Shown: one piece after another, positions 1-41,762 of the stretch
Numbering within the stretch: position 1 is the first letter of the stretch
Layout: the number at the start of each line of letters is the position of its first letter
Assembly: GCA_902767015.1 (NCBI GenBank)
Contig: CACXFV010000026.1
Location: forward strand, 1 to 41,762
Direction: 5' to 3'
DNA length: 41,762 nucleotides
Origin: an uncultured Lachnospiraceae bacterium
Lineage (GTDB): Bacteria > Bacillota > Clostridia > Lachnospirales > Lachnospiraceae
Notes under the pieces: generated by a model
What the model saw: only the letters and a program-made list of their open reading frames with translations
Databases searched by the model: none
Told to the model about the DNA's origin: nothing
Position numbers and translations under genes: made by a program

Positions 1-1
1 G

Positions 2-478
2 AATGATCAATATGGGGATATTCTGGAATGTACTGTCAGTGATGGTACGGAGGAAATGTCAGTGTATCAGACGGCGACAGACCTGGTGAAGGTTGTGATT
101 GATATTTTTTCTGTCGTATTTGCACTGGTAGTGACGATTATGGTTTGCAAAAAATGTTTTCTGCAGGAAAAGACGGATATCGGCATTTACAAAGCAGTGG
201 GCTTTCAAATCAGCAGTCTGCGTCTGCAATTCGCCATGAGATTTCTGATCATTGCAGCAGTAAGTTCTGTGATTGGTTTAGGTCTCAGTATTTTGCTATC
301 AGAAAAGATGGTTACCATGCTTCTTAGAAATATGGGAATTTCAGCTTTTACGCTGGAATTTCATGCAGGTACATTGATGATACCGATCGTCATGATCTGT
401 TTTTGCTTCTTTGCGTTTTCTTATGTTGTGTCTAGAAGAATCAAAAAAGTGGATATCAAGGTATTAATTACAGAATAA
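2..478 (+). CDS. FtsX-like ABC transporter permease, C-terminal fragment
   Basis: The reading frame is open from the first bases of the window, so this is the 3' end of a gene starting upstream; an internal ATG at 56 is not a credible start. The fragment has three hydrophobic spans: one near the start (DIFSVVFALVVTIMV), one in the middle (FLIIAAVSSVIGLGLSILL) and one near the end (IPIVMICFCFFAFSYVV). Between the first two is a segment resembling the FtsX-family phrase that follows the first helix of the last membrane block (KTDIGIYKAVGF). The end, SRRIKKVDIKVLITE, matches the usual cytoplasmic tail of MacB/FtsX-type permeases. Such proteins pair with an ATPase to export peptides or lipoproteins or to signal across the membrane. 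The substrate cannot be told from this fragment. Confidence 0.75.
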   Translation, partial: NDQYGDILECTVSDGTEEMSVYQTATDLVKVVIDIFSVVFALVVTIMVCKKCFLQEKTDIGIYKAVGFQISSLRLQFAMRFLIIAAVSSVIGLGLSILLSEKMVTMLLRNMGISAFTLEFHAGTLMIPIVMICFCFFAFSYVVSRRIKKVDIKVLITE

Positions 479-595
479 ACCTGGCGTAATTTATATGTGG
501 CATTTTGGTATTTAATATGCTATATTAGTATGTGTGATTGTAACAGTTCATGATGGCGGGACAGGAAGTTGAAATGTTGTGGAATGGAGAGTAGT

Positions 596-1609
596 ATGTG
601 GGATGAAAATCGTGTAAGAATTGTTGATATTGCTGAGGAGCTGGGGGTAAGCACGGCTACGGTATCCAATGTGATTCATGGTAAAACAAAGAAAATATCG
701 GATAAAACAATAAAGCTTGTGCAGGAGAAGCTGCAGGAAAGGGGATATATTCCTAATATGGCAGCGACGCTTTTAGCACAGAATAATTCGAGAATTATCG
801 GTGTCATCATCAACAATCATAGAAAATATGAGGGACACTTGTTTGAAGATCCTTTTATTGCTGCCTCCATTAATTATCTTTCAGATGAGATTGAAAAAAA
901 CGGATATTTTATGATGCTGAAAAAGGCAGAGGATATCATGGAGATTGTGAAGTTTGCTACGATGTGGAATCTTGATGGCATGGTTGTGATGAGTTTTTGC
1001 GAGGATGAGTACCAAAGGCTCAGGGAAAAGATTAGGATTCCTTTTGTAGTATATGACGGATTTTTTGAGAACAGAGGCCGCATCTGCAATGTGATGATTG
1101 ATGATAGAGACGGTGGAAGGCAGGTAGGAGAGCATTTCAGGCAATTGGGACACAAAAAGGTATTATGTGTGTCTGATAATAAAATCTGTATGGATTTGGA
1201 GCGTTATCTCGGATTATGTGACGGACTCGGGTTTGAGGCGGATTTTATGCAAATTCCGATGAAGAAAGAGGAAAGGGAAGTCTTTTATCAGGAGCAGTTT
1301 GATGTGCTCTGTAGATATAGCGCTATTTTTGCCGTGTCGGATTACTATGCTGCAGAGCTGATGCGTTTTTTGCAGTGTTGCAATATAAGGATACCGGAGG
1401 ATATTTCTATTGCAGGCTTTGACGGAAGCCCTCTCTGTAAGCAGGTGATTCCTACACTGACATCTGTTAAGCAGGATGGAAAGTATCGTGCGGAAATGGC
1501 AATACAATTGTTGATAAAAATGAGAGATGATCCCCTGTTCTCGAAGGATGTACTGACAAAGGTTGAACTTGTTACCGGGGAGAGTACGGCGGCAGCCTTG
1601 TGTGGTTAG
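596..1609 (+). CDS. LacI/GalR-family transcriptional regulator
   Basis: This is a DNA-binding repressor or activator of LacI type. Residues about 7-30 (VRIVDIAEELGVSTATVSNV) are the classical LacI helix-turn-helix with its hinge. The rest (about 60-330) looks like a periplasmic-binding-protein-like sensor, with NNHRKYEGHLFEDPF, a DDRDGG turn, a GHKKVLCVSD strand and the typical ISIAGFDGSPLCKQVIPTLTS stretch near the C-terminus. I chose ATG 596, which has GGAG six bases upstream. A TTG at 569 and an ATG at 584 lie in frame but would add residues not usual before the HTH. No sugar-utilisation operon is adjacent, so the effector and regulon are unknown. The gene runs just ahead of the NYN gene, 36 bases away, in the same direction. 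Confidence 0.85.
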   Translation: MWDENRVRIVDIAEELGVSTATVSNVIHGKTKKISDKTIKLVQEKLQERGYIPNMAATLLAQNNSRIIGVIINNHRKYEGHLFEDPFIAASINYLSDEIEKNGYFMMLKKAEDIMEIVKFATMWNLDGMVVMSFCEDEYQRLREKIRIPFVVYDGFFENRGRICNVMIDDRDGGRQVGEHFRQLGHKKVLCVSDNKICMDLERYLGLCDGLGFEADFMQIPMKKEEREVFYQEQFDVLCRYSAIFAVSDYYAAELMRFLQCCNIRIPEDISIAGFDGSPLCKQVIPTLTSVKQDGKYRAEMAIQLLIKMRDDPLFSKDVLTKVELVTGESTAAALCG

Positions 1610-1645
1610 ATCACAGAAAAAGTTCGCGGTATGCGGGAGGTTAAG

Positions 1646-2650
1646 ATGGAAGAAAAAAAATTTGCATTATTGATAGATGCAGAAAATACAAGTGCCAGAT
1701 ATATTGAAACGATTATTAATGAATTAAAAGAATATGGAACGATTACCTATCAGAGAATGTATGGAGATTTTACAAAATTCGTTCTGTCAGATTGGAATAA
1801 AAAGGCTTTGGAGTATGCAGTGGTGCCTATTCAACAGCCAAGATACTCAACAGCAAAAAATGCTGCTGATATCATGCTTGTCATAGATGCGATGGATATA
1901 TTATATCAGAAGAACGTGGACGGATTTTGTATTGTTTCTTCGGACAGTGATTTTACAAGACTGGCCAACAGGCTTAGGGAATCCGGCATGATTGTCATTG
2001 GAATGGGAAACAGTAAAGCATCTAAAACATTTATCAAGGTGTGTAATGAATACAAATATTTAGATATAATCGCAGAAGAAGGTCTTGAAAGGGAACTGGA
2101 TGAGGAGATTAAGACAGATGCTGAAGAGGAAGTAAAAAATAGCATTGAAAAAAATCATGACAAACCATCTGATAAAAATAATACAGAGAAAGAAAAAAAT
2201 TCCATCACACCACTGAACAGAGTGAAAAACGAGATTAATAATATTATTCAGATAAATGAAAATAATGGAACGGCTACCTACTTAGCTTCACTTAAAAGCT
2301 CCCTGCAAAGGCGGTATAATGATTTTGATGAAAGAAATTATGGTTATAATTCTATGAAGAAATTTGTGCAGGAGGCAACAAAGTTTAAAATTGTTCAAAA
2401 TGGTTCCGTTACAACAGTAGTCAGGGATAATGATAAATACATAGAAGATATATCTGTTGAGGTAGAAATTTATATTAAGATGCTGGCAGATTCAGAAAAT
2501 GGAATAGAATTGGGAAGTCTGGGACAAAAGATTAAGCAAAAATATGCAGACTTTAAATATAAAGATTTGGGATATTCCAGATTGTCAAGCTATGTAAAGA
2601 GCATAGAAGGCATTACAGTAGGCAAAAATAATATTGTAAAAACTAAGTAA
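1646..2650 (+). CDS. NYN-domain (LabA/DUF88-like) protein with two OST-HTH/LOTUS domains
   Basis: The protein is about 334 residues. The N-terminal 150 form a NYN domain of PIN-like fold: FALLIDAENTS carries the first acidic residue, AADIMLVIDAMD the second, and FCIVSSDSDFTRLANRLRESG the third acidic cluster. These are the metal-binding positions of the family, whose members are known or suspected ribonucleases. A lysine- and glutamate-rich linker (about 150-195) follows, then two copies of an OST-HTH (LOTUS) module, about 200-262 and 272-334, each with the shared pattern of a short helix, SLxxxxxxxYxDFxxxxxGYxxxxxFV/YV and a final basic strand. LOTUS domains bind RNA, so a structured-RNA-directed nuclease or RNA-binding adaptor is inferred. 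ATG 1646 is chosen because GGGAGG lies five bases upstream; an ATG at 1631 has no site. A strong terminator follows. Confidence 0.85.
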   Translation: MEEKKFALLIDAENTSARYIETIINELKEYGTITYQRMYGDFTKFVLSDWNKKALEYAVVPIQQPRYSTAKNAADIMLVIDAMDILYQKNVDGFCIVSSDSDFTRLANRLRESGMIVIGMGNSKASKTFIKVCNEYKYLDIIAEEGLERELDEEIKTDAEEEVKNSIEKNHDKPSDKNNTEKEKNSITPLNRVKNEINNIIQINENNGTATYLASLKSSLQRRYNDFDERNYGYNSMKKFVQEATKFKIVQNGSVTTVVRDNDKYIEDISVEVEIYIKMLADSENGIELGSLGQKIKQKYADFKYKDLGYSRLSSYVKSIEGITVGKNNIVKTK

Positions 2651-2742
2651 GGAACTGTTCCTAACGATAGGAAAAATGACGGATGGATATAGTCGTAATA
2701 ATTTATTCATCAAGTCGTTAAGAAATATTAATCGGATATGTC

Positions 2743-2788
2743 AAAACAGCCGGAACGCAGGTCGTGATGCCTGTGTTCCGGCTGTTTT
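2743..2788. terminator. Bidirectional intrinsic terminator
   Basis: An inverted repeat with 19-base arms (18 Watson-Crick pairs plus one G-U pair) has an A-run on the left and a T-run on the right, so it can stop transcription from both sides. It lies between the convergent NYN gene and the malic enzyme gene. The arms are AAAACAGCCGGAACGCAGG and CCTGTGTTCCGGCTGTTTT with an 8-base loop. Confidence 0.9.
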
Positions 2789-2837
2789 GTATGTTGACAT
2801 ATGTCATTAAAAACATTGAGAAACATTAAAAAGTATT

Positions 2838-4010
2838 CTAAAGCCTTGCGACACCGGATTTCTTCGCGGCATCCATAACAGCCTCGGCAACAGCCTGACC
2901 AATTCTCTTGTCAAAGGCATAAGGAAGAATATATTCTTCTTTTAAATCGTCCTCACTTACGATAGAGGCAATCGCATAGGCAGCAGCGACCTTCATATCG
3001 TCATTGATTTCTTTTGCCCTGCAATCAAGTGCACCACGGAAAATACCCGGGAAGCAAAGCACATTATTAATCTGGTTAGGGAAATCCGAGCGTCCGGTAC
3101 CGATTACCCTTGCACCGGCTGACTTTGCAAGGTCAGGCATGATCTCAGGTGTAGGATTGGACATAGCGAATACAATTGCATCGTTATTCATTGATTTCAC
3201 CATTTCTTCCGTTACAATGCCCGGAGCTGACACACCGATAAACACATCTGTGCCCTTCATAGCGTCAGCGAGTGATCCGGTCAGATGTTCACGGTTCGTA
3301 ATCTGCGCCATCTCTGCTTTTGCGCTGTTAAGACGTTCGTCACCTTCATATATAATGCCAACACTGTCGCACAGTGTCAGATGTGAGACACCCATTTTCA
3401 TGATCAGCTTTGCAATGGCAATACCTGCAGAGCCGGCACCATTGACAACAACTTTAATATCTTTTATCTCTTTACCGACGACCTTAAGTGCATTAATCAG
3501 AGCGGCAGCGACAACGACTGCCGTACCATGCTGGTCATCATGAAATACAGGAATATCACAGATTTCTTTGAGCTTTTTCTCAATCTCGAAACACCTCGGA
3601 GCAGCAATGTCCTCAAGGTTGATACCGCCAAAACTGCCTGAAATAAGAGATATTGTACGAACAATCTCGTCAACATCCTTCGAACGGACACAAAGAGGAA
3701 AGGCGTCAACATCTCCAAATGCTTTGAATAGGGCACATTTTCCTTCCATAACAGGCATGCCCGCTTCCGGTCCGATATCACCAAGTCCCAGTACAGCTGT
3801 ACCATCTGTAATGACGGCAACAAGATTGTTTCTTCTGGTCAGTTGAAAGGACTTTTCATAATCCTTCTGTATCTCCAGACAAGGTTCTGCAACACCGGGG
3901 GTATATGCGAGTGAAAGCTCCTCAGAGTTTGTGATAGGAACACGCGAAATAACTTCTATTTTTCCATTCCATTCATAATGCTTTTCAAGTGACTGCTGTC
4001 GTATATCCAT
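2838..4010 (-). CDS. NAD(P)-dependent malic enzyme (oxaloacetate-decarboxylating)
   Basis: This cytoplasmic enzyme oxidatively decarboxylates malate to pyruvate and CO2, linking the C4-acid pool to pyruvate with NADH or NADPH. At 390 residues it is the short bacterial form without the C-terminal phosphotransacetylase-like domain. Motifs: AYTPGVAEPC (35-44) with the catalytic Tyr, PVMEGKCALFKAFGDVDA with the catalytic Lys, HDDQHGTAVV with metal-binding acids, and a Rossmann loop VVNGAGSAGIAIAKL. The later VFAMSNPTPEI and FPNQINNVLCFPGIFRGALD are also diagnostic. The start has GAAGGA upstream on the minus strand. The gene stands alone under its own promoter and converges on the NYN gene. NAD versus NADP preference cannot be read with confidence. 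Confidence 0.95.
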   Translation of the reverse strand: MDIRQQSLEKHYEWNGKIEVISRVPITNSEELSLAYTPGVAEPCLEIQKDYEKSFQLTRRNNLVAVITDGTAVLGLGDIGPEAGMPVMEGKCALFKAFGDVDAFPLCVRSKDVDEIVRTISLISGSFGGINLEDIAAPRCFEIEKKLKEICDIPVFHDDQHGTAVVVAAALINALKVVGKEIKDIKVVVNGAGSAGIAIAKLIMKMGVSHLTLCDSVGIIYEGDERLNSAKAEMAQITNREHLTGSLADAMKGTDVFIGVSAPGIVTEEMVKSMNNDAIVFAMSNPTPEIMPDLAKSAGARVIGTGRSDFPNQINNVLCFPGIFRGALDCRAKEINDDMKVAAAYAIASIVSEDDLKEEYILPYAFDKRIGQAVAEAVMDAAKKSGVARL

Positions 4011-4064
4011 TTGATTTTCCTTCTTTCGATAATTTTCAATTGTTTTGCATTTTCTGCAAGCATC

Positions 4065-4093
4065 ATTATATTATAGATTCCGCAGTTATTCAA
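4065..4093 (-). promoter_or_regulatory. Sigma-A-type promoter for the malic enzyme gene
   Basis: On the minus strand there is TTGAAT (4093-4088), a 17-base spacer and TATAAT (4070-4065), about 55 bases before the malic enzyme start. Position and spacing are right for a vegetative promoter. Confidence 0.65.
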
Positions 4094-4119
4094 GTGGAAA
4101 ATTCGTATGAACATTGTAC

Positions 4120-4148
4120 TTGTAGAGACCATGTGAATTCACTATAAT
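4120..4148 (+). promoter_or_regulatory. Sigma-A-type promoter (distal) for the small gene at 4242
   Basis: TTGTAG (4120-4125), a 17-base spacer and TATAAT (4143-4148). It faces away from the malic enzyme promoter and would give a leader of roughly 85-90 bases. Confidence 0.55.
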
Positions 4149-4177
4149 AGAAATAGCAGTATCAGGGAAACAAATAC

Positions 4178-4207
4178 TTGTGCAGGGGATATAAGTTCTG
4201 ATATAAT
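4178..4207 (+). promoter_or_regulatory. Sigma-A-type promoter (proximal) for the small gene at 4242
   Basis: TTGTGC (4178-4183), an 18-base spacer and TATAAT (4202-4207). Transcription would begin near 4214, which excludes the in-frame ATG at 4218 as the main start because no ribosome site would remain. Confidence 0.5.
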
Positions 4208-4241
4208 AGGCATAAATATGAAAAGAAAGGAACAGCATAAA

Positions 4242-4451
4242 ATGAATTTAGAAGAAATAATGAGTGAGATTAAAAAGGGATTGACACATGATGTTGAGAC
4301 AGATATAGAATATTTACAGGAACAGAGTGCAAAATATAAGACCCATGAGTTGGGCAGGGAGATTTCCAGGGAATGTACACGTATGATTTATGACCTCCTG
4401 CCAAGAGACGGAGAGGTTGAAATTGTAGGGTTATGGGATGAATACATGTAA
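4242..4451 (+). CDS. Small protein of unknown function (69 residues)
   Basis: I do not recognise the family. The protein is short, charged and probably helical, beginning MNLEEIMSEIKKGLTHDVE. It contains ELGREISRECTRMIYDLLP and ends in an acidic tail with GLWDEYM. There is no signal peptide or membrane span, so it is probably cytoplasmic. I prefer ATG 4242 over the in-frame ATG 4218 because AGAAAGGAA precedes it at suitable distance and a -10 box lies just before 4218. Two candidate promoters upstream and a hairpin just after the stop support a real, single-gene transcription unit. Confidence 0.65.
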   Translation: MNLEEIMSEIKKGLTHDVETDIEYLQEQSAKYKTHELGREISRECTRMIYDLLPRDGEVEIVGLWDEYM

Positions 4452-4457
4452 TATATG

Positions 4458-4490
4458 CGGTACAGCAGATGGTTAATATTTGCTGTACCG
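4458..4490 (+). terminator. Hairpin after the small gene, probable weak terminator
   Basis: A 10-base stem CGGTACAGCA / TGCTGTACCG with a 13-base AT-rich loop, six bases after the stop of the small gene. The following T-run is poor (GTTTCTG), so termination may be inefficient. Confidence 0.45.
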
Positions 4491-4624
4491 GTTTCTGAAC
4501 AGTCAAAAGGGATACAGGACCGGTGTGATGAATATTTTTCACCGGCAGTCTGATTATGGTAATCAGATACGTCAAAATATTTGAAAAGAGAAGTTTTGTC
4601 AGGGATTGATATGAGAATAGTATC

Positions 4625-4653
4625 TTGTTGATTTTCGTACATTATGTTATACT
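4625..4653 (+). promoter_or_regulatory. Promoter for the HD-GYP / hybrid kinase genes
   Basis: TTGTTG (4625-4630), a 17-base spacer and TATACT (4648-4653), the -10 box being preceded by TGT, an extended -10 arrangement. It is 50 bases ahead of the preferred start at 4703. Confidence 0.65.
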
Positions 4654-4702
4654 GTCTGTTGAGAAAGCTTTTATTAAAATATATGAAAGTGAAAGGGTTA
4701 AA

Positions 4703-6097
4703 ATGCTTAAGATATTAATGATTGATGATGATACTATTAATAACAGGATTGCAGAAAGTACCCTGCGAAACCATAATTACGAGATAGTAAGTGTCACTTC
4801 CTGTGAGGAAGGTCTCCGCAGATTAAGTGAGGGAGGAATGGACTTATTATTGTTGGATATCGATATGCTGCATGAAGCAGGTGACAGTTTAATAGAGGAG
4901 ATAAGAAGACAACCGGGGAATGAGAATATGAGGGTTGTCTTTTTAACTATTTCGGGCTATAGTCCTGATCAAAAGGAGATGGAGAGACTCGGTGTGGTGG
5001 ATTATATCGGCAAGCCATATTTTGAAGAGGAACTTGTCAATATTGTGAGAAGAGTACTCTATGTAGAACACGAGAACAGAATTTTAGTAGTTGATGATGA
5101 GATGATGAATCTCATGCTGGCGAAGAAATTGCTGAGTACACACTATCAGGTACAGTGTGTAAGTTCGGGGGGAGAAGCCCTTACGGTGCTTGAGCAGTCT
5201 GTGCCGAATCTGATATTACTGGATTTGCATATGCCGGATATGAACGGACTTTCCGTGTTGAAAAGAATGCAGGAATCTGATAATCAGGATATTAGAAATA
5301 TACCGGTTATTTTTCTGACGGCAGATGGAGATAAGGAGACCGAGGCGGAGATTTTTAAGGCCGGTGCCATGGATTATATACAGAAGCCGTTGGTTGCGCA
5401 GGTGGCAGTAGAGCGTATCAACAGAATTCTTGAGCTTCGTTATCTTCAAAATTCCCTTCAGACAGAGGTTGAGCAGAAAACGAAAGAATTAGAAGAAAGT
5501 AGCCGTAAGATAAAGAATTTGTCGATGCAGATTATGTATGCGCTTACCGGTGCCGTTGATGCCAAAGATCAGTATACAAACGGTCATTCAAACAGAGTTG
5601 CCAGATATTCAAGAGAGATTGCCAGAAGAATGGGAAAGTCCAAGAAGGAGATAGACAATATTTTCTGTGCCGCATTACTGCATGATGTGGGGAAAATCGG
5701 TGTGCCGGATGAGATTATCAATAAACCTTCAAAACTGACGGATGAAGAGTATGAGATTATGAAGTCGCATCCGGTAATCGGTGCGAATATTTTAAGAAGA
5801 ATATCAGAGCTTCCGGAATTAAGTGTGGGGGCGAGATGGCATCATGAGAGATATGATGGCAAGGGATATCCGGATGGGCTGAAAGGGGAAGAAATCAAAG
5901 AAATTGCTCGTATCATAGGTGTTGCAGATGCCTATGATGCCATGTCGTCTAACCGAAGTTATCGAGATGCACTGCCACAGGATTATATAAGAAGAGAAAT
6001 CGAAAAGGGAAAGGGAACACAGTTTGACCCGGAGATTGCAGATATCATGCTTCAATTAATTGATGAGGATACGGATTATCATATGAGAGAGCATTAG
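4703..6097 (+). CDS. Two-receiver response regulator with HD-GYP domain (probable c-di-GMP phosphodiesterase)
   Basis: The order is REC1 (about 1-120, acidic patch MIDDD, phospho-acceptor D52, conserved K in GKPY), REC2 (about 125-250, VVDDE, D174 in LLDLHMPDMNG, K in IQKPL), a short coiled linker (TEVEQKTKELEESSRKIKNL) and an HD-GYP domain (about 270-464). The HD-GYP motifs are intact: HD at 327-328 in LLHDVGKIG, HH at 380-381 in HHERYDGKGYP, and GVADAYDAMSSNRSYR. Members of this class hydrolyse cyclic di-GMP in the cytoplasm. ATG 4703 has GAAAGGG five bases upstream; the longer frame from 4625 would overlap the promoter. The hybrid kinase starts 30 bases after the stop, so the kinase is a plausible phosphodonor. 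That pairing is inference from position. Confidence 0.9.
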   Translation: MLKILMIDDDTINNRIAESTLRNHNYEIVSVTSCEEGLRRLSEGGMDLLLLDIDMLHEAGDSLIEEIRRQPGNENMRVVFLTISGYSPDQKEMERLGVVDYIGKPYFEEELVNIVRRVLYVEHENRILVVDDEMMNLMLAKKLLSTHYQVQCVSSGGEALTVLEQSVPNLILLDLHMPDMNGLSVLKRMQESDNQDIRNIPVIFLTADGDKETEAEIFKAGAMDYIQKPLVAQVAVERINRILELRYLQNSLQTEVEQKTKELEESSRKIKNLSMQIMYALTGAVDAKDQYTNGHSNRVARYSREIARRMGKSKKEIDNIFCAALLHDVGKIGVPDEIINKPSKLTDEEYEIMKSHPVIGANILRRISELPELSVGARWHHERYDGKGYPDGLKGEEIKEIARIIGVADAYDAMSSNRSYRDALPQDYIRREIEKGKGTQFDPEIADIMLQLIDEDTDYHMREH

Positions 6098-6127
6098 AAT
6101 AGGAATCAAGAAAGGCAGAGATAATAT

Positions 6128-9100
6128 ATGGATAAAGAGAAAATGATAAAAAGGTGCTTTTTTAAGCTTACATGGAAGAGCATACTGATCATACTGATGG
6201 GAGTTATTATCAATCTTGCAGGTAGATTTCTGGCACAAGCCTTAATACTGCCTTTGTGGCTTGATTCTATAGGAACATTACTGAGTGCCGTGCTGCTGGG
6301 ACCTTTGGCGGGTGCCATCACGGGTGCAGTGATGAATCTTCTTGTAAGTCTGAGCAATAGTGTATCCGGCTGGTACGCCATAGTAAGCATAGCGGTAGGT
6401 ATTTCTGCGGGGCTGACATTTCCGAGGGAGAGAAAAAGAGACGCCTTTTCGGTGCTTGCCTCTTCCGTTTTAACAGGAGTTGTTGCGGTATTTATGTCTA
6501 CCCCGCTCAATCTGTTTTTTTATAAGGGATACACAGGCAATGTATGGGGAGACGGACTTGTAGATATGTTGGCAAGAGATATTAATCTGAAATGGTTTTG
6601 CAGCTTTTTAGGTGAGGCATTCGTAGACATGCCGGATAAGACATTCAGTATGATTATTGTGATGGTCATAATTACGATTGTCAGCAAAATGAGAGAAGAA
6701 AAAACGCAGGAAGATAAAGAAGAGCGCAGAAGTAGAAAAAAGCAGATGACACGCAGACAGGTATCCCATAGAACGGATATGAAGGTAATGCTATTTGTTG
6801 CTGTTACGGCGTGGATAATGTCGTTTGACGGTCAGCATGTGTTCGCTGTGGATTATGAGGCAGAATATGAGGCGGTAGATTATGACACAGATGATGGACT
6901 TGCGTCAGCAGAGATTAATGCCATAGCCCAGACAAATGACGGGTATATATGGGCAGGAGCATATTCGGGACTTTACAGATATGATGGCTCACATTTTGAA
7001 AAGAAGGTCCTTGATGAGAGAATTACAAGCGTTATGGTGCTTTTTGTGGCATCTGACGGAAAATTATGGATTGGCACAAATGACAGTGGCATTGCCTGCT
7101 ATTCATCGGATAGCGGTGAGGTCGTATTCTATTCTGTGGAGGAAGGGCTGGCAGCAGCTTCCGTTCGCAGCATCTGCGAGGATGACAGAGGCAATATTTA
7201 TGTGGGAACCGTATCCTATCTGTCCATGATTGATGGGGAGGGGAAGGTTAAGACTTTTGACAGCTTTGAGAAGATTAACTGGGTAAAATCAATGGTATAC
7301 AGCTATGATGGTATCATATGTGGTGTTACGAATGGCGGGCATTTGTTTTTCTTCAAAGAGGGGGAAATCCTGTTGGAAAAGAATTACGAGGATGCTGCGG
7401 GGGTGTATTTTACAGCGGTAGCATACAGCTATAATGGTGTGTTTATGGTGGGAACCTCCACAAATAGTATGGTGAGGATTACTTTTGACGGAAATGCCAT
7501 AACAGATGAGAAACAGTTTTCTACTGAGAATATTTCGTACTTCAATCATATATTGTATGATAGTGAAGCAGGTGGATATTTCCTGTGTGGAGAAAATGGC
7601 TTAGGCTATTCAGATGTTTCAGGAAATGTGACTGTCTTATCAAGGGATGGGTTTGAAAGCTCTGTCTATGATGTGATAGTGGATTATCAGGGAAATGTAT
7701 GGTTTTCTTCCAGCAAGCAGGGAATCATGAAGTTATCCAAAAATCCGTTTGTAGATATTTTTAAAAAGGCAGGTTTACCAAGTAATGTTGTGAACTGTAT
7801 CTGCATATCCGGTAATGATATGTATATAGGAATGGACAATGGTCTGCATGTAATCAATAAAGAAACTTATGAAAAGAAAGAGTATGAGTTTTTATCGGAG
7901 TTTGATGGTGTCAGGGTAAGACATATTTTTGCCGACAGTGCCGGTTATGTGTGGGTGAGCACTTATGGTAAGGATGGTCTTGTAAGAATCGACCGGCAGC
8001 ATAATATTCAGTGCTTTAATGAGACCACGGCAGGGACGGTCGGAGGAAGATTTCGGTTTGTGACACAATTGTCAGATGGTAAATTGCTTGCCGCCAGCAA
8101 TATGGGACTTTCCTACATTGATCAGGGGCAGGTTGTGGATACTATAGATGAGACGGAGGGACTAACAACACCGCAGATTTTGAGTATTGTGGAGGCGGAT
8201 AATGGTGATATACTCGCCGCTTCTGATGGAGATGGCATATATGTCATCAGAGATGGGAAAATCATTGACAATATCGGAGTTGACGATGGACTCTTAACAT
8301 TGGTGGTGTTAAGGATTATCAGGTGTGATGTGGGTTACCTTTATATTACCAGTAATGCAATTTATTATGATGATACCAAGACAGTAAAGAAACTTAATAA
8401 TTTTCCTTATAGTAATAATTATGATATTAATATTACGGATAATGGCGAGGCATGGATTAATTCAAGTGCAGGAATTTATATAGTAAAACTGGATCAGTTG
8501 ATTCAAAATGATAAATATAATTATACCTTGCTGAATCATTCCAGGGGATTTGATACAACACTGACTGCCAATGCATGGAATGCCTATGTGGGAGATGAAC
8601 TGCTTTTGTGCTGTACGGATGGTATTCGGGAGATTTCAACCCGTACTTATAATTCTTTCGACACCGATTACAATATCAGAATTAATTCCATTGTCGGTAA
8701 TGAAGAAAACATAGAGTTGAAAAACGGTGTCTATGTTATTCCGGAGACTACCAATAGAGTTGTCATTCAGGCATCGGTACTTAATTATACTTTATCAAAT
8801 CCTCTGATACATGTGTATCTGGAAGGGGCTGATGATATAGGGGTGACAACTTATCAGAATGATTTGAGTCCTCTTACCTTTACCAATCTTCCCCATGGAA
8901 ATTATGTCTTGCACATTCAGGTGCTTGATGAGTCCAATAACGAAGTGTTGAAGGAAGAAACCTTTGCCATCAGGAAAAGGGCTCAGATATTTGAACATAT
9001 GTATTTTAAGGTATATCTGATAGCGATATGTGGAATTTTCGTAGCTTTTTTTACATGGATGATAGCCAGAATTGGCAATATGGCAATAATTAACGGACAG

Positions 9101-10756
9101 TATGAGCAGATACGGCAGGCAAAGGAAGAGGCAGAGTATGCCAACCAGTCAAAGTCAAGATTCTTAGCGAATATGTCTCATGAGATCAGAACACCTATCA
9201 ATACCATTATGGGTATGGATGAGCTGATTCTCCGTGAGAATACAACGGATAGGGTTGAAAAATATGCTGAAGATATCAAACAGGCTTCGGCAACGCTTTT
9301 GTCAATCGTCAATGATATTCTGGAGATTTCAAAGATTGAGTCCGGTAAAATGCATATCATAGATCAGGAGTATGATACGAATGGACTGATTTCGTCTCTT
9401 GTAACGATGATACAGGTAAGATGCGATGAAAATCAACTTGATTTCGTTGTTGATATTGATCCGGCTCTTCCGTCGAAGCTTTTGGGGGATGAGAACAGGA
9501 TTAAACAGGTTCTGTTGAACCTTCTTACGAACGCAGTAAAATATACGGAGCAGGGAAGTGTTTATTTTTCGGTCAGGGCAGATGATGTGGAGTCTGGAGA
9601 GGAAGAGGAATATATTCATATTTTATTCAGTGTCAGGGATACCGGGATTGGTATCCGGGCAGAGGATATGGAGAAGCTTTTTCAGCCCTTTGAACGATTG
9701 GAGGAGAAGAGGAACAGACATATTCAGGGAACAGGTCTTGGACTTAATATAGCAAAACAGTTCTTAGAGCTTATGGGAAGCGAGCTGAAGTGTGAAAGTG
9801 TGTATGGAGAAGGTTCGGAATTTTCTTTTGTGCTGGAACAAAAGATTGTAGAGCGAGAGCCGGTTGGCGAATTTACCAAAGTGGAGAGAAAGCCGGCAAA
9901 AGGAAAGAAAAAGAATTATGTACCACTTTTTGAGGCACCTTACGCAAGTGTACTGGTGGTGGATGACAACGCCATGAATCTGCAGGTGGCAAAGGGACTT
10001 TTAAGACCTACCGGAGTTAAAGTTGATTTGGCGGACAGTGGTGAAAAGTGTCTTAGTATGATTTATCAGAAAAAATATGATATTATTTTGTTAGACCATA
10101 TGATGCCGGGAATGGATGGCGTGCAGACACTGAAAGAAATCAGGAAGCACGACAGCGAGATTCCGGTAATCGCGCTTACGGCAAATGCGGTAACGGGAGC
10201 AAAGGAATTTTATCTGGAGGCAGGCTTTAAGGATTACCTGTCAAAACCAATTGAGCCGCATGTATTAGAAGAAATGCTGTATTCCTATCTCCCGGGTGAA
10301 TTGCTGATCAAGAAGAATCAGATAACGGATGAGCAGAGTGAAAATGTGGAAGTTCAGACGCAGACGGTCAATGGCAGTGATATAGATGAAACAGATTATG
10401 AGGAGGAAGAAGTGACAGAGGATGTCATTGATAAGCAGGTGGGTATAGAATATTCCGCAGGTGATGAGAACTTCTATAAAGAACTGTTGGGCGTATATCT
10501 TGAGCAGGCGGAGGACAAGAAGAAAGTCATGCAGCAGGCAATTGATACGAATGATATAGAGAATTATACCATTCAGGTACATTCACTTAAGAGTAATTCA
10601 AAAATGATAGGTGCAGTAAAGTTTGCTGATATGGCACTGGAGCTTGAAAAGGCAGGAAAGGCAAATGAAATCGATTATATAAAGCAACAGCATAAACCAT
10701 TGATGAAAGAATATGACAAGGTACTTAAGGAGGTACATAAAATCTTAGAGCAGTAA
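6128..10756 (+). CDS. Hybrid sensor histidine kinase: membrane domain, Reg_prop beta-propeller, Y_Y_Y, HisKA, HATPase, REC, Hpt
   Basis: This is a 1542-residue membrane phosphorelay sensor. Residues about 15-190 form a multi-span domain ([30 protein letters not shown] and following) resembling an ECF-transporter S component or LytS-like sensor. A basic linker follows, then another hydrophobic segment (about 218-232). Residues about 250-850 carry repeated two-component propeller blades ([36 protein letters not shown] and similar), then a Y_Y_Y-type beta domain to about 945 and a membrane helix at about 960-980. The kinase core has phospho-acceptor H1018 (MSHEIRTP), an N-box near 1122, G boxes DTGIG and GTGLGL, a receiver with D1323 ([11 protein letters not shown]) and an Hpt domain with H1485 (HSLKS). 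All phosphotransfer residues are present. The propeller-Y_Y_Y layout is known from glycan-sensing hybrid kinases. The ligand here is unknown. Confidence 0.92.
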
Positions 10757-10765
10757 AAATTTTTA

Positions 10766-10794
10766 TTGTTGTTATCGGGAAACTGTGGTAGAAT
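10766..10794 (+). promoter_or_regulatory. Candidate promoter for pilT
   Basis: TTGTTG (10766-10771), a 17-base spacer and TAGAAT (10789-10794), just after the kinase stop and about 105 bases before the pilT start. Confidence 0.5.
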
Positions 10795-10898
10795 TTACAT
10801 ATAGTGATTTGGTGTGCCAGGAGGATAATTGTCAGGATTTATCAAGGGTTATCCGAAGGACGCATGTGACAATGAATGTAAAGAATAAAGGAGGAAGT

Positions 10899-11945
10899 AT
10901 GCAATTAAGTGAACTGATTAAGGAAGCAAGAGAGAATAACTGTTCCGACCTGCATATCACAGCAGGAACGGCTGTTGCAGTGAGGAGATATGGTGTATTA
11001 CATATGCTTGACGAGGTTCCGACACTTGAGGAATCAGAGCGTATGATTTTTTCCATGTTAACTGAGGAAGAGATTAAAAAGGTCAAAAAGGGTATGGATC
11101 TGGATGTGGCCTATGCGGATGAGAATGGTGCCAGAGTCAGAGGTAATATTTATCATCAGAGAAATAATGTTGCGGCAAGTATCAGACTTGTGGAACCGAA
11201 TATTCCATCTTTTGAGGATTTGGGACTTCCATCAGTTGTTCGTGATCTCGCCTCTAAGAAGGACGGACTTGTTTTGATAACGGGACCGACAGGAAGCGGT
11301 AAGTCGACAACGCTTGCGTCTATGATCAATTACATCAATGAGACACAGGCAAAGCATGTTATGACGATTGAAGATCCTATTGAGTATGTATACAGGTATG
11401 GTAAATGTATGATTCACCAGCGTCAGGTAGGAAAGGATGTTCCTGATTTTGCAACTGCGCTGCGATCATGTCTCCGTGAAGATCCGGATATCATCATGGT
11501 TGGTGAGATGCGTGATTTTGAGACGATTAATGCTGCCATAACTGCGGCAGAGACAGGACATCTTGTGTTATCGACCCTTCATACAAAGAGTGCTGCACAG
11601 ACGGTAGAGAGAATCATCAGTGCGTGTCCTATTGAGGCGCAGCCTACCGTACTTACACAGTTATCTTCTGTCTTATTGGGTGTTGTGACTCAGGAGCTGG
11701 TGCCATTGATTAGTGGTGAAGGAAGAGTGGCGGCAACAGAGGTAATGCTTAACAATACTGCTGTCAGCAATCTGATCAAAGAGCGAAAGATTAATCAGAT
11801 TCAGACAGTATTACAGTCTAACTTACAGTTTGGAATGCATACGATGAATCATTCACTTTCCCAGTTGATCAGATCAATGAGAATATCAAGAGAGGAAGCA
11901 AGGTTACATACCTATGCACCTGCAGATCTTGATAAAAATTATTAG
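10899..11945 (+). CDS. pilT: PilT-type twitching-motility ATPase
   Basis: A cytoplasmic hexameric ATPase of the GspE/PilT family that powers retraction of type IV pili. At 348 residues it has the usual PilT length. The N-terminal PAS-like part has the family phrase CSDLHITAGTAVAVRRYG. The motor part has Walker A GPTGSGKST (129-137), an Asp box IEDPIEYVY, Walker B DPDIIMVGEMRD and the His box TGHLVLSTLHT. ATG 10899 is chosen because AAGGAGG lies just upstream; the in-frame extension to 10785 is not family-like. No other pilus genes are in the window, so this gene is separate from any main pilus operon. Its neighbours are cyclic di-GMP and phosphorelay genes, which fits regulated surface motility (inference). 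Confidence 0.93.
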   Translation: MQLSELIKEARENNCSDLHITAGTAVAVRRYGVLHMLDEVPTLEESERMIFSMLTEEEIKKVKKGMDLDVAYADENGARVRGNIYHQRNNVAASIRLVEPNIPSFEDLGLPSVVRDLASKKDGLVLITGPTGSGKSTTLASMINYINETQAKHVMTIEDPIEYVYRYGKCMIHQRQVGKDVPDFATALRSCLREDPDIIMVGEMRDFETINAAITAAETGHLVLSTLHTKSAAQTVERIISACPIEAQPTVLTQLSSVLLGVVTQELVPLISGEGRVAATEVMLNNTAVSNLIKERKINQIQTVLQSNLQFGMHTMNHSLSQLIRSMRISREEARLHTYAPADLDKNY

Positions 11946-11988
11946 TAACATTAGTAACCGGCTTTCGGCACGGATTTAAAATAATATA

Positions 11989-12017
11989 TTGACATTTTTA
12001 TGATTTATCAATAAAAT
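11989..12017 (+). promoter_or_regulatory. Strong promoter for the pheST T-box leader
   Basis: TTGACA (11989-11994), exactly 17 bases, then TAAAAT (12012-12017). Transcription would start near 12024, right at the base of the T-box stem I. Confidence 0.75.
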
Positions 12018-12021
12018 ATGA

Positions 12022-12261
12022 TTGACTGTGAAGATGCGTAAGTAGTATACAGAAAACATTTCAAGAGAATCATGTCATTGGCTGAAAGCATGATAATAAG
12101 CTCTGTATATGAATTTCAACATTGGAGTCTTCCATGAGAATGGATGTAGTTGCTGCATTAAAGCATGTAAGAGCGCAGATATGATAGTCATATCTGAATG
12201 TGGGTGGTACCGCGGGTAGATGATTCGTCCCATGACAGCGTTAGCTGTCATGGGATTTTTT
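12022..12261 (+). promoter_or_regulatory. T-box leader with Phe specifier, upstream of pheST
   Basis: This leader senses uncharged tRNA-Phe and allows readthrough into pheS-pheT when phenylalanyl-tRNA is low. The T-box core AATGTGGGTGGTACCGCGGG is at about 12197-12216. Its TGGT pairs with the tRNA acceptor end, consistent with an A discriminator. TATACAGA (12046-12053) pairs with TCTGTATA (12102-12109) just above the specifier loop. The loop has AGTA on its 5' side and GAATTTC on the 3' side, giving TTC (Phe) as the specifier codon. The competing terminator is listed separately. The class is well established and the identity of the downstream genes agrees with the specifier. Confidence 0.93.
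12229..12261 (+). terminator. T-box regulated terminator
   Basis: Stem CCCATGACAGC / GCTGTCATGGG with loop GTTA-like turn, followed by ATTTTTT. Its left arm overlaps the CGTCCC segment that pairs with the T-box GGG run in the antiterminator form, so the two folds exclude each other. Confidence 0.9.
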
Positions 12262-12334
12262 AGTCTATAAGAAATTATGTACTTTTTTAAGCAGAATAGT
12301 AACTGAAAGATTAGTAGAAAAAGGAGAGAAAGTA

Positions 12335-13378
12335 ATGGAAGATTTACATGAATTAAGTGAGAAGGTTTCCGCCATTAAGCAGGAAATCAAATCGGAACTT
12401 GAAAAATTGGAAAGCTCTAAAGGAGTTTATGATTACAAGAAAAGTATCCTTGACAACAAGACGGGAAAAATCGGCTCATTGATGAAGCAGATGGGAAAAG
12501 TACCGAAAGAATTGAAGGCTGATTATGGCAAAAAAGTCAATGAATTAAAAGTATGGGCTCAGAATCATTTTGATGAGCTTGATGCAAAATTCAAGGAGCA
12601 GGAGTTAAGACAGCGCTATGAGCGAGAAAAGATTGATGTGACAATGCCTGCCAAAAAGCATATTCATGGTAATTTACATCCTGTCACGCAGGTGACGAAC
12701 CAGTTGATTGATATTTTTGCTTCCATGGGATTTGAAATCTATGAGGGTTCAGAAATCGAGACGGACTATTATAATTTTACCGCACTCAATACACCACAGG
12801 ATCACCCGGCAAGAGATATGCAGGATACATTTTACCTTTCGCCGGAATTTTTACTTCGCACACAGACGTCAGCAGGACAGATTCATGTTATGGAGGAGAA
12901 GAAACCGCCTATCAAGATTATATCACCGGGTAAGGTATTCCGCTCTGATGATGATGCCACGCATTCACCGATGTTTACACAGATGGAGGGGCTGGTGGTT
13001 GATAGAGGAATTACACTGGGAGATTTAAAGGGAATGCTAGACGAGATTGTAAGGAAGATATTTGGAGAGGGAACCACGACAAGATTGCGCCCATCGTATT
13101 TTCCGTTTACAGAGCCGTCAGTGGAGGTCGATGTCAGTTGTTTCCAGTGTGGAGGCTGTGGATGCAATCTCTGTAAGGGGACAGGCTGGATTGAGGTATT
13201 GGGAGCAGGTGTCGTCAATAACAAAGTATTAGAGGGCTGTGGTATTGACACGGAACAATACAGTGGTTTTGCCTTTGGCGTGGGATTGGAACGTATTGCG
13301 ATGCTGAAATACGGTTTTAATAATATCAAATTATTGTTTGAATCAGACTTAAGAGTCCTTAACCAGATTGATGACTGA
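12335..13378 (+). CDS. pheS: Phenylalanyl-tRNA synthetase alpha subunit
   Basis: This is the catalytic subunit of the alpha2-beta2 PheRS, which charges tRNA-Phe in the cytoplasm. At 347 residues it is full length. Residues 1-90 are the N-terminal coiled coil that grips tRNA. The class II core begins near 105 ([21 protein letters not shown]), has motif 2 around [24 protein letters not shown], the cysteine-containing [26 protein letters not shown] region, and motif 3 [17 protein letters not shown]. The start has AAAGGAGAG upstream. pheT follows after about 55 bases in the same transcription unit under T-box control. The extra Cys cluster (CxxCGCxxC-like) is a feature seen in many PheS proteins. 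Confidence 0.97.
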
Positions 13379-13433
13379 TGATTGATAGAGAATTGAACGG
13401 AATTTTAAGAGAAGGAAAGGAAGGTTGAAACAG

Positions 13434-15854
13434 ATGTTAGTACCTTTGAGTTGGTTAAAAGAATATGTAGAGATAGATTGTACACCACAGGAATTGCAGG
13501 ACAAGTTATTCTCATGTGGCTTTGAAGTTGAAGAGCTTACGGAGGTGGGAAAGGACATCAGTAAGGTTGTAGTAGGTCTTGTGGAGGAATGTGAGCCGAT
13601 TCCTGATACACACTTAAGTCTCTGCAAGGTTAATGCAGGAGAGCACGGAACCTTTCAGATATGCTGTGGAGCGGATAATGTGCATGCAGGGGGAAAGTAT
13701 CCTCTTGCGCTGATTGGCGCTACTGTGTATGCAACAGCAAAGGACCATAAAACAATTGAAGGTGTCATGGAAATCAGACAAGGGAAGCTGCGCGGCTATG
13801 ATTCTTTTGGTATGTTATGCTCCGGAACCGAGCTTGGTCTTAATGATAATCTGTATCCGCAAGCAGGTTATAATGGTCTTTTGGTATTGCCACAGGAGGC
13901 AGAGCCGGGGGCAGATGTAAAACCGATGCTGGGACTGGATGACTGGATTTTTGATATTGCAATTACTGCCAACAGACCGGATTGTCAGAGTATCTTCGGT
14001 ATTGCGCGGGAAGTGGCGGCTGTTCTTGCAAAGGAATTAAAAGAGCCGGCACTTGATTTTACTGAGACAGAAGTGAAAAAAGAAGGATTTTCAGTTAATG
14101 TCAGTGCAGGTGATATATGTCCGAGATATATTGCACATTATGTGTATGATGTAAAGATAGGTGAGTCCCCTGACTGGATGAAGAGACGTCTGGCACTTGT
14201 GGGAATAGATGCCATCTCCAATGTAGTAGATATCACGAACTATATCTTGAAAGAGTTGGGGCAGCCGATGCATGCGTTTGATGACTCATACCTGAAGGGA
14301 AATGAGATTAACGTGCGCAGGGCAGGAGACGGAGAGAAGATTGTCACACTAGATGGCAAGGAATTTGAACTTAATGAGGAGAATCTGGTGATATGCGATA
14401 AGGAAAAGCCGGTGGCTTTGGCAGGTATCATGGGTGGTCTTAATTCGGAGATACTTGATACGACGACAGAGGTAATGTTCGAATCGGCAAAATTTGCCCG
14501 TGACAATATCCGCAAGAGCTCCAGAGCACTTGGCCAGTCCTCTGATTCCAGTGCGAGATTTGCAAAGGGTGTCAATGAGTATACCACAGTGATGGCAATG
14601 AAGAGAGCCCTCCATCTAATTGAGGAGCTTGATTGCGGAAAGGTTTCCTCTACTCATATTGATGTCAATGCGGGTAATTCCATTGAACCACAGGAGATGA
14701 CGGTCAGTGTCAGTAAGGTTAACGCAGTGTTGGGAATCACTGTTCCTGATGAGGAGATTGTAAGCATCCTCAAAAATCTGGACTTTGCACCGGAATTAAA
14801 TGGGGATGAACTGAAATTAAAGATTCCTGCTTACAGGGAGGATATGGAATCTTATCCGGATGTGGCAGAAGAAGTAATCCGTATGTATGGTTATGAGCAT
14901 GTTGTTCCTACCTTTATGCCGACAGCAGAGGTGACACTGGGAGGCAGAAATTTAAAACAGAAGACAGAATTGCAGATTAAGAAGGCACTGTGCAGTGCAG
15001 GCGCTTATGAGGGTATTCACTATTCCTTTACTTCACCGGCAGATTTTGAATTGTTACGACTCAAGCCGGATGCGAAAGAACGTAAGGCAATCAGGATTAT
15101 GAATCCGATTAATGAAGATTTGTCTGTCATGAGAACAACCCTTGTGGCACAAATGTTACATGCTATTTCACGCAACCAGAAGAGAGGAACTTTGGAAGGA
15201 AGAATTTTTGAGCTTGGCAAGATTTTTATTCCGGAGGAATTACCTATTAGAAACTATCCTGAGGAGAGGGAGACAATTTGTATTGGTGTGTTTGGAGAAA
15301 ATGAAGATTTCTTTACATTAAAGGGGCTTACCCAGACAGTGGCTGATACACTCTCCATTGAGTTTACTTATGAGGCAGACCATAAGCCGTTCCTTCATCC
15401 TTACCAGACAGCCACAATTCTTTGTGACGGAGAGGCGGTAGGCTATCTCGGCAAGCTGGCTTATGAGATTCAGGATGAGCTTGACATGAGGGTTCCGGCC
15501 TATGTGGCTGAAATTAATCTGAAGGCACTTACCAAATATTATGGAAAGTCACCAGTGTATCAGCCATTGCCGAAATTTGCAGTGGAGAACAGAGACCTGG
15601 CGTTGGTAATGGACAAAGAAATTACCTGTGCTCAGGTGGAGAGAGTGATATTCGAGACCTGTGATTATATTACCAGTGTCAAATTGTTTGATGTCTATGA
15701 GGGAGTACAGCTGCCTCCGAAGAAAAAGAGTATGGCATTTACGGTAGTATTCACACCGAAGGACGAAGAATTTAAGGCAGAAATGATAGATGGATTTGTG
15801 AGTGATATCCTTAAAAATCTTGGTGAAAAGTATGGCGTTGTGCTTCGTGCATAG
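13434..15854 (+). CDS. pheT: Phenylalanyl-tRNA synthetase beta subunit
   Basis: The large subunit of PheRS carries tRNA recognition and editing. From ATG 13434 it is 806 residues, normal for the family. The order is an N-terminal segment LVPLSWLKEYVEID, a tRNA-binding OB domain (about 40-150, with ICCGADNVHAGGKYPLALIGA), the B3/B4 editing domain (about 210-385, with ALAGIMGG), B5 (about 400-475, SYPDVAEEVIRMYGYE at its end), the inactive catalytic-like domain, and the C-terminal anticodon-binding FDX-ACB domain (about 710-806, FAVENRDLALVMDKEITCAQVE). An in-frame TTG at 13425 would add MKQ; I prefer the ATG with AGGAAGG upstream at nine bases. Confidence 0.96.
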   Translation: MLVPLSWLKEYVEIDCTPQELQDKLFSCGFEVEELTEVGKDISKVVVGLVEECEPIPDTHLSLCKVNAGEHGTFQICCGADNVHAGGKYPLALIGATVYATAKDHKTIEGVMEIRQGKLRGYDSFGMLCSGTELGLNDNLYPQAGYNGLLVLPQEAEPGADVKPMLGLDDWIFDIAITANRPDCQSIFGIAREVAAVLAKELKEPALDFTETEVKKEGFSVNVSAGDICPRYIAHYVYDVKIGESPDWMKRRLALVGIDAISNVVDITNYILKELGQPMHAFDDSYLKGNEINVRRAGDGEKIVTLDGKEFELNEENLVICDKEKPVALAGIMGGLNSEILDTTTEVMFESAKFARDNIRKSSRALGQSSDSSARFAKGVNEYTTVMAMKRALHLIEELDCGKVSSTHIDVNAGNSIEPQEMTVSVSKVNAVLGITVPDEEIVSILKNLDFAPELNGDELKLKIPAYREDMESYPDVAEEVIRMYGYEHVVPTFMPTAEVTLGGRNLKQKTELQIKKALCSAGAYEGIHYSFTSPADFELLRLKPDAKERKAIRIMNPINEDLSVMRTTLVAQMLHAISRNQKRGTLEGRIFELGKIFIPEELPIRNYPEERETICIGVFGENEDFFTLKGLTQTVADTLSIEFTYEADHKPFLHPYQTATILCDGEAVGYLGKLAYEIQDELDMRVPAYVAEINLKALTKYYGKSPVYQPLPKFAVENRDLALVMDKEITCAQVERVIFETCDYITSVKLFDVYEGVQLPPKKKSMAFTVVFTPKDEEFKAEMIDGFVSDILKNLGEKYGVVLRA

Positions 15855-15916
15855 TATATTTTGCGAATGGCGCGTCTGGACTGTTACTAGTATATTGCAT
15901 GGGAATGGAGAAAAGT

Positions 15917-17449
15917 ATGATAAAAATTGAAGAATACAGAGGACATATAAGAAACTGGCGGGCTTTGTGCGGGGAACTTGCATTAGATGATGCGCTGCCA
16001 AGAGAAGAAAGGGAAAAGCAGATTATTTGGTCAGCATATCAAAAATGGGGAAAGGACATGGCAAATCATATGCATGGTATGTTTGCCTTTGCCCTGTATG
16101 ATGACAGTGAGGACAAGGTGTTCTGTCTGCGGGACCAGTTTGGAACAAAGCCGTTTTATTATTATCTGACGCAGGATAACCGGCTTTTGTATGGAACAAC
16201 TATTCAAAGGATTATGGAGCAGGAGGGTTTTATAAAGGAACTGAATCCGAAGATGCTGCAGTTGTATTTAAGTCTTACCTATGTGGCCGGAGAAGACACC
16301 TTTTTTAAAGGAGTGAAAAAGCTTATGCCGGGATGCTGTCTCGAATGGCAAAATGGCGTGCTGCACATTGAAAGATACTGGGAGCCGGAGTTTCATCCGG
16401 ATAACAGTAAGACACTGGAAGACTGGGCTGACGAAATCCATACTACTTTAAAAAATATTTTTCCGGAGGTTAAGGAAGAGGGGGAAGTGGCAGAATCCTT
16501 TCTGTCCGGCGGTGTGGATTCCTCCTATGTGCTTGCTATGTCAGATGCACAGATGACAGATTCCTGTGGCTATGATGATGAGAGATTCGATGAGTCAGGA
16601 CTGGCAAAACAGACAGCAGATATTCTCGGACGGAAAAATGCAAGATGTAGAATTACACCGGAGCAATTCTTTGCAGAGGTACCATATGTGATGAAGCACA
16701 TGGAGCAGCCTCTGGGTGATGCATCGGCTATAGTTTTTTCAATTGCGTGTAAGGAGACAGCAAAGCACACGAAACTGTGCTATTCCGGCGAGGGTTCGGA
16801 TGAATTTTTTGGCGGATATAATATGTATCGCAATGCAAAACGGTATGGCGACAATCTGAAGAACTTTTATGTGGGAAATACCAATATCATGAAGGAAGAG
16901 GAGAAGAAGGAAATTCTGCAGGAATATGATGAAACCGTTCTTCCGATTCATCTGGTAAAGGAAATATATGAAAAGACAGAGGGCTTGGATCCATTGACAA
17001 AAATGTCGGATGTGGATATACAGATATGGCTTGAGGGAGATATTTACCTCAATGTGGATAAAATGAGCAAGGCGGCAGGTTTGGAGATCAGAATGCCGCT
17101 GACAGATACAAGAATGTTTGACATTGCTTCCAGAATGCCGTCTGAGTATAAGGTAAATGAAGAACAGAATAAGGTTGCTTTCAGAACGGCAGCAGCAAAG
17201 GTACTTCCGGAGAAAATTGCATTCAGAAAGAAACTGGGATTCATTGTGCCAATCCGTATCTGGATGGCAGATGAAAGATACAATCAGGATGTACGTGAAA
17301 AGTTTAACAGTGATACTGCTGCAAAATTTTTCAGGCTTGATAAGATTAACGCTATATGGAATGATTATGTCGGCGGCAATTCGGACAATTGGAGAAAAGT
17401 TTGGACGATATATACCTTCTTAGTATGGTATGAAGAATATTTTAAATAA
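15917..17449 (+). CDS. Asparagine synthetase-like protein lacking the N-terminal glutaminase nucleophile
   Basis: The C-terminal half is a standard AsnB synthetase domain: PP-loop SGGVDSS (197-203), SGEGSDEFFGGY (from 290), then MSKAAGLEIRMPLTDTRM and FRKKLGFIVPIRIWM. The N-terminal Ntn-type domain is cut short. The protein opens at MIKIEEYRGHIRNWRALC, which aligns with the EIYNYRELR region of AsnB, so the MCGI nucleophile and the RGPD segment are absent. The later parts remain (MHGMFAFALYDDSEDKVFCLRDQFGTKPFYY). Only 62 bases separate the start from pheT, so the missing 50 residues are not simply in another frame nearby. GGAG sits six bases before ATG 15917. Ammonia-dependent asparagine synthesis, or amidation of another carboxylate, is inferred. 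Two aminotransferase genes follow immediately. Confidence 0.85.
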   Translation: MIKIEEYRGHIRNWRALCGELALDDALPREEREKQIIWSAYQKWGKDMANHMHGMFAFALYDDSEDKVFCLRDQFGTKPFYYYLTQDNRLLYGTTIQRIMEQEGFIKELNPKMLQLYLSLTYVAGEDTFFKGVKKLMPGCCLEWQNGVLHIERYWEPEFHPDNSKTLEDWADEIHTTLKNIFPEVKEEGEVAESFLSGGVDSSYVLAMSDAQMTDSCGYDDERFDESGLAKQTADILGRKNARCRITPEQFFAEVPYVMKHMEQPLGDASAIVFSIACKETAKHTKLCYSGEGSDEFFGGYNMYRNAKRYGDNLKNFYVGNTNIMKEEEKKEILQEYDETVLPIHLVKEIYEKTEGLDPLTKMSDVDIQIWLEGDIYLNVDKMSKAAGLEIRMPLTDTRMFDIASRMPSEYKVNEEQNKVAFRTAAAKVLPEKIAFRKKLGFIVPIRIWMADERYNQDVREKFNSDTAAKFFRLDKINAIWNDYVGGNSDNWRKVWTIYTFLVWYEEYFK

Positions 17450-17465
17450 GAAAGGAAGTAAAAAG

Positions 17466-18659
17466 ATGATTTCAGAAAAAATGAAAAGCTTTGTGGAGGG
17501 CAGTTCTGTCATCAGAGCAATGTTTGAAGAGGGAAAGAAGTTAGCCAATGAATATGGCGCTGATAAGGTCTATGATTTCAGTCTTGGCAATCCGAATGTT
17601 CCGGCACCGGTTGAAGTGAATCAGGCGATTAAAGACATTGTCGATTCTGAGGATAGTGTATTAATTCATGGATATATGAGTAATTCGGGATATGAAGAGG
17701 TAAGAAAAGCGATTGCCGAAAATATTAATAAAAGATTTGAGACGAATTTTGATGAGACCAATATCGTAATGACAGTAGGGGCAGCAGGGGGTCTGAATGT
17801 TATTCTTAAATCCATTCTTAATCCGGGAGATGAGGTAATTGTCTTTGCACCATATTTTGGGGAATATCGTTCTTATGTGGGCAATTACGATGGCGAGATT
17901 GTGGTGGTGCCGGCAGATTTAAGAGACTTTCAGTTGAATCTGGCAGAATTTGAAAAGCTGATTACTGTTAAGACAAAAGCAGTCATCATTAATAATCCCA
18001 ATAATCCGTCGGGAACCGTCTATTCTGAACAAACGATACTTGAACTTTCAAAGATTCTTAACCAAAAACAGGAGGAATTGGGAACGGATATCTATCTGAT
18101 ATCGGATGAGCCTTACAGAGAGCTTGTATATGATGGTGTGGAGGTGGTGTACCTGCCAAAGTATTATGATAATACCATCGTAGGATATTCGTACAGTAAG
18201 TCACTTTCCTTGCCGGGAGAGCGTATCGGATACCTTGTGATTCCGGATGAGGCGACGGACAGCGAACAATTGAAGGCGGCGGCTAATGTTGCTACCAGAA
18301 TACTGGGCTTTGTCAATGCGCCGTCACTGATGCAGAGGGTCATTGCAAAGTGTCTTGAGGTAGAGGTTGATGTCACGCCATATAATAGAAACAGAGAGCT
18401 TTTATATAACAGCCTTGTAGAGTACGGTTACGAATGTGTAAAGCCACAGGGAGCTTTCTATATGTTTGTCAAAACACCTGTTGGAGAAAATATCTTTGTT
18501 CAGGCAGCAAAGAAGTATCATATACTGGTGGTTCCGGGAAGCTCATTTGCTTGTCCGGGATATGTAAGAATTGCGTATTGTGTTTCTTATGACACGATAA
18601 AAAATTCACTGCCCGGTTTTCAGGAATTGGCAAAGCAGTTTGGACTGATGATAGAATAA
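17466..18659 (+). CDS. PLP-dependent aminotransferase, class I/II (AspC-like)
   Basis: A cytoplasmic fold-type I aminotransferase of 397 residues, close to aspartate and aromatic aminotransferases. Typical elements: DFSLGNPNVPAP near the N-terminus, TVGAAGGLNVILKSILNPGDEVIVFAPYF, INNPNNPSGTVYS with the conserved Asn-Pro, YLISDEPYREL with the PLP-ring Asp, and SYSKSLSLPGERIGYLV holding the Schiff-base Lys; VPGSSFACPGYVRIAYC is the arginine region near the end. GAAAGGAAG precedes ATG 17466, 16 bases after the upstream stop; a longer frame from 17430 would overlap the synthetase gene. It is tightly linked to the asparagine-synthetase-like gene and the HisC-like gene, so a shared small amino-acid pathway is likely. 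The substrate is not determined by sequence. Confidence 0.9.
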   Translation: MISEKMKSFVEGSSVIRAMFEEGKKLANEYGADKVYDFSLGNPNVPAPVEVNQAIKDIVDSEDSVLIHGYMSNSGYEEVRKAIAENINKRFETNFDETNIVMTVGAAGGLNVILKSILNPGDEVIVFAPYFGEYRSYVGNYDGEIVVVPADLRDFQLNLAEFEKLITVKTKAVIINNPNNPSGTVYSEQTILELSKILNQKQEELGTDIYLISDEPYRELVYDGVEVVYLPKYYDNTIVGYSYSKSLSLPGERIGYLVIPDEATDSEQLKAAANVATRILGFVNAPSLMQRVIAKCLEVEVDVTPYNRNRELLYNSLVEYGYECVKPQGAFYMFVKTPVGENIFVQAAKKYHILVVPGSSFACPGYVRIAYCVSYDTIKNSLPGFQELAKQFGLMIE

Positions 18660-18669
18660 GGAGATTATT

Positions 18670-19722
18670 ATGAGTCAGGCATGGAAAAAGAATATACGAA
18701 AAGTGGTTCCCTATGTTCCGGGGGAACAGCCAAAGCGTAAGGTTATCAAACTGAATACTAATGAAAATCCATATCCTCCGTCAGAAAAGGTAACACTTTC
18801 ATTGGAACAATTTAATTCGGATTGTCTGAAACTGTATCCTGATCCGGATTGTCTGAGCTTAAGACAGGTATTGGCAGAGTATTATGGATTTTCAACGGAA
18901 AATATTTTTGTGGGTGTTGGCTCGGATGATGTACTATCCGTGGCATTTATGACATTTTTTAATTCGGATAAGCCGATATTATTTCCGGATATTACCTATT
19001 CATTTTATAGTGTGTGGGCAGATTTATACAGGATTCCTTATCGAAAAATTCCGGTAGATAATGACTTTAGAATAAAGAAAGAGGACTATTACTGTGACAA
19101 CGGCGGAATTGTTTTTGCCAATCCAAATGCCCCTACGGCGATATGTGAGTCTGTGGATTTTGTGGAGGATATCGTAAAGAAAAATCCGGGGGCAGTGGTC
19201 ATTGTAGATGAAGCATATATTGATTTTGGCGGTACATCGGCACTGGGGTTAGTCAATAGGTATGACAATCTGCTGGTGGTACAGACATTTTCAAAGTCAC
19301 GGTCTATGGCGGGCATGAGGATAGGCTACGCCATAGGAAATGCTGAGCTGATTAAGGCAATGAATGATGTTAAGTTTTCCATTAATTCTTATACGCTGAA
19401 TCAGAGCTCGCTATATGCGGGGGGAGAAGCAGTGAAGGATGATGAATATTTTAGGAGCACAGTAAAGAAGATTGTGGACACCAGAGAGCGTGTCAGAAAA
19501 AGTCTGGAGAAACTGGGATTTTGCTGCACGGAATCATGCACCAACTTTTTATTTGCGACACATGCCACAAAACCTGCCGGAGAAATATTTGAGGCATTAA
19601 AAGAAAAGGACATCTTTGTCAGATATTTTAATCTTCCAAGAATAGACAATTATCTGAGAATCACAATCGGAACTGACGGGGAAATGGATATGCTGATAGA
19701 AGCATTGAAGACTATTGTATAA
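18670..19722 (+). CDS. Histidinol-phosphate aminotransferase-like PLP enzyme (HisC family)
   Basis: A 350-residue fold-type I PLP enzyme of the HisC/CobD branch. The N-terminus KVVPYVPGEQP and IKLNTNENPYPPS are HisC hallmarks. Further motifs are GVGSDDVLSVAFMTFFN, FANPNAPTA, VIVDEAYIDFGG (PLP-binding Asp) and VQTFSKSRSMAGMRIGYAIG (Schiff-base Lys), with a C-terminal YLRITIGT. HisC normally converts imidazole-acetol phosphate to histidinol phosphate, but no other his genes are here. The gene is third in a unit with the synthetase-like and AspC-like genes, ten bases after the latter, so it could act on another phosphorylated or aromatic substrate. A terminator follows. Confidence 0.88.
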   Translation: MSQAWKKNIRKVVPYVPGEQPKRKVIKLNTNENPYPPSEKVTLSLEQFNSDCLKLYPDPDCLSLRQVLAEYYGFSTENIFVGVGSDDVLSVAFMTFFNSDKPILFPDITYSFYSVWADLYRIPYRKIPVDNDFRIKKEDYYCDNGGIVFANPNAPTAICESVDFVEDIVKKNPGAVVIVDEAYIDFGGTSALGLVNRYDNLLVVQTFSKSRSMAGMRIGYAIGNAELIKAMNDVKFSINSYTLNQSSLYAGGEAVKDDEYFRSTVKKIVDTRERVRKSLEKLGFCCTESCTNFLFATHATKPAGEIFEALKEKDIFVRYFNLPRIDNYLRITIGTDGEMDMLIEALKTIV

Positions 19723-19774
19723 GAGAGGCAGCGGTTCATGTGTCATTTATGACAAAAACGGCTAAAGTATTAAG

Positions 19775-19806
19775 AAGAGGCAGCCTGTATAGGGCCGCCT
19801 CTTTTG
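19775..19806. terminator. Bidirectional terminator
   Basis: AAGAGGC pairs with GCCTCTT, extended inward by GCC/GGC across one mismatch, with T-rich sequence on the right (TCTTTTG) and AA on the left. It separates the aminotransferase unit from the convergent DUF4250 gene. Confidence 0.75.
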
Positions 19807-19818
19807 TCACCGTGCTAT

Positions 19819-20004
19819 TTATCTAAACTGATTGATATTCTCGTCATAAGAGTAATTAATGGCTCGAAGCTTTCCAACCAAATCATTAATGTCTACATTA
19901 TTAGATGCGCAAAAGTCAGAAAGATAAGAATAGTTGTCACGCAGCTGCGTATTGACATAGCTTAGTAGAATAGCAGGATCTTTCGGTAAATTATTAATCT
20001 CCAT
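19819..20004 (-). CDS. DUF4250 domain small protein
   Basis: A 61-residue protein matching what I know of DUF4250, a short family common in Clostridia. The recognisable phrase is NLPKDPAILLSYVNTQLRD, then LSDFCASNNVDINDLVGKL and the closing YSYDENINQF. The ATG at 20004 is chosen because GAGGAA precedes it by a normal distance and the longer frame to 20040 is not conserved in type. It is a soluble, probably helical protein with a helix-turn-helix-like middle part. No function is established. It stands alone between a terminator and the divergent mtnN gene. Confidence 0.85.
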   Translation of the reverse strand: MEINNLPKDPAILLSYVNTQLRDNYSYLSDFCASNNVDINDLVGKLRAINYSYDENINQFR

Positions 20005-20111
20005 ATGGTTCCTCATTTCTGCGCAATAATAGAATCGCAATATTTAGTACATAGTATACCCTATTTATTAAAATTTAGTCAATTGATTTGTGAAAAATAA
20101 AATAAAAATAC

Positions 20112-20140
20112 TTGTATCATGATGATTTTCAAGTTATACT
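20112..20140 (+). promoter_or_regulatory. Promoter for mtnN
   Basis: TTGTAT (20112-20117), a 17-base spacer and TATACT (20135-20140). Transcription would start near 20147, exactly at the left arm of the foldable leader. Confidence 0.6.
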
Positions 20141-20144
20141 TAGC

Positions 20145-20208
20145 GTGCAGTACCGTATCTGCGAAGAGCAGGACACCTGTGAATGGTAATGAAGCAAAGG
20201 TTCTGTAC
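20145..20208 (+). promoter_or_regulatory. Possible structured leader (three-way junction) before mtnN
   Basis: GTGCAGTACC (20145-20154) can pair with GGTTCTGTAC (20199-20208) with one G-U pair and one mismatch. Inside lie a CTGC/GCAG hairpin (20159-20171) and a short ACC/GGT hairpin (20175-20187). The predicted RNA start coincides with the closing helix. I recognise no known riboswitch class, and there is no terminator behind it. Small helices like this can arise by chance. Confidence 0.3.
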
Positions 20209-20247
20209 ACATGAAATGAAAAAATACAGGAAAGGAACGAAGAAAAG

Positions 20248-20955
20248 GTGAGAGAATATAAAGTAATTGGAATTATAGGTGCGATGGATGAGGAGGTCAG
20301 TAAGCTAAAGGAATGTCTTACAGAGGTCAGCATTCATACCGCGGCGGGAATGGATTTTTATAAGGGAAAATTATCAGGAAGAGAGGTTGTTATTGTGCGT
20401 TCGGGTATCGGCAAGGTAAATGCGGCAATCTGCGCCCAGATATTAGTAGACAGATATCAGGTTTCCGTGATTATCAATACCGGAATTGCAGGTTCCCTCA
20501 ACGCAGACATTAACATTGGAGATATTGTATTGTCAGAAGATGCACTGCAGCATGATATGGATGCAGTTTCTTTTGGATATGATTTAGCTGTCATTCCAAG
20601 GATGGAGACATCTGTGTTTAAGGGAGATGAGAACCTGATAAAACTGGCAAAGACAGTGTGTGAGGAACAACTGAGTGACATTCATGTATTTACAGGTCGT
20701 GTGGTTAGTGGTGACCAGTTTATTTCTGATAAGAAAAAGAAGGAGTGGCTTATCAGTAATTTTCAGGCTGACTGTACAGAGATGGAAGGCGCTGCCATAG
20801 CACATGCGGCATATCTTAATCAAGTTCCCTTTTTAATCATCCGGGCAATTTCAGACAAGGCAGATGACAGTGCCCACATGGATTACCCTGCTTTTGAAGC
20901 AATGGCAATCAAAAATTCGGTGATATTGTTAAAAAATATGATAGAAAAGATGTAA
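20248..20955 (+). CDS. mtnN: 5'-methylthioadenosine / S-adenosylhomocysteine nucleosidase
   Basis: This enzyme hydrolyses MTA and SAH to adenine and the thioribose sugars, clearing by-products of methylation and polyamine or autoinducer synthesis in the cytoplasm. At 235 residues it is of normal length. GIIGAMDEEV holds the catalytic Glu, INTGIAGSLN and IGDIVLSEDALQHDMDA are family strands, GRVVSGDQF and CTEMEGAAIAHAA bind the ribose and purine, and IRAISDKAD carries the catalytic Asp. Translation starts at a GTG with AGGAAAGGA about 11 bases upstream. The leader may be structured. The gene converges on the deacetylase gene with only 19 bases between the stops and no obvious terminator. Confidence 0.95.
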   Translation: MREYKVIGIIGAMDEEVSKLKECLTEVSIHTAAGMDFYKGKLSGREVVIVRSGIGKVNAAICAQILVDRYQVSVIINTGIAGSLNADINIGDIVLSEDALQHDMDAVSFGYDLAVIPRMETSVFKGDENLIKLAKTVCEEQLSDIHVFTGRVVSGDQFISDKKKKEWLISNFQADCTEMEGAAIAHAAYLNQVPFLIIRAISDKADDSAHMDYPAFEAMAIKNSVILLKNMIEKM

Positions 20956-20974
20956 GTATTTATTATACGCAATT

Positions 20975-21799
20975 TTAATCAGCTGTGGATTGCAGCAATT
21001 CTTCAATCGTGACAAATTCAAAGCCTTCTGCCTGCAGTTTGTCAATGACAATAAATGCCGCATCCACAGAAGTTTCAAAAATGTCATGAAGTAAAATGAT
21101 ATCGCCGTCTTTTGCCCGGGAGACGATATGATTTGCCACAGAGGTAGTATTTAAGACACTCCAGTCACGGGGATCAATGGTCCAAAGTACCGGTGTAAGA
21201 GTTGTCTCGGAAGTTAATTCCTTGGGAAGGGAACCATAGGGAGGACGGATATATTTTACACGGACTCCCGTGGCATTCTCAATGACATCGTTTGTTTTGC
21301 GAATTTCTTCTATCGCTGTCTGTTCAGGGATACAGGTTAACTGAACATGTGAGTAGGTGTGATTGCCAATGAGGTGCCCCTCTGTGCTCATTCTTTTCAA
21401 TATTTCACTGTGATGGCAGGCGTTTTCCCCTATGACAAAAAACGTGGCATGCACATTTCTTTCTTTTAACCCGTCTAAAAGTTTTATGGTATAGGCAGGG
21501 TGCGGCCCATCGTCAAAGGTGAGGGCTATGCGCTTTTTTTGTGTCGGGACAGTGTCGTTGCCGGTTTTGGAAAAATTATCTGTCCCAGTGTATTTTTCCG
21601 GTTTTTGATGAATTTCATTTTTAAAGACGCTGACAATGGCAGCACGATTTTTCAGCATAACACTTTCAAAGATAAACATTAATAAAAGCATTGTAAAAAG
21701 CGCATAAATTTTTTTGGGTGTTTTTACAGGATTACACATACTGTCTTTCATATTATTTTTCATACTATTCTTCATATTATTCTTTATACTATTTCTCAT
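20975..21799 (-). CDS. Membrane-anchored polysaccharide deacetylase (NodB-type, CE4)
   Basis: The order is a short cytoplasmic repeat region (1-22), one membrane helix (about 31-48, IYALFTMLLLMFIFESVML), a linker, and a NodB domain (about 90-270) outside the cell. The five CE4 motifs are present: TFDDGP with D96/D97, HTYSH (147-151, two metal ligands), RPPYG (185-189), DPRDW (209-213) and LLHD with H238. Such enzymes remove acetyl groups from peptidoglycan or other surface glycans with a divalent metal. The start at 21799 has GGAG six bases upstream; the frame is open to 21895 but that part is GC-rich hairpin sequence. The first 20 codons are five near-identical 12-base units (listed separately). 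Confidence 0.9.
   Translation of the reverse strand: MRNSIKNNMKNSMKNNMKDSMCNPVKTPKKIYALFTMLLLMFIFESVMLKNRAAIVSVFKNEIHQKPEKYTGTDNFSKTGNDTVPTQKKRIALTFDDGPHPAYTIKLLDGLKERNVHATFFVIGENACHHSEILKRMSTEGHLIGNHTYSHVQLTCIPEQTAIEEIRKTNDVIENATGVRVKYIRPPYGSLPKELTSETTLTPVLWTIDPRDWSVLNTTSVANHIVSRAKDGDIILLHDIFETSVDAAFIVIDKLQAEGFEFVTIEELLQSTAD
21740..21799 (-). repeat. 12-base tandem repeat at the 5' end of the deacetylase gene
   Basis: Five units of about ATG-AAR-AAT-ART encode MRNS-IKNN-MKNS-MKNN-MKDS. Units alternate S and N at the last place, so the true period may be 24 bases. The length is a multiple of three, so a change in copy number keeps the frame. Confidence 0.85.
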
Positions 21800-21949
21800 A
21801 TTAATCTCCATTCCGAGCACTTTGTGCGAGGACGCGCACGGGAAATTCGCGAAGGCGATTTCTCGTGACGCATCCGGGCTATTTGGACTCGGCACAAATA
21901 GCCGTGTGAAAAATCATATATCAATATGATTTTTCACACTATTCTCCAT
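21786..21949 (-). repeat. Hairpin-rich element between imperfect direct repeats
   Basis: Read on the minus strand, a 26-base block starting at 21949 (ATGGAGAATAGTGTGAAAAA...) recurs 138 bases later at 21811 with about 20 of 26 bases the same. Between and across them lie consecutive hairpins: a perfect 16-base stem with 4-base loop (21904-21939), a perfect 9-base stem GGCTATTTG/CAAATAGCC (21877-21903) and a near-perfect stem around GAAATTCGC/GCGATTTC (about 21837-21868). The block is richer in GC than its surroundings. It may be an interspersed repeat or a small non-autonomous element; no transposase is present. Confidence 0.55.
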
Positions 21950-22121
21950 TTCGCATCCCTTTGGCTGACCGTTCTCCGCAAATGTCCGTCTTTTTTTGCA
22001 GCGGATTTTTATGAACATAATAAAATATATGCGCAAATCAGAAAGTAATGAATATAAAAGAGTAATTTGTTAATACTAATAAAAAGCCAAAGAGGGTAAA
22101 GTTCATAAGGGTAAGCGGGCG
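21950..22121. other. Intergenic region between deacetylase repeat and yitT
   Basis: About 170 bases that carry no convincing gene. The right half is very AT-rich. The weak ribosome site AAGGG sits ten bases before the yitT-family start. I see no clear paired -35/-10 promoter. Confidence 0.5.
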
Positions 22122-23063
22122 ATGGAAAATAATGCAAAAAAAAATATTCATGTTAATATAGAAAGAAATAATAGAGAAAATCATAATATAGAAAAAATTT
22201 ATTTAATAATTTTAAAAAAATATAGCATTATCACGGTGGCAGCAGTGGGATATGGAATGGGGATTGCAGTCTTTCTGGACAGCAATAATCTGGTTCCGGG
22301 AGGCATCAGCGGTTTGTCAATTATTGTAAGCCGATTGACAGAAATCCGAACCGGCTCTGTCTTTTTTCTGTTAAATATTCCGATTTTAGCGCTGGGAATG
22401 TGGAAATTTGGGTTAAAGTTTATATTTGATTCGCTATATGCCATATCTGTCTCAAGTGTTACTGTTAATCTGTCAAGGAGTCTGCCGGTCATCACGGAGG
22501 ACATTTTAATAGCAGCGTTGGCGGGTGGCGCTGCAGTTTCTGTCTGTATCGGACTGATTTTCAGACAGGGAGCCACTACAGGAGGGATGGATATCATTGT
22601 GCTTCTCCTCAAACAAAGATATAAGCATTTAAAGACAGGAACAATCTTTTTGATGGCAGATAGTTTTATTGTCATGTTGTCGGCATTTGTATTTGAAAAT
22701 GTTGATTATGCTTTCTATTCTGCCATAACTGTTGTTACATCCTCGATGGTGCTGGATATGGTATTATATGGAAGAGATGAAGCAAGACTGATGTATATTA
22801 TTCTCCGTGAGGAGCATTATGAAAAATTGATTGCTGAAAGATTGCTAAATGAGCTTGAAGTGGGCGTAACTTATCTAAAAGGATATGGAGGCTATCAAAA
22901 TACCGATAAAAAGGTGATATTGTGTGCGGTTCACAAAAATCAGCTTCCAAAAGCAAAAGAGATTGTCAGAGATACGGATGACAATGCGTTTCTTATTGTG
23001 ACCTCTGCCAATGAAATCATGGGTGAGGGGTATAAGAGTCATTATTCATCATTTTCCGGTTGA
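22122..23063 (+). CDS. YitT family membrane protein (DUF161/DUF2179)
   Basis: A 313-residue integral membrane protein. After a polar Asn-rich N-terminus (1-30) come about five hydrophobic spans (about 35-215) with the family phrases DSNNLVPGGISGLSIIVS, FFLLNIPILALGMWKFGLKF and RQGATTGGMDIIVLLL. The C-terminal soluble domain (about 220-313) is the DUF2179 part, with EVGVTYLKGYGGYQNTDKKVILCAV and DDNAFLIVTSANEIMGEGY. The function is unproven; transport or signalling is suggested for relatives. The N-terminal 30 residues are unusually Asn/Lys-rich and AT-rich in coding. The gene stops three bases after the start of the -35 box of the glnA promoter. Confidence 0.9.
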   Translation: MENNAKKNIHVNIERNNRENHNIEKIYLIILKKYSIITVAAVGYGMGIAVFLDSNNLVPGGISGLSIIVSRLTEIRTGSVFFLLNIPILALGMWKFGLKFIFDSLYAISVSSVTVNLSRSLPVITEDILIAALAGGAAVSVCIGLIFRQGATTGGMDIIVLLLKQRYKHLKTGTIFLMADSFIVMLSAFVFENVDYAFYSAITVVTSSMVLDMVLYGRDEARLMYIILREEHYEKLIAERLLNELEVGVTYLKGYGGYQNTDKKVILCAVHKNQLPKAKEIVRDTDDNAFLIVTSANEIMGEGYKSHYSSFSG

Positions 23064-23088
23064 CAAAGCTTCGGATTATTGATATCCT
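23060..23088 (+). promoter_or_regulatory. Promoter for glnA
   Basis: TTGACA (23060-23065) overlaps the yitT-family stop, followed by 17 bases and TATCCT (23083-23088). Transcription would start near 23095, only about five bases before the hairpin at 23100. The same layout occurs before aspS. Confidence 0.6.
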
Positions 23089-23099
23089 TTTAGTGAAAC

Positions 23100-23133
23100 A
23101 AAGGCGTTTTTCCAAGGGGGAAGAGCGCCTTTT
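23100..23133 (+). terminator. Terminator-like hairpin in the glnA leader (possible attenuator)
   Basis: A continuous 14-pair stem AAAGGCGTTTTTCC / GGAAGAGCGCCTTT (including G-U pairs), loop AAGGG, ending in TTTT. It may terminate yitT transcription, but it also lies at the 5' end of the predicted glnA RNA. Its outer sequence (ACAAAGGCGTT and GAGCGCCTTTT) recurs in the aspS leader. Confidence 0.75.
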
Positions 23134-23202
23134 AGCATGAGCTTTGAAAGCTTACCGTAGCCCATGGCGACAGGTATTTTTATAATAGCAGGAGGATGCA
23201 AT

Positions 23203-24531
23203 ATGAAGTATACAAAACAGGAAATTCTTGAAATGATTGACGAGGAGGATGTTGAATTTATCAGAATGCAGTTTACCGATATATCCGGCAGTATGAAAAA
23301 TGTGGCAATTACTTCCAGTCAGCTAAAAAAGGCACTGGATAATCAATGTATGTTTGATGGCTCTGCCATTGATGGCTTCACTAGAATTGAAGAATCAGAT
23401 ATGTATTTATACCCGGATTTGTCAACCTTTACGATATTTCCGTGGCGGCCGCAGCAGGGGAAGGTGGCAAGATTTATCTGTGACATTTACAGACCGGACG
23501 GAACCCCCTTTGAGGGAGATCCAAGGTATGTGCTGAAAAAAGTGGTAAAGGAGGCAGAGGCATTAGGATATACTTTTCATGTGGGACCGGAGTGTGAGTT
23601 TTTTTTGTTTCACACAGATGACTATGGCAATCCGACTACCGTTACACATGAAAAGGGAGGGTATTTTGATTTAGGACCTATTGACATGGGCGAGAACGCA
23701 AGACGTGACATGGTTCTCAATCTGGAGTCTATGGGATTTGAGATACTTGCTTCACATCATGAGGCGGCACCGGCACAGCAGGAGATTGATTTTAAGTATG
23801 ATGATGCTCTTGCCACGGCAGATAATATCATGACCTTTAAACTGACGATTAAATCTATTGCCAAGAGACACGGACTTCATGCAACATTTATGCCTAAACC
23901 AAAATCAGGAATTAATGGTTCGGGCATGCATATCAATATGTCATTACAAAAGGAGGGGAGAAACGTTTTTTGGGATGAGAAGGATAAGAATGGTCTCAGC
24001 AAAGAGGCATATAGCTTTATGGCGGGAATTATGAAGCATATCAAGGGAATGACCATCATTACGAATCCGCTTGTGAATTCCTATAAGCGGCTGGTTCCGG
24101 GATATGATGCGCCTGTCTACATTGCATGGTCTGCTTCCAGCAAGAGTCCTCTGATAAGGATTCCGTCACCGCGAGGCGAAAGTACGAAGATAGAACTGCG
24201 TTGTCCGGATCCGGCAGCCAATCCTTATCTTGTGCTTGCGTTGTGTCTGGCGGCCGGTCTTGATGGAATTAAGAATCAGCTCACACCGCCTCCGAGTGTA
24301 GACAGAAATATATTTGAAATGACAAATGAGGAAAGAAAAGCAGCAGGCATTGAAAATCTTCCGGAAAACCTTTGTGATGCCATAGAGAAATTTGAGGAGG
24401 ATGAGTTTTTGAAGAATGTTTTAGGAGAACATATAGCAAAAAATTTTATTAATGCGAAAAAACGTGAATGGCAGGATTACCGTACACAGGTGACAAATTG
24501 GGAGTTGGAGCAGTATCTTAATAAATATTAA
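23203..24531 (+). CDS. glnA: Glutamine synthetase, type I
   Basis: This dodecameric cytoplasmic enzyme makes glutamine from glutamate, ammonia and ATP. At 442 residues it matches the GSI-alpha form of Firmicutes rather than the longer adenylylated beta form. Motifs: [23 protein letters not shown] with the conserved [45 protein letters not shown] and [25 protein letters not shown] lies seven bases before ATG 23203; an in-frame ATG at 23164 is poorer. A promoter and hairpin precede it by about 70-140 bases, and an ANTAR antiterminator gene follows 32 bases after the stop. Its product feeds GatCAB and PurF encoded later in the window. Confidence 0.97.
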
Positions 24532-24563
24532 ACTTACAATTTGTATACCGGAGGTGATAGCAT

Positions 24564-25109
24564 TTGATTGACATAATAGTAGTGTTTCCAAAACAGGAGG
24601 ATGCAAATGCCATAAAAAACCTATTAATGAGAAATGGATATAATGTAGCTTCTGTGTGCACTTCCGGTGCGCAGGTTATGTCTGTGATAGATGAGATGGA
24701 TTATGGAATCGTTGTATGCGGATATAAATTTAATGATATGTTGTACTCGGAATTATACGAGTATCTGCCGGATACTTTTCAGATGCTTCTCATTGCATCA
24801 AGAGCCAAAATGGAGGTCGGTATCAGTGACGGCGTAGTGAGTGTAGAAATGCCACTGAAGGCTTATGACCTTCTGGATACCTTGGAAATGATGTCACAGG
24901 CTTTGCAGCGTATTAAGAAAAAGGGAAGAAACAAGCCGAAGGAAAGAAATGTCGCACAAAAAGCCATTATCGATGAGGCGAAGCAGCTTTTGATGAAGAA
25001 TAGGAACATGACGGAGGAGGAGGCGCATCGCTATATTCAGAAAAACAGTATGGACAGTGGTACGAATATGGTGGAGACTGCAAGAATGGTGTTACAGATT
25101 ATGCATTAG
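24564..25109 (+). CDS. ANTAR-domain antiterminator with receiver-like N-terminus
   Basis: The protein has 181 residues. The N-terminal part (1-115) folds like a receiver (IDIIVVFPKQEDANAIKNLL, GIVVCGYKF) but the phospho-acceptor region reads VVCGYKF, without the usual Asp, so it is a pseudo-receiver. The C-terminal 55 residues are an ANTAR RNA-binding domain, QKAIIDEAKQLLMKNRNMTEEEAHRYIQKNS with the conserved Ala and aromatic positions. ANTAR proteins prevent transcription termination by binding paired stem-loops in leaders. TTG 24564 is the start, with a near-perfect GGAGGTGAT before it. Placement directly after glnA recalls the NitR-type nitrogen antiterminators described beside glnA in clostridia. 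Control of glnA is inference. Confidence 0.9.
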   Translation: MIDIIVVFPKQEDANAIKNLLMRNGYNVASVCTSGAQVMSVIDEMDYGIVVCGYKFNDMLYSELYEYLPDTFQMLLIASRAKMEVGISDGVVSVEMPLKAYDLLDTLEMMSQALQRIKKKGRNKPKERNVAQKAIIDEAKQLLMKNRNMTEEEAHRYIQKNSMDSGTNMVETARMVLQIMH

Positions 25110-25215
25110 GAAAAATGAGAGACAATGATAAAACAGAAAGGAGGATTCAGTATACCATGGCGGAAGAACCGTACAGAATATACGGCATCGCATAGGTAAA
25201 GCTGCATACATAGGA

Positions 25216-26430
25216 ATGTTTAAAATTAATGATAATTATTTAAAACTACAGGGAAGCTATTTGTTTTCTACAATTGGAAAAAAGGTTAAAGCATATAGGG
25301 AGGCAAATCCGGATAAAGACGTTATCAGTCTCGGTATCGGTGACGTGACACTGCCGTTAGCACCTGAGGTGATAAAGTCACTTCATGCTGCTGTGGATGA
25401 AATGGGAGAGGCAGATACTTTCCGGGGATATGCTCCGGATTTGGGATATGAATTTTTAAGGCAGGCAATAGCAGAAAATGATTATAAAGCAAGAGGGGCA
25501 GATATCGCCATTGACGAAATATTTATCAGTGATGGTGCGAAAAGTGATTCAGGAAATATCGGTGACATTTTTTCAGTTGACAACAGGATTGCGGTATGTG
25601 ATCCGGTTTATCCTGTATATGTTGATACCAATGTTATGGCCGGAAGAGCAGGAATTTATATGGAAAATGAGCAACGCTTCAGCAATGTGATTTATATGCC
25701 TTGTACGGCAGAGAATGATTTTGTGCCACAGCTTCCGGATGAGAGACCGGATATTATCTATCTGTGTTTTCCGAATAATCCTACCGGGTCTGCCATCGGC
25801 AGGGAAGAATTGCAAAAATGGGTTGACTATGCGCTTAATGTGGGAGCAGTTATCATCTACGATGCCGCCTATGAAGCATATATTACTAATGCAGCAATAC
25901 CGCACACGATTTATGAATGCGAGGGAGCGAAAAAATGTGCGATAGAGATAAGAAGCTTTTCCAAGAATGCGGGCTTTACAGGAACCAGACTAGGCTTTAC
26001 CGTAGTTCCTAAAGAATTGAAATGCGGGGAAGTTATGCTTAACAGTCTTTGGGCAAGAAGACATGGAACAAAATTTAATGGGGCACCGTACATTATCCAA
26101 AGGGCCGGAATGGCTGTTTACAGTGACGAGGGTAAGAAGCAGGTAAGAGAGCAGGTGGCATACTATATGAAAAATGCCTCGCTTATAAGGGAACGTCTTA
26201 TCGCTGCGGGCTATACGGTCTATGGTGGTATCAATGCACCTTACATATGGCTAAAGACACCGGAAAATTCTACATCATGGGAGTTTTTCAATCTGTTGTT
26301 AGAAAAGGCAAATGTAGTGGGAACACCGGGTTCGGGATTTGGACCGAGTGGAGAAGGATATTTCAGACTGACAGCATTTGGCAGTTACGAGAATACGGTT
26401 GCGGCACTTGATAAAATTGCACAGATTTAA
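25216..26430 (+). CDS. dapL: LL-diaminopimelate aminotransferase
   Basis: This enzyme makes LL-diaminopimelate from tetrahydrodipicolinate and glutamate in one step, for lysine and peptidoglycan. At 404 residues it is full length. The opening [23 protein letters not shown] is diagnostic for DapL, followed by [52 protein letters not shown] and the PLP-lysine segment [19 protein letters not shown]. The end, [21 protein letters not shown], is also typical. The start lacks a strong ribosome site (only AGGA right before it), but the N-terminus fits the family. It uses glutamate as amino donor, which fits its place after glnA and the ANTAR gene, although a 106-base gap separates them. Confidence 0.96.
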
Positions 26431-26572
26431 CTAAAATATAATGGATAAAAAATGGAATATGTGGTAAAATCTTATCAGATGCAATCATTTTATGAACTGT
26501 TACAGAATTGTTACTGTTGGGAACAGGGATGATGAATGATTGGAAAATATAAGATTTTGGAGATGAGATAGC

Positions 26573-27262
26573 ATGGATAATGCACAACTTAATCAGCAAC
26601 TCAAGGTTCTGCGCTCAAAGTGTGATGATGTTACACATGAAAAGAAGCTGCTTACGACAGATTTTGACGGATTGAAGGATTTTGTTATCAAGGTGGGAAT
26701 TACCAGTGCTTTGTGCCTTGTGCTCAGAATTACCCTTCTTCAGATATTTCTTGACAGTAAAAGTGCCTCTGTGAAAGCGTTGGGAAGATTCTTGGCACCT
26801 TTTGATTACGCTGTTTTCATTGTAGCCTTTATTCTGTTTTCAATAAGGGGGTTTGACCTTTTTATTAATGCCGATACAAAGTATTCTAAGATAGTTGCAA
26901 AAAAGCTTGATAAGGCAACTGTATCTGATAAAATGAATGAGCTTAACAGTGAAATTATGCGATTGCAGCTGGAAATCAATAAGACAGAAACCACCCTCTA
27001 TGAGCAGGGAGGGAAACCGGATGTTATCAGGGATAACACGTTGGATACCATTACAATACAGGATAACTTTTTTTCACAGAACGACATGGAGCAGAACGGC
27101 ATCTTTATGGAGGAAGGAGAGAATCTGTTTGCGAAGCAAAACCAAAAGAACAGTATTGATGATATATTAAATGGTCTGGATGACTTTTCAGTGGATGATG
27201 AGGACGAGTTTGAGAACAGTAGTGACCTGTGGGAAAAGGATGCCATGAAACATTACAAATGA
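26573..27262 (+). CDS. Two-span membrane protein with coiled coil and acidic tail, unknown function
   Basis: I do not recognise the family. The 229-residue protein has an N-terminal coiled-coil-like stretch (1-35, NAQLNQQLKVLRSKCDDVTHEKK), two membrane spans (about 39-60 and 76-96) joined by a short loop, a second heptad-rich segment (about 105-145, MNELNSEIMRLQLEINKTET), and a long polar tail ending in an acidic run DILNGLDDFSVDDEDEFENSSD. No signal peptide is seen. Both ends are probably cytoplasmic. It lies directly upstream of the sortase cluster but has its own terminator, so a functional link is uncertain. GGAGATGAGATAGC precedes the start. Confidence 0.7.
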   Translation: MDNAQLNQQLKVLRSKCDDVTHEKKLLTTDFDGLKDFVIKVGITSALCLVLRITLLQIFLDSKSASVKALGRFLAPFDYAVFIVAFILFSIRGFDLFINADTKYSKIVAKKLDKATVSDKMNELNSEIMRLQLEINKTETTLYEQGGKPDVIRDNTLDTITIQDNFFSQNDMEQNGIFMEEGENLFAKQNQKNSIDDILNGLDDFSVDDEDEFENSSDLWEKDAMKHYK

Positions 27263-27297
27263 GAACAGGTAAAGATTGCCAAAATGCCGAAATTTCC

Positions 27298-27327
27298 ACA
27301 TTTACAAGGCTTTGAATGTCTTTTTTT
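27298..27327 (+). terminator. Intrinsic terminator
   Basis: ACATT-(TA)-CAA, loop GGCT, TTG-AATGT, then C and seven T. The stem is weak but the T-run is strong. It closes the 26573 gene before the promoter of the secreted protein. Confidence 0.6.
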
Positions 27328-27348
27328 AGAAAAATTTAAAAATTTGAG

Positions 27349-27377
27349 TTGACAAATTATCGAATAGGTTTTATACT
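27349..27377 (+). promoter_or_regulatory. Strong promoter for the sortase-substrate gene
   Basis: TTGACA (27349-27354), exactly 17 bases, then TATACT (27372-27377). The leader is short and has AAGGAGGAAGAAG before the start codon, in line with high expression. Confidence 0.8.
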
Positions 27378-27419
27378 TCATATATCTTAATTAATGCATA
27401 TAAGGAGGAAGAAGAAAAA

Positions 27420-28001
27420 ATGATTAAGAAATTTTTAGCAGTTTCAGCTTCAGCAATTATGATGCTTGCTATGTCAGTTAGCGCTTTTGCAGCAGGTACA
27501 ATCAGTGCTGATGAACAGAAGATTCTTGATGAGTTAAAGGCAAAGAATGTTCCGACTGAGTATGTTGCACAGGCAGAGAAGTATCTTACTACTGACGGTG
27601 TTGATGTAACAGCAGCACAGGCAACAGAGATTATTGCAGATATTGATAGTGCAGCAGCAGAGGTTGAGAAGGCAGGTATTAAGACTATTGCTGATTTAAA
27701 GAAGAACAGCACAGTACTTAATTCTGTAGCAAGCAAGGCTGAGGCAGCAGCTAAGGTTGTTAATGTTACATTAACAGTTAATACAACAACTGGTGCTGTT
27801 AAGGCTGTAGATGCTTCAGGAAAGGTTATCTTTGAGAAGACACCTTCTACATCTACAACTACTAGTGGTACTTCTACAGCATCTACTGGTACATTAAAGA
27901 GAACAGGCGCAGATTCAATGTCAACAGTTGCAGTAGTTTCTGTATTAGGTTTAGCAGTAGCTACATTAGCAGTTGCTACAAAGAAGAATGCAGAGGCATA
28001 A
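27420..28001 (+). CDS. Secreted protein with atypical sortase signal (LKRTG)
   Basis: The 193-residue protein has a signal peptide (1-24, MIKKFLAVSASAIMMLAMSV then AFA). A mature domain rich in Ala, Glu and Lys (about 25-115, helical) follows, then a short beta-like stretch TLTVNTTTGAVKAVDASGKV and a Ser/Thr-rich linker (about 140-157). The end has sortase-signal layout: LKRTG (159-163), a hydrophobic span STVAVVSVLGLAVATLAVAT and a charged tail KKNAEA. The Pro of LPXTG is replaced by Lys. Codons are strongly biased (GCA, GTT, ACA, AAG), unlike most neighbours, which suggests high expression. The sortase gene overlaps its 3' end, so it is the likely substrate. I do not recognise the family; a structural surface protein is a guess. 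Confidence 0.85.
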   Translation: MIKKFLAVSASAIMMLAMSVSAFAAGTISADEQKILDELKAKNVPTEYVAQAEKYLTTDGVDVTAAQATEIIADIDSAAAEVEKAGIKTIADLKKNSTVLNSVASKAEAAAKVVNVTLTVNTTTGAVKAVDASGKVIFEKTPSTSTTTSGTSTASTGTLKRTGADSMSTVAVVSVLGLAVATLAVATKKNAEA

Positions 28002-28680
28002 GAAAAGGTTTGCTAGAAAATTGAATAGGGTAATGGCATATATCTATGTGCCATTACTTTTTTCTTTTTTAGCGTATGGTGTTACTTATCTTATGGCATC
28101 AGATGTTATCGATTTGGCGGTTAATCTTGTTTCTATTATATCAGCAGATAATGCGCCTGATTTCAGTACGGAATATAATTCTTTATTTGTGAAAGATTCT
28201 GTTGAGATAATTGAGGAAGAAGATGGAGTAGAAACGGTCAAGCGTTCTGATGTAGTGATGGCAGGATACGGAGAACTGTATGCATATGTAAGATGTACAA
28301 GAATTGCACTGGATGCACCAATCTATATGGGTGATGACTATGATATATTGGGCAGAGGTGTAGGTCAGAGCTTTTCTTCCTTCCAACCGGGCTTTAACAG
28401 AGTGATTGTATTGTGTGCCCATAATAATACCTACTTTAATGCATTTAAGAATATTGAATTGGGAGATACCGTGGATATAGAGACGAGCTATGGAACCTAT
28501 CATTACGAAGTGAAGGAGACAAAAGTCATTAATGAGACGGATACAGGTGCCATTGATTATAGTATTGATCATGAACAATTGGTTATGTATACCTGTTATC
28601 CGTTTGATATGTTGTCTCATACACCATATCGGTTTATTGTATATGCAGATTTGGTTTCAGGTCCGGTGTTTGTTGATTAG
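27988..28680 (+). CDS. Sortase (transpeptidase anchoring surface proteins)
   Basis: The protein has 230 residues. A basic N-terminus (MQRHKKRFARKLNR) and one membrane helix (about 18-38, IYVPLLFSFLAYGVTYLMA) place the enzyme outside the membrane. After a linker of about 80 residues comes the sortase barrel (about 110-225). The catalytic set is present: H145 in CAHNNTYF, C203 in YTCYP and R215 in TPYRFIVYA. It lacks the large insertion of class B enzymes and looks like class D, although class is uncertain. I chose ATG 27988, overlapping the substrate gene by 14 bases and suggesting coupled translation; TTG 27973 and ATG 28033 are alternatives. It probably anchors the product of the gene in front. 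Confidence 0.85.
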   Translation: MQRHKKRFARKLNRVMAYIYVPLLFSFLAYGVTYLMASDVIDLAVNLVSIISADNAPDFSTEYNSLFVKDSVEIIEEEDGVETVKRSDVVMAGYGELYAYVRCTRIALDAPIYMGDDYDILGRGVGQSFSSFQPGFNRVIVLCAHNNTYFNAFKNIELGDTVDIETSYGTYHYEVKETKVINETDTGAIDYSIDHEQLVMYTCYPFDMLSHTPYRFIVYADLVSGPVFVD

Positions 28681-28766
28681 CCGGGTATTTTGTGAATAGA
28701 ATGATGAATTACGTAATTAGTGGCAGTATTGCAAGTAACGCTTGTGATATGCAGGAGGTGTAATGA

Positions 28767-29660
28767 ATGAAAAAGTCAGAAGGTAGTGCAGTTCTCTGCA
28801 TGTTTGCGAGTCTGTTACTGTCGATTTTTGTGTCTGTGCTTGCTATCATGCTTTCTGTCAAGCTTGGTTTCGCATCGAACAACTCCCTCATGAATGCTTT
28901 GGATGAAGTCGGGTATTATGATATGGTATATGACGATTTTATGACTAAGTGTGAGTCGATTATTATACCGGATGGATTATCCAAAGAGGTTTTTGATGGT
29001 GTATTTTCTGTAGAACAGATGCGAAGTGACGGTAATGCGTATTTGGACGCACAGCTAAACAGCACAGTGTTTAATTCCAAGTTTGATGTGTATGAGCAGA
29101 AGTTTTCAGCGAATATAAAAGATTATGCACAAAAGCATCAACTTAAAGTGGATGGAGATATGGATGCAATCATTGCGGATATTTCTGATGATATCATGGA
29201 TTATTATCTGGAAATGATAAGGATTCCTTATGCATCGACAATCGGTTCGATTTTCAGAATGATATCCGGCTATTTTATCTATGTATTTGTTGCAATGATT
29301 ATATTTACCGTGATAACGATATGGATTATCTATAAGCAGAATCCGTACAAGAAGAACAGGATTTTCAGATATTTGGCCTATGGTACAATGTCAGGCGCCA
29401 TCTCGACACTTATACCGCCGTTGTATTGTATTATTACAAGGTTCTATACAAAACTTCAGATATATCCGGAGTATATGTACAAGTTCATTGTCAGATATAT
29501 AGAAAATGGTATCAGTATTATGATGGTAGTAGGTGTCATTTTATTGATTACGGCATTGACCTGCATTGCGCTGAGCAGTTATCTGAAGTACAAATATGTA
29601 CATACAAAGCATCATCATCACCACCATTATCACAGTGATGAAGAGGCAGCGGAAGCATAG
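28767..29660 (+). CDS. Four-span membrane protein with extracellular domain and His-rich tail
   Basis: I do not recognise the family. The 297-residue protein has a first membrane helix at about 7-32, a mostly polar domain (33-155) that should lie outside the cell, and three more spans (about 167-190, 203-227, 245-272). The tail from 279 on is cytoplasmic by the positive-inside rule (YKQNPYKKNR in one inner loop). It reads HTKHHHHHHYHSDEEAAEA, a natural run of six His plus two more, which could bind metal. AGGAGGT precedes ATG 28767. It is 86 bases after the sortase gene in the same direction, so it may be an accessory of the sortase system (inference). Confidence 0.75.
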   Translation: MKKSEGSAVLCMFASLLLSIFVSVLAIMLSVKLGFASNNSLMNALDEVGYYDMVYDDFMTKCESIIIPDGLSKEVFDGVFSVEQMRSDGNAYLDAQLNSTVFNSKFDVYEQKFSANIKDYAQKHQLKVDGDMDAIIADISDDIMDYYLEMIRIPYASTIGSIFRMISGYFIYVFVAMIIFTVITIWIIYKQNPYKKNRIFRYLAYGTMSGAISTLIPPLYCIITRFYTKLQIYPEYMYKFIVRYIENGISIMMVVGVILLITALTCIALSSYLKYKYVHTKHHHHHHYHSDEEAAEA

Positions 29661-29689
29661 TAAAGAAGTGACAATTTATTGTAAAGGGA

Positions 29690-29718
29690 TTGACAATTAA
29701 ATTGATTTATTGTAATAT
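29690..29718 (+). promoter_or_regulatory. Strong promoter for aspS-gatCAB
   Basis: TTGACA (29690-29695), 17 bases, TAATAT (29713-29718). Start of transcription near 29725, four bases before the hairpin at 29729. Confidence 0.8.
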
Positions 29719-29728
29719 ATGCGTGAAC

Positions 29729-29768
29729 AAAGGTGTTCTGATTCAATTGAATCAGAGCGCCTTTTTTT
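29729..29768 (+). terminator. Terminator-like hairpin at the 5' end of the aspS leader
   Basis: A continuous 16-pair stem AAAGGTGTTCTGATTC / GAATCAGAGCGCCTTT with loop AATT, then T to 29768 (seven T in total). It is a full intrinsic terminator by shape but lies immediately after a strong promoter. It could end the upstream membrane-protein transcript, attenuate aspS, or both. Confidence 0.85.
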
Positions 29769-29812
29769 GTTGTGAAAGTGTGTGAGTTATTGTATGTGAA
29801 AGGAATGGTAGT

Positions 29813-31564
29813 ATGGAAAAAAAGAGTGTTTATCGCGATTTTACGCTGGATAAGATTAGTGAAGATATGACAGGGGAGGAGGTCTGTGTGGCAGGCTGGG
29901 TAGAAAATATCAGAGACCACGGTGGTGTATCTTTTCTTGACTTAAGAGATATGTATGGTGTGATACAGGTTGTGCTTAGGGATACAACCCTTTTAGAGGG
30001 CATAGTGAAGGAGGAATGTATCAGCGTCCGAGGATTGGTGGAGAAGCGTGATGAGGAAACCTACAATCCGAAAATAGCGTCAGGAACGATTGAGGTGGAG
30101 GCACATGAGATTGATATACTGGGTAGGGTTTACAGAACACTTCCTTTTGAAATACAGAGTTCTAAGGAGATAAGAGAGGATTTAAGACTGAAATACAGGT
30201 ATCTGGATTTGAGAAACAGGAAAGTAAAGAATAATATTATTTTTCGTTCTAACGTGATATCTTTTTTGAGAAAAGTGATGGAGGAGATGGGATTTATAGA
30301 AATACAGACGCCAATCCTCTGCGCTTCATCACCGGAGGGAGCCAGAGATTATATCGTTCCTTCCAGAAGATATAAAGGCAGTTTTTATGCACTTCCGCAG
30401 GCACCACAGCAATATAAGCAGTTGCTGATGGCGTCAGGCTTTGACAGATATTTTCAGATAGCACCATGTTTTCGGGATGAGGATGCCAGAGCTGACAGGT
30501 CACCGGGAGAATTTTATCAGCTGGATTTGGAGATGAGCTTTGCCACACAGGAGGATGTGTTTGAAGTAGGAGAGAAGGTTCTCACAGCAGTTTTTGAAAA
30601 ATTTGCACCGAGTGGCTATACAGTGACAAAAGCACCTTTTCCGGTAATCAGTTATCAACAGGCAATGCTGGAATTTGGAACAGATAAGCCGGATTTAAGA
30701 AATCCGTTGCGAATAATAGATGTGACAGAGTTTTTTCAAAGATGTACATTTAAGCCATTTCATGGTAAAACAGTAAGGGCAATTAAAGTACATGCAGAAA
30801 TGTCAAAAGGATTTCATGAAAGGCTGCTCTCATTTGCCACCTCCATGGGAATGGCGGGACTGGGTTATCTTGAAGTGATGGAAGATATGTCGTACAAAGG
30901 ACCGATTGATAAATTTATTCCTGAGGACATGAAAAATGAATTGAGAGACTATGCACAGCTTAAAACAGGTGATACAATATTCTTTATAGCTGATAAGGAG
31001 AGCAGGGCAAATTATTATGCAGGAAATATACGAAATGAGTTAGGGGAAAAACTTCATCTTACGAATCAAATGTCTTATGATTTTTGTTATGTCAATGATT
31101 TTCCGATGTTTGAATATGATGAGGAGGAAAAGAAGATTGGATTTACGCATAATCCTTTTTCAATGCCGCAGGGGGGGCTTGAGGCGCTTAACACAAAGAA
31201 TCCGCTTGACATACTTGCCTATCAGTATGATATTGTATGTAATGGTGTGGAATTATCCTCAGGAGCAGTAAGAAACCATGATATGAAGATAATGGAAAGG
31301 GCGTTTGAAATTGCGGGATATGCAAAGGAGGAGCTTGAACAGAAGTTCGGTGCGCTTTATCAGGCATTTCAATACGGTGCGCCGCCACATGCGGGGATGG
31401 CGCCGGGAATCGACAGAATTCTCATGCTTTTGCGGAATGAGGAAAATATTAGAGAAGTCATTGCTTTTCCGATGAATGCAAATGCACAGGATCTGATGTG
31501 CGGCGCACCGGGAAGAGTGACAGAGCAGCAGCTCAGAGAGGTACATATCAAAGTTAGGACGTAG
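29813..31564 (+). CDS. aspS: Aspartyl-tRNA synthetase, probably non-discriminating
   Basis: A bacterial-type AspRS of 583 residues in the cytoplasm. The order is an N-terminal OB anticodon domain (about 15-110, VCVAGWVENIRDHGGVSFLDLRD), a class II core with YRYLDLRNRKV, TPILCASSPEGARDYIVPSR, QAPQQYKQLLM and motif 2 around IAPCFRDEDARADRSPGEF, a GAD insertion (about 285-405, with DTIFFIADKE) and motif 3 GMAPGIDRILMLLRNEENIREVIAFP. The adjacent gatC, gatA and gatB genes strongly suggest that it also charges tRNA-Asn with Asp for later amidation. That is inference from context; I cannot read specificity from the sequence alone. AAGGAATGGTAGT precedes the start. Confidence 0.95.
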   Translation: MEKKSVYRDFTLDKISEDMTGEEVCVAGWVENIRDHGGVSFLDLRDMYGVIQVVLRDTTLLEGIVKEECISVRGLVEKRDEETYNPKIASGTIEVEAHEIDILGRVYRTLPFEIQSSKEIREDLRLKYRYLDLRNRKVKNNIIFRSNVISFLRKVMEEMGFIEIQTPILCASSPEGARDYIVPSRRYKGSFYALPQAPQQYKQLLMASGFDRYFQIAPCFRDEDARADRSPGEFYQLDLEMSFATQEDVFEVGEKVLTAVFEKFAPSGYTVTKAPFPVISYQQAMLEFGTDKPDLRNPLRIIDVTEFFQRCTFKPFHGKTVRAIKVHAEMSKGFHERLLSFATSMGMAGLGYLEVMEDMSYKGPIDKFIPEDMKNELRDYAQLKTGDTIFFIADKESRANYYAGNIRNELGEKLHLTNQMSYDFCYVNDFPMFEYDEEEKKIGFTHNPFSMPQGGLEALNTKNPLDILAYQYDIVCNGVELSSGAVRNHDMKIMERAFEIAGYAKEELEQKFGALYQAFQYGAPPHAGMAPGIDRILMLLRNEENIREVIAFPMNANAQDLMCGAPGRVTEQQLREVHIKVRT

Positions 31565-31616
31565 GTATCGACACGGCATAAACCGAATTGTTACGGCACA
31601 GGTATGACGAGGATAC

Positions 31617-31630
31617 AAGGTCATGACCTT
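31617..31630. promoter_or_regulatory. Perfect 14-base palindrome in the aspS-gatC gap
   Basis: AAGGTCATGACCTT, perfectly two-fold symmetric, flanked by GATAC on the left and AAGGTAT on the right. It could be an operator or a small hairpin; nothing else in the 137-base gap is recognisable. Confidence 0.3.
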
Positions 31631-31701
31631 AAGGTATATCACTGTGTATGCTCAGAAAAGTGTGAATAGCAGCAATAGAGAGATAGAAAGGAAGGCAGGT
31701 T

Positions 31702-31995
31702 ATGGCAAAGGTAATATCGGATGAGACGATTGAATATGTCGGAATCCTTGCAAAGCTTGAACTGCAAGAGGAGGAGAAGGAGCAGGCAAAAAAAGATATG
31801 GCAGTGATGCTTGATTATATTGATAAGATGAAAGAACTGGATACGGAGGGAATAGAACCTATGAGTCACATCTTTTCTGTGAATAATGTTTTCAGGGAGG
31901 ATATTGTGACGAATGGCGATGACAGAGAAAATATCCTTGCCAATGCACCTTTGAAGAAAAATGGTATGTTTAATGTACCCAAGACATTTGAGTGA
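31702..31995 (+). CDS. gatC: Aspartyl/glutamyl-tRNA amidotransferase subunit C
   Basis: The small structural subunit of the GatCAB complex has 97 residues. Family signs: [23 protein letters not shown] near the start, a helix ending [19 protein letters not shown], then [15 protein letters not shown] and the closing [18 protein letters not shown]-like end. It wraps around GatA and stabilises the complex, which amidates Asp-tRNA-Asn (and often Glu-tRNA-Gln). GAAAGGAAGGCAGGTT precedes ATG 31702. gatA follows after 26 bases. The 137-base gap to aspS is larger than the other spacings of this cluster. Confidence 0.95.
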
Positions 31996-32021
31996 CGAAG
32001 AGCAGGAGGTGATTTTTCAAA

Positions 32022-33512
32022 ATGGATATCTTGGATTTTACAGCCGTGGGGCTGGCAGATGAGATAAAAAAAGGAGAAGTGTCGGCACAGGAGGCTGTTG
32101 AGGCGGTTTTTTCGCGGATAGACAACTGTGAAGATGAACTGAACTGTTATATTTCTTTTGACAGGATGGAGGCAGTGAAGAGGGCGCAACAGGTGCAGAA
32201 AGCGATAGAGGCGGGAGAGATACATTCGTCACTTGCCGGTGTTCCTGTTGCTATCAAAGATAATATCTGCACGAAGGGAATGAAAACTACATGTGCATCG
32301 AAAATATTGCAGAATTTTGTTCCTACGTATTCAGCACATGCGGTAAAGTGTCTGGAGGAAGCGGGGGCTGTTATTATCGGAAAAACCAATATGGATGAAT
32401 TTGCCATGGGTTCTACCACGGAGACATCCTTTACCGGTCCGACAAAAAATCCGTGGAATACGGCGTGTGTGCCGGGAGGCTCCTCCGGTGGTTCGGCAGC
32501 GGCAGTGGCAGCAGGGGAGTGTTATTATGCACTTGGTTCTGATACAGGCGGCTCTATCAGGCAGCCGGCCGGCTATTGCGGCATCGTTGGAATGAAGCCG
32601 ACCTATTCGACTGTGTCCAGGTATGGTCTGATTGCGTACGGTTCCTCCCTTGACCAGATAGGTCCGCTTTGCAAGGATGTGACAGATTGTGCTAACATTT
32701 TAGAGGTAATTACTTCATATGATGAAAAAGATTCAACATCTGCCAGACGGAAGGATGCATCATTCACAGAGGCACTTGTGGATGATGTAAAAGGAATGCG
32801 GATAGGAATACCAAAAGAGTATTTTGGAAAAGGACTGGAGCCGGAGATAAGTGCAGCTGTATTAAAGGCTGCTGCACTTTTAGAAGAAAAGGGAGCTATC
32901 ATAGAGGAATTTAATCTGACATTGACAGATTATGCCATACCGGCCTACTATACCATTGCGTCAGCAGAAGCGAGCTCTAATCTAGAGAGATTCGATGGTA
33001 TCAAGTATGGATATAGGACAGAGGTGTATGAAGGTCTCCACAATATGTATAAGAAAACACGCTCGGAGGGATTCGGCGGGGAGGTAAAGCGAAGAATCAT
33101 GTTAGGCTCCTTTGTGCTGAGTTCAGGCTATTATGATGCATATTATCTGAAAGCACTGCGAGTGAAGGCATTGATTAAACAGGAATTTGATAAGGCATTT
33201 TCAAAATATGATGTGATATTAGGTCCTGTAGCGCCGCAGACAGCACCAAAGCTGGGTGAAAGCCTTACAGAGCCTTTGAAAATGTATTTAGGTGATATCT
33301 ATACGATATCAGCCAATCTTACCGGAATACCGGGAATCAGTGTTCCTTGCGGAATTGACAGTAAAGGTCTGCCGATTGGCTTACAGCTTTTGGGAGATTG
33401 CTTTAGAGAAAAGAATATTATTAGAACCGCTTATGCGTATGAGCAGGCAAGGGGAAAGTTTGCCGGTCCTGATGTAAGCGGCTGTGAACACAGCTTATAT
33501 GAGGTTGAATAG
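32022..33512 (+). CDS. gatA: Aspartyl/glutamyl-tRNA amidotransferase subunit A
   Basis: The glutaminase subunit belongs to the amidase-signature family and frees ammonia from glutamine for GatB. At 496 residues it is full length. The Ser-cisSer-Lys triad is visible: K79 in VAIKDNI, S154 in PGGSSGGSAA, and nucleophile S178 in GSDTGGSIRQPA. Later family stretches include FDGIKYGYR, SEGFGGEVKRRIMLGSFVLS and NLTGIPGISVPCG. The unit aspS-gatC-gatA-gatB is compact, with gatB starting 15 bases after this stop. Unlike two other amidotransferase-related genes in the window, its own active site is intact. Confidence 0.97.
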   Translation: MDILDFTAVGLADEIKKGEVSAQEAVEAVFSRIDNCEDELNCYISFDRMEAVKRAQQVQKAIEAGEIHSSLAGVPVAIKDNICTKGMKTTCASKILQNFVPTYSAHAVKCLEEAGAVIIGKTNMDEFAMGSTTETSFTGPTKNPWNTACVPGGSSGGSAAAVAAGECYYALGSDTGGSIRQPAGYCGIVGMKPTYSTVSRYGLIAYGSSLDQIGPLCKDVTDCANILEVITSYDEKDSTSARRKDASFTEALVDDVKGMRIGIPKEYFGKGLEPEISAAVLKAAALLEEKGAIIEEFNLTLTDYAIPAYYTIASAEASSNLERFDGIKYGYRTEVYEGLHNMYKKTRSEGFGGEVKRRIMLGSFVLSSGYYDAYYLKALRVKALIKQEFDKAFSKYDVILGPVAPQTAPKLGESLTEPLKMYLGDIYTISANLTGIPGISVPCGIDSKGLPIGLQLLGDCFREKNIIRTAYAYEQARGKFAGPDVSGCEHSLYEVE

Positions 33513-33527
33513 ACAGGGAGGCACAGT

Positions 33528-34961
33528 ATGGCAAAAGAATATGATACAGTAATCGGACTAGAAGTTCATGTGGAATTGGATACAAAAACAAAAATTTTTT
33601 GTGGCTGTTCCACCGCATTTGGTGCAGAACCGAATACACATACCTGTCCTGTCTGCACAGGAATGCCGGGAAGTCTTCCGGTGCTCAATAAACAGGTGGT
33701 GGAGTATGCGATTTCCGTTGGATTGGCAACGAATTGCCGGATTACAGGATTTAGTAAATTTGACAGAAAGAACTATTTTTATCCGGATAATCCGCAGAAT
33801 TACCAGATATCTCAGTTGTATCTTCCTATCTGTACCAATGGTTTTGTAGAAATCACAGGTGAAGATGGCAATAACAAAAAAATCGGCATTCATGAAATTC
33901 ACATGGAGGAGGATGCAGGGAAGCTTATCCATGATGAATGGGAGGATTGCTCCTATGTGGATTACAACCGCTCCGGAGTGCCGTTGATAGAAATTGTATC
34001 GGAGCCGGATATGCGTTCTGCTGACGAGGTAATTGCGTATCTGACAAAGCTTAGAATGATTATTCAATATCTGGGGGCTTCGGATTGTAAGCTGAATGAG
34101 GGTTCAATGCGAGCTGATGTCAATTTATCCGTAAGGGAAGCAGGGAGTGAGACTTTCGGAACCAGAACGGAGATGAAGAACCTTAATTCTTTTAAGGCGA
34201 TTAGAAGAGCCATTGAAAATGAGAGAGAAAGACAGATTGATATCATTGAAGCAGGTGAAAAGGTAATACAAGAGACAAGAAGGTGGGATGATAACAAAGA
34301 GTATTCCTACCCTATGCGCTCTAAAGAGGACGCAAAGGATTACAGATATTTTCCGGAACCGGATCTGCCTCCGGTTGTGGTTAGTGAGCAGTGGATTGAG
34401 GAAATCAGAAGCAGGCAGCCGGAGTTTCGTGATGAAAAAATGGCAAGATATATTCGTGAATTTGACATACCGGAGTATGATGCAGATATTATTACCTCTT
34501 CCAAAAAGATGGCAGATATATTTGAGGCAACTGTCGGGGAAGGAGCGAATCCTAAAAAGGTCAGCAATTATCTGATGGGAGAGACCATGAGACTGCTAAA
34601 AATCCTTGAGAAGGAGCCGGAGGATATACATTTTTCGCCTGAGAATCTGGCACGTCTGATAAAACTGACAGATGACCAGGTGATTAACAGCAGCGTGGCA
34701 AAAGAGGTATTCGAAAAGATGTTTGAGGAGGATGTTAATCCGGAGGAATACGTGGAGATTCATGGACTGAAGCAGAATAATGATGTGGAGGGTCTGAAGG
34801 AAATTATCAAGCAGGTTATTACAGAGAATCCTAAGTCTGTGGAGGATTATCACAGTGGAAAGGAGAAAGCTCTGGGATTCCTGGTAGGTCAGACCATGAA
34901 GGCGACAAGGGGAAAGGCAAATCCTGAAATGATTCACCTGCTGTTAAAAGAGTTATTGTAA
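33528..34961 (+). CDS. gatB: Aspartyl/glutamyl-tRNA amidotransferase subunit B
   Basis: This subunit phosphorylates and amidates the misacylated tRNA. At 477 residues it is full length. Diagnostic segments: VIGLEVHVELDTKTKIFCGC near the start, PVCTGMPGSLPVLN, KFDRKNYFYPDNPQNYQISQ, GIHEIHMEEDAGKL and SGVPLIEIVSEPD. The C-terminal YqeY-like helical tail (about 400-477, VEDYHSGKEKALGFLVGQTM) binds tRNA. The metal-binding Cys pairs CGCS and CPVC are present. AGGGAGG precedes ATG 33528. It is the last gene of the unit, followed by a hairpin that overlaps the stop codon. Confidence 0.97.
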   Translation: MAKEYDTVIGLEVHVELDTKTKIFCGCSTAFGAEPNTHTCPVCTGMPGSLPVLNKQVVEYAISVGLATNCRITGFSKFDRKNYFYPDNPQNYQISQLYLPICTNGFVEITGEDGNNKKIGIHEIHMEEDAGKLIHDEWEDCSYVDYNRSGVPLIEIVSEPDMRSADEVIAYLTKLRMIIQYLGASDCKLNEGSMRADVNLSVREAGSETFGTRTEMKNLNSFKAIRRAIENERERQIDIIEAGEKVIQETRRWDDNKEYSYPMRSKEDAKDYRYFPEPDLPPVVVSEQWIEEIRSRQPEFRDEKMARYIREFDIPEYDADIITSSKKMADIFEATVGEGANPKKVSNYLMGETMRLLKILEKEPEDIHFSPENLARLIKLTDDQVINSSVAKEVFEKMFEEDVNPEEYVEIHGLKQNNDVEGLKEIIKQVITENPKSVEDYHSGKEKALGFLVGQTMKATRGKANPEMIHLLLKELL

Positions 34962-34987
34962 TGTGTCAGTCAGTGAATGACACATTA
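34959..34987 (+). terminator. Hairpin overlapping the gatB stop
   Basis: TAATGTGTCA / TGACACATTA, a perfect 10-base stem with a 9-base loop, starting at the stop codon itself. There is no T-run, so it is more likely an RNA 3'-end stabiliser or a weak terminator. Confidence 0.45.
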
Positions 34988-35177
34988 CAATGCTTAGCAG
35001 AAACCACTCCTGAGTCGAATGCCCGGTTACGGATGTAACAATAGAGTTTCAGCAATGATTGCTGAAATGGGGACAAGAGGTGCAGGGAGAGGTTGGCTGC
35101 GAAAAGTAACTGTTGGCACAATCATGATAAGAAGCCGGGCTTGACAGATATCCCGGCTTCAGAAGTATAATAGAAGT
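34988..35177. other. Gene-free stretch between gatB and the PilZ gene
   Basis: No ORF fits. It holds a TTTCAGCA/TGCTGAAA hairpin (35047-35067) and a GAAGCCGGG/CCCGGCTTC hairpin (35131-35160), the latter placed as a terminator between convergent genes but without a clear T-run. I recognise no known RNA family. Confidence 0.5.
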
Positions 35178-35546
35178 TTATTCGTTCTTTGAGGATAATG
35201 TATCATCATACTCATCAAATATGTAATCAAGAATATCTGCTCTGCCGACAAATTCTGCACCGTAGTGTGTATAGGTCTTATCCTCCGAGAGAGAGCTTCT
35301 CAGAATCTGAACCACTGTATAAATCTGTGATTCATCATTGCCGAGGGTGATACATGCGTTGAAATAATAGCCTGTCGGAAGTACGGCAGTCGTGTCAAAT
35401 CCGATTCCACCTTTTGAGACATCCGTCACTTCTATCGGGGCATCAATATGAGAAATAATAACATTATCCTGCTTGAAAAGATTTGAAATTTTCAACTTGA
35501 GACTGATTTCCATTCTTTTTGAACGTCGCTTTTCTGATACATCCAT
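35178..35546 (-). CDS. PilZ domain protein (probable cyclic di-GMP receptor)
   Basis: A single-domain cytoplasmic PilZ protein of 122 residues. The two c-di-GMP contact motifs are present: RRSKR near residues 7-11 (RxxxR) and DVSKGGIGF near 42-50 (DxSxxG). The remaining strands (GYYFNACITLGNDESQIYTVVQILRS, THYGAEFVG) fit the PilZ barrel, and the tail DYIFDEYDD is acidic. AAGGAGG precedes the start on the minus strand. It sits alone, divergent from purF, with its own promoter. With the HD-GYP protein and PilT in the same window it suggests a cyclic di-GMP control circuit, which is inference. Confidence 0.88.
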   Translation of the reverse strand: MDVSEKRRSKRMEISLKLKISNLFKQDNVIISHIDAPIEVTDVSKGGIGFDTTAVLPTGYYFNACITLGNDESQIYTVVQILRSSLSEDKTYTHYGAEFVGRADILDYIFDEYDDTLSSKNE

Positions 35547-35626
35547 GTGTTATCCTCCTTGTTATGGAACAGTTGTGTAATTTAATTGTGGCAAACAAAA
35601 ACAAGTAGTGCACTACAATTAACTAT

Positions 35627-35655
35627 AGTATACAATGATTTTACAAATTATTCAA
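35627..35655 (-). promoter_or_regulatory. Promoter for the PilZ gene
   Basis: On the minus strand TTGAAT (35655-35650), 17 bases, TATACT (35632-35627). It is back-to-back with the purF promoter, 16 bases away. Confidence 0.65.
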
Positions 35656-35670
35656 CAATATAAAATTAGT

Positions 35671-35699
35671 TTGCTTTTATAAATGTGTTGTATTATAAT
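35671..35699 (+). promoter_or_regulatory. Promoter for purF-purB
   Basis: TTGCTT (35671-35676), 17 bases, TATAAT (35694-35699). The leader to ATG 35747 is about 40 bases. I see no purine riboswitch or other aptamer in it. Confidence 0.65.
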
Positions 35700-35746
35700 T
35701 CATAGTGCATTGTTATTGTTATTTTCATCAGAATAGGAGAATTGAT

Positions 35747-37207
35747 ATGCCGGAATATAATGGTAGCTTTGAAAAAAACAGGAAATTTAACAATGTGGAG
35801 GATACACTTCATGAAGAATGTGGTGTATTTGGAATGTATGATTTTGAGGGTGGTGATGTGGCAGCCTCCATCTACTACGGATTGTTTGCATTACAGCACA
35901 GAGGTCAGGAAAGCTGCGGAATTGCTGTGAGTGACACGGAGGGACCAAAGGGAAGTGTTATGGTTCACAAAGACATGGGGCTTGTGAATGAGGTGTTTTC
36001 AAAGGAAAATCTGTCAAAACTGCATGGGAATATCGGAGTGGGACATGTGAGATATTCAACGGCAGGTGCCAGTACCAGAGAAAATGCGCAACCTCTTGTA
36101 TTAAACTACGTCAAGGGAATTTTAGGTCTTGCCCATAATGGGAATCTGATTAATGCCGGTGAGTTGAGACATGAGTTGGAATATACCGGCGCGATTTTCC
36201 AGACGACCATTGATTCTGAGGTAATAGCCTACCTGATTGCCAGAGCAAGAATTAAGACAGCTACGGTTGAGGAGGCTGTAAAAATAACGATTTCCAAGAT
36301 AAAAGGTGCCTATTCGCTGATAGTTATGAGTCCGAGAAAGCTCATCGGTGCGAGAGATCCTTTTGGATTTAAGCCATTATGCATAGGTAAGAGAGATAAT
36401 GCCTATATTTTTGCGTCCGAGACATGCGCTTTGGATACCATTGGTGCGGAATTTGTAAGAGATGTGCTTCCGGGAGAGATAGTAACCATCACGGATGGAA
36501 AGGTGATATCGGATACATCTATGTGTATACCGAAGGAAAAAGAAGCGAGATGTATATTTGAGTATATTTATTTCGCGAGACCGGATAGCAGGATAGATGG
36601 CATTTCCGTATATCAGTCAAGGATTATGGCAGGAAGGTATCTTGCCATAGACACACCTGTTCCGGCAGATGTAGTGGTGGGTGTTCCTGAATCGGGAAAT
36701 GTCGCAGCATTGGGATATTCCTTACAGTCGGGTATTCCTTACGGAACGGCATTCATTAAGAATGGATATGTGGGAAGAACCTTTATAAAACCGAAGCAGA
36801 GCAGCAGAGAATCGAGTGTCAGGATTAAGCTAAATGTGCTGAAGGAAGTAGTGAGGGGAAAAAGAGTCATCATGGTAGATGATTCTATTGTCAGGGGTAC
36901 AACCAGTGACCGTATTGTCGGAATGTTAAAGGAGGCAGGTGCCACGGAGGTTCATGTAAGAATCAGTTCACCGCCGTTTATCAGTGAGTGTTTTTTTGGC
37001 ACAGATGTGCCGTCGAAGGAGCAGCTGATTGCTTATGGAAGGTCGGTTGATGAAATCAGAAAACTGATAGGAGCAGATTCACTGGGATATTTAAAGCTTG
37101 AGAGACTACAGCAGATGGTGGACGGGCTTCCTATTTGTACAGGCTGTTTTATGGGAGAGTATCCATTAGAGCCTCCCGAGAGTGACATAAGGGGAGAACA
37201 TGAATGA
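35747..37207 (+). CDS. purF: Amidophosphoribosyltransferase (glutamine PRPP amidotransferase)
   Basis: The first committed enzyme of purine synthesis makes phosphoribosylamine from PRPP and glutamine. It has 486 residues from ATG 35747 (AGGAGA upstream). C25 in HEECGVFG would become the N-terminal nucleophile after cleavage of a 24-residue leader. The glutaminase domain is complete: HRGQESCG, GHVRYSTAGAS, LAHNGNLIN. The phosphoribosyltransferase domain has VIMVDDSIVRGTT. Four Cys fit the iron-sulphur ligands of the Bacillus-type enzyme: one in ARCIFEYI, one in ISECFFG and two in CTGCF near the end. purB follows. It is the active counterpart of the Cys-less paralogue at 38818. Confidence 0.96.
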   Translation: MPEYNGSFEKNRKFNNVEDTLHEECGVFGMYDFEGGDVAASIYYGLFALQHRGQESCGIAVSDTEGPKGSVMVHKDMGLVNEVFSKENLSKLHGNIGVGHVRYSTAGASTRENAQPLVLNYVKGILGLAHNGNLINAGELRHELEYTGAIFQTTIDSEVIAYLIARARIKTATVEEAVKITISKIKGAYSLIVMSPRKLIGARDPFGFKPLCIGKRDNAYIFASETCALDTIGAEFVRDVLPGEIVTITDGKVISDTSMCIPKEKEARCIFEYIYFARPDSRIDGISVYQSRIMAGRYLAIDTPVPADVVVGVPESGNVAALGYSLQSGIPYGTAFIKNGYVGRTFIKPKQSSRESSVRIKLNVLKEVVRGKRVIMVDDSIVRGTTSDRIVGMLKEAGATEVHVRISSPPFISECFFGTDVPSKEQLIAYGRSVDEIRKLIGADSLGYLKLERLQQMVDGLPICTGCFMGEYPLEPPESDIRGEHE

Positions 37208-37250
37208 TAACAACATGATAAAACATAGAAAGGAAAAGGTAATTACAGAT

Positions 37251-38690
37251 ATGTATGACAGATATCAGAGTCCGTTATCGGAAAGATACGCAAGTAAGGA
37301 GATGCAGTATATATTTTCGCCGGATATGAAATTCAAGACATGGAGAAAATTGTGGATTGCCCTGGCTGAGACAGAAAAGGAGTTAGGTCTTGATATTACA
37401 GAAGAACAGATAGCAGAGCTTAAGGAGCATGCAGAAGATATCAATTATGAGGTTGCAAAGGAGAGAGAAAAGCTTGTCAGACATGATGTAATGTCTCATG
37501 TCTATGCGTATGGTGTTCAATGTCCAAAGGCTAAAGGAATCATACATCTTGGTGCAACCTCCTGTTATGTAGGTGATAATACAGATATCATCATTATGAC
37601 AGAGGCACTTAAGCTTGTGAGAAAGAAAATGATTAATGTGATTGCCGGACTGGCAGCGTTTGCGGATAAATACAAGGCACAGCCTACACTGGCTTTTACC
37701 CATTTTCAGCCGGCTCAGCCTACCACTGTGGGAAAGAGGGCAACGCTCTGGCTTAATGAACTGTTAGTCGATCTTGAGGATATAGAGTATGTGATTGGCA
37801 GTATGAAGCTTTTAGGCTCTAAGGGAACTACGGGAACACAGGCAAGTTTTCTTGAGCTGTTCGAGGGAGATCATGAAAAGATCAGAAAGATTGATCCGAT
37901 GATAGCCCAAAAGATGGGCTTTGAAAAATGTCAGCCTGTTTCAGGACAGACTTATACAAGAAAGGTAGATACCAAGGTATTGAATGTGTTGGCGGGAATT
38001 GCAGCCAGTGCCCATAAGTTTTCAAATGATATAAGATTACTGCAGCATTTAAAGGAGGTAGAGGAGCCGTTTGAAAAGAATCAGATAGGTTCGTCTGCCA
38101 TGGCTTATAAGAGAAATCCGATGAGAAGTGAAAGGATTGCTTCTTTGGCAAATTATGTTATGGTAGATGCGCTGAATCCTGCCATAACATCGGCAACACA
38201 GTGGTTTGAGAGAACGCTGGATGATTCTGCCAACAAGAGGATCAGTATACCGGAAGGCTTTTTAGCGGTAGACGGCATTCTTGATTTATATCTGAATATT
38301 GTGGATGGTCTGGTAGTATATCCGAAGGTAATTGAGAAAAGGCTGATGTCAGAACTGCCATTTATGGCAACGGAAAATATTATGATGGATGCTGTTAAAG
38401 CAGGCGGTGACAGGCAGGAGCTTCATGAAGAAATCAGAAAGTTGTCAATGGAGGCCGGTTACAAAGTGAAGTTTGAGGGTCTTGACAATAATCTTTTAGA
38501 ACTGATTGCAAATGACGAGAAGTTTAAGCAGTATAATATTTCACTAGAGCACTTAAAAGAGGCAATGGAGCCTGCAAAGTATGTGGGACGCTCAAAAGAG
38601 CAGGTGGAGGAATTTTTAGAGGAAGTGGTCAATCCGATTCTTGAGAAGAATAAGGATATTCTTGGAATGACTGCGGAGATTAATGTATAA
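37251..38690 (+). CDS. purB: Adenylosuccinate lyase
   Basis: This fumarase-superfamily enzyme acts twice in purine synthesis, on SAICAR and adenylosuccinate, releasing fumarate. From ATG 37251 it has 479 residues and begins MYDRYQSPLSERYASKEMQ, the usual PurB start. Family motifs: HDVMSHVYAYG, HLGATSCYVGDNTD, LGSKGTTGTQASF, QTYTRKVDTKV, and the signature IGSSAMAYKRNPMRSERIA with the flexible catalytic Ser loop. An upstream ATG at 37200 overlaps purF by eight bases and has GGGGAG close before it; translation from there would add 17 residues that I judge not conserved. The two starts cannot be separated by sequence alone. It forms a unit with purF. Confidence 0.95.
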   Translation: MYDRYQSPLSERYASKEMQYIFSPDMKFKTWRKLWIALAETEKELGLDITEEQIAELKEHAEDINYEVAKEREKLVRHDVMSHVYAYGVQCPKAKGIIHLGATSCYVGDNTDIIIMTEALKLVRKKMINVIAGLAAFADKYKAQPTLAFTHFQPAQPTTVGKRATLWLNELLVDLEDIEYVIGSMKLLGSKGTTGTQASFLELFEGDHEKIRKIDPMIAQKMGFEKCQPVSGQTYTRKVDTKVLNVLAGIAASAHKFSNDIRLLQHLKEVEEPFEKNQIGSSAMAYKRNPMRSERIASLANYVMVDALNPAITSATQWFERTLDDSANKRISIPEGFLAVDGILDLYLNIVDGLVVYPKVIEKRLMSELPFMATENIMMDAVKAGGDRQELHEEIRKLSMEAGYKVKFEGLDNNLLELIANDEKFKQYNISLEHLKEAMEPAKYVGRSKEQVEEFLEEVVNPILEKNKDILGMTAEINV

Positions 38691-38715
38691 TTACAGGCAT
38701 ATCAATATAAGACAG

Positions 38716-38780
38716 GCTGAAAGAAATATAGGAAAGAAAGGACAAGCGGCTGCCCATTCTTTCAGCAATTGACCGGGCAG
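38716..38780 (+). promoter_or_regulatory. Alternative-pairing region between purB and the PurF paralogue
   Basis: GCTGAAAGAA (38716-38725) is the exact complement of TTCTTTCAGC (38757-38766). Inside that loop CTGCCC (38750-38755) complements GGGCAG (38775-38780) outside it, so the two pairings exclude each other or make a pseudoknot. No T-run is present. It may be chance. Confidence 0.3.
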
Positions 38781-38817
38781 TATTGCGGAGATTTCTGCGA
38801 TATGCATAAGGACGAAA

Positions 38818-40227
38818 ATGGGAGGATTTTTTGGAGTAGCATCTAAGAGTGATTGTGTATTTGATTTGTTTTTCGGTACAGATTATCACTCACATTTAGG
38901 AACCAGAAGAGCAGGGATGGTAGTATATGGAAAGGATGGTTTTGATCGGGCCATCCATAATATAGAGAATGCACCTTTCAGAACAAAATTTGAAAAGGAA
39001 GTCAATGATATGAAGGGCAACCTTGGAATAGGCTGTATCTCGGATTATGAGCCACAACCCCTGATTGTCAGGTCACATCATGGAACTTTTGCTATTACAA
39101 CAGTAGGACGTATCAATAATGTAGATGAGATTGTAGACAATATATTTACGACGGGTAATACGCATTTTCTGGAGATGAGCGGAGGTGACATTAATGCGAC
39201 AGAGCTTGTGGCTGCCATCATTAACCAGAAGGAGAATATCATTGAAGGAATCAAGTATGCACAGGAGTTAATCGAGGGTTCCATGACAATGCTTGTCATG
39301 ACACCGAAAGGCATCTTTGCGGCACGTGACAGATTGGGACGTACACCGGTAATTATCGGGAAAAAAGAAGATGGATACTGCGTTACTTTTGAGTCGTTTG
39401 CTTACCTGAATCTCGGGTATCAGGATGAAAGAGAACTGGGACCGGGAGAAATTGTGATTATGACACCAGAGGAGGTAAGAACGGTATCGGTGGCAGGAAA
39501 GGATATGAAAATCTGTACATTCCTGTGGATTTATTATGGATATCCTTCTTCTTCTTATGAAGGTGTGAGTGTGGAGCAGATGCGCTACAAATGCGGTGCT
39601 ATGCTTGCAAGGAGGGATAATGTAAAGCCGGACATTGTTGCCGGTGTACCGGATTCGGGAACAGCACATGCTGTGGGATATGCCAATGAATCAGGAATCC
39701 CGTTTTCCAGACCATTTATTAAATATACACCGACATGGCCGCGTTCGTTTATGCCGACAATCCAGAGTAAGAGAAATCTGATTGCAAAAATGAAATTGAT
39801 TCCGGTGCATGACCTTATCAAAGGCAGAAGCTTGCTTCTGATTGATGATTCCATCGTCAGAGGCACACAACTTCGTGAAACCACTGAATTTCTATATCAA
39901 AGCGGGGCGAAGGAGGTTCACATCAGACCGGCATGTCCGCCATTGGTATACGGTTGTAAGTTTGTCAATTTTTCCAGGTCATCATCAGAGATGGATTTGA
40001 TTACAAGGCGTGTGATAAAGGACATAGAAGGAGAGGCAGAGCCGGCAAAAGAGATACTCAACGAGTATACGAATCCGGAGTCAGAACGGTATGAACGAAT
40101 GATAGAGCAAATCAGAAAGCAACTGAATTTCACATCACTAAGATACCACAGACTGGATGATATGATGGATTCCGTCGGAATCGATAAGAGTAAGCTGTGT
40201 ACTTATTGCTGGGATGGAAGAGAATAA
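38818..40227 (+). CDS. PurF paralogue without glutaminase nucleophile
   Basis: A 469-residue relative of amidophosphoribosyltransferase. It begins MGGFFGVASKSD where active enzymes have MCGIFG, so the nucleophilic Cys is Gly2. The rest of the glutaminase site is also changed: no RYST (it reads NLGIGCISDYEPQPL) and no HNGNL (VGRINN). The phosphoribosyltransferase half is kept: GVPDSGTAHAVGYA and PRPP loop LIDDSIVRGT (341-350). Cys at KICTFLW, YGCKF and CTYC match the positions of the iron-sulphur ligands. It probably binds PRPP and could use free ammonia or regulate PurF; both are inference. AAGGA lies six bases before ATG 38818. It follows purB after 127 bases. Confidence 0.9.
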   Translation: MGGFFGVASKSDCVFDLFFGTDYHSHLGTRRAGMVVYGKDGFDRAIHNIENAPFRTKFEKEVNDMKGNLGIGCISDYEPQPLIVRSHHGTFAITTVGRINNVDEIVDNIFTTGNTHFLEMSGGDINATELVAAIINQKENIIEGIKYAQELIEGSMTMLVMTPKGIFAARDRLGRTPVIIGKKEDGYCVTFESFAYLNLGYQDERELGPGEIVIMTPEEVRTVSVAGKDMKICTFLWIYYGYPSSSYEGVSVEQMRYKCGAMLARRDNVKPDIVAGVPDSGTAHAVGYANESGIPFSRPFIKYTPTWPRSFMPTIQSKRNLIAKMKLIPVHDLIKGRSLLLIDDSIVRGTQLRETTEFLYQSGAKEVHIRPACPPLVYGCKFVNFSRSSSEMDLITRRVIKDIEGEAEPAKEILNEYTNPESERYERMIEQIRKQLNFTSLRYHRLDDMMDSVGIDKSKLCTYCWDGRE

Positions 40228-40237
40228 ATGATATAAT

Positions 40238-40280
40238 ATACAATAATATAAGCCCCGTTGAGGGGCTTATATTATTGTAT
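40238..40280. terminator. Bidirectional terminator, perfect 19-base stem
   Basis: ATACAATAATATAAGCCCC is exactly complementary to the right arm, loop GTTGA. The GC-rich tip over an AT-rich stem serves both strands, between the PurF paralogue and the convergent glycosidase gene. Confidence 0.85.
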
Positions 40281-40338
40281 GGAAATTCATATGTTATTGA
40301 TGATAGTGACCATAGATAGTGTGTCCGGAGGGATTGTT

Positions 40339-41646
40339 TTATGTAGTGATATATCTGGCACTATATCCAGGAAGTTTCAATCCTCCTTCAAAGCTTACGA
40401 TATCACCTGTGATGAGATCAGTTCCCTTAGCGGCACCTGCATCAAAATGAGCGGTAAATTCATCGCCGGAGGCATTGATGGCAACAAAGACTCTCTCGCC
40501 ATCACAATTTCGCTCAAACACACATTGATGATTGGTAAGTACCACGGAGAGGAAGCTGCCATGGCAGATTGCTTTGCTGTTCTTATGAGCTTTTGACAGC
40601 TTTGTAATCCATTCTGTCAGCTCATTTTCTATAGGCGCATCAAAGCAGGCTCTCAGTGCAGGATCTCCTTCCTTCTTATCCGCTTTTGCGCCCCATTCGC
40701 TTCCATAGTATACGCAAGGGATACCCGGCATACCAAAAGAAAGAGCATAAATCAAAGGAAGATGATTGGCGTTATTCAGACAGCTTGCAATTCTGGAGAC
40801 ATCATGGTTATCCACGAAAGAGAGAAGATGCTTTCCTTTATAGAGTGTCCAGTTCTCCGGTCCGAACTGGCGGTTCAGTGAATGAATAATCTCGAACATA
40901 TTCATACTGTTGAAGCTGGAGAATAAGCCTTTATAACATTCATAATTCGTACAACTGTGAAGCATGTCATCATTAACAAAACGATTATAATCTCCGTGGA
41001 GTAATTCGCCGCAAAGCCAAAAATCTGTCTTGAGCCCTTCACAAAAACGTCGTAGTCTCTTCATAAAATCCCAGTCAAGACAATACGCCACATCCAGTCT
41101 TAAACCGTCAATATCAAATTCCTCTACCCAGAAGCGGACACTGTCAAAAAGATAGGTTATCACCTCTTCGTTTCTGAGATTCAGCTTGACAAGGTCATAA
41201 TTCCCCTCCCAGCCTTCATACCACAATCCGTCATTGTAACAGCTGTTACCACCGAAATCAATTCTTTCAAACCAATCTCTATATCTTGAAATTTCCCTGT
41301 TTTGTAATACATCCTGAAAGGCAAAAAAACCACGACCGACATGGTTGAATACACCATCCAGTACAACCTTGATTCCGGCTTTGTGCAGATTCTGACATAC
41401 ATTCCGGAAATCTTCATTTGTACCGAGACGGCAGTCCAGTCTTCGATAATCTCTTGTGTTATATCCATGTGTATCGGATTCAAAGATTGGGGAAAAATAA
41501 ATGGCATTAAAACCGAGTCCGCTTATATGAGAAATCCAGTCATTCACCTTTAGAATTCTGGAGGTAAGTACACCATCGTTTTCAAAGGGCGCCCCGCAGA
41601 AGCCTAACGGATAAATCTGATAAAATACACTTTCTTCAGCCCACAT
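40339..41646 (-). CDS. Alpha-amylase family glycosidase (GH13)
   Basis: A 435-residue cytoplasmic enzyme without signal peptide that acts on alpha-glucosidic bonds of starch- or glycogen-derived sugars. The four conserved regions are visible: DGVFNHV (97-103), GLRLDVAYCLD with nucleophile D185, GELL with acid/base E214, and FVDNHD with D282. The N-terminus SVFYQIYPLGFCGAPFENDG is typical of neopullulanase- or maltodextrin-type GH13 enzymes, but I cannot assign the subfamily or product. The C-terminal beta domain ends LPGYSARYIT. The start has AAGGAGGACTTAAAC upstream. It is convergent with the purine genes and divergent from a gene beyond the window. Confidence 0.9.
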   Translation of the reverse strand: MWAEESVFYQIYPLGFCGAPFENDGVLTSRILKVNDWISHISGLGFNAIYFSPIFESDTHGYNTRDYRRLDCRLGTNEDFRNVCQNLHKAGIKVVLDGVFNHVGRGFFAFQDVLQNREISRYRDWFERIDFGGNSCYNDGLWYEGWEGNYDLVKLNLRNEEVITYLFDSVRFWVEEFDIDGLRLDVAYCLDWDFMKRLRRFCEGLKTDFWLCGELLHGDYNRFVNDDMLHSCTNYECYKGLFSSFNSMNMFEIIHSLNRQFGPENWTLYKGKHLLSFVDNHDVSRIASCLNNANHLPLIYALSFGMPGIPCVYYGSEWGAKADKKEGDPALRACFDAPIENELTEWITKLSKAHKNSKAICHGSFLSVVLTNHQCVFERNCDGERVFVAINASGDEFTAHFDAGAAKGTDLITGDIVSFEGGLKLPGYSARYITT

Positions 41647-41677
41647 GTTTAAGTCCTCCTTAAAAAAATATGCAACT

Positions 41678-41686
41678 ATTATACCA
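41678..41686 (-). promoter_or_regulatory. Extended -10 promoter for the GH13 gene
   Basis: On the minus strand TGGTATAAT (TG-n-TATAAT), about 32 bases before the start codon. No good -35 box is seen, as is common for extended -10 promoters. Confidence 0.5.
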
Positions 41687-41714
41687 CTAAATTGAATATC
41701 CGGGTACTTTTTTC

Positions 41715-41743
41715 TTCAAACTTTCAAGCGAATATGATATAAT
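41715..41743 (+). promoter_or_regulatory. Promoter leading out of the window
   Basis: TTCAAA (41715-41720), 17 bases, TATAAT (41738-41743) preceded by TGA, an extended -10. GGAAGGAAA at the very end of the window looks like the ribosome site of a gene starting just beyond. Confidence 0.6.
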
Positions 41744-41762
41744 GTAACATATCGGAAGGAAA

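Follow-up and report, generated by a model that had tools for sequence, protein, structure and literature searches.

The leaders of glnA and aspS in a 41,762-nucleotide stretch of DNA (the window) from an uncultured member of the Lachnospiraceae, a major gut family, are most likely ANTAR-type antitermination switches that have been reduced to one hexaloop, placed where the transcript begins, and that serve a nitrogen regulon. The leaders, and the genes that they precede in the window, are as follows.

23060..23088, plus strand: glnA promoter, with TTGACA (23060-23065), a 17-base spacer and the extended -10 element TGA-TATCCT (23083-23088)
23095..23110, plus strand: glnA hexaloop hairpin (putative antiterminator), GAAAC[AAAGGC]GUUUU, loop at 23100-23105
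23100..23133, plus strand: glnA intrinsic terminator, 14 pairs (23100-23113 with 23119-23132) and a short U run
23203..24531, plus strand: glnA, glutamine synthetase of 442 aa (Pfam Gln-synt_C, 2e-134)
24564..25109, plus strand: ANTAR protein of 181 aa, the proposed antiterminator (Pfam ANTAR, PF03861, 6.3e-16)
29690..29718, plus strand: aspS promoter, with TTGACA (29690-29695), 17 bases and TAATAT (29713-29718)
29725..29738, plus strand: aspS hexaloop hairpin (putative antiterminator), GAAC[AAAGGU]GUUC, loop at 29729-29734
29729..29768, plus strand: aspS intrinsic terminator, 16 pairs and then a U run
29813..31564, plus strand: aspS, aspartyl-tRNA synthetase (Pfam tRNA-synt_2 and GAD)
31702-31995, plus strand: gatC (Pfam GatC)
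32022-33512, plus strand: gatA (Pfam Amidase)
33528-34961, plus strand: gatB (Pfam GatB_N and GatB_Yqey)

In the glnA leader, the -10 box is followed by GTGAAACAAAGGCGTT and then by the 14-pair hairpin (23100-23132), which ends in GAGCGCCTTTT. In the aspS leader, GTGAACAAAGGTGTT lies between the -10 box and the 16-pair hairpin (29729-29764), and GAGCGCCTTTTTTT comes after it. The preliminary description of this DNA had seen the same order in both leaders, a promoter and then a hairpin-terminator at about +1, and this is borne out by the coordinates and by the folding z-scores (-4.06 for the glnA hairpin and -6.16 for the aspS hairpin, with 0 of 200 shuffles equally stable for each). The distance from TTGACA to AAAGG, recomputed, is again 40 bases for glnA and 39 for aspS, and the spacing between promoter and hairpin is similar at related glnA loci. 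From the -10 spacing, transcription is predicted to start near 23095 (glnA) and 29725 (aspS). The recurrence of GAGCGCCTTTT is by itself weak evidence: allowing up to one mismatch it occurs twice in the window, exactly both times, vs 0.42 occurrences expected, and 7 of 100 shuffles also reach two. The genes downstream had been tied to glutamine or amide nitrogen, and Pfam identifies them as glnA and as aspS followed by gatC, gatA and gatB. The last three (31702..34961) encode the glutamine-dependent tRNA amidotransferase; they lie behind aspS on the same strand and we assume that they are co-transcribed with it. Downstream of gatB, at 35705-40227, two purF-like glutamine amidotransferase/phosphoribosyltransferase open reading frames flank adenylosuccinate lyase.

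Two features go beyond the preliminary description: an alternative fold with a six-base loop in both leaders, and an ANTAR gene directly after glnA. The targets of ANTAR proteins carry a hexaloop that overlaps the foot of a terminator, with A and G as its first and fourth bases and C-G and A-U as its closing pairs (Ramesh et al., PMC3369931; this and the other papers cited here by PMC number were available in part). These features can be read directly in the glnA and aspS leaders, where the loops are AAAGGC and AAAGGU, the closing pairs are C-G and A-U, and the hexaloop overlaps the 5' arm of the terminator. Hairpin and terminator use common bases, so that the two folds are mutually exclusive. 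The hexaloop hairpin of glnA has a folding energy of -0.9 kcal/mol (median over leaders -2.7, for the first 16 nt) and its terminator one of -20.4 kcal/mol (median -20.7). With a hairpin this weak set against a terminator this strong, termination by default with protein-stabilised readthrough is the natural reading. The leader looks more like an ANTAR antiterminator worked by a protein than like a self-contained switch.

The element is conserved at related glnA loci. With a promoter and a T run within 300 nt as the sole criteria, 46 of the 80 loci compared qualified, and 40 of these 46 carried a hexaloop (A or G, A, any base, G) at most 32 nt from the -10 box; when 13 of the 46 stretches were shuffled by mononucleotide, the background was about 5%. 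The remaining 34 loci failed this filter, yet three of them (L010, L022 and L074) still carry the element. At eight loci (L032, L040, L062, L064, L068, L069, L072 and L077) no leader was found despite an ANTAR gene after glnA; on reading, these eight have a hisA/hisF-like gene directly upstream of glnA. Upstream of glnA in L013 there is a variant leader, AUGC[AAAGAG]GCGU, whose closing stem differs and which was excluded from the alignment. A first filter for promoter, hexaloop and terminator passed 45 of the 80 loci, of which five were dropped as false or ambiguous; the 40 glnA leaders retained and the two window leaders, minus one duplicate, gave an alignment of 41 rows. These rows had been preselected for a stem of at least three pairs and a terminator of at least six, so that the counts lean towards both structures: the hexaloop stem was paired in 95.6% of cells (43-62% when slid) with two-sided changes in 15 cells, neither figure being matched in any of 500 shuffles, and the terminator was 90.7% paired with two-sided changes in 42 cells (0 of 500 shuffles as high). 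The number of hexaloop pairs with a two-sided change (3) and the number of further pair types (6) were no higher than in the shuffles of the 41 rows.

A covariance model, R1, was built on the 41 rows with the terminator pairs only; its E-values are rough, the calibration having been short. In the genome of the window, the strongest matches were the training rows glnA (E 1.8e-9) and aspS (E 8.2e-9). Three matches lay outside the training set: one before an ATP-grasp operon (C134:9522-9563, minus strand, locus L095; E 6.4e-8), one at glnN, a type III glutamine synthetase (E 8.2e-6), and one at amt (L097:1239-2975, contig C28; E 0.0076), which encodes an ammonium transporter fused to a P-II domain. 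The amt element, with the loop GAAGGU and a 3-pair stem, is the weakest member in this genome. The operon behind the C134 match encodes circularly permuted ATP-grasp, Alpha-E and transglutaminase-like proteins, and the ATP-grasp gene is preceded by the element in six other genomes of the family. A reading of C134:9529 as an unrelated two-way terminator was dropped; the minus strand reads GGAC[AAAGGC]GUUC before the ATP-grasp gene. A weak match in the same genome at C119:51087 (E 0.14) was not counted as a member, nor were the R1 matches antisense to the glnA element (E 1.11), at C26:16142 (E 2.75) and at C133:10526 (E 8.76).

Across the family Lachnospiraceae, R1 found matches at E<=0.01 in 95 of 120 genomes. 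Outside the window's own genome, 119 matches reached E<=1e-4, and their downstream genes were assigned by BLAST against the proteins of the window's genome, by clustering and by Pfam on one representative of some clusters. The first gene downstream was glnN in 41 cases, glnA in 27, amt in 9, the ATP-grasp gene in 6, a PPDK_N-domain protein in 5 and an ABC ATPase in 4 (of amino-acid type by reading); gltB, asnB, purF and a glutamate-synthase-type amidotransferase followed with 3 each, a luxR type with 2, and pyrG, gdhA, ocd, dapF and an aminotransferase (dapL by reading) with 1 each, while six matches preceded other genes and two had no open reading frame behind them. Genes of ammonium or glutamine metabolism (glnN, glnA, amt, ABC, gltB, asnB, purF, amidotransferase, pyrG and gdhA) thus stand behind 95 of the 119 matches; those at glnA are partly circular, since R1 was trained on glnA-locus leaders, and without this gene the count is 68 of 92. 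Enrichment of the motif before nitrogen genes in relatives had been set beforehand as one test of a shared RNA attenuator for nitrogen supply, and with matches across the family mostly preceding glutamine and ammonium genes that proposal is supported. Among the nine genomes of the genus, the leader is present at glnA in eight, at glnN in seven and at aspS in five; G315 (89% complete) is the only one of the nine with no R1 match. G316 has an element (C28:7676, L292) roughly 350 nt upstream of a divergent class II tRNA synthetase of the D/K/N type, which hints at a functional and not a positional link to aspS. The PPDK_N proteins (PEP/pyruvate dikinase ATP-binding), 541-561 aa as read, come from five genomes (L159, L164, L205, L222 and L225); in L159 the domain is preceded by about 290 residues without a Pfam match.

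Pairing of the hexaloop stem holds in this wider set. The 119 matches and the five of the window's own genome give 122 distinct leaders once two repeats are merged, and in these the stem is 90.5% paired, compared with 37-56% when slid, and two-sided changes number 61, where 500 shuffles average 20.6 and reach 34 at most; in the 94 non-glnA rows the figure is 89.4% paired. R1 scores the 5' side of this stem by sequence alone and not by pairing. Loop position 4 is G in all 124 leaders, position 2 is A in 123, and position 1 is A in 109 and G in 15, counts that are not unbiased because the model favours conserved loop bases.

The proposed antiterminator is encoded beside glnA. An ANTAR homologue lies directly downstream of glnA on the same strand in 76 of the 80 loci, its open frame (stop to stop) starting from -100 to +112 relative to the glnA end; the contigs of the other four stop no more than 90 bases from glnA. 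Every locus that reaches far enough thus has ANTAR after glnA, so the association between element and ANTAR was compared between genomes, with tests that shared ancestry inflates. In the family, the element was present in 91 of 105 ANTAR genomes vs 4 of 15 without ANTAR (E<=0.01; Fisher 3e-6), so that 91 of the 95 element-bearing genomes encode ANTAR, and at E<=1e-4 the figures were 73 of 105 vs 1 of 15. In the class, they were 57 of 100 vs 13 of 96 (1e-10), and at E<=1e-4 ANTAR was encoded in 35 of 37 element genomes, the exceptions being G235 and G279. No R1 match was found in 14 of the 105 family ANTAR genomes and 43 of the 100 in the class.

The window ANTAR protein is the single ANTAR match in its genome (96.7% complete), and its domain scores 58.3 bits against the curated cut-off of 27.3 for PF03861. 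It consists of a receiver-like N-terminal part, a long helix and the ANTAR domain. With the predicted structure (mean pLDDT 87.4, pTM 0.63), Foldseek gave EutV and Rv1626 as the top matches and AmiR as the sixth. Where strand 3 of the receiver ends, the window protein has Gly in place of the phospho-acceptor Asp; by eye, Gly, Asn or Ala replaces this Asp in 35 of 36 aligned proteins, and only the divergent L045 keeps Asp. With no phospho-acceptor in its receiver part, the protein probably takes its signal from a bound partner, as AmiR does, and this is likelier than phosphorylation. That partner may possibly be glutamine synthetase itself, a speculation prompted by the constant glnA neighbour. 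By our own reading of the alignment, in which the chain numbering is shifted by two, the EutV RNA-contact residues Glu160, Lys149 and Met172 are kept in the window protein, and Asn173, Tyr164, Arg175 and Arg177 are replaced by Asp, His, Gly and Asn; the last three replacements speak against the proposed binding. In EutV, Tyr164 stacks on loop G4, and the contact is with G4 and not with A1 (PMC8934654); the invariant G4 and the variable position 1 of the leaders fit this.

Canonical ANTAR targets have two hexaloops, P1 and P2 (PMC3369931), and the alternative that retains most weight, although we judge it unlikely, is that these are ordinary two-hexaloop leaders whose true start lies upstream of the one implied by the TTGACA promoter and whose degenerate first hexaloop was missed. 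The EutV work requires two: deletion of the first hairpin (P1) abolished induction (PMC3369931), and, according to Walshe et al. 2022 (PMC8934654), termination is prevented only if the EutV dimer makes contact with one hexaloop and then with the other. In addition, the best promoter lies more than 12 nt away in 32 of 124 leaders and none was found by the criteria used in 34 (22 of these at glnN), and in several glnN leaders the likely -10 box and the hairpin are tens of nucleotides apart, and some of these leaders could form a small hairpin in between. Against this, a sigma-70-like promoter ends at most 12 nt from the stem in 58 of 124 leaders, including 24 of 28 at glnA, which leaves no room for P1. 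In the 60-nt stretches upstream, A1/G4 hexaloops with a stem of at least four pairs were at chance (10 of 124 vs a shuffled mean of 9.7; C-G closed, 1 vs 0.6). An exact dual-hexaloop pattern, which fixes the closing pairs so that some dual targets would not fit it, gave 69 matches in 120 genomes vs 154 for the reversed control and none in the window's own genome. The one dual candidate pursued, in G003, was rejected, having no terminator after it and surroundings that read as coding. A second hexaloop inside the terminator was seen in 13 of 124 leaders (shuffled mean 4.2, the shuffles destroying the terminator stem), none of them C-G closed; downstream there were 15 (shuffled mean 10.6, maximum 16), of which 3 were C-G closed (1.1 shuffled, maximum 3). 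The leaders thus lack the two tandem hairpins with a short linker that define the dual target and keep the other ANTAR-target features; they would act in the manner of such a target, and we do not claim membership of the canonical class for them.

It is quite improbable that the leader works free of protein, as a riboswitch or attenuator sensing glutamine, ammonium or another ligand. The set of nitrogen genes and the conserved loop bases would suit such a sensor, but the element is short (about 45 nt) and sets a single weak hairpin of 16 nt against the strong terminator, and it goes with the genomes that encode ANTAR. Neither leader had a gathering-level match to the Rfam covariance models, and a permissive scan of 23040-23210 gave five matches, all far under gathering scores. 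At gathering level the window has a single match, a T-box leader at 12019-12235, before pheS (12335-13378). Still less credible is a DNA operator at +1, in which a repressor or activator would read the GAAC-N6-GTTC inverted repeat: the dyad overlaps the predicted start at a near-fixed promoter distance in many members, but its arms vary jointly (GAAC/GTTC, AAAC/GTTT, AAGC/GCTT), unlike a fixed operator, and the terminator behind it is conserved with covariation of its own. Plain terminators of upstream genes, alike by chance, can be dismissed almost entirely: terminators are common and the -35 box of glnA overlaps the end of an upstream yitT-like open reading frame (22122-23063), but the promoter precedes the hairpin, homologous elements stand before glnA, glnN and amt in many genomes, and aspS keeps its element in relatives within the genus.

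An antitermination switch with one hexaloop would operate as follows. RNA polymerase would start at the predicted sites, and the first 14-16 nt would fold into the weak hairpin with its six-base loop. If this hairpin is left unheld, its loop and 3' arm would become the 5' arm of the terminator, and the message would be cut short at about 40 nt. Under a shortage of nitrogen or glutamine, the ANTAR protein would hold the hexaloop and block the terminator, allowing readthrough into glnA-ANTAR, aspS-gatCAB, glnN, amt and the ATP-grasp operon. The circuit would be self-reinforcing, since the ANTAR gene is itself downstream of the glnA leader. We also lean, with rather less assurance, towards a broader reading: a Lachnospiraceae-wide class, with further matches in the class Clostridia, that has a single hexaloop at the mRNA 5' end without the recruitment hairpin thought essential, and that controls a general nitrogen regulon (glnA, glnN, amt, gltB, asnB, purF, amino-acid uptake and aspS-gatCAB) through a pseudo-receiver ANTAR protein beside, and perhaps gated by, glutamine synthetase. 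This would name a candidate nitrogen regulator and its regulon for the Lachnospiraceae, and would tie glutamine-dependent tRNA charging (aspS-gatCAB) to nitrogen assimilation.

Among known systems, EutV is the top Foldseek match of the window ANTAR protein, and nitrogen genes are involved in both systems. AmiR of AmiR-AmiC is, like the window protein, an ANTAR protein with a pseudo-receiver, and in the accounts available in part it is run by a bound partner and not by phosphorylation. NasS-NasT is grouped with AmiR-AmiC as a system in which the ANTAR protein is controlled by a bound partner. Unlike in these two systems, the constant neighbour of the window ANTAR type is glnA. Among the literature matches listed, none dealt with a glnA leader from Lachnospiraceae or with a natural single-hexaloop terminator. 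Another related system is nitR, a putative antiterminator which, as here, is tied to clostridial glutamine synthetase and GOGAT genes; one cluster of this type, in C. thermocellum, includes an ANTAR gene (PMC4676874); the available part of that account describes an antisense RNA and names no hexaloop leader, whereas here an RNA target and a gene set are defined. Catalogues of ANTAR targets (PMC3369931, PMC3369936, PMC8164766) contain, as here, nitrogen regulons with terminator-overlapping hexaloops, and glutamine synthesis genes are named among the matches in the first two. As far as their available text goes, they define the target as two stem-loops, so that single-hexaloop leaders would be excluded or partly seen, and some loci may overlap with the present set.

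The eut leaders of Enterococcus faecalis, controlled by EutV/EutVW, share the A1/G4 hexaloop, the closing pairs and the overlap with the terminator 5' arm (PMC3369931, PMC8934654). They differ in that eut targets need both P1 and P2, whereas the search here turned up only a P2-like hexaloop, located where the transcript is predicted to begin, and in that EutV is a phosphorylated receiver protein, whereas the window protein lacks the Asp. With no first hairpin in these leaders, the two-hexaloop model of EutV does not carry over unchanged. One hexaloop is the smallest ANTAR binding site in the revised definition of Walshe et al., who left open the degree to which a single one can act and expect single hexaloops where the time limit set by a moving polymerase is absent (PMC8934654). 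With a hairpin at +1, an ANTAR protein would have only a few nucleotides between the emergence of the hairpin and the completion of the terminator, which constrains the mechanism. These leaders offer a large natural set for testing single-hexaloop action in the moving-polymerase setting, where that work expects two.
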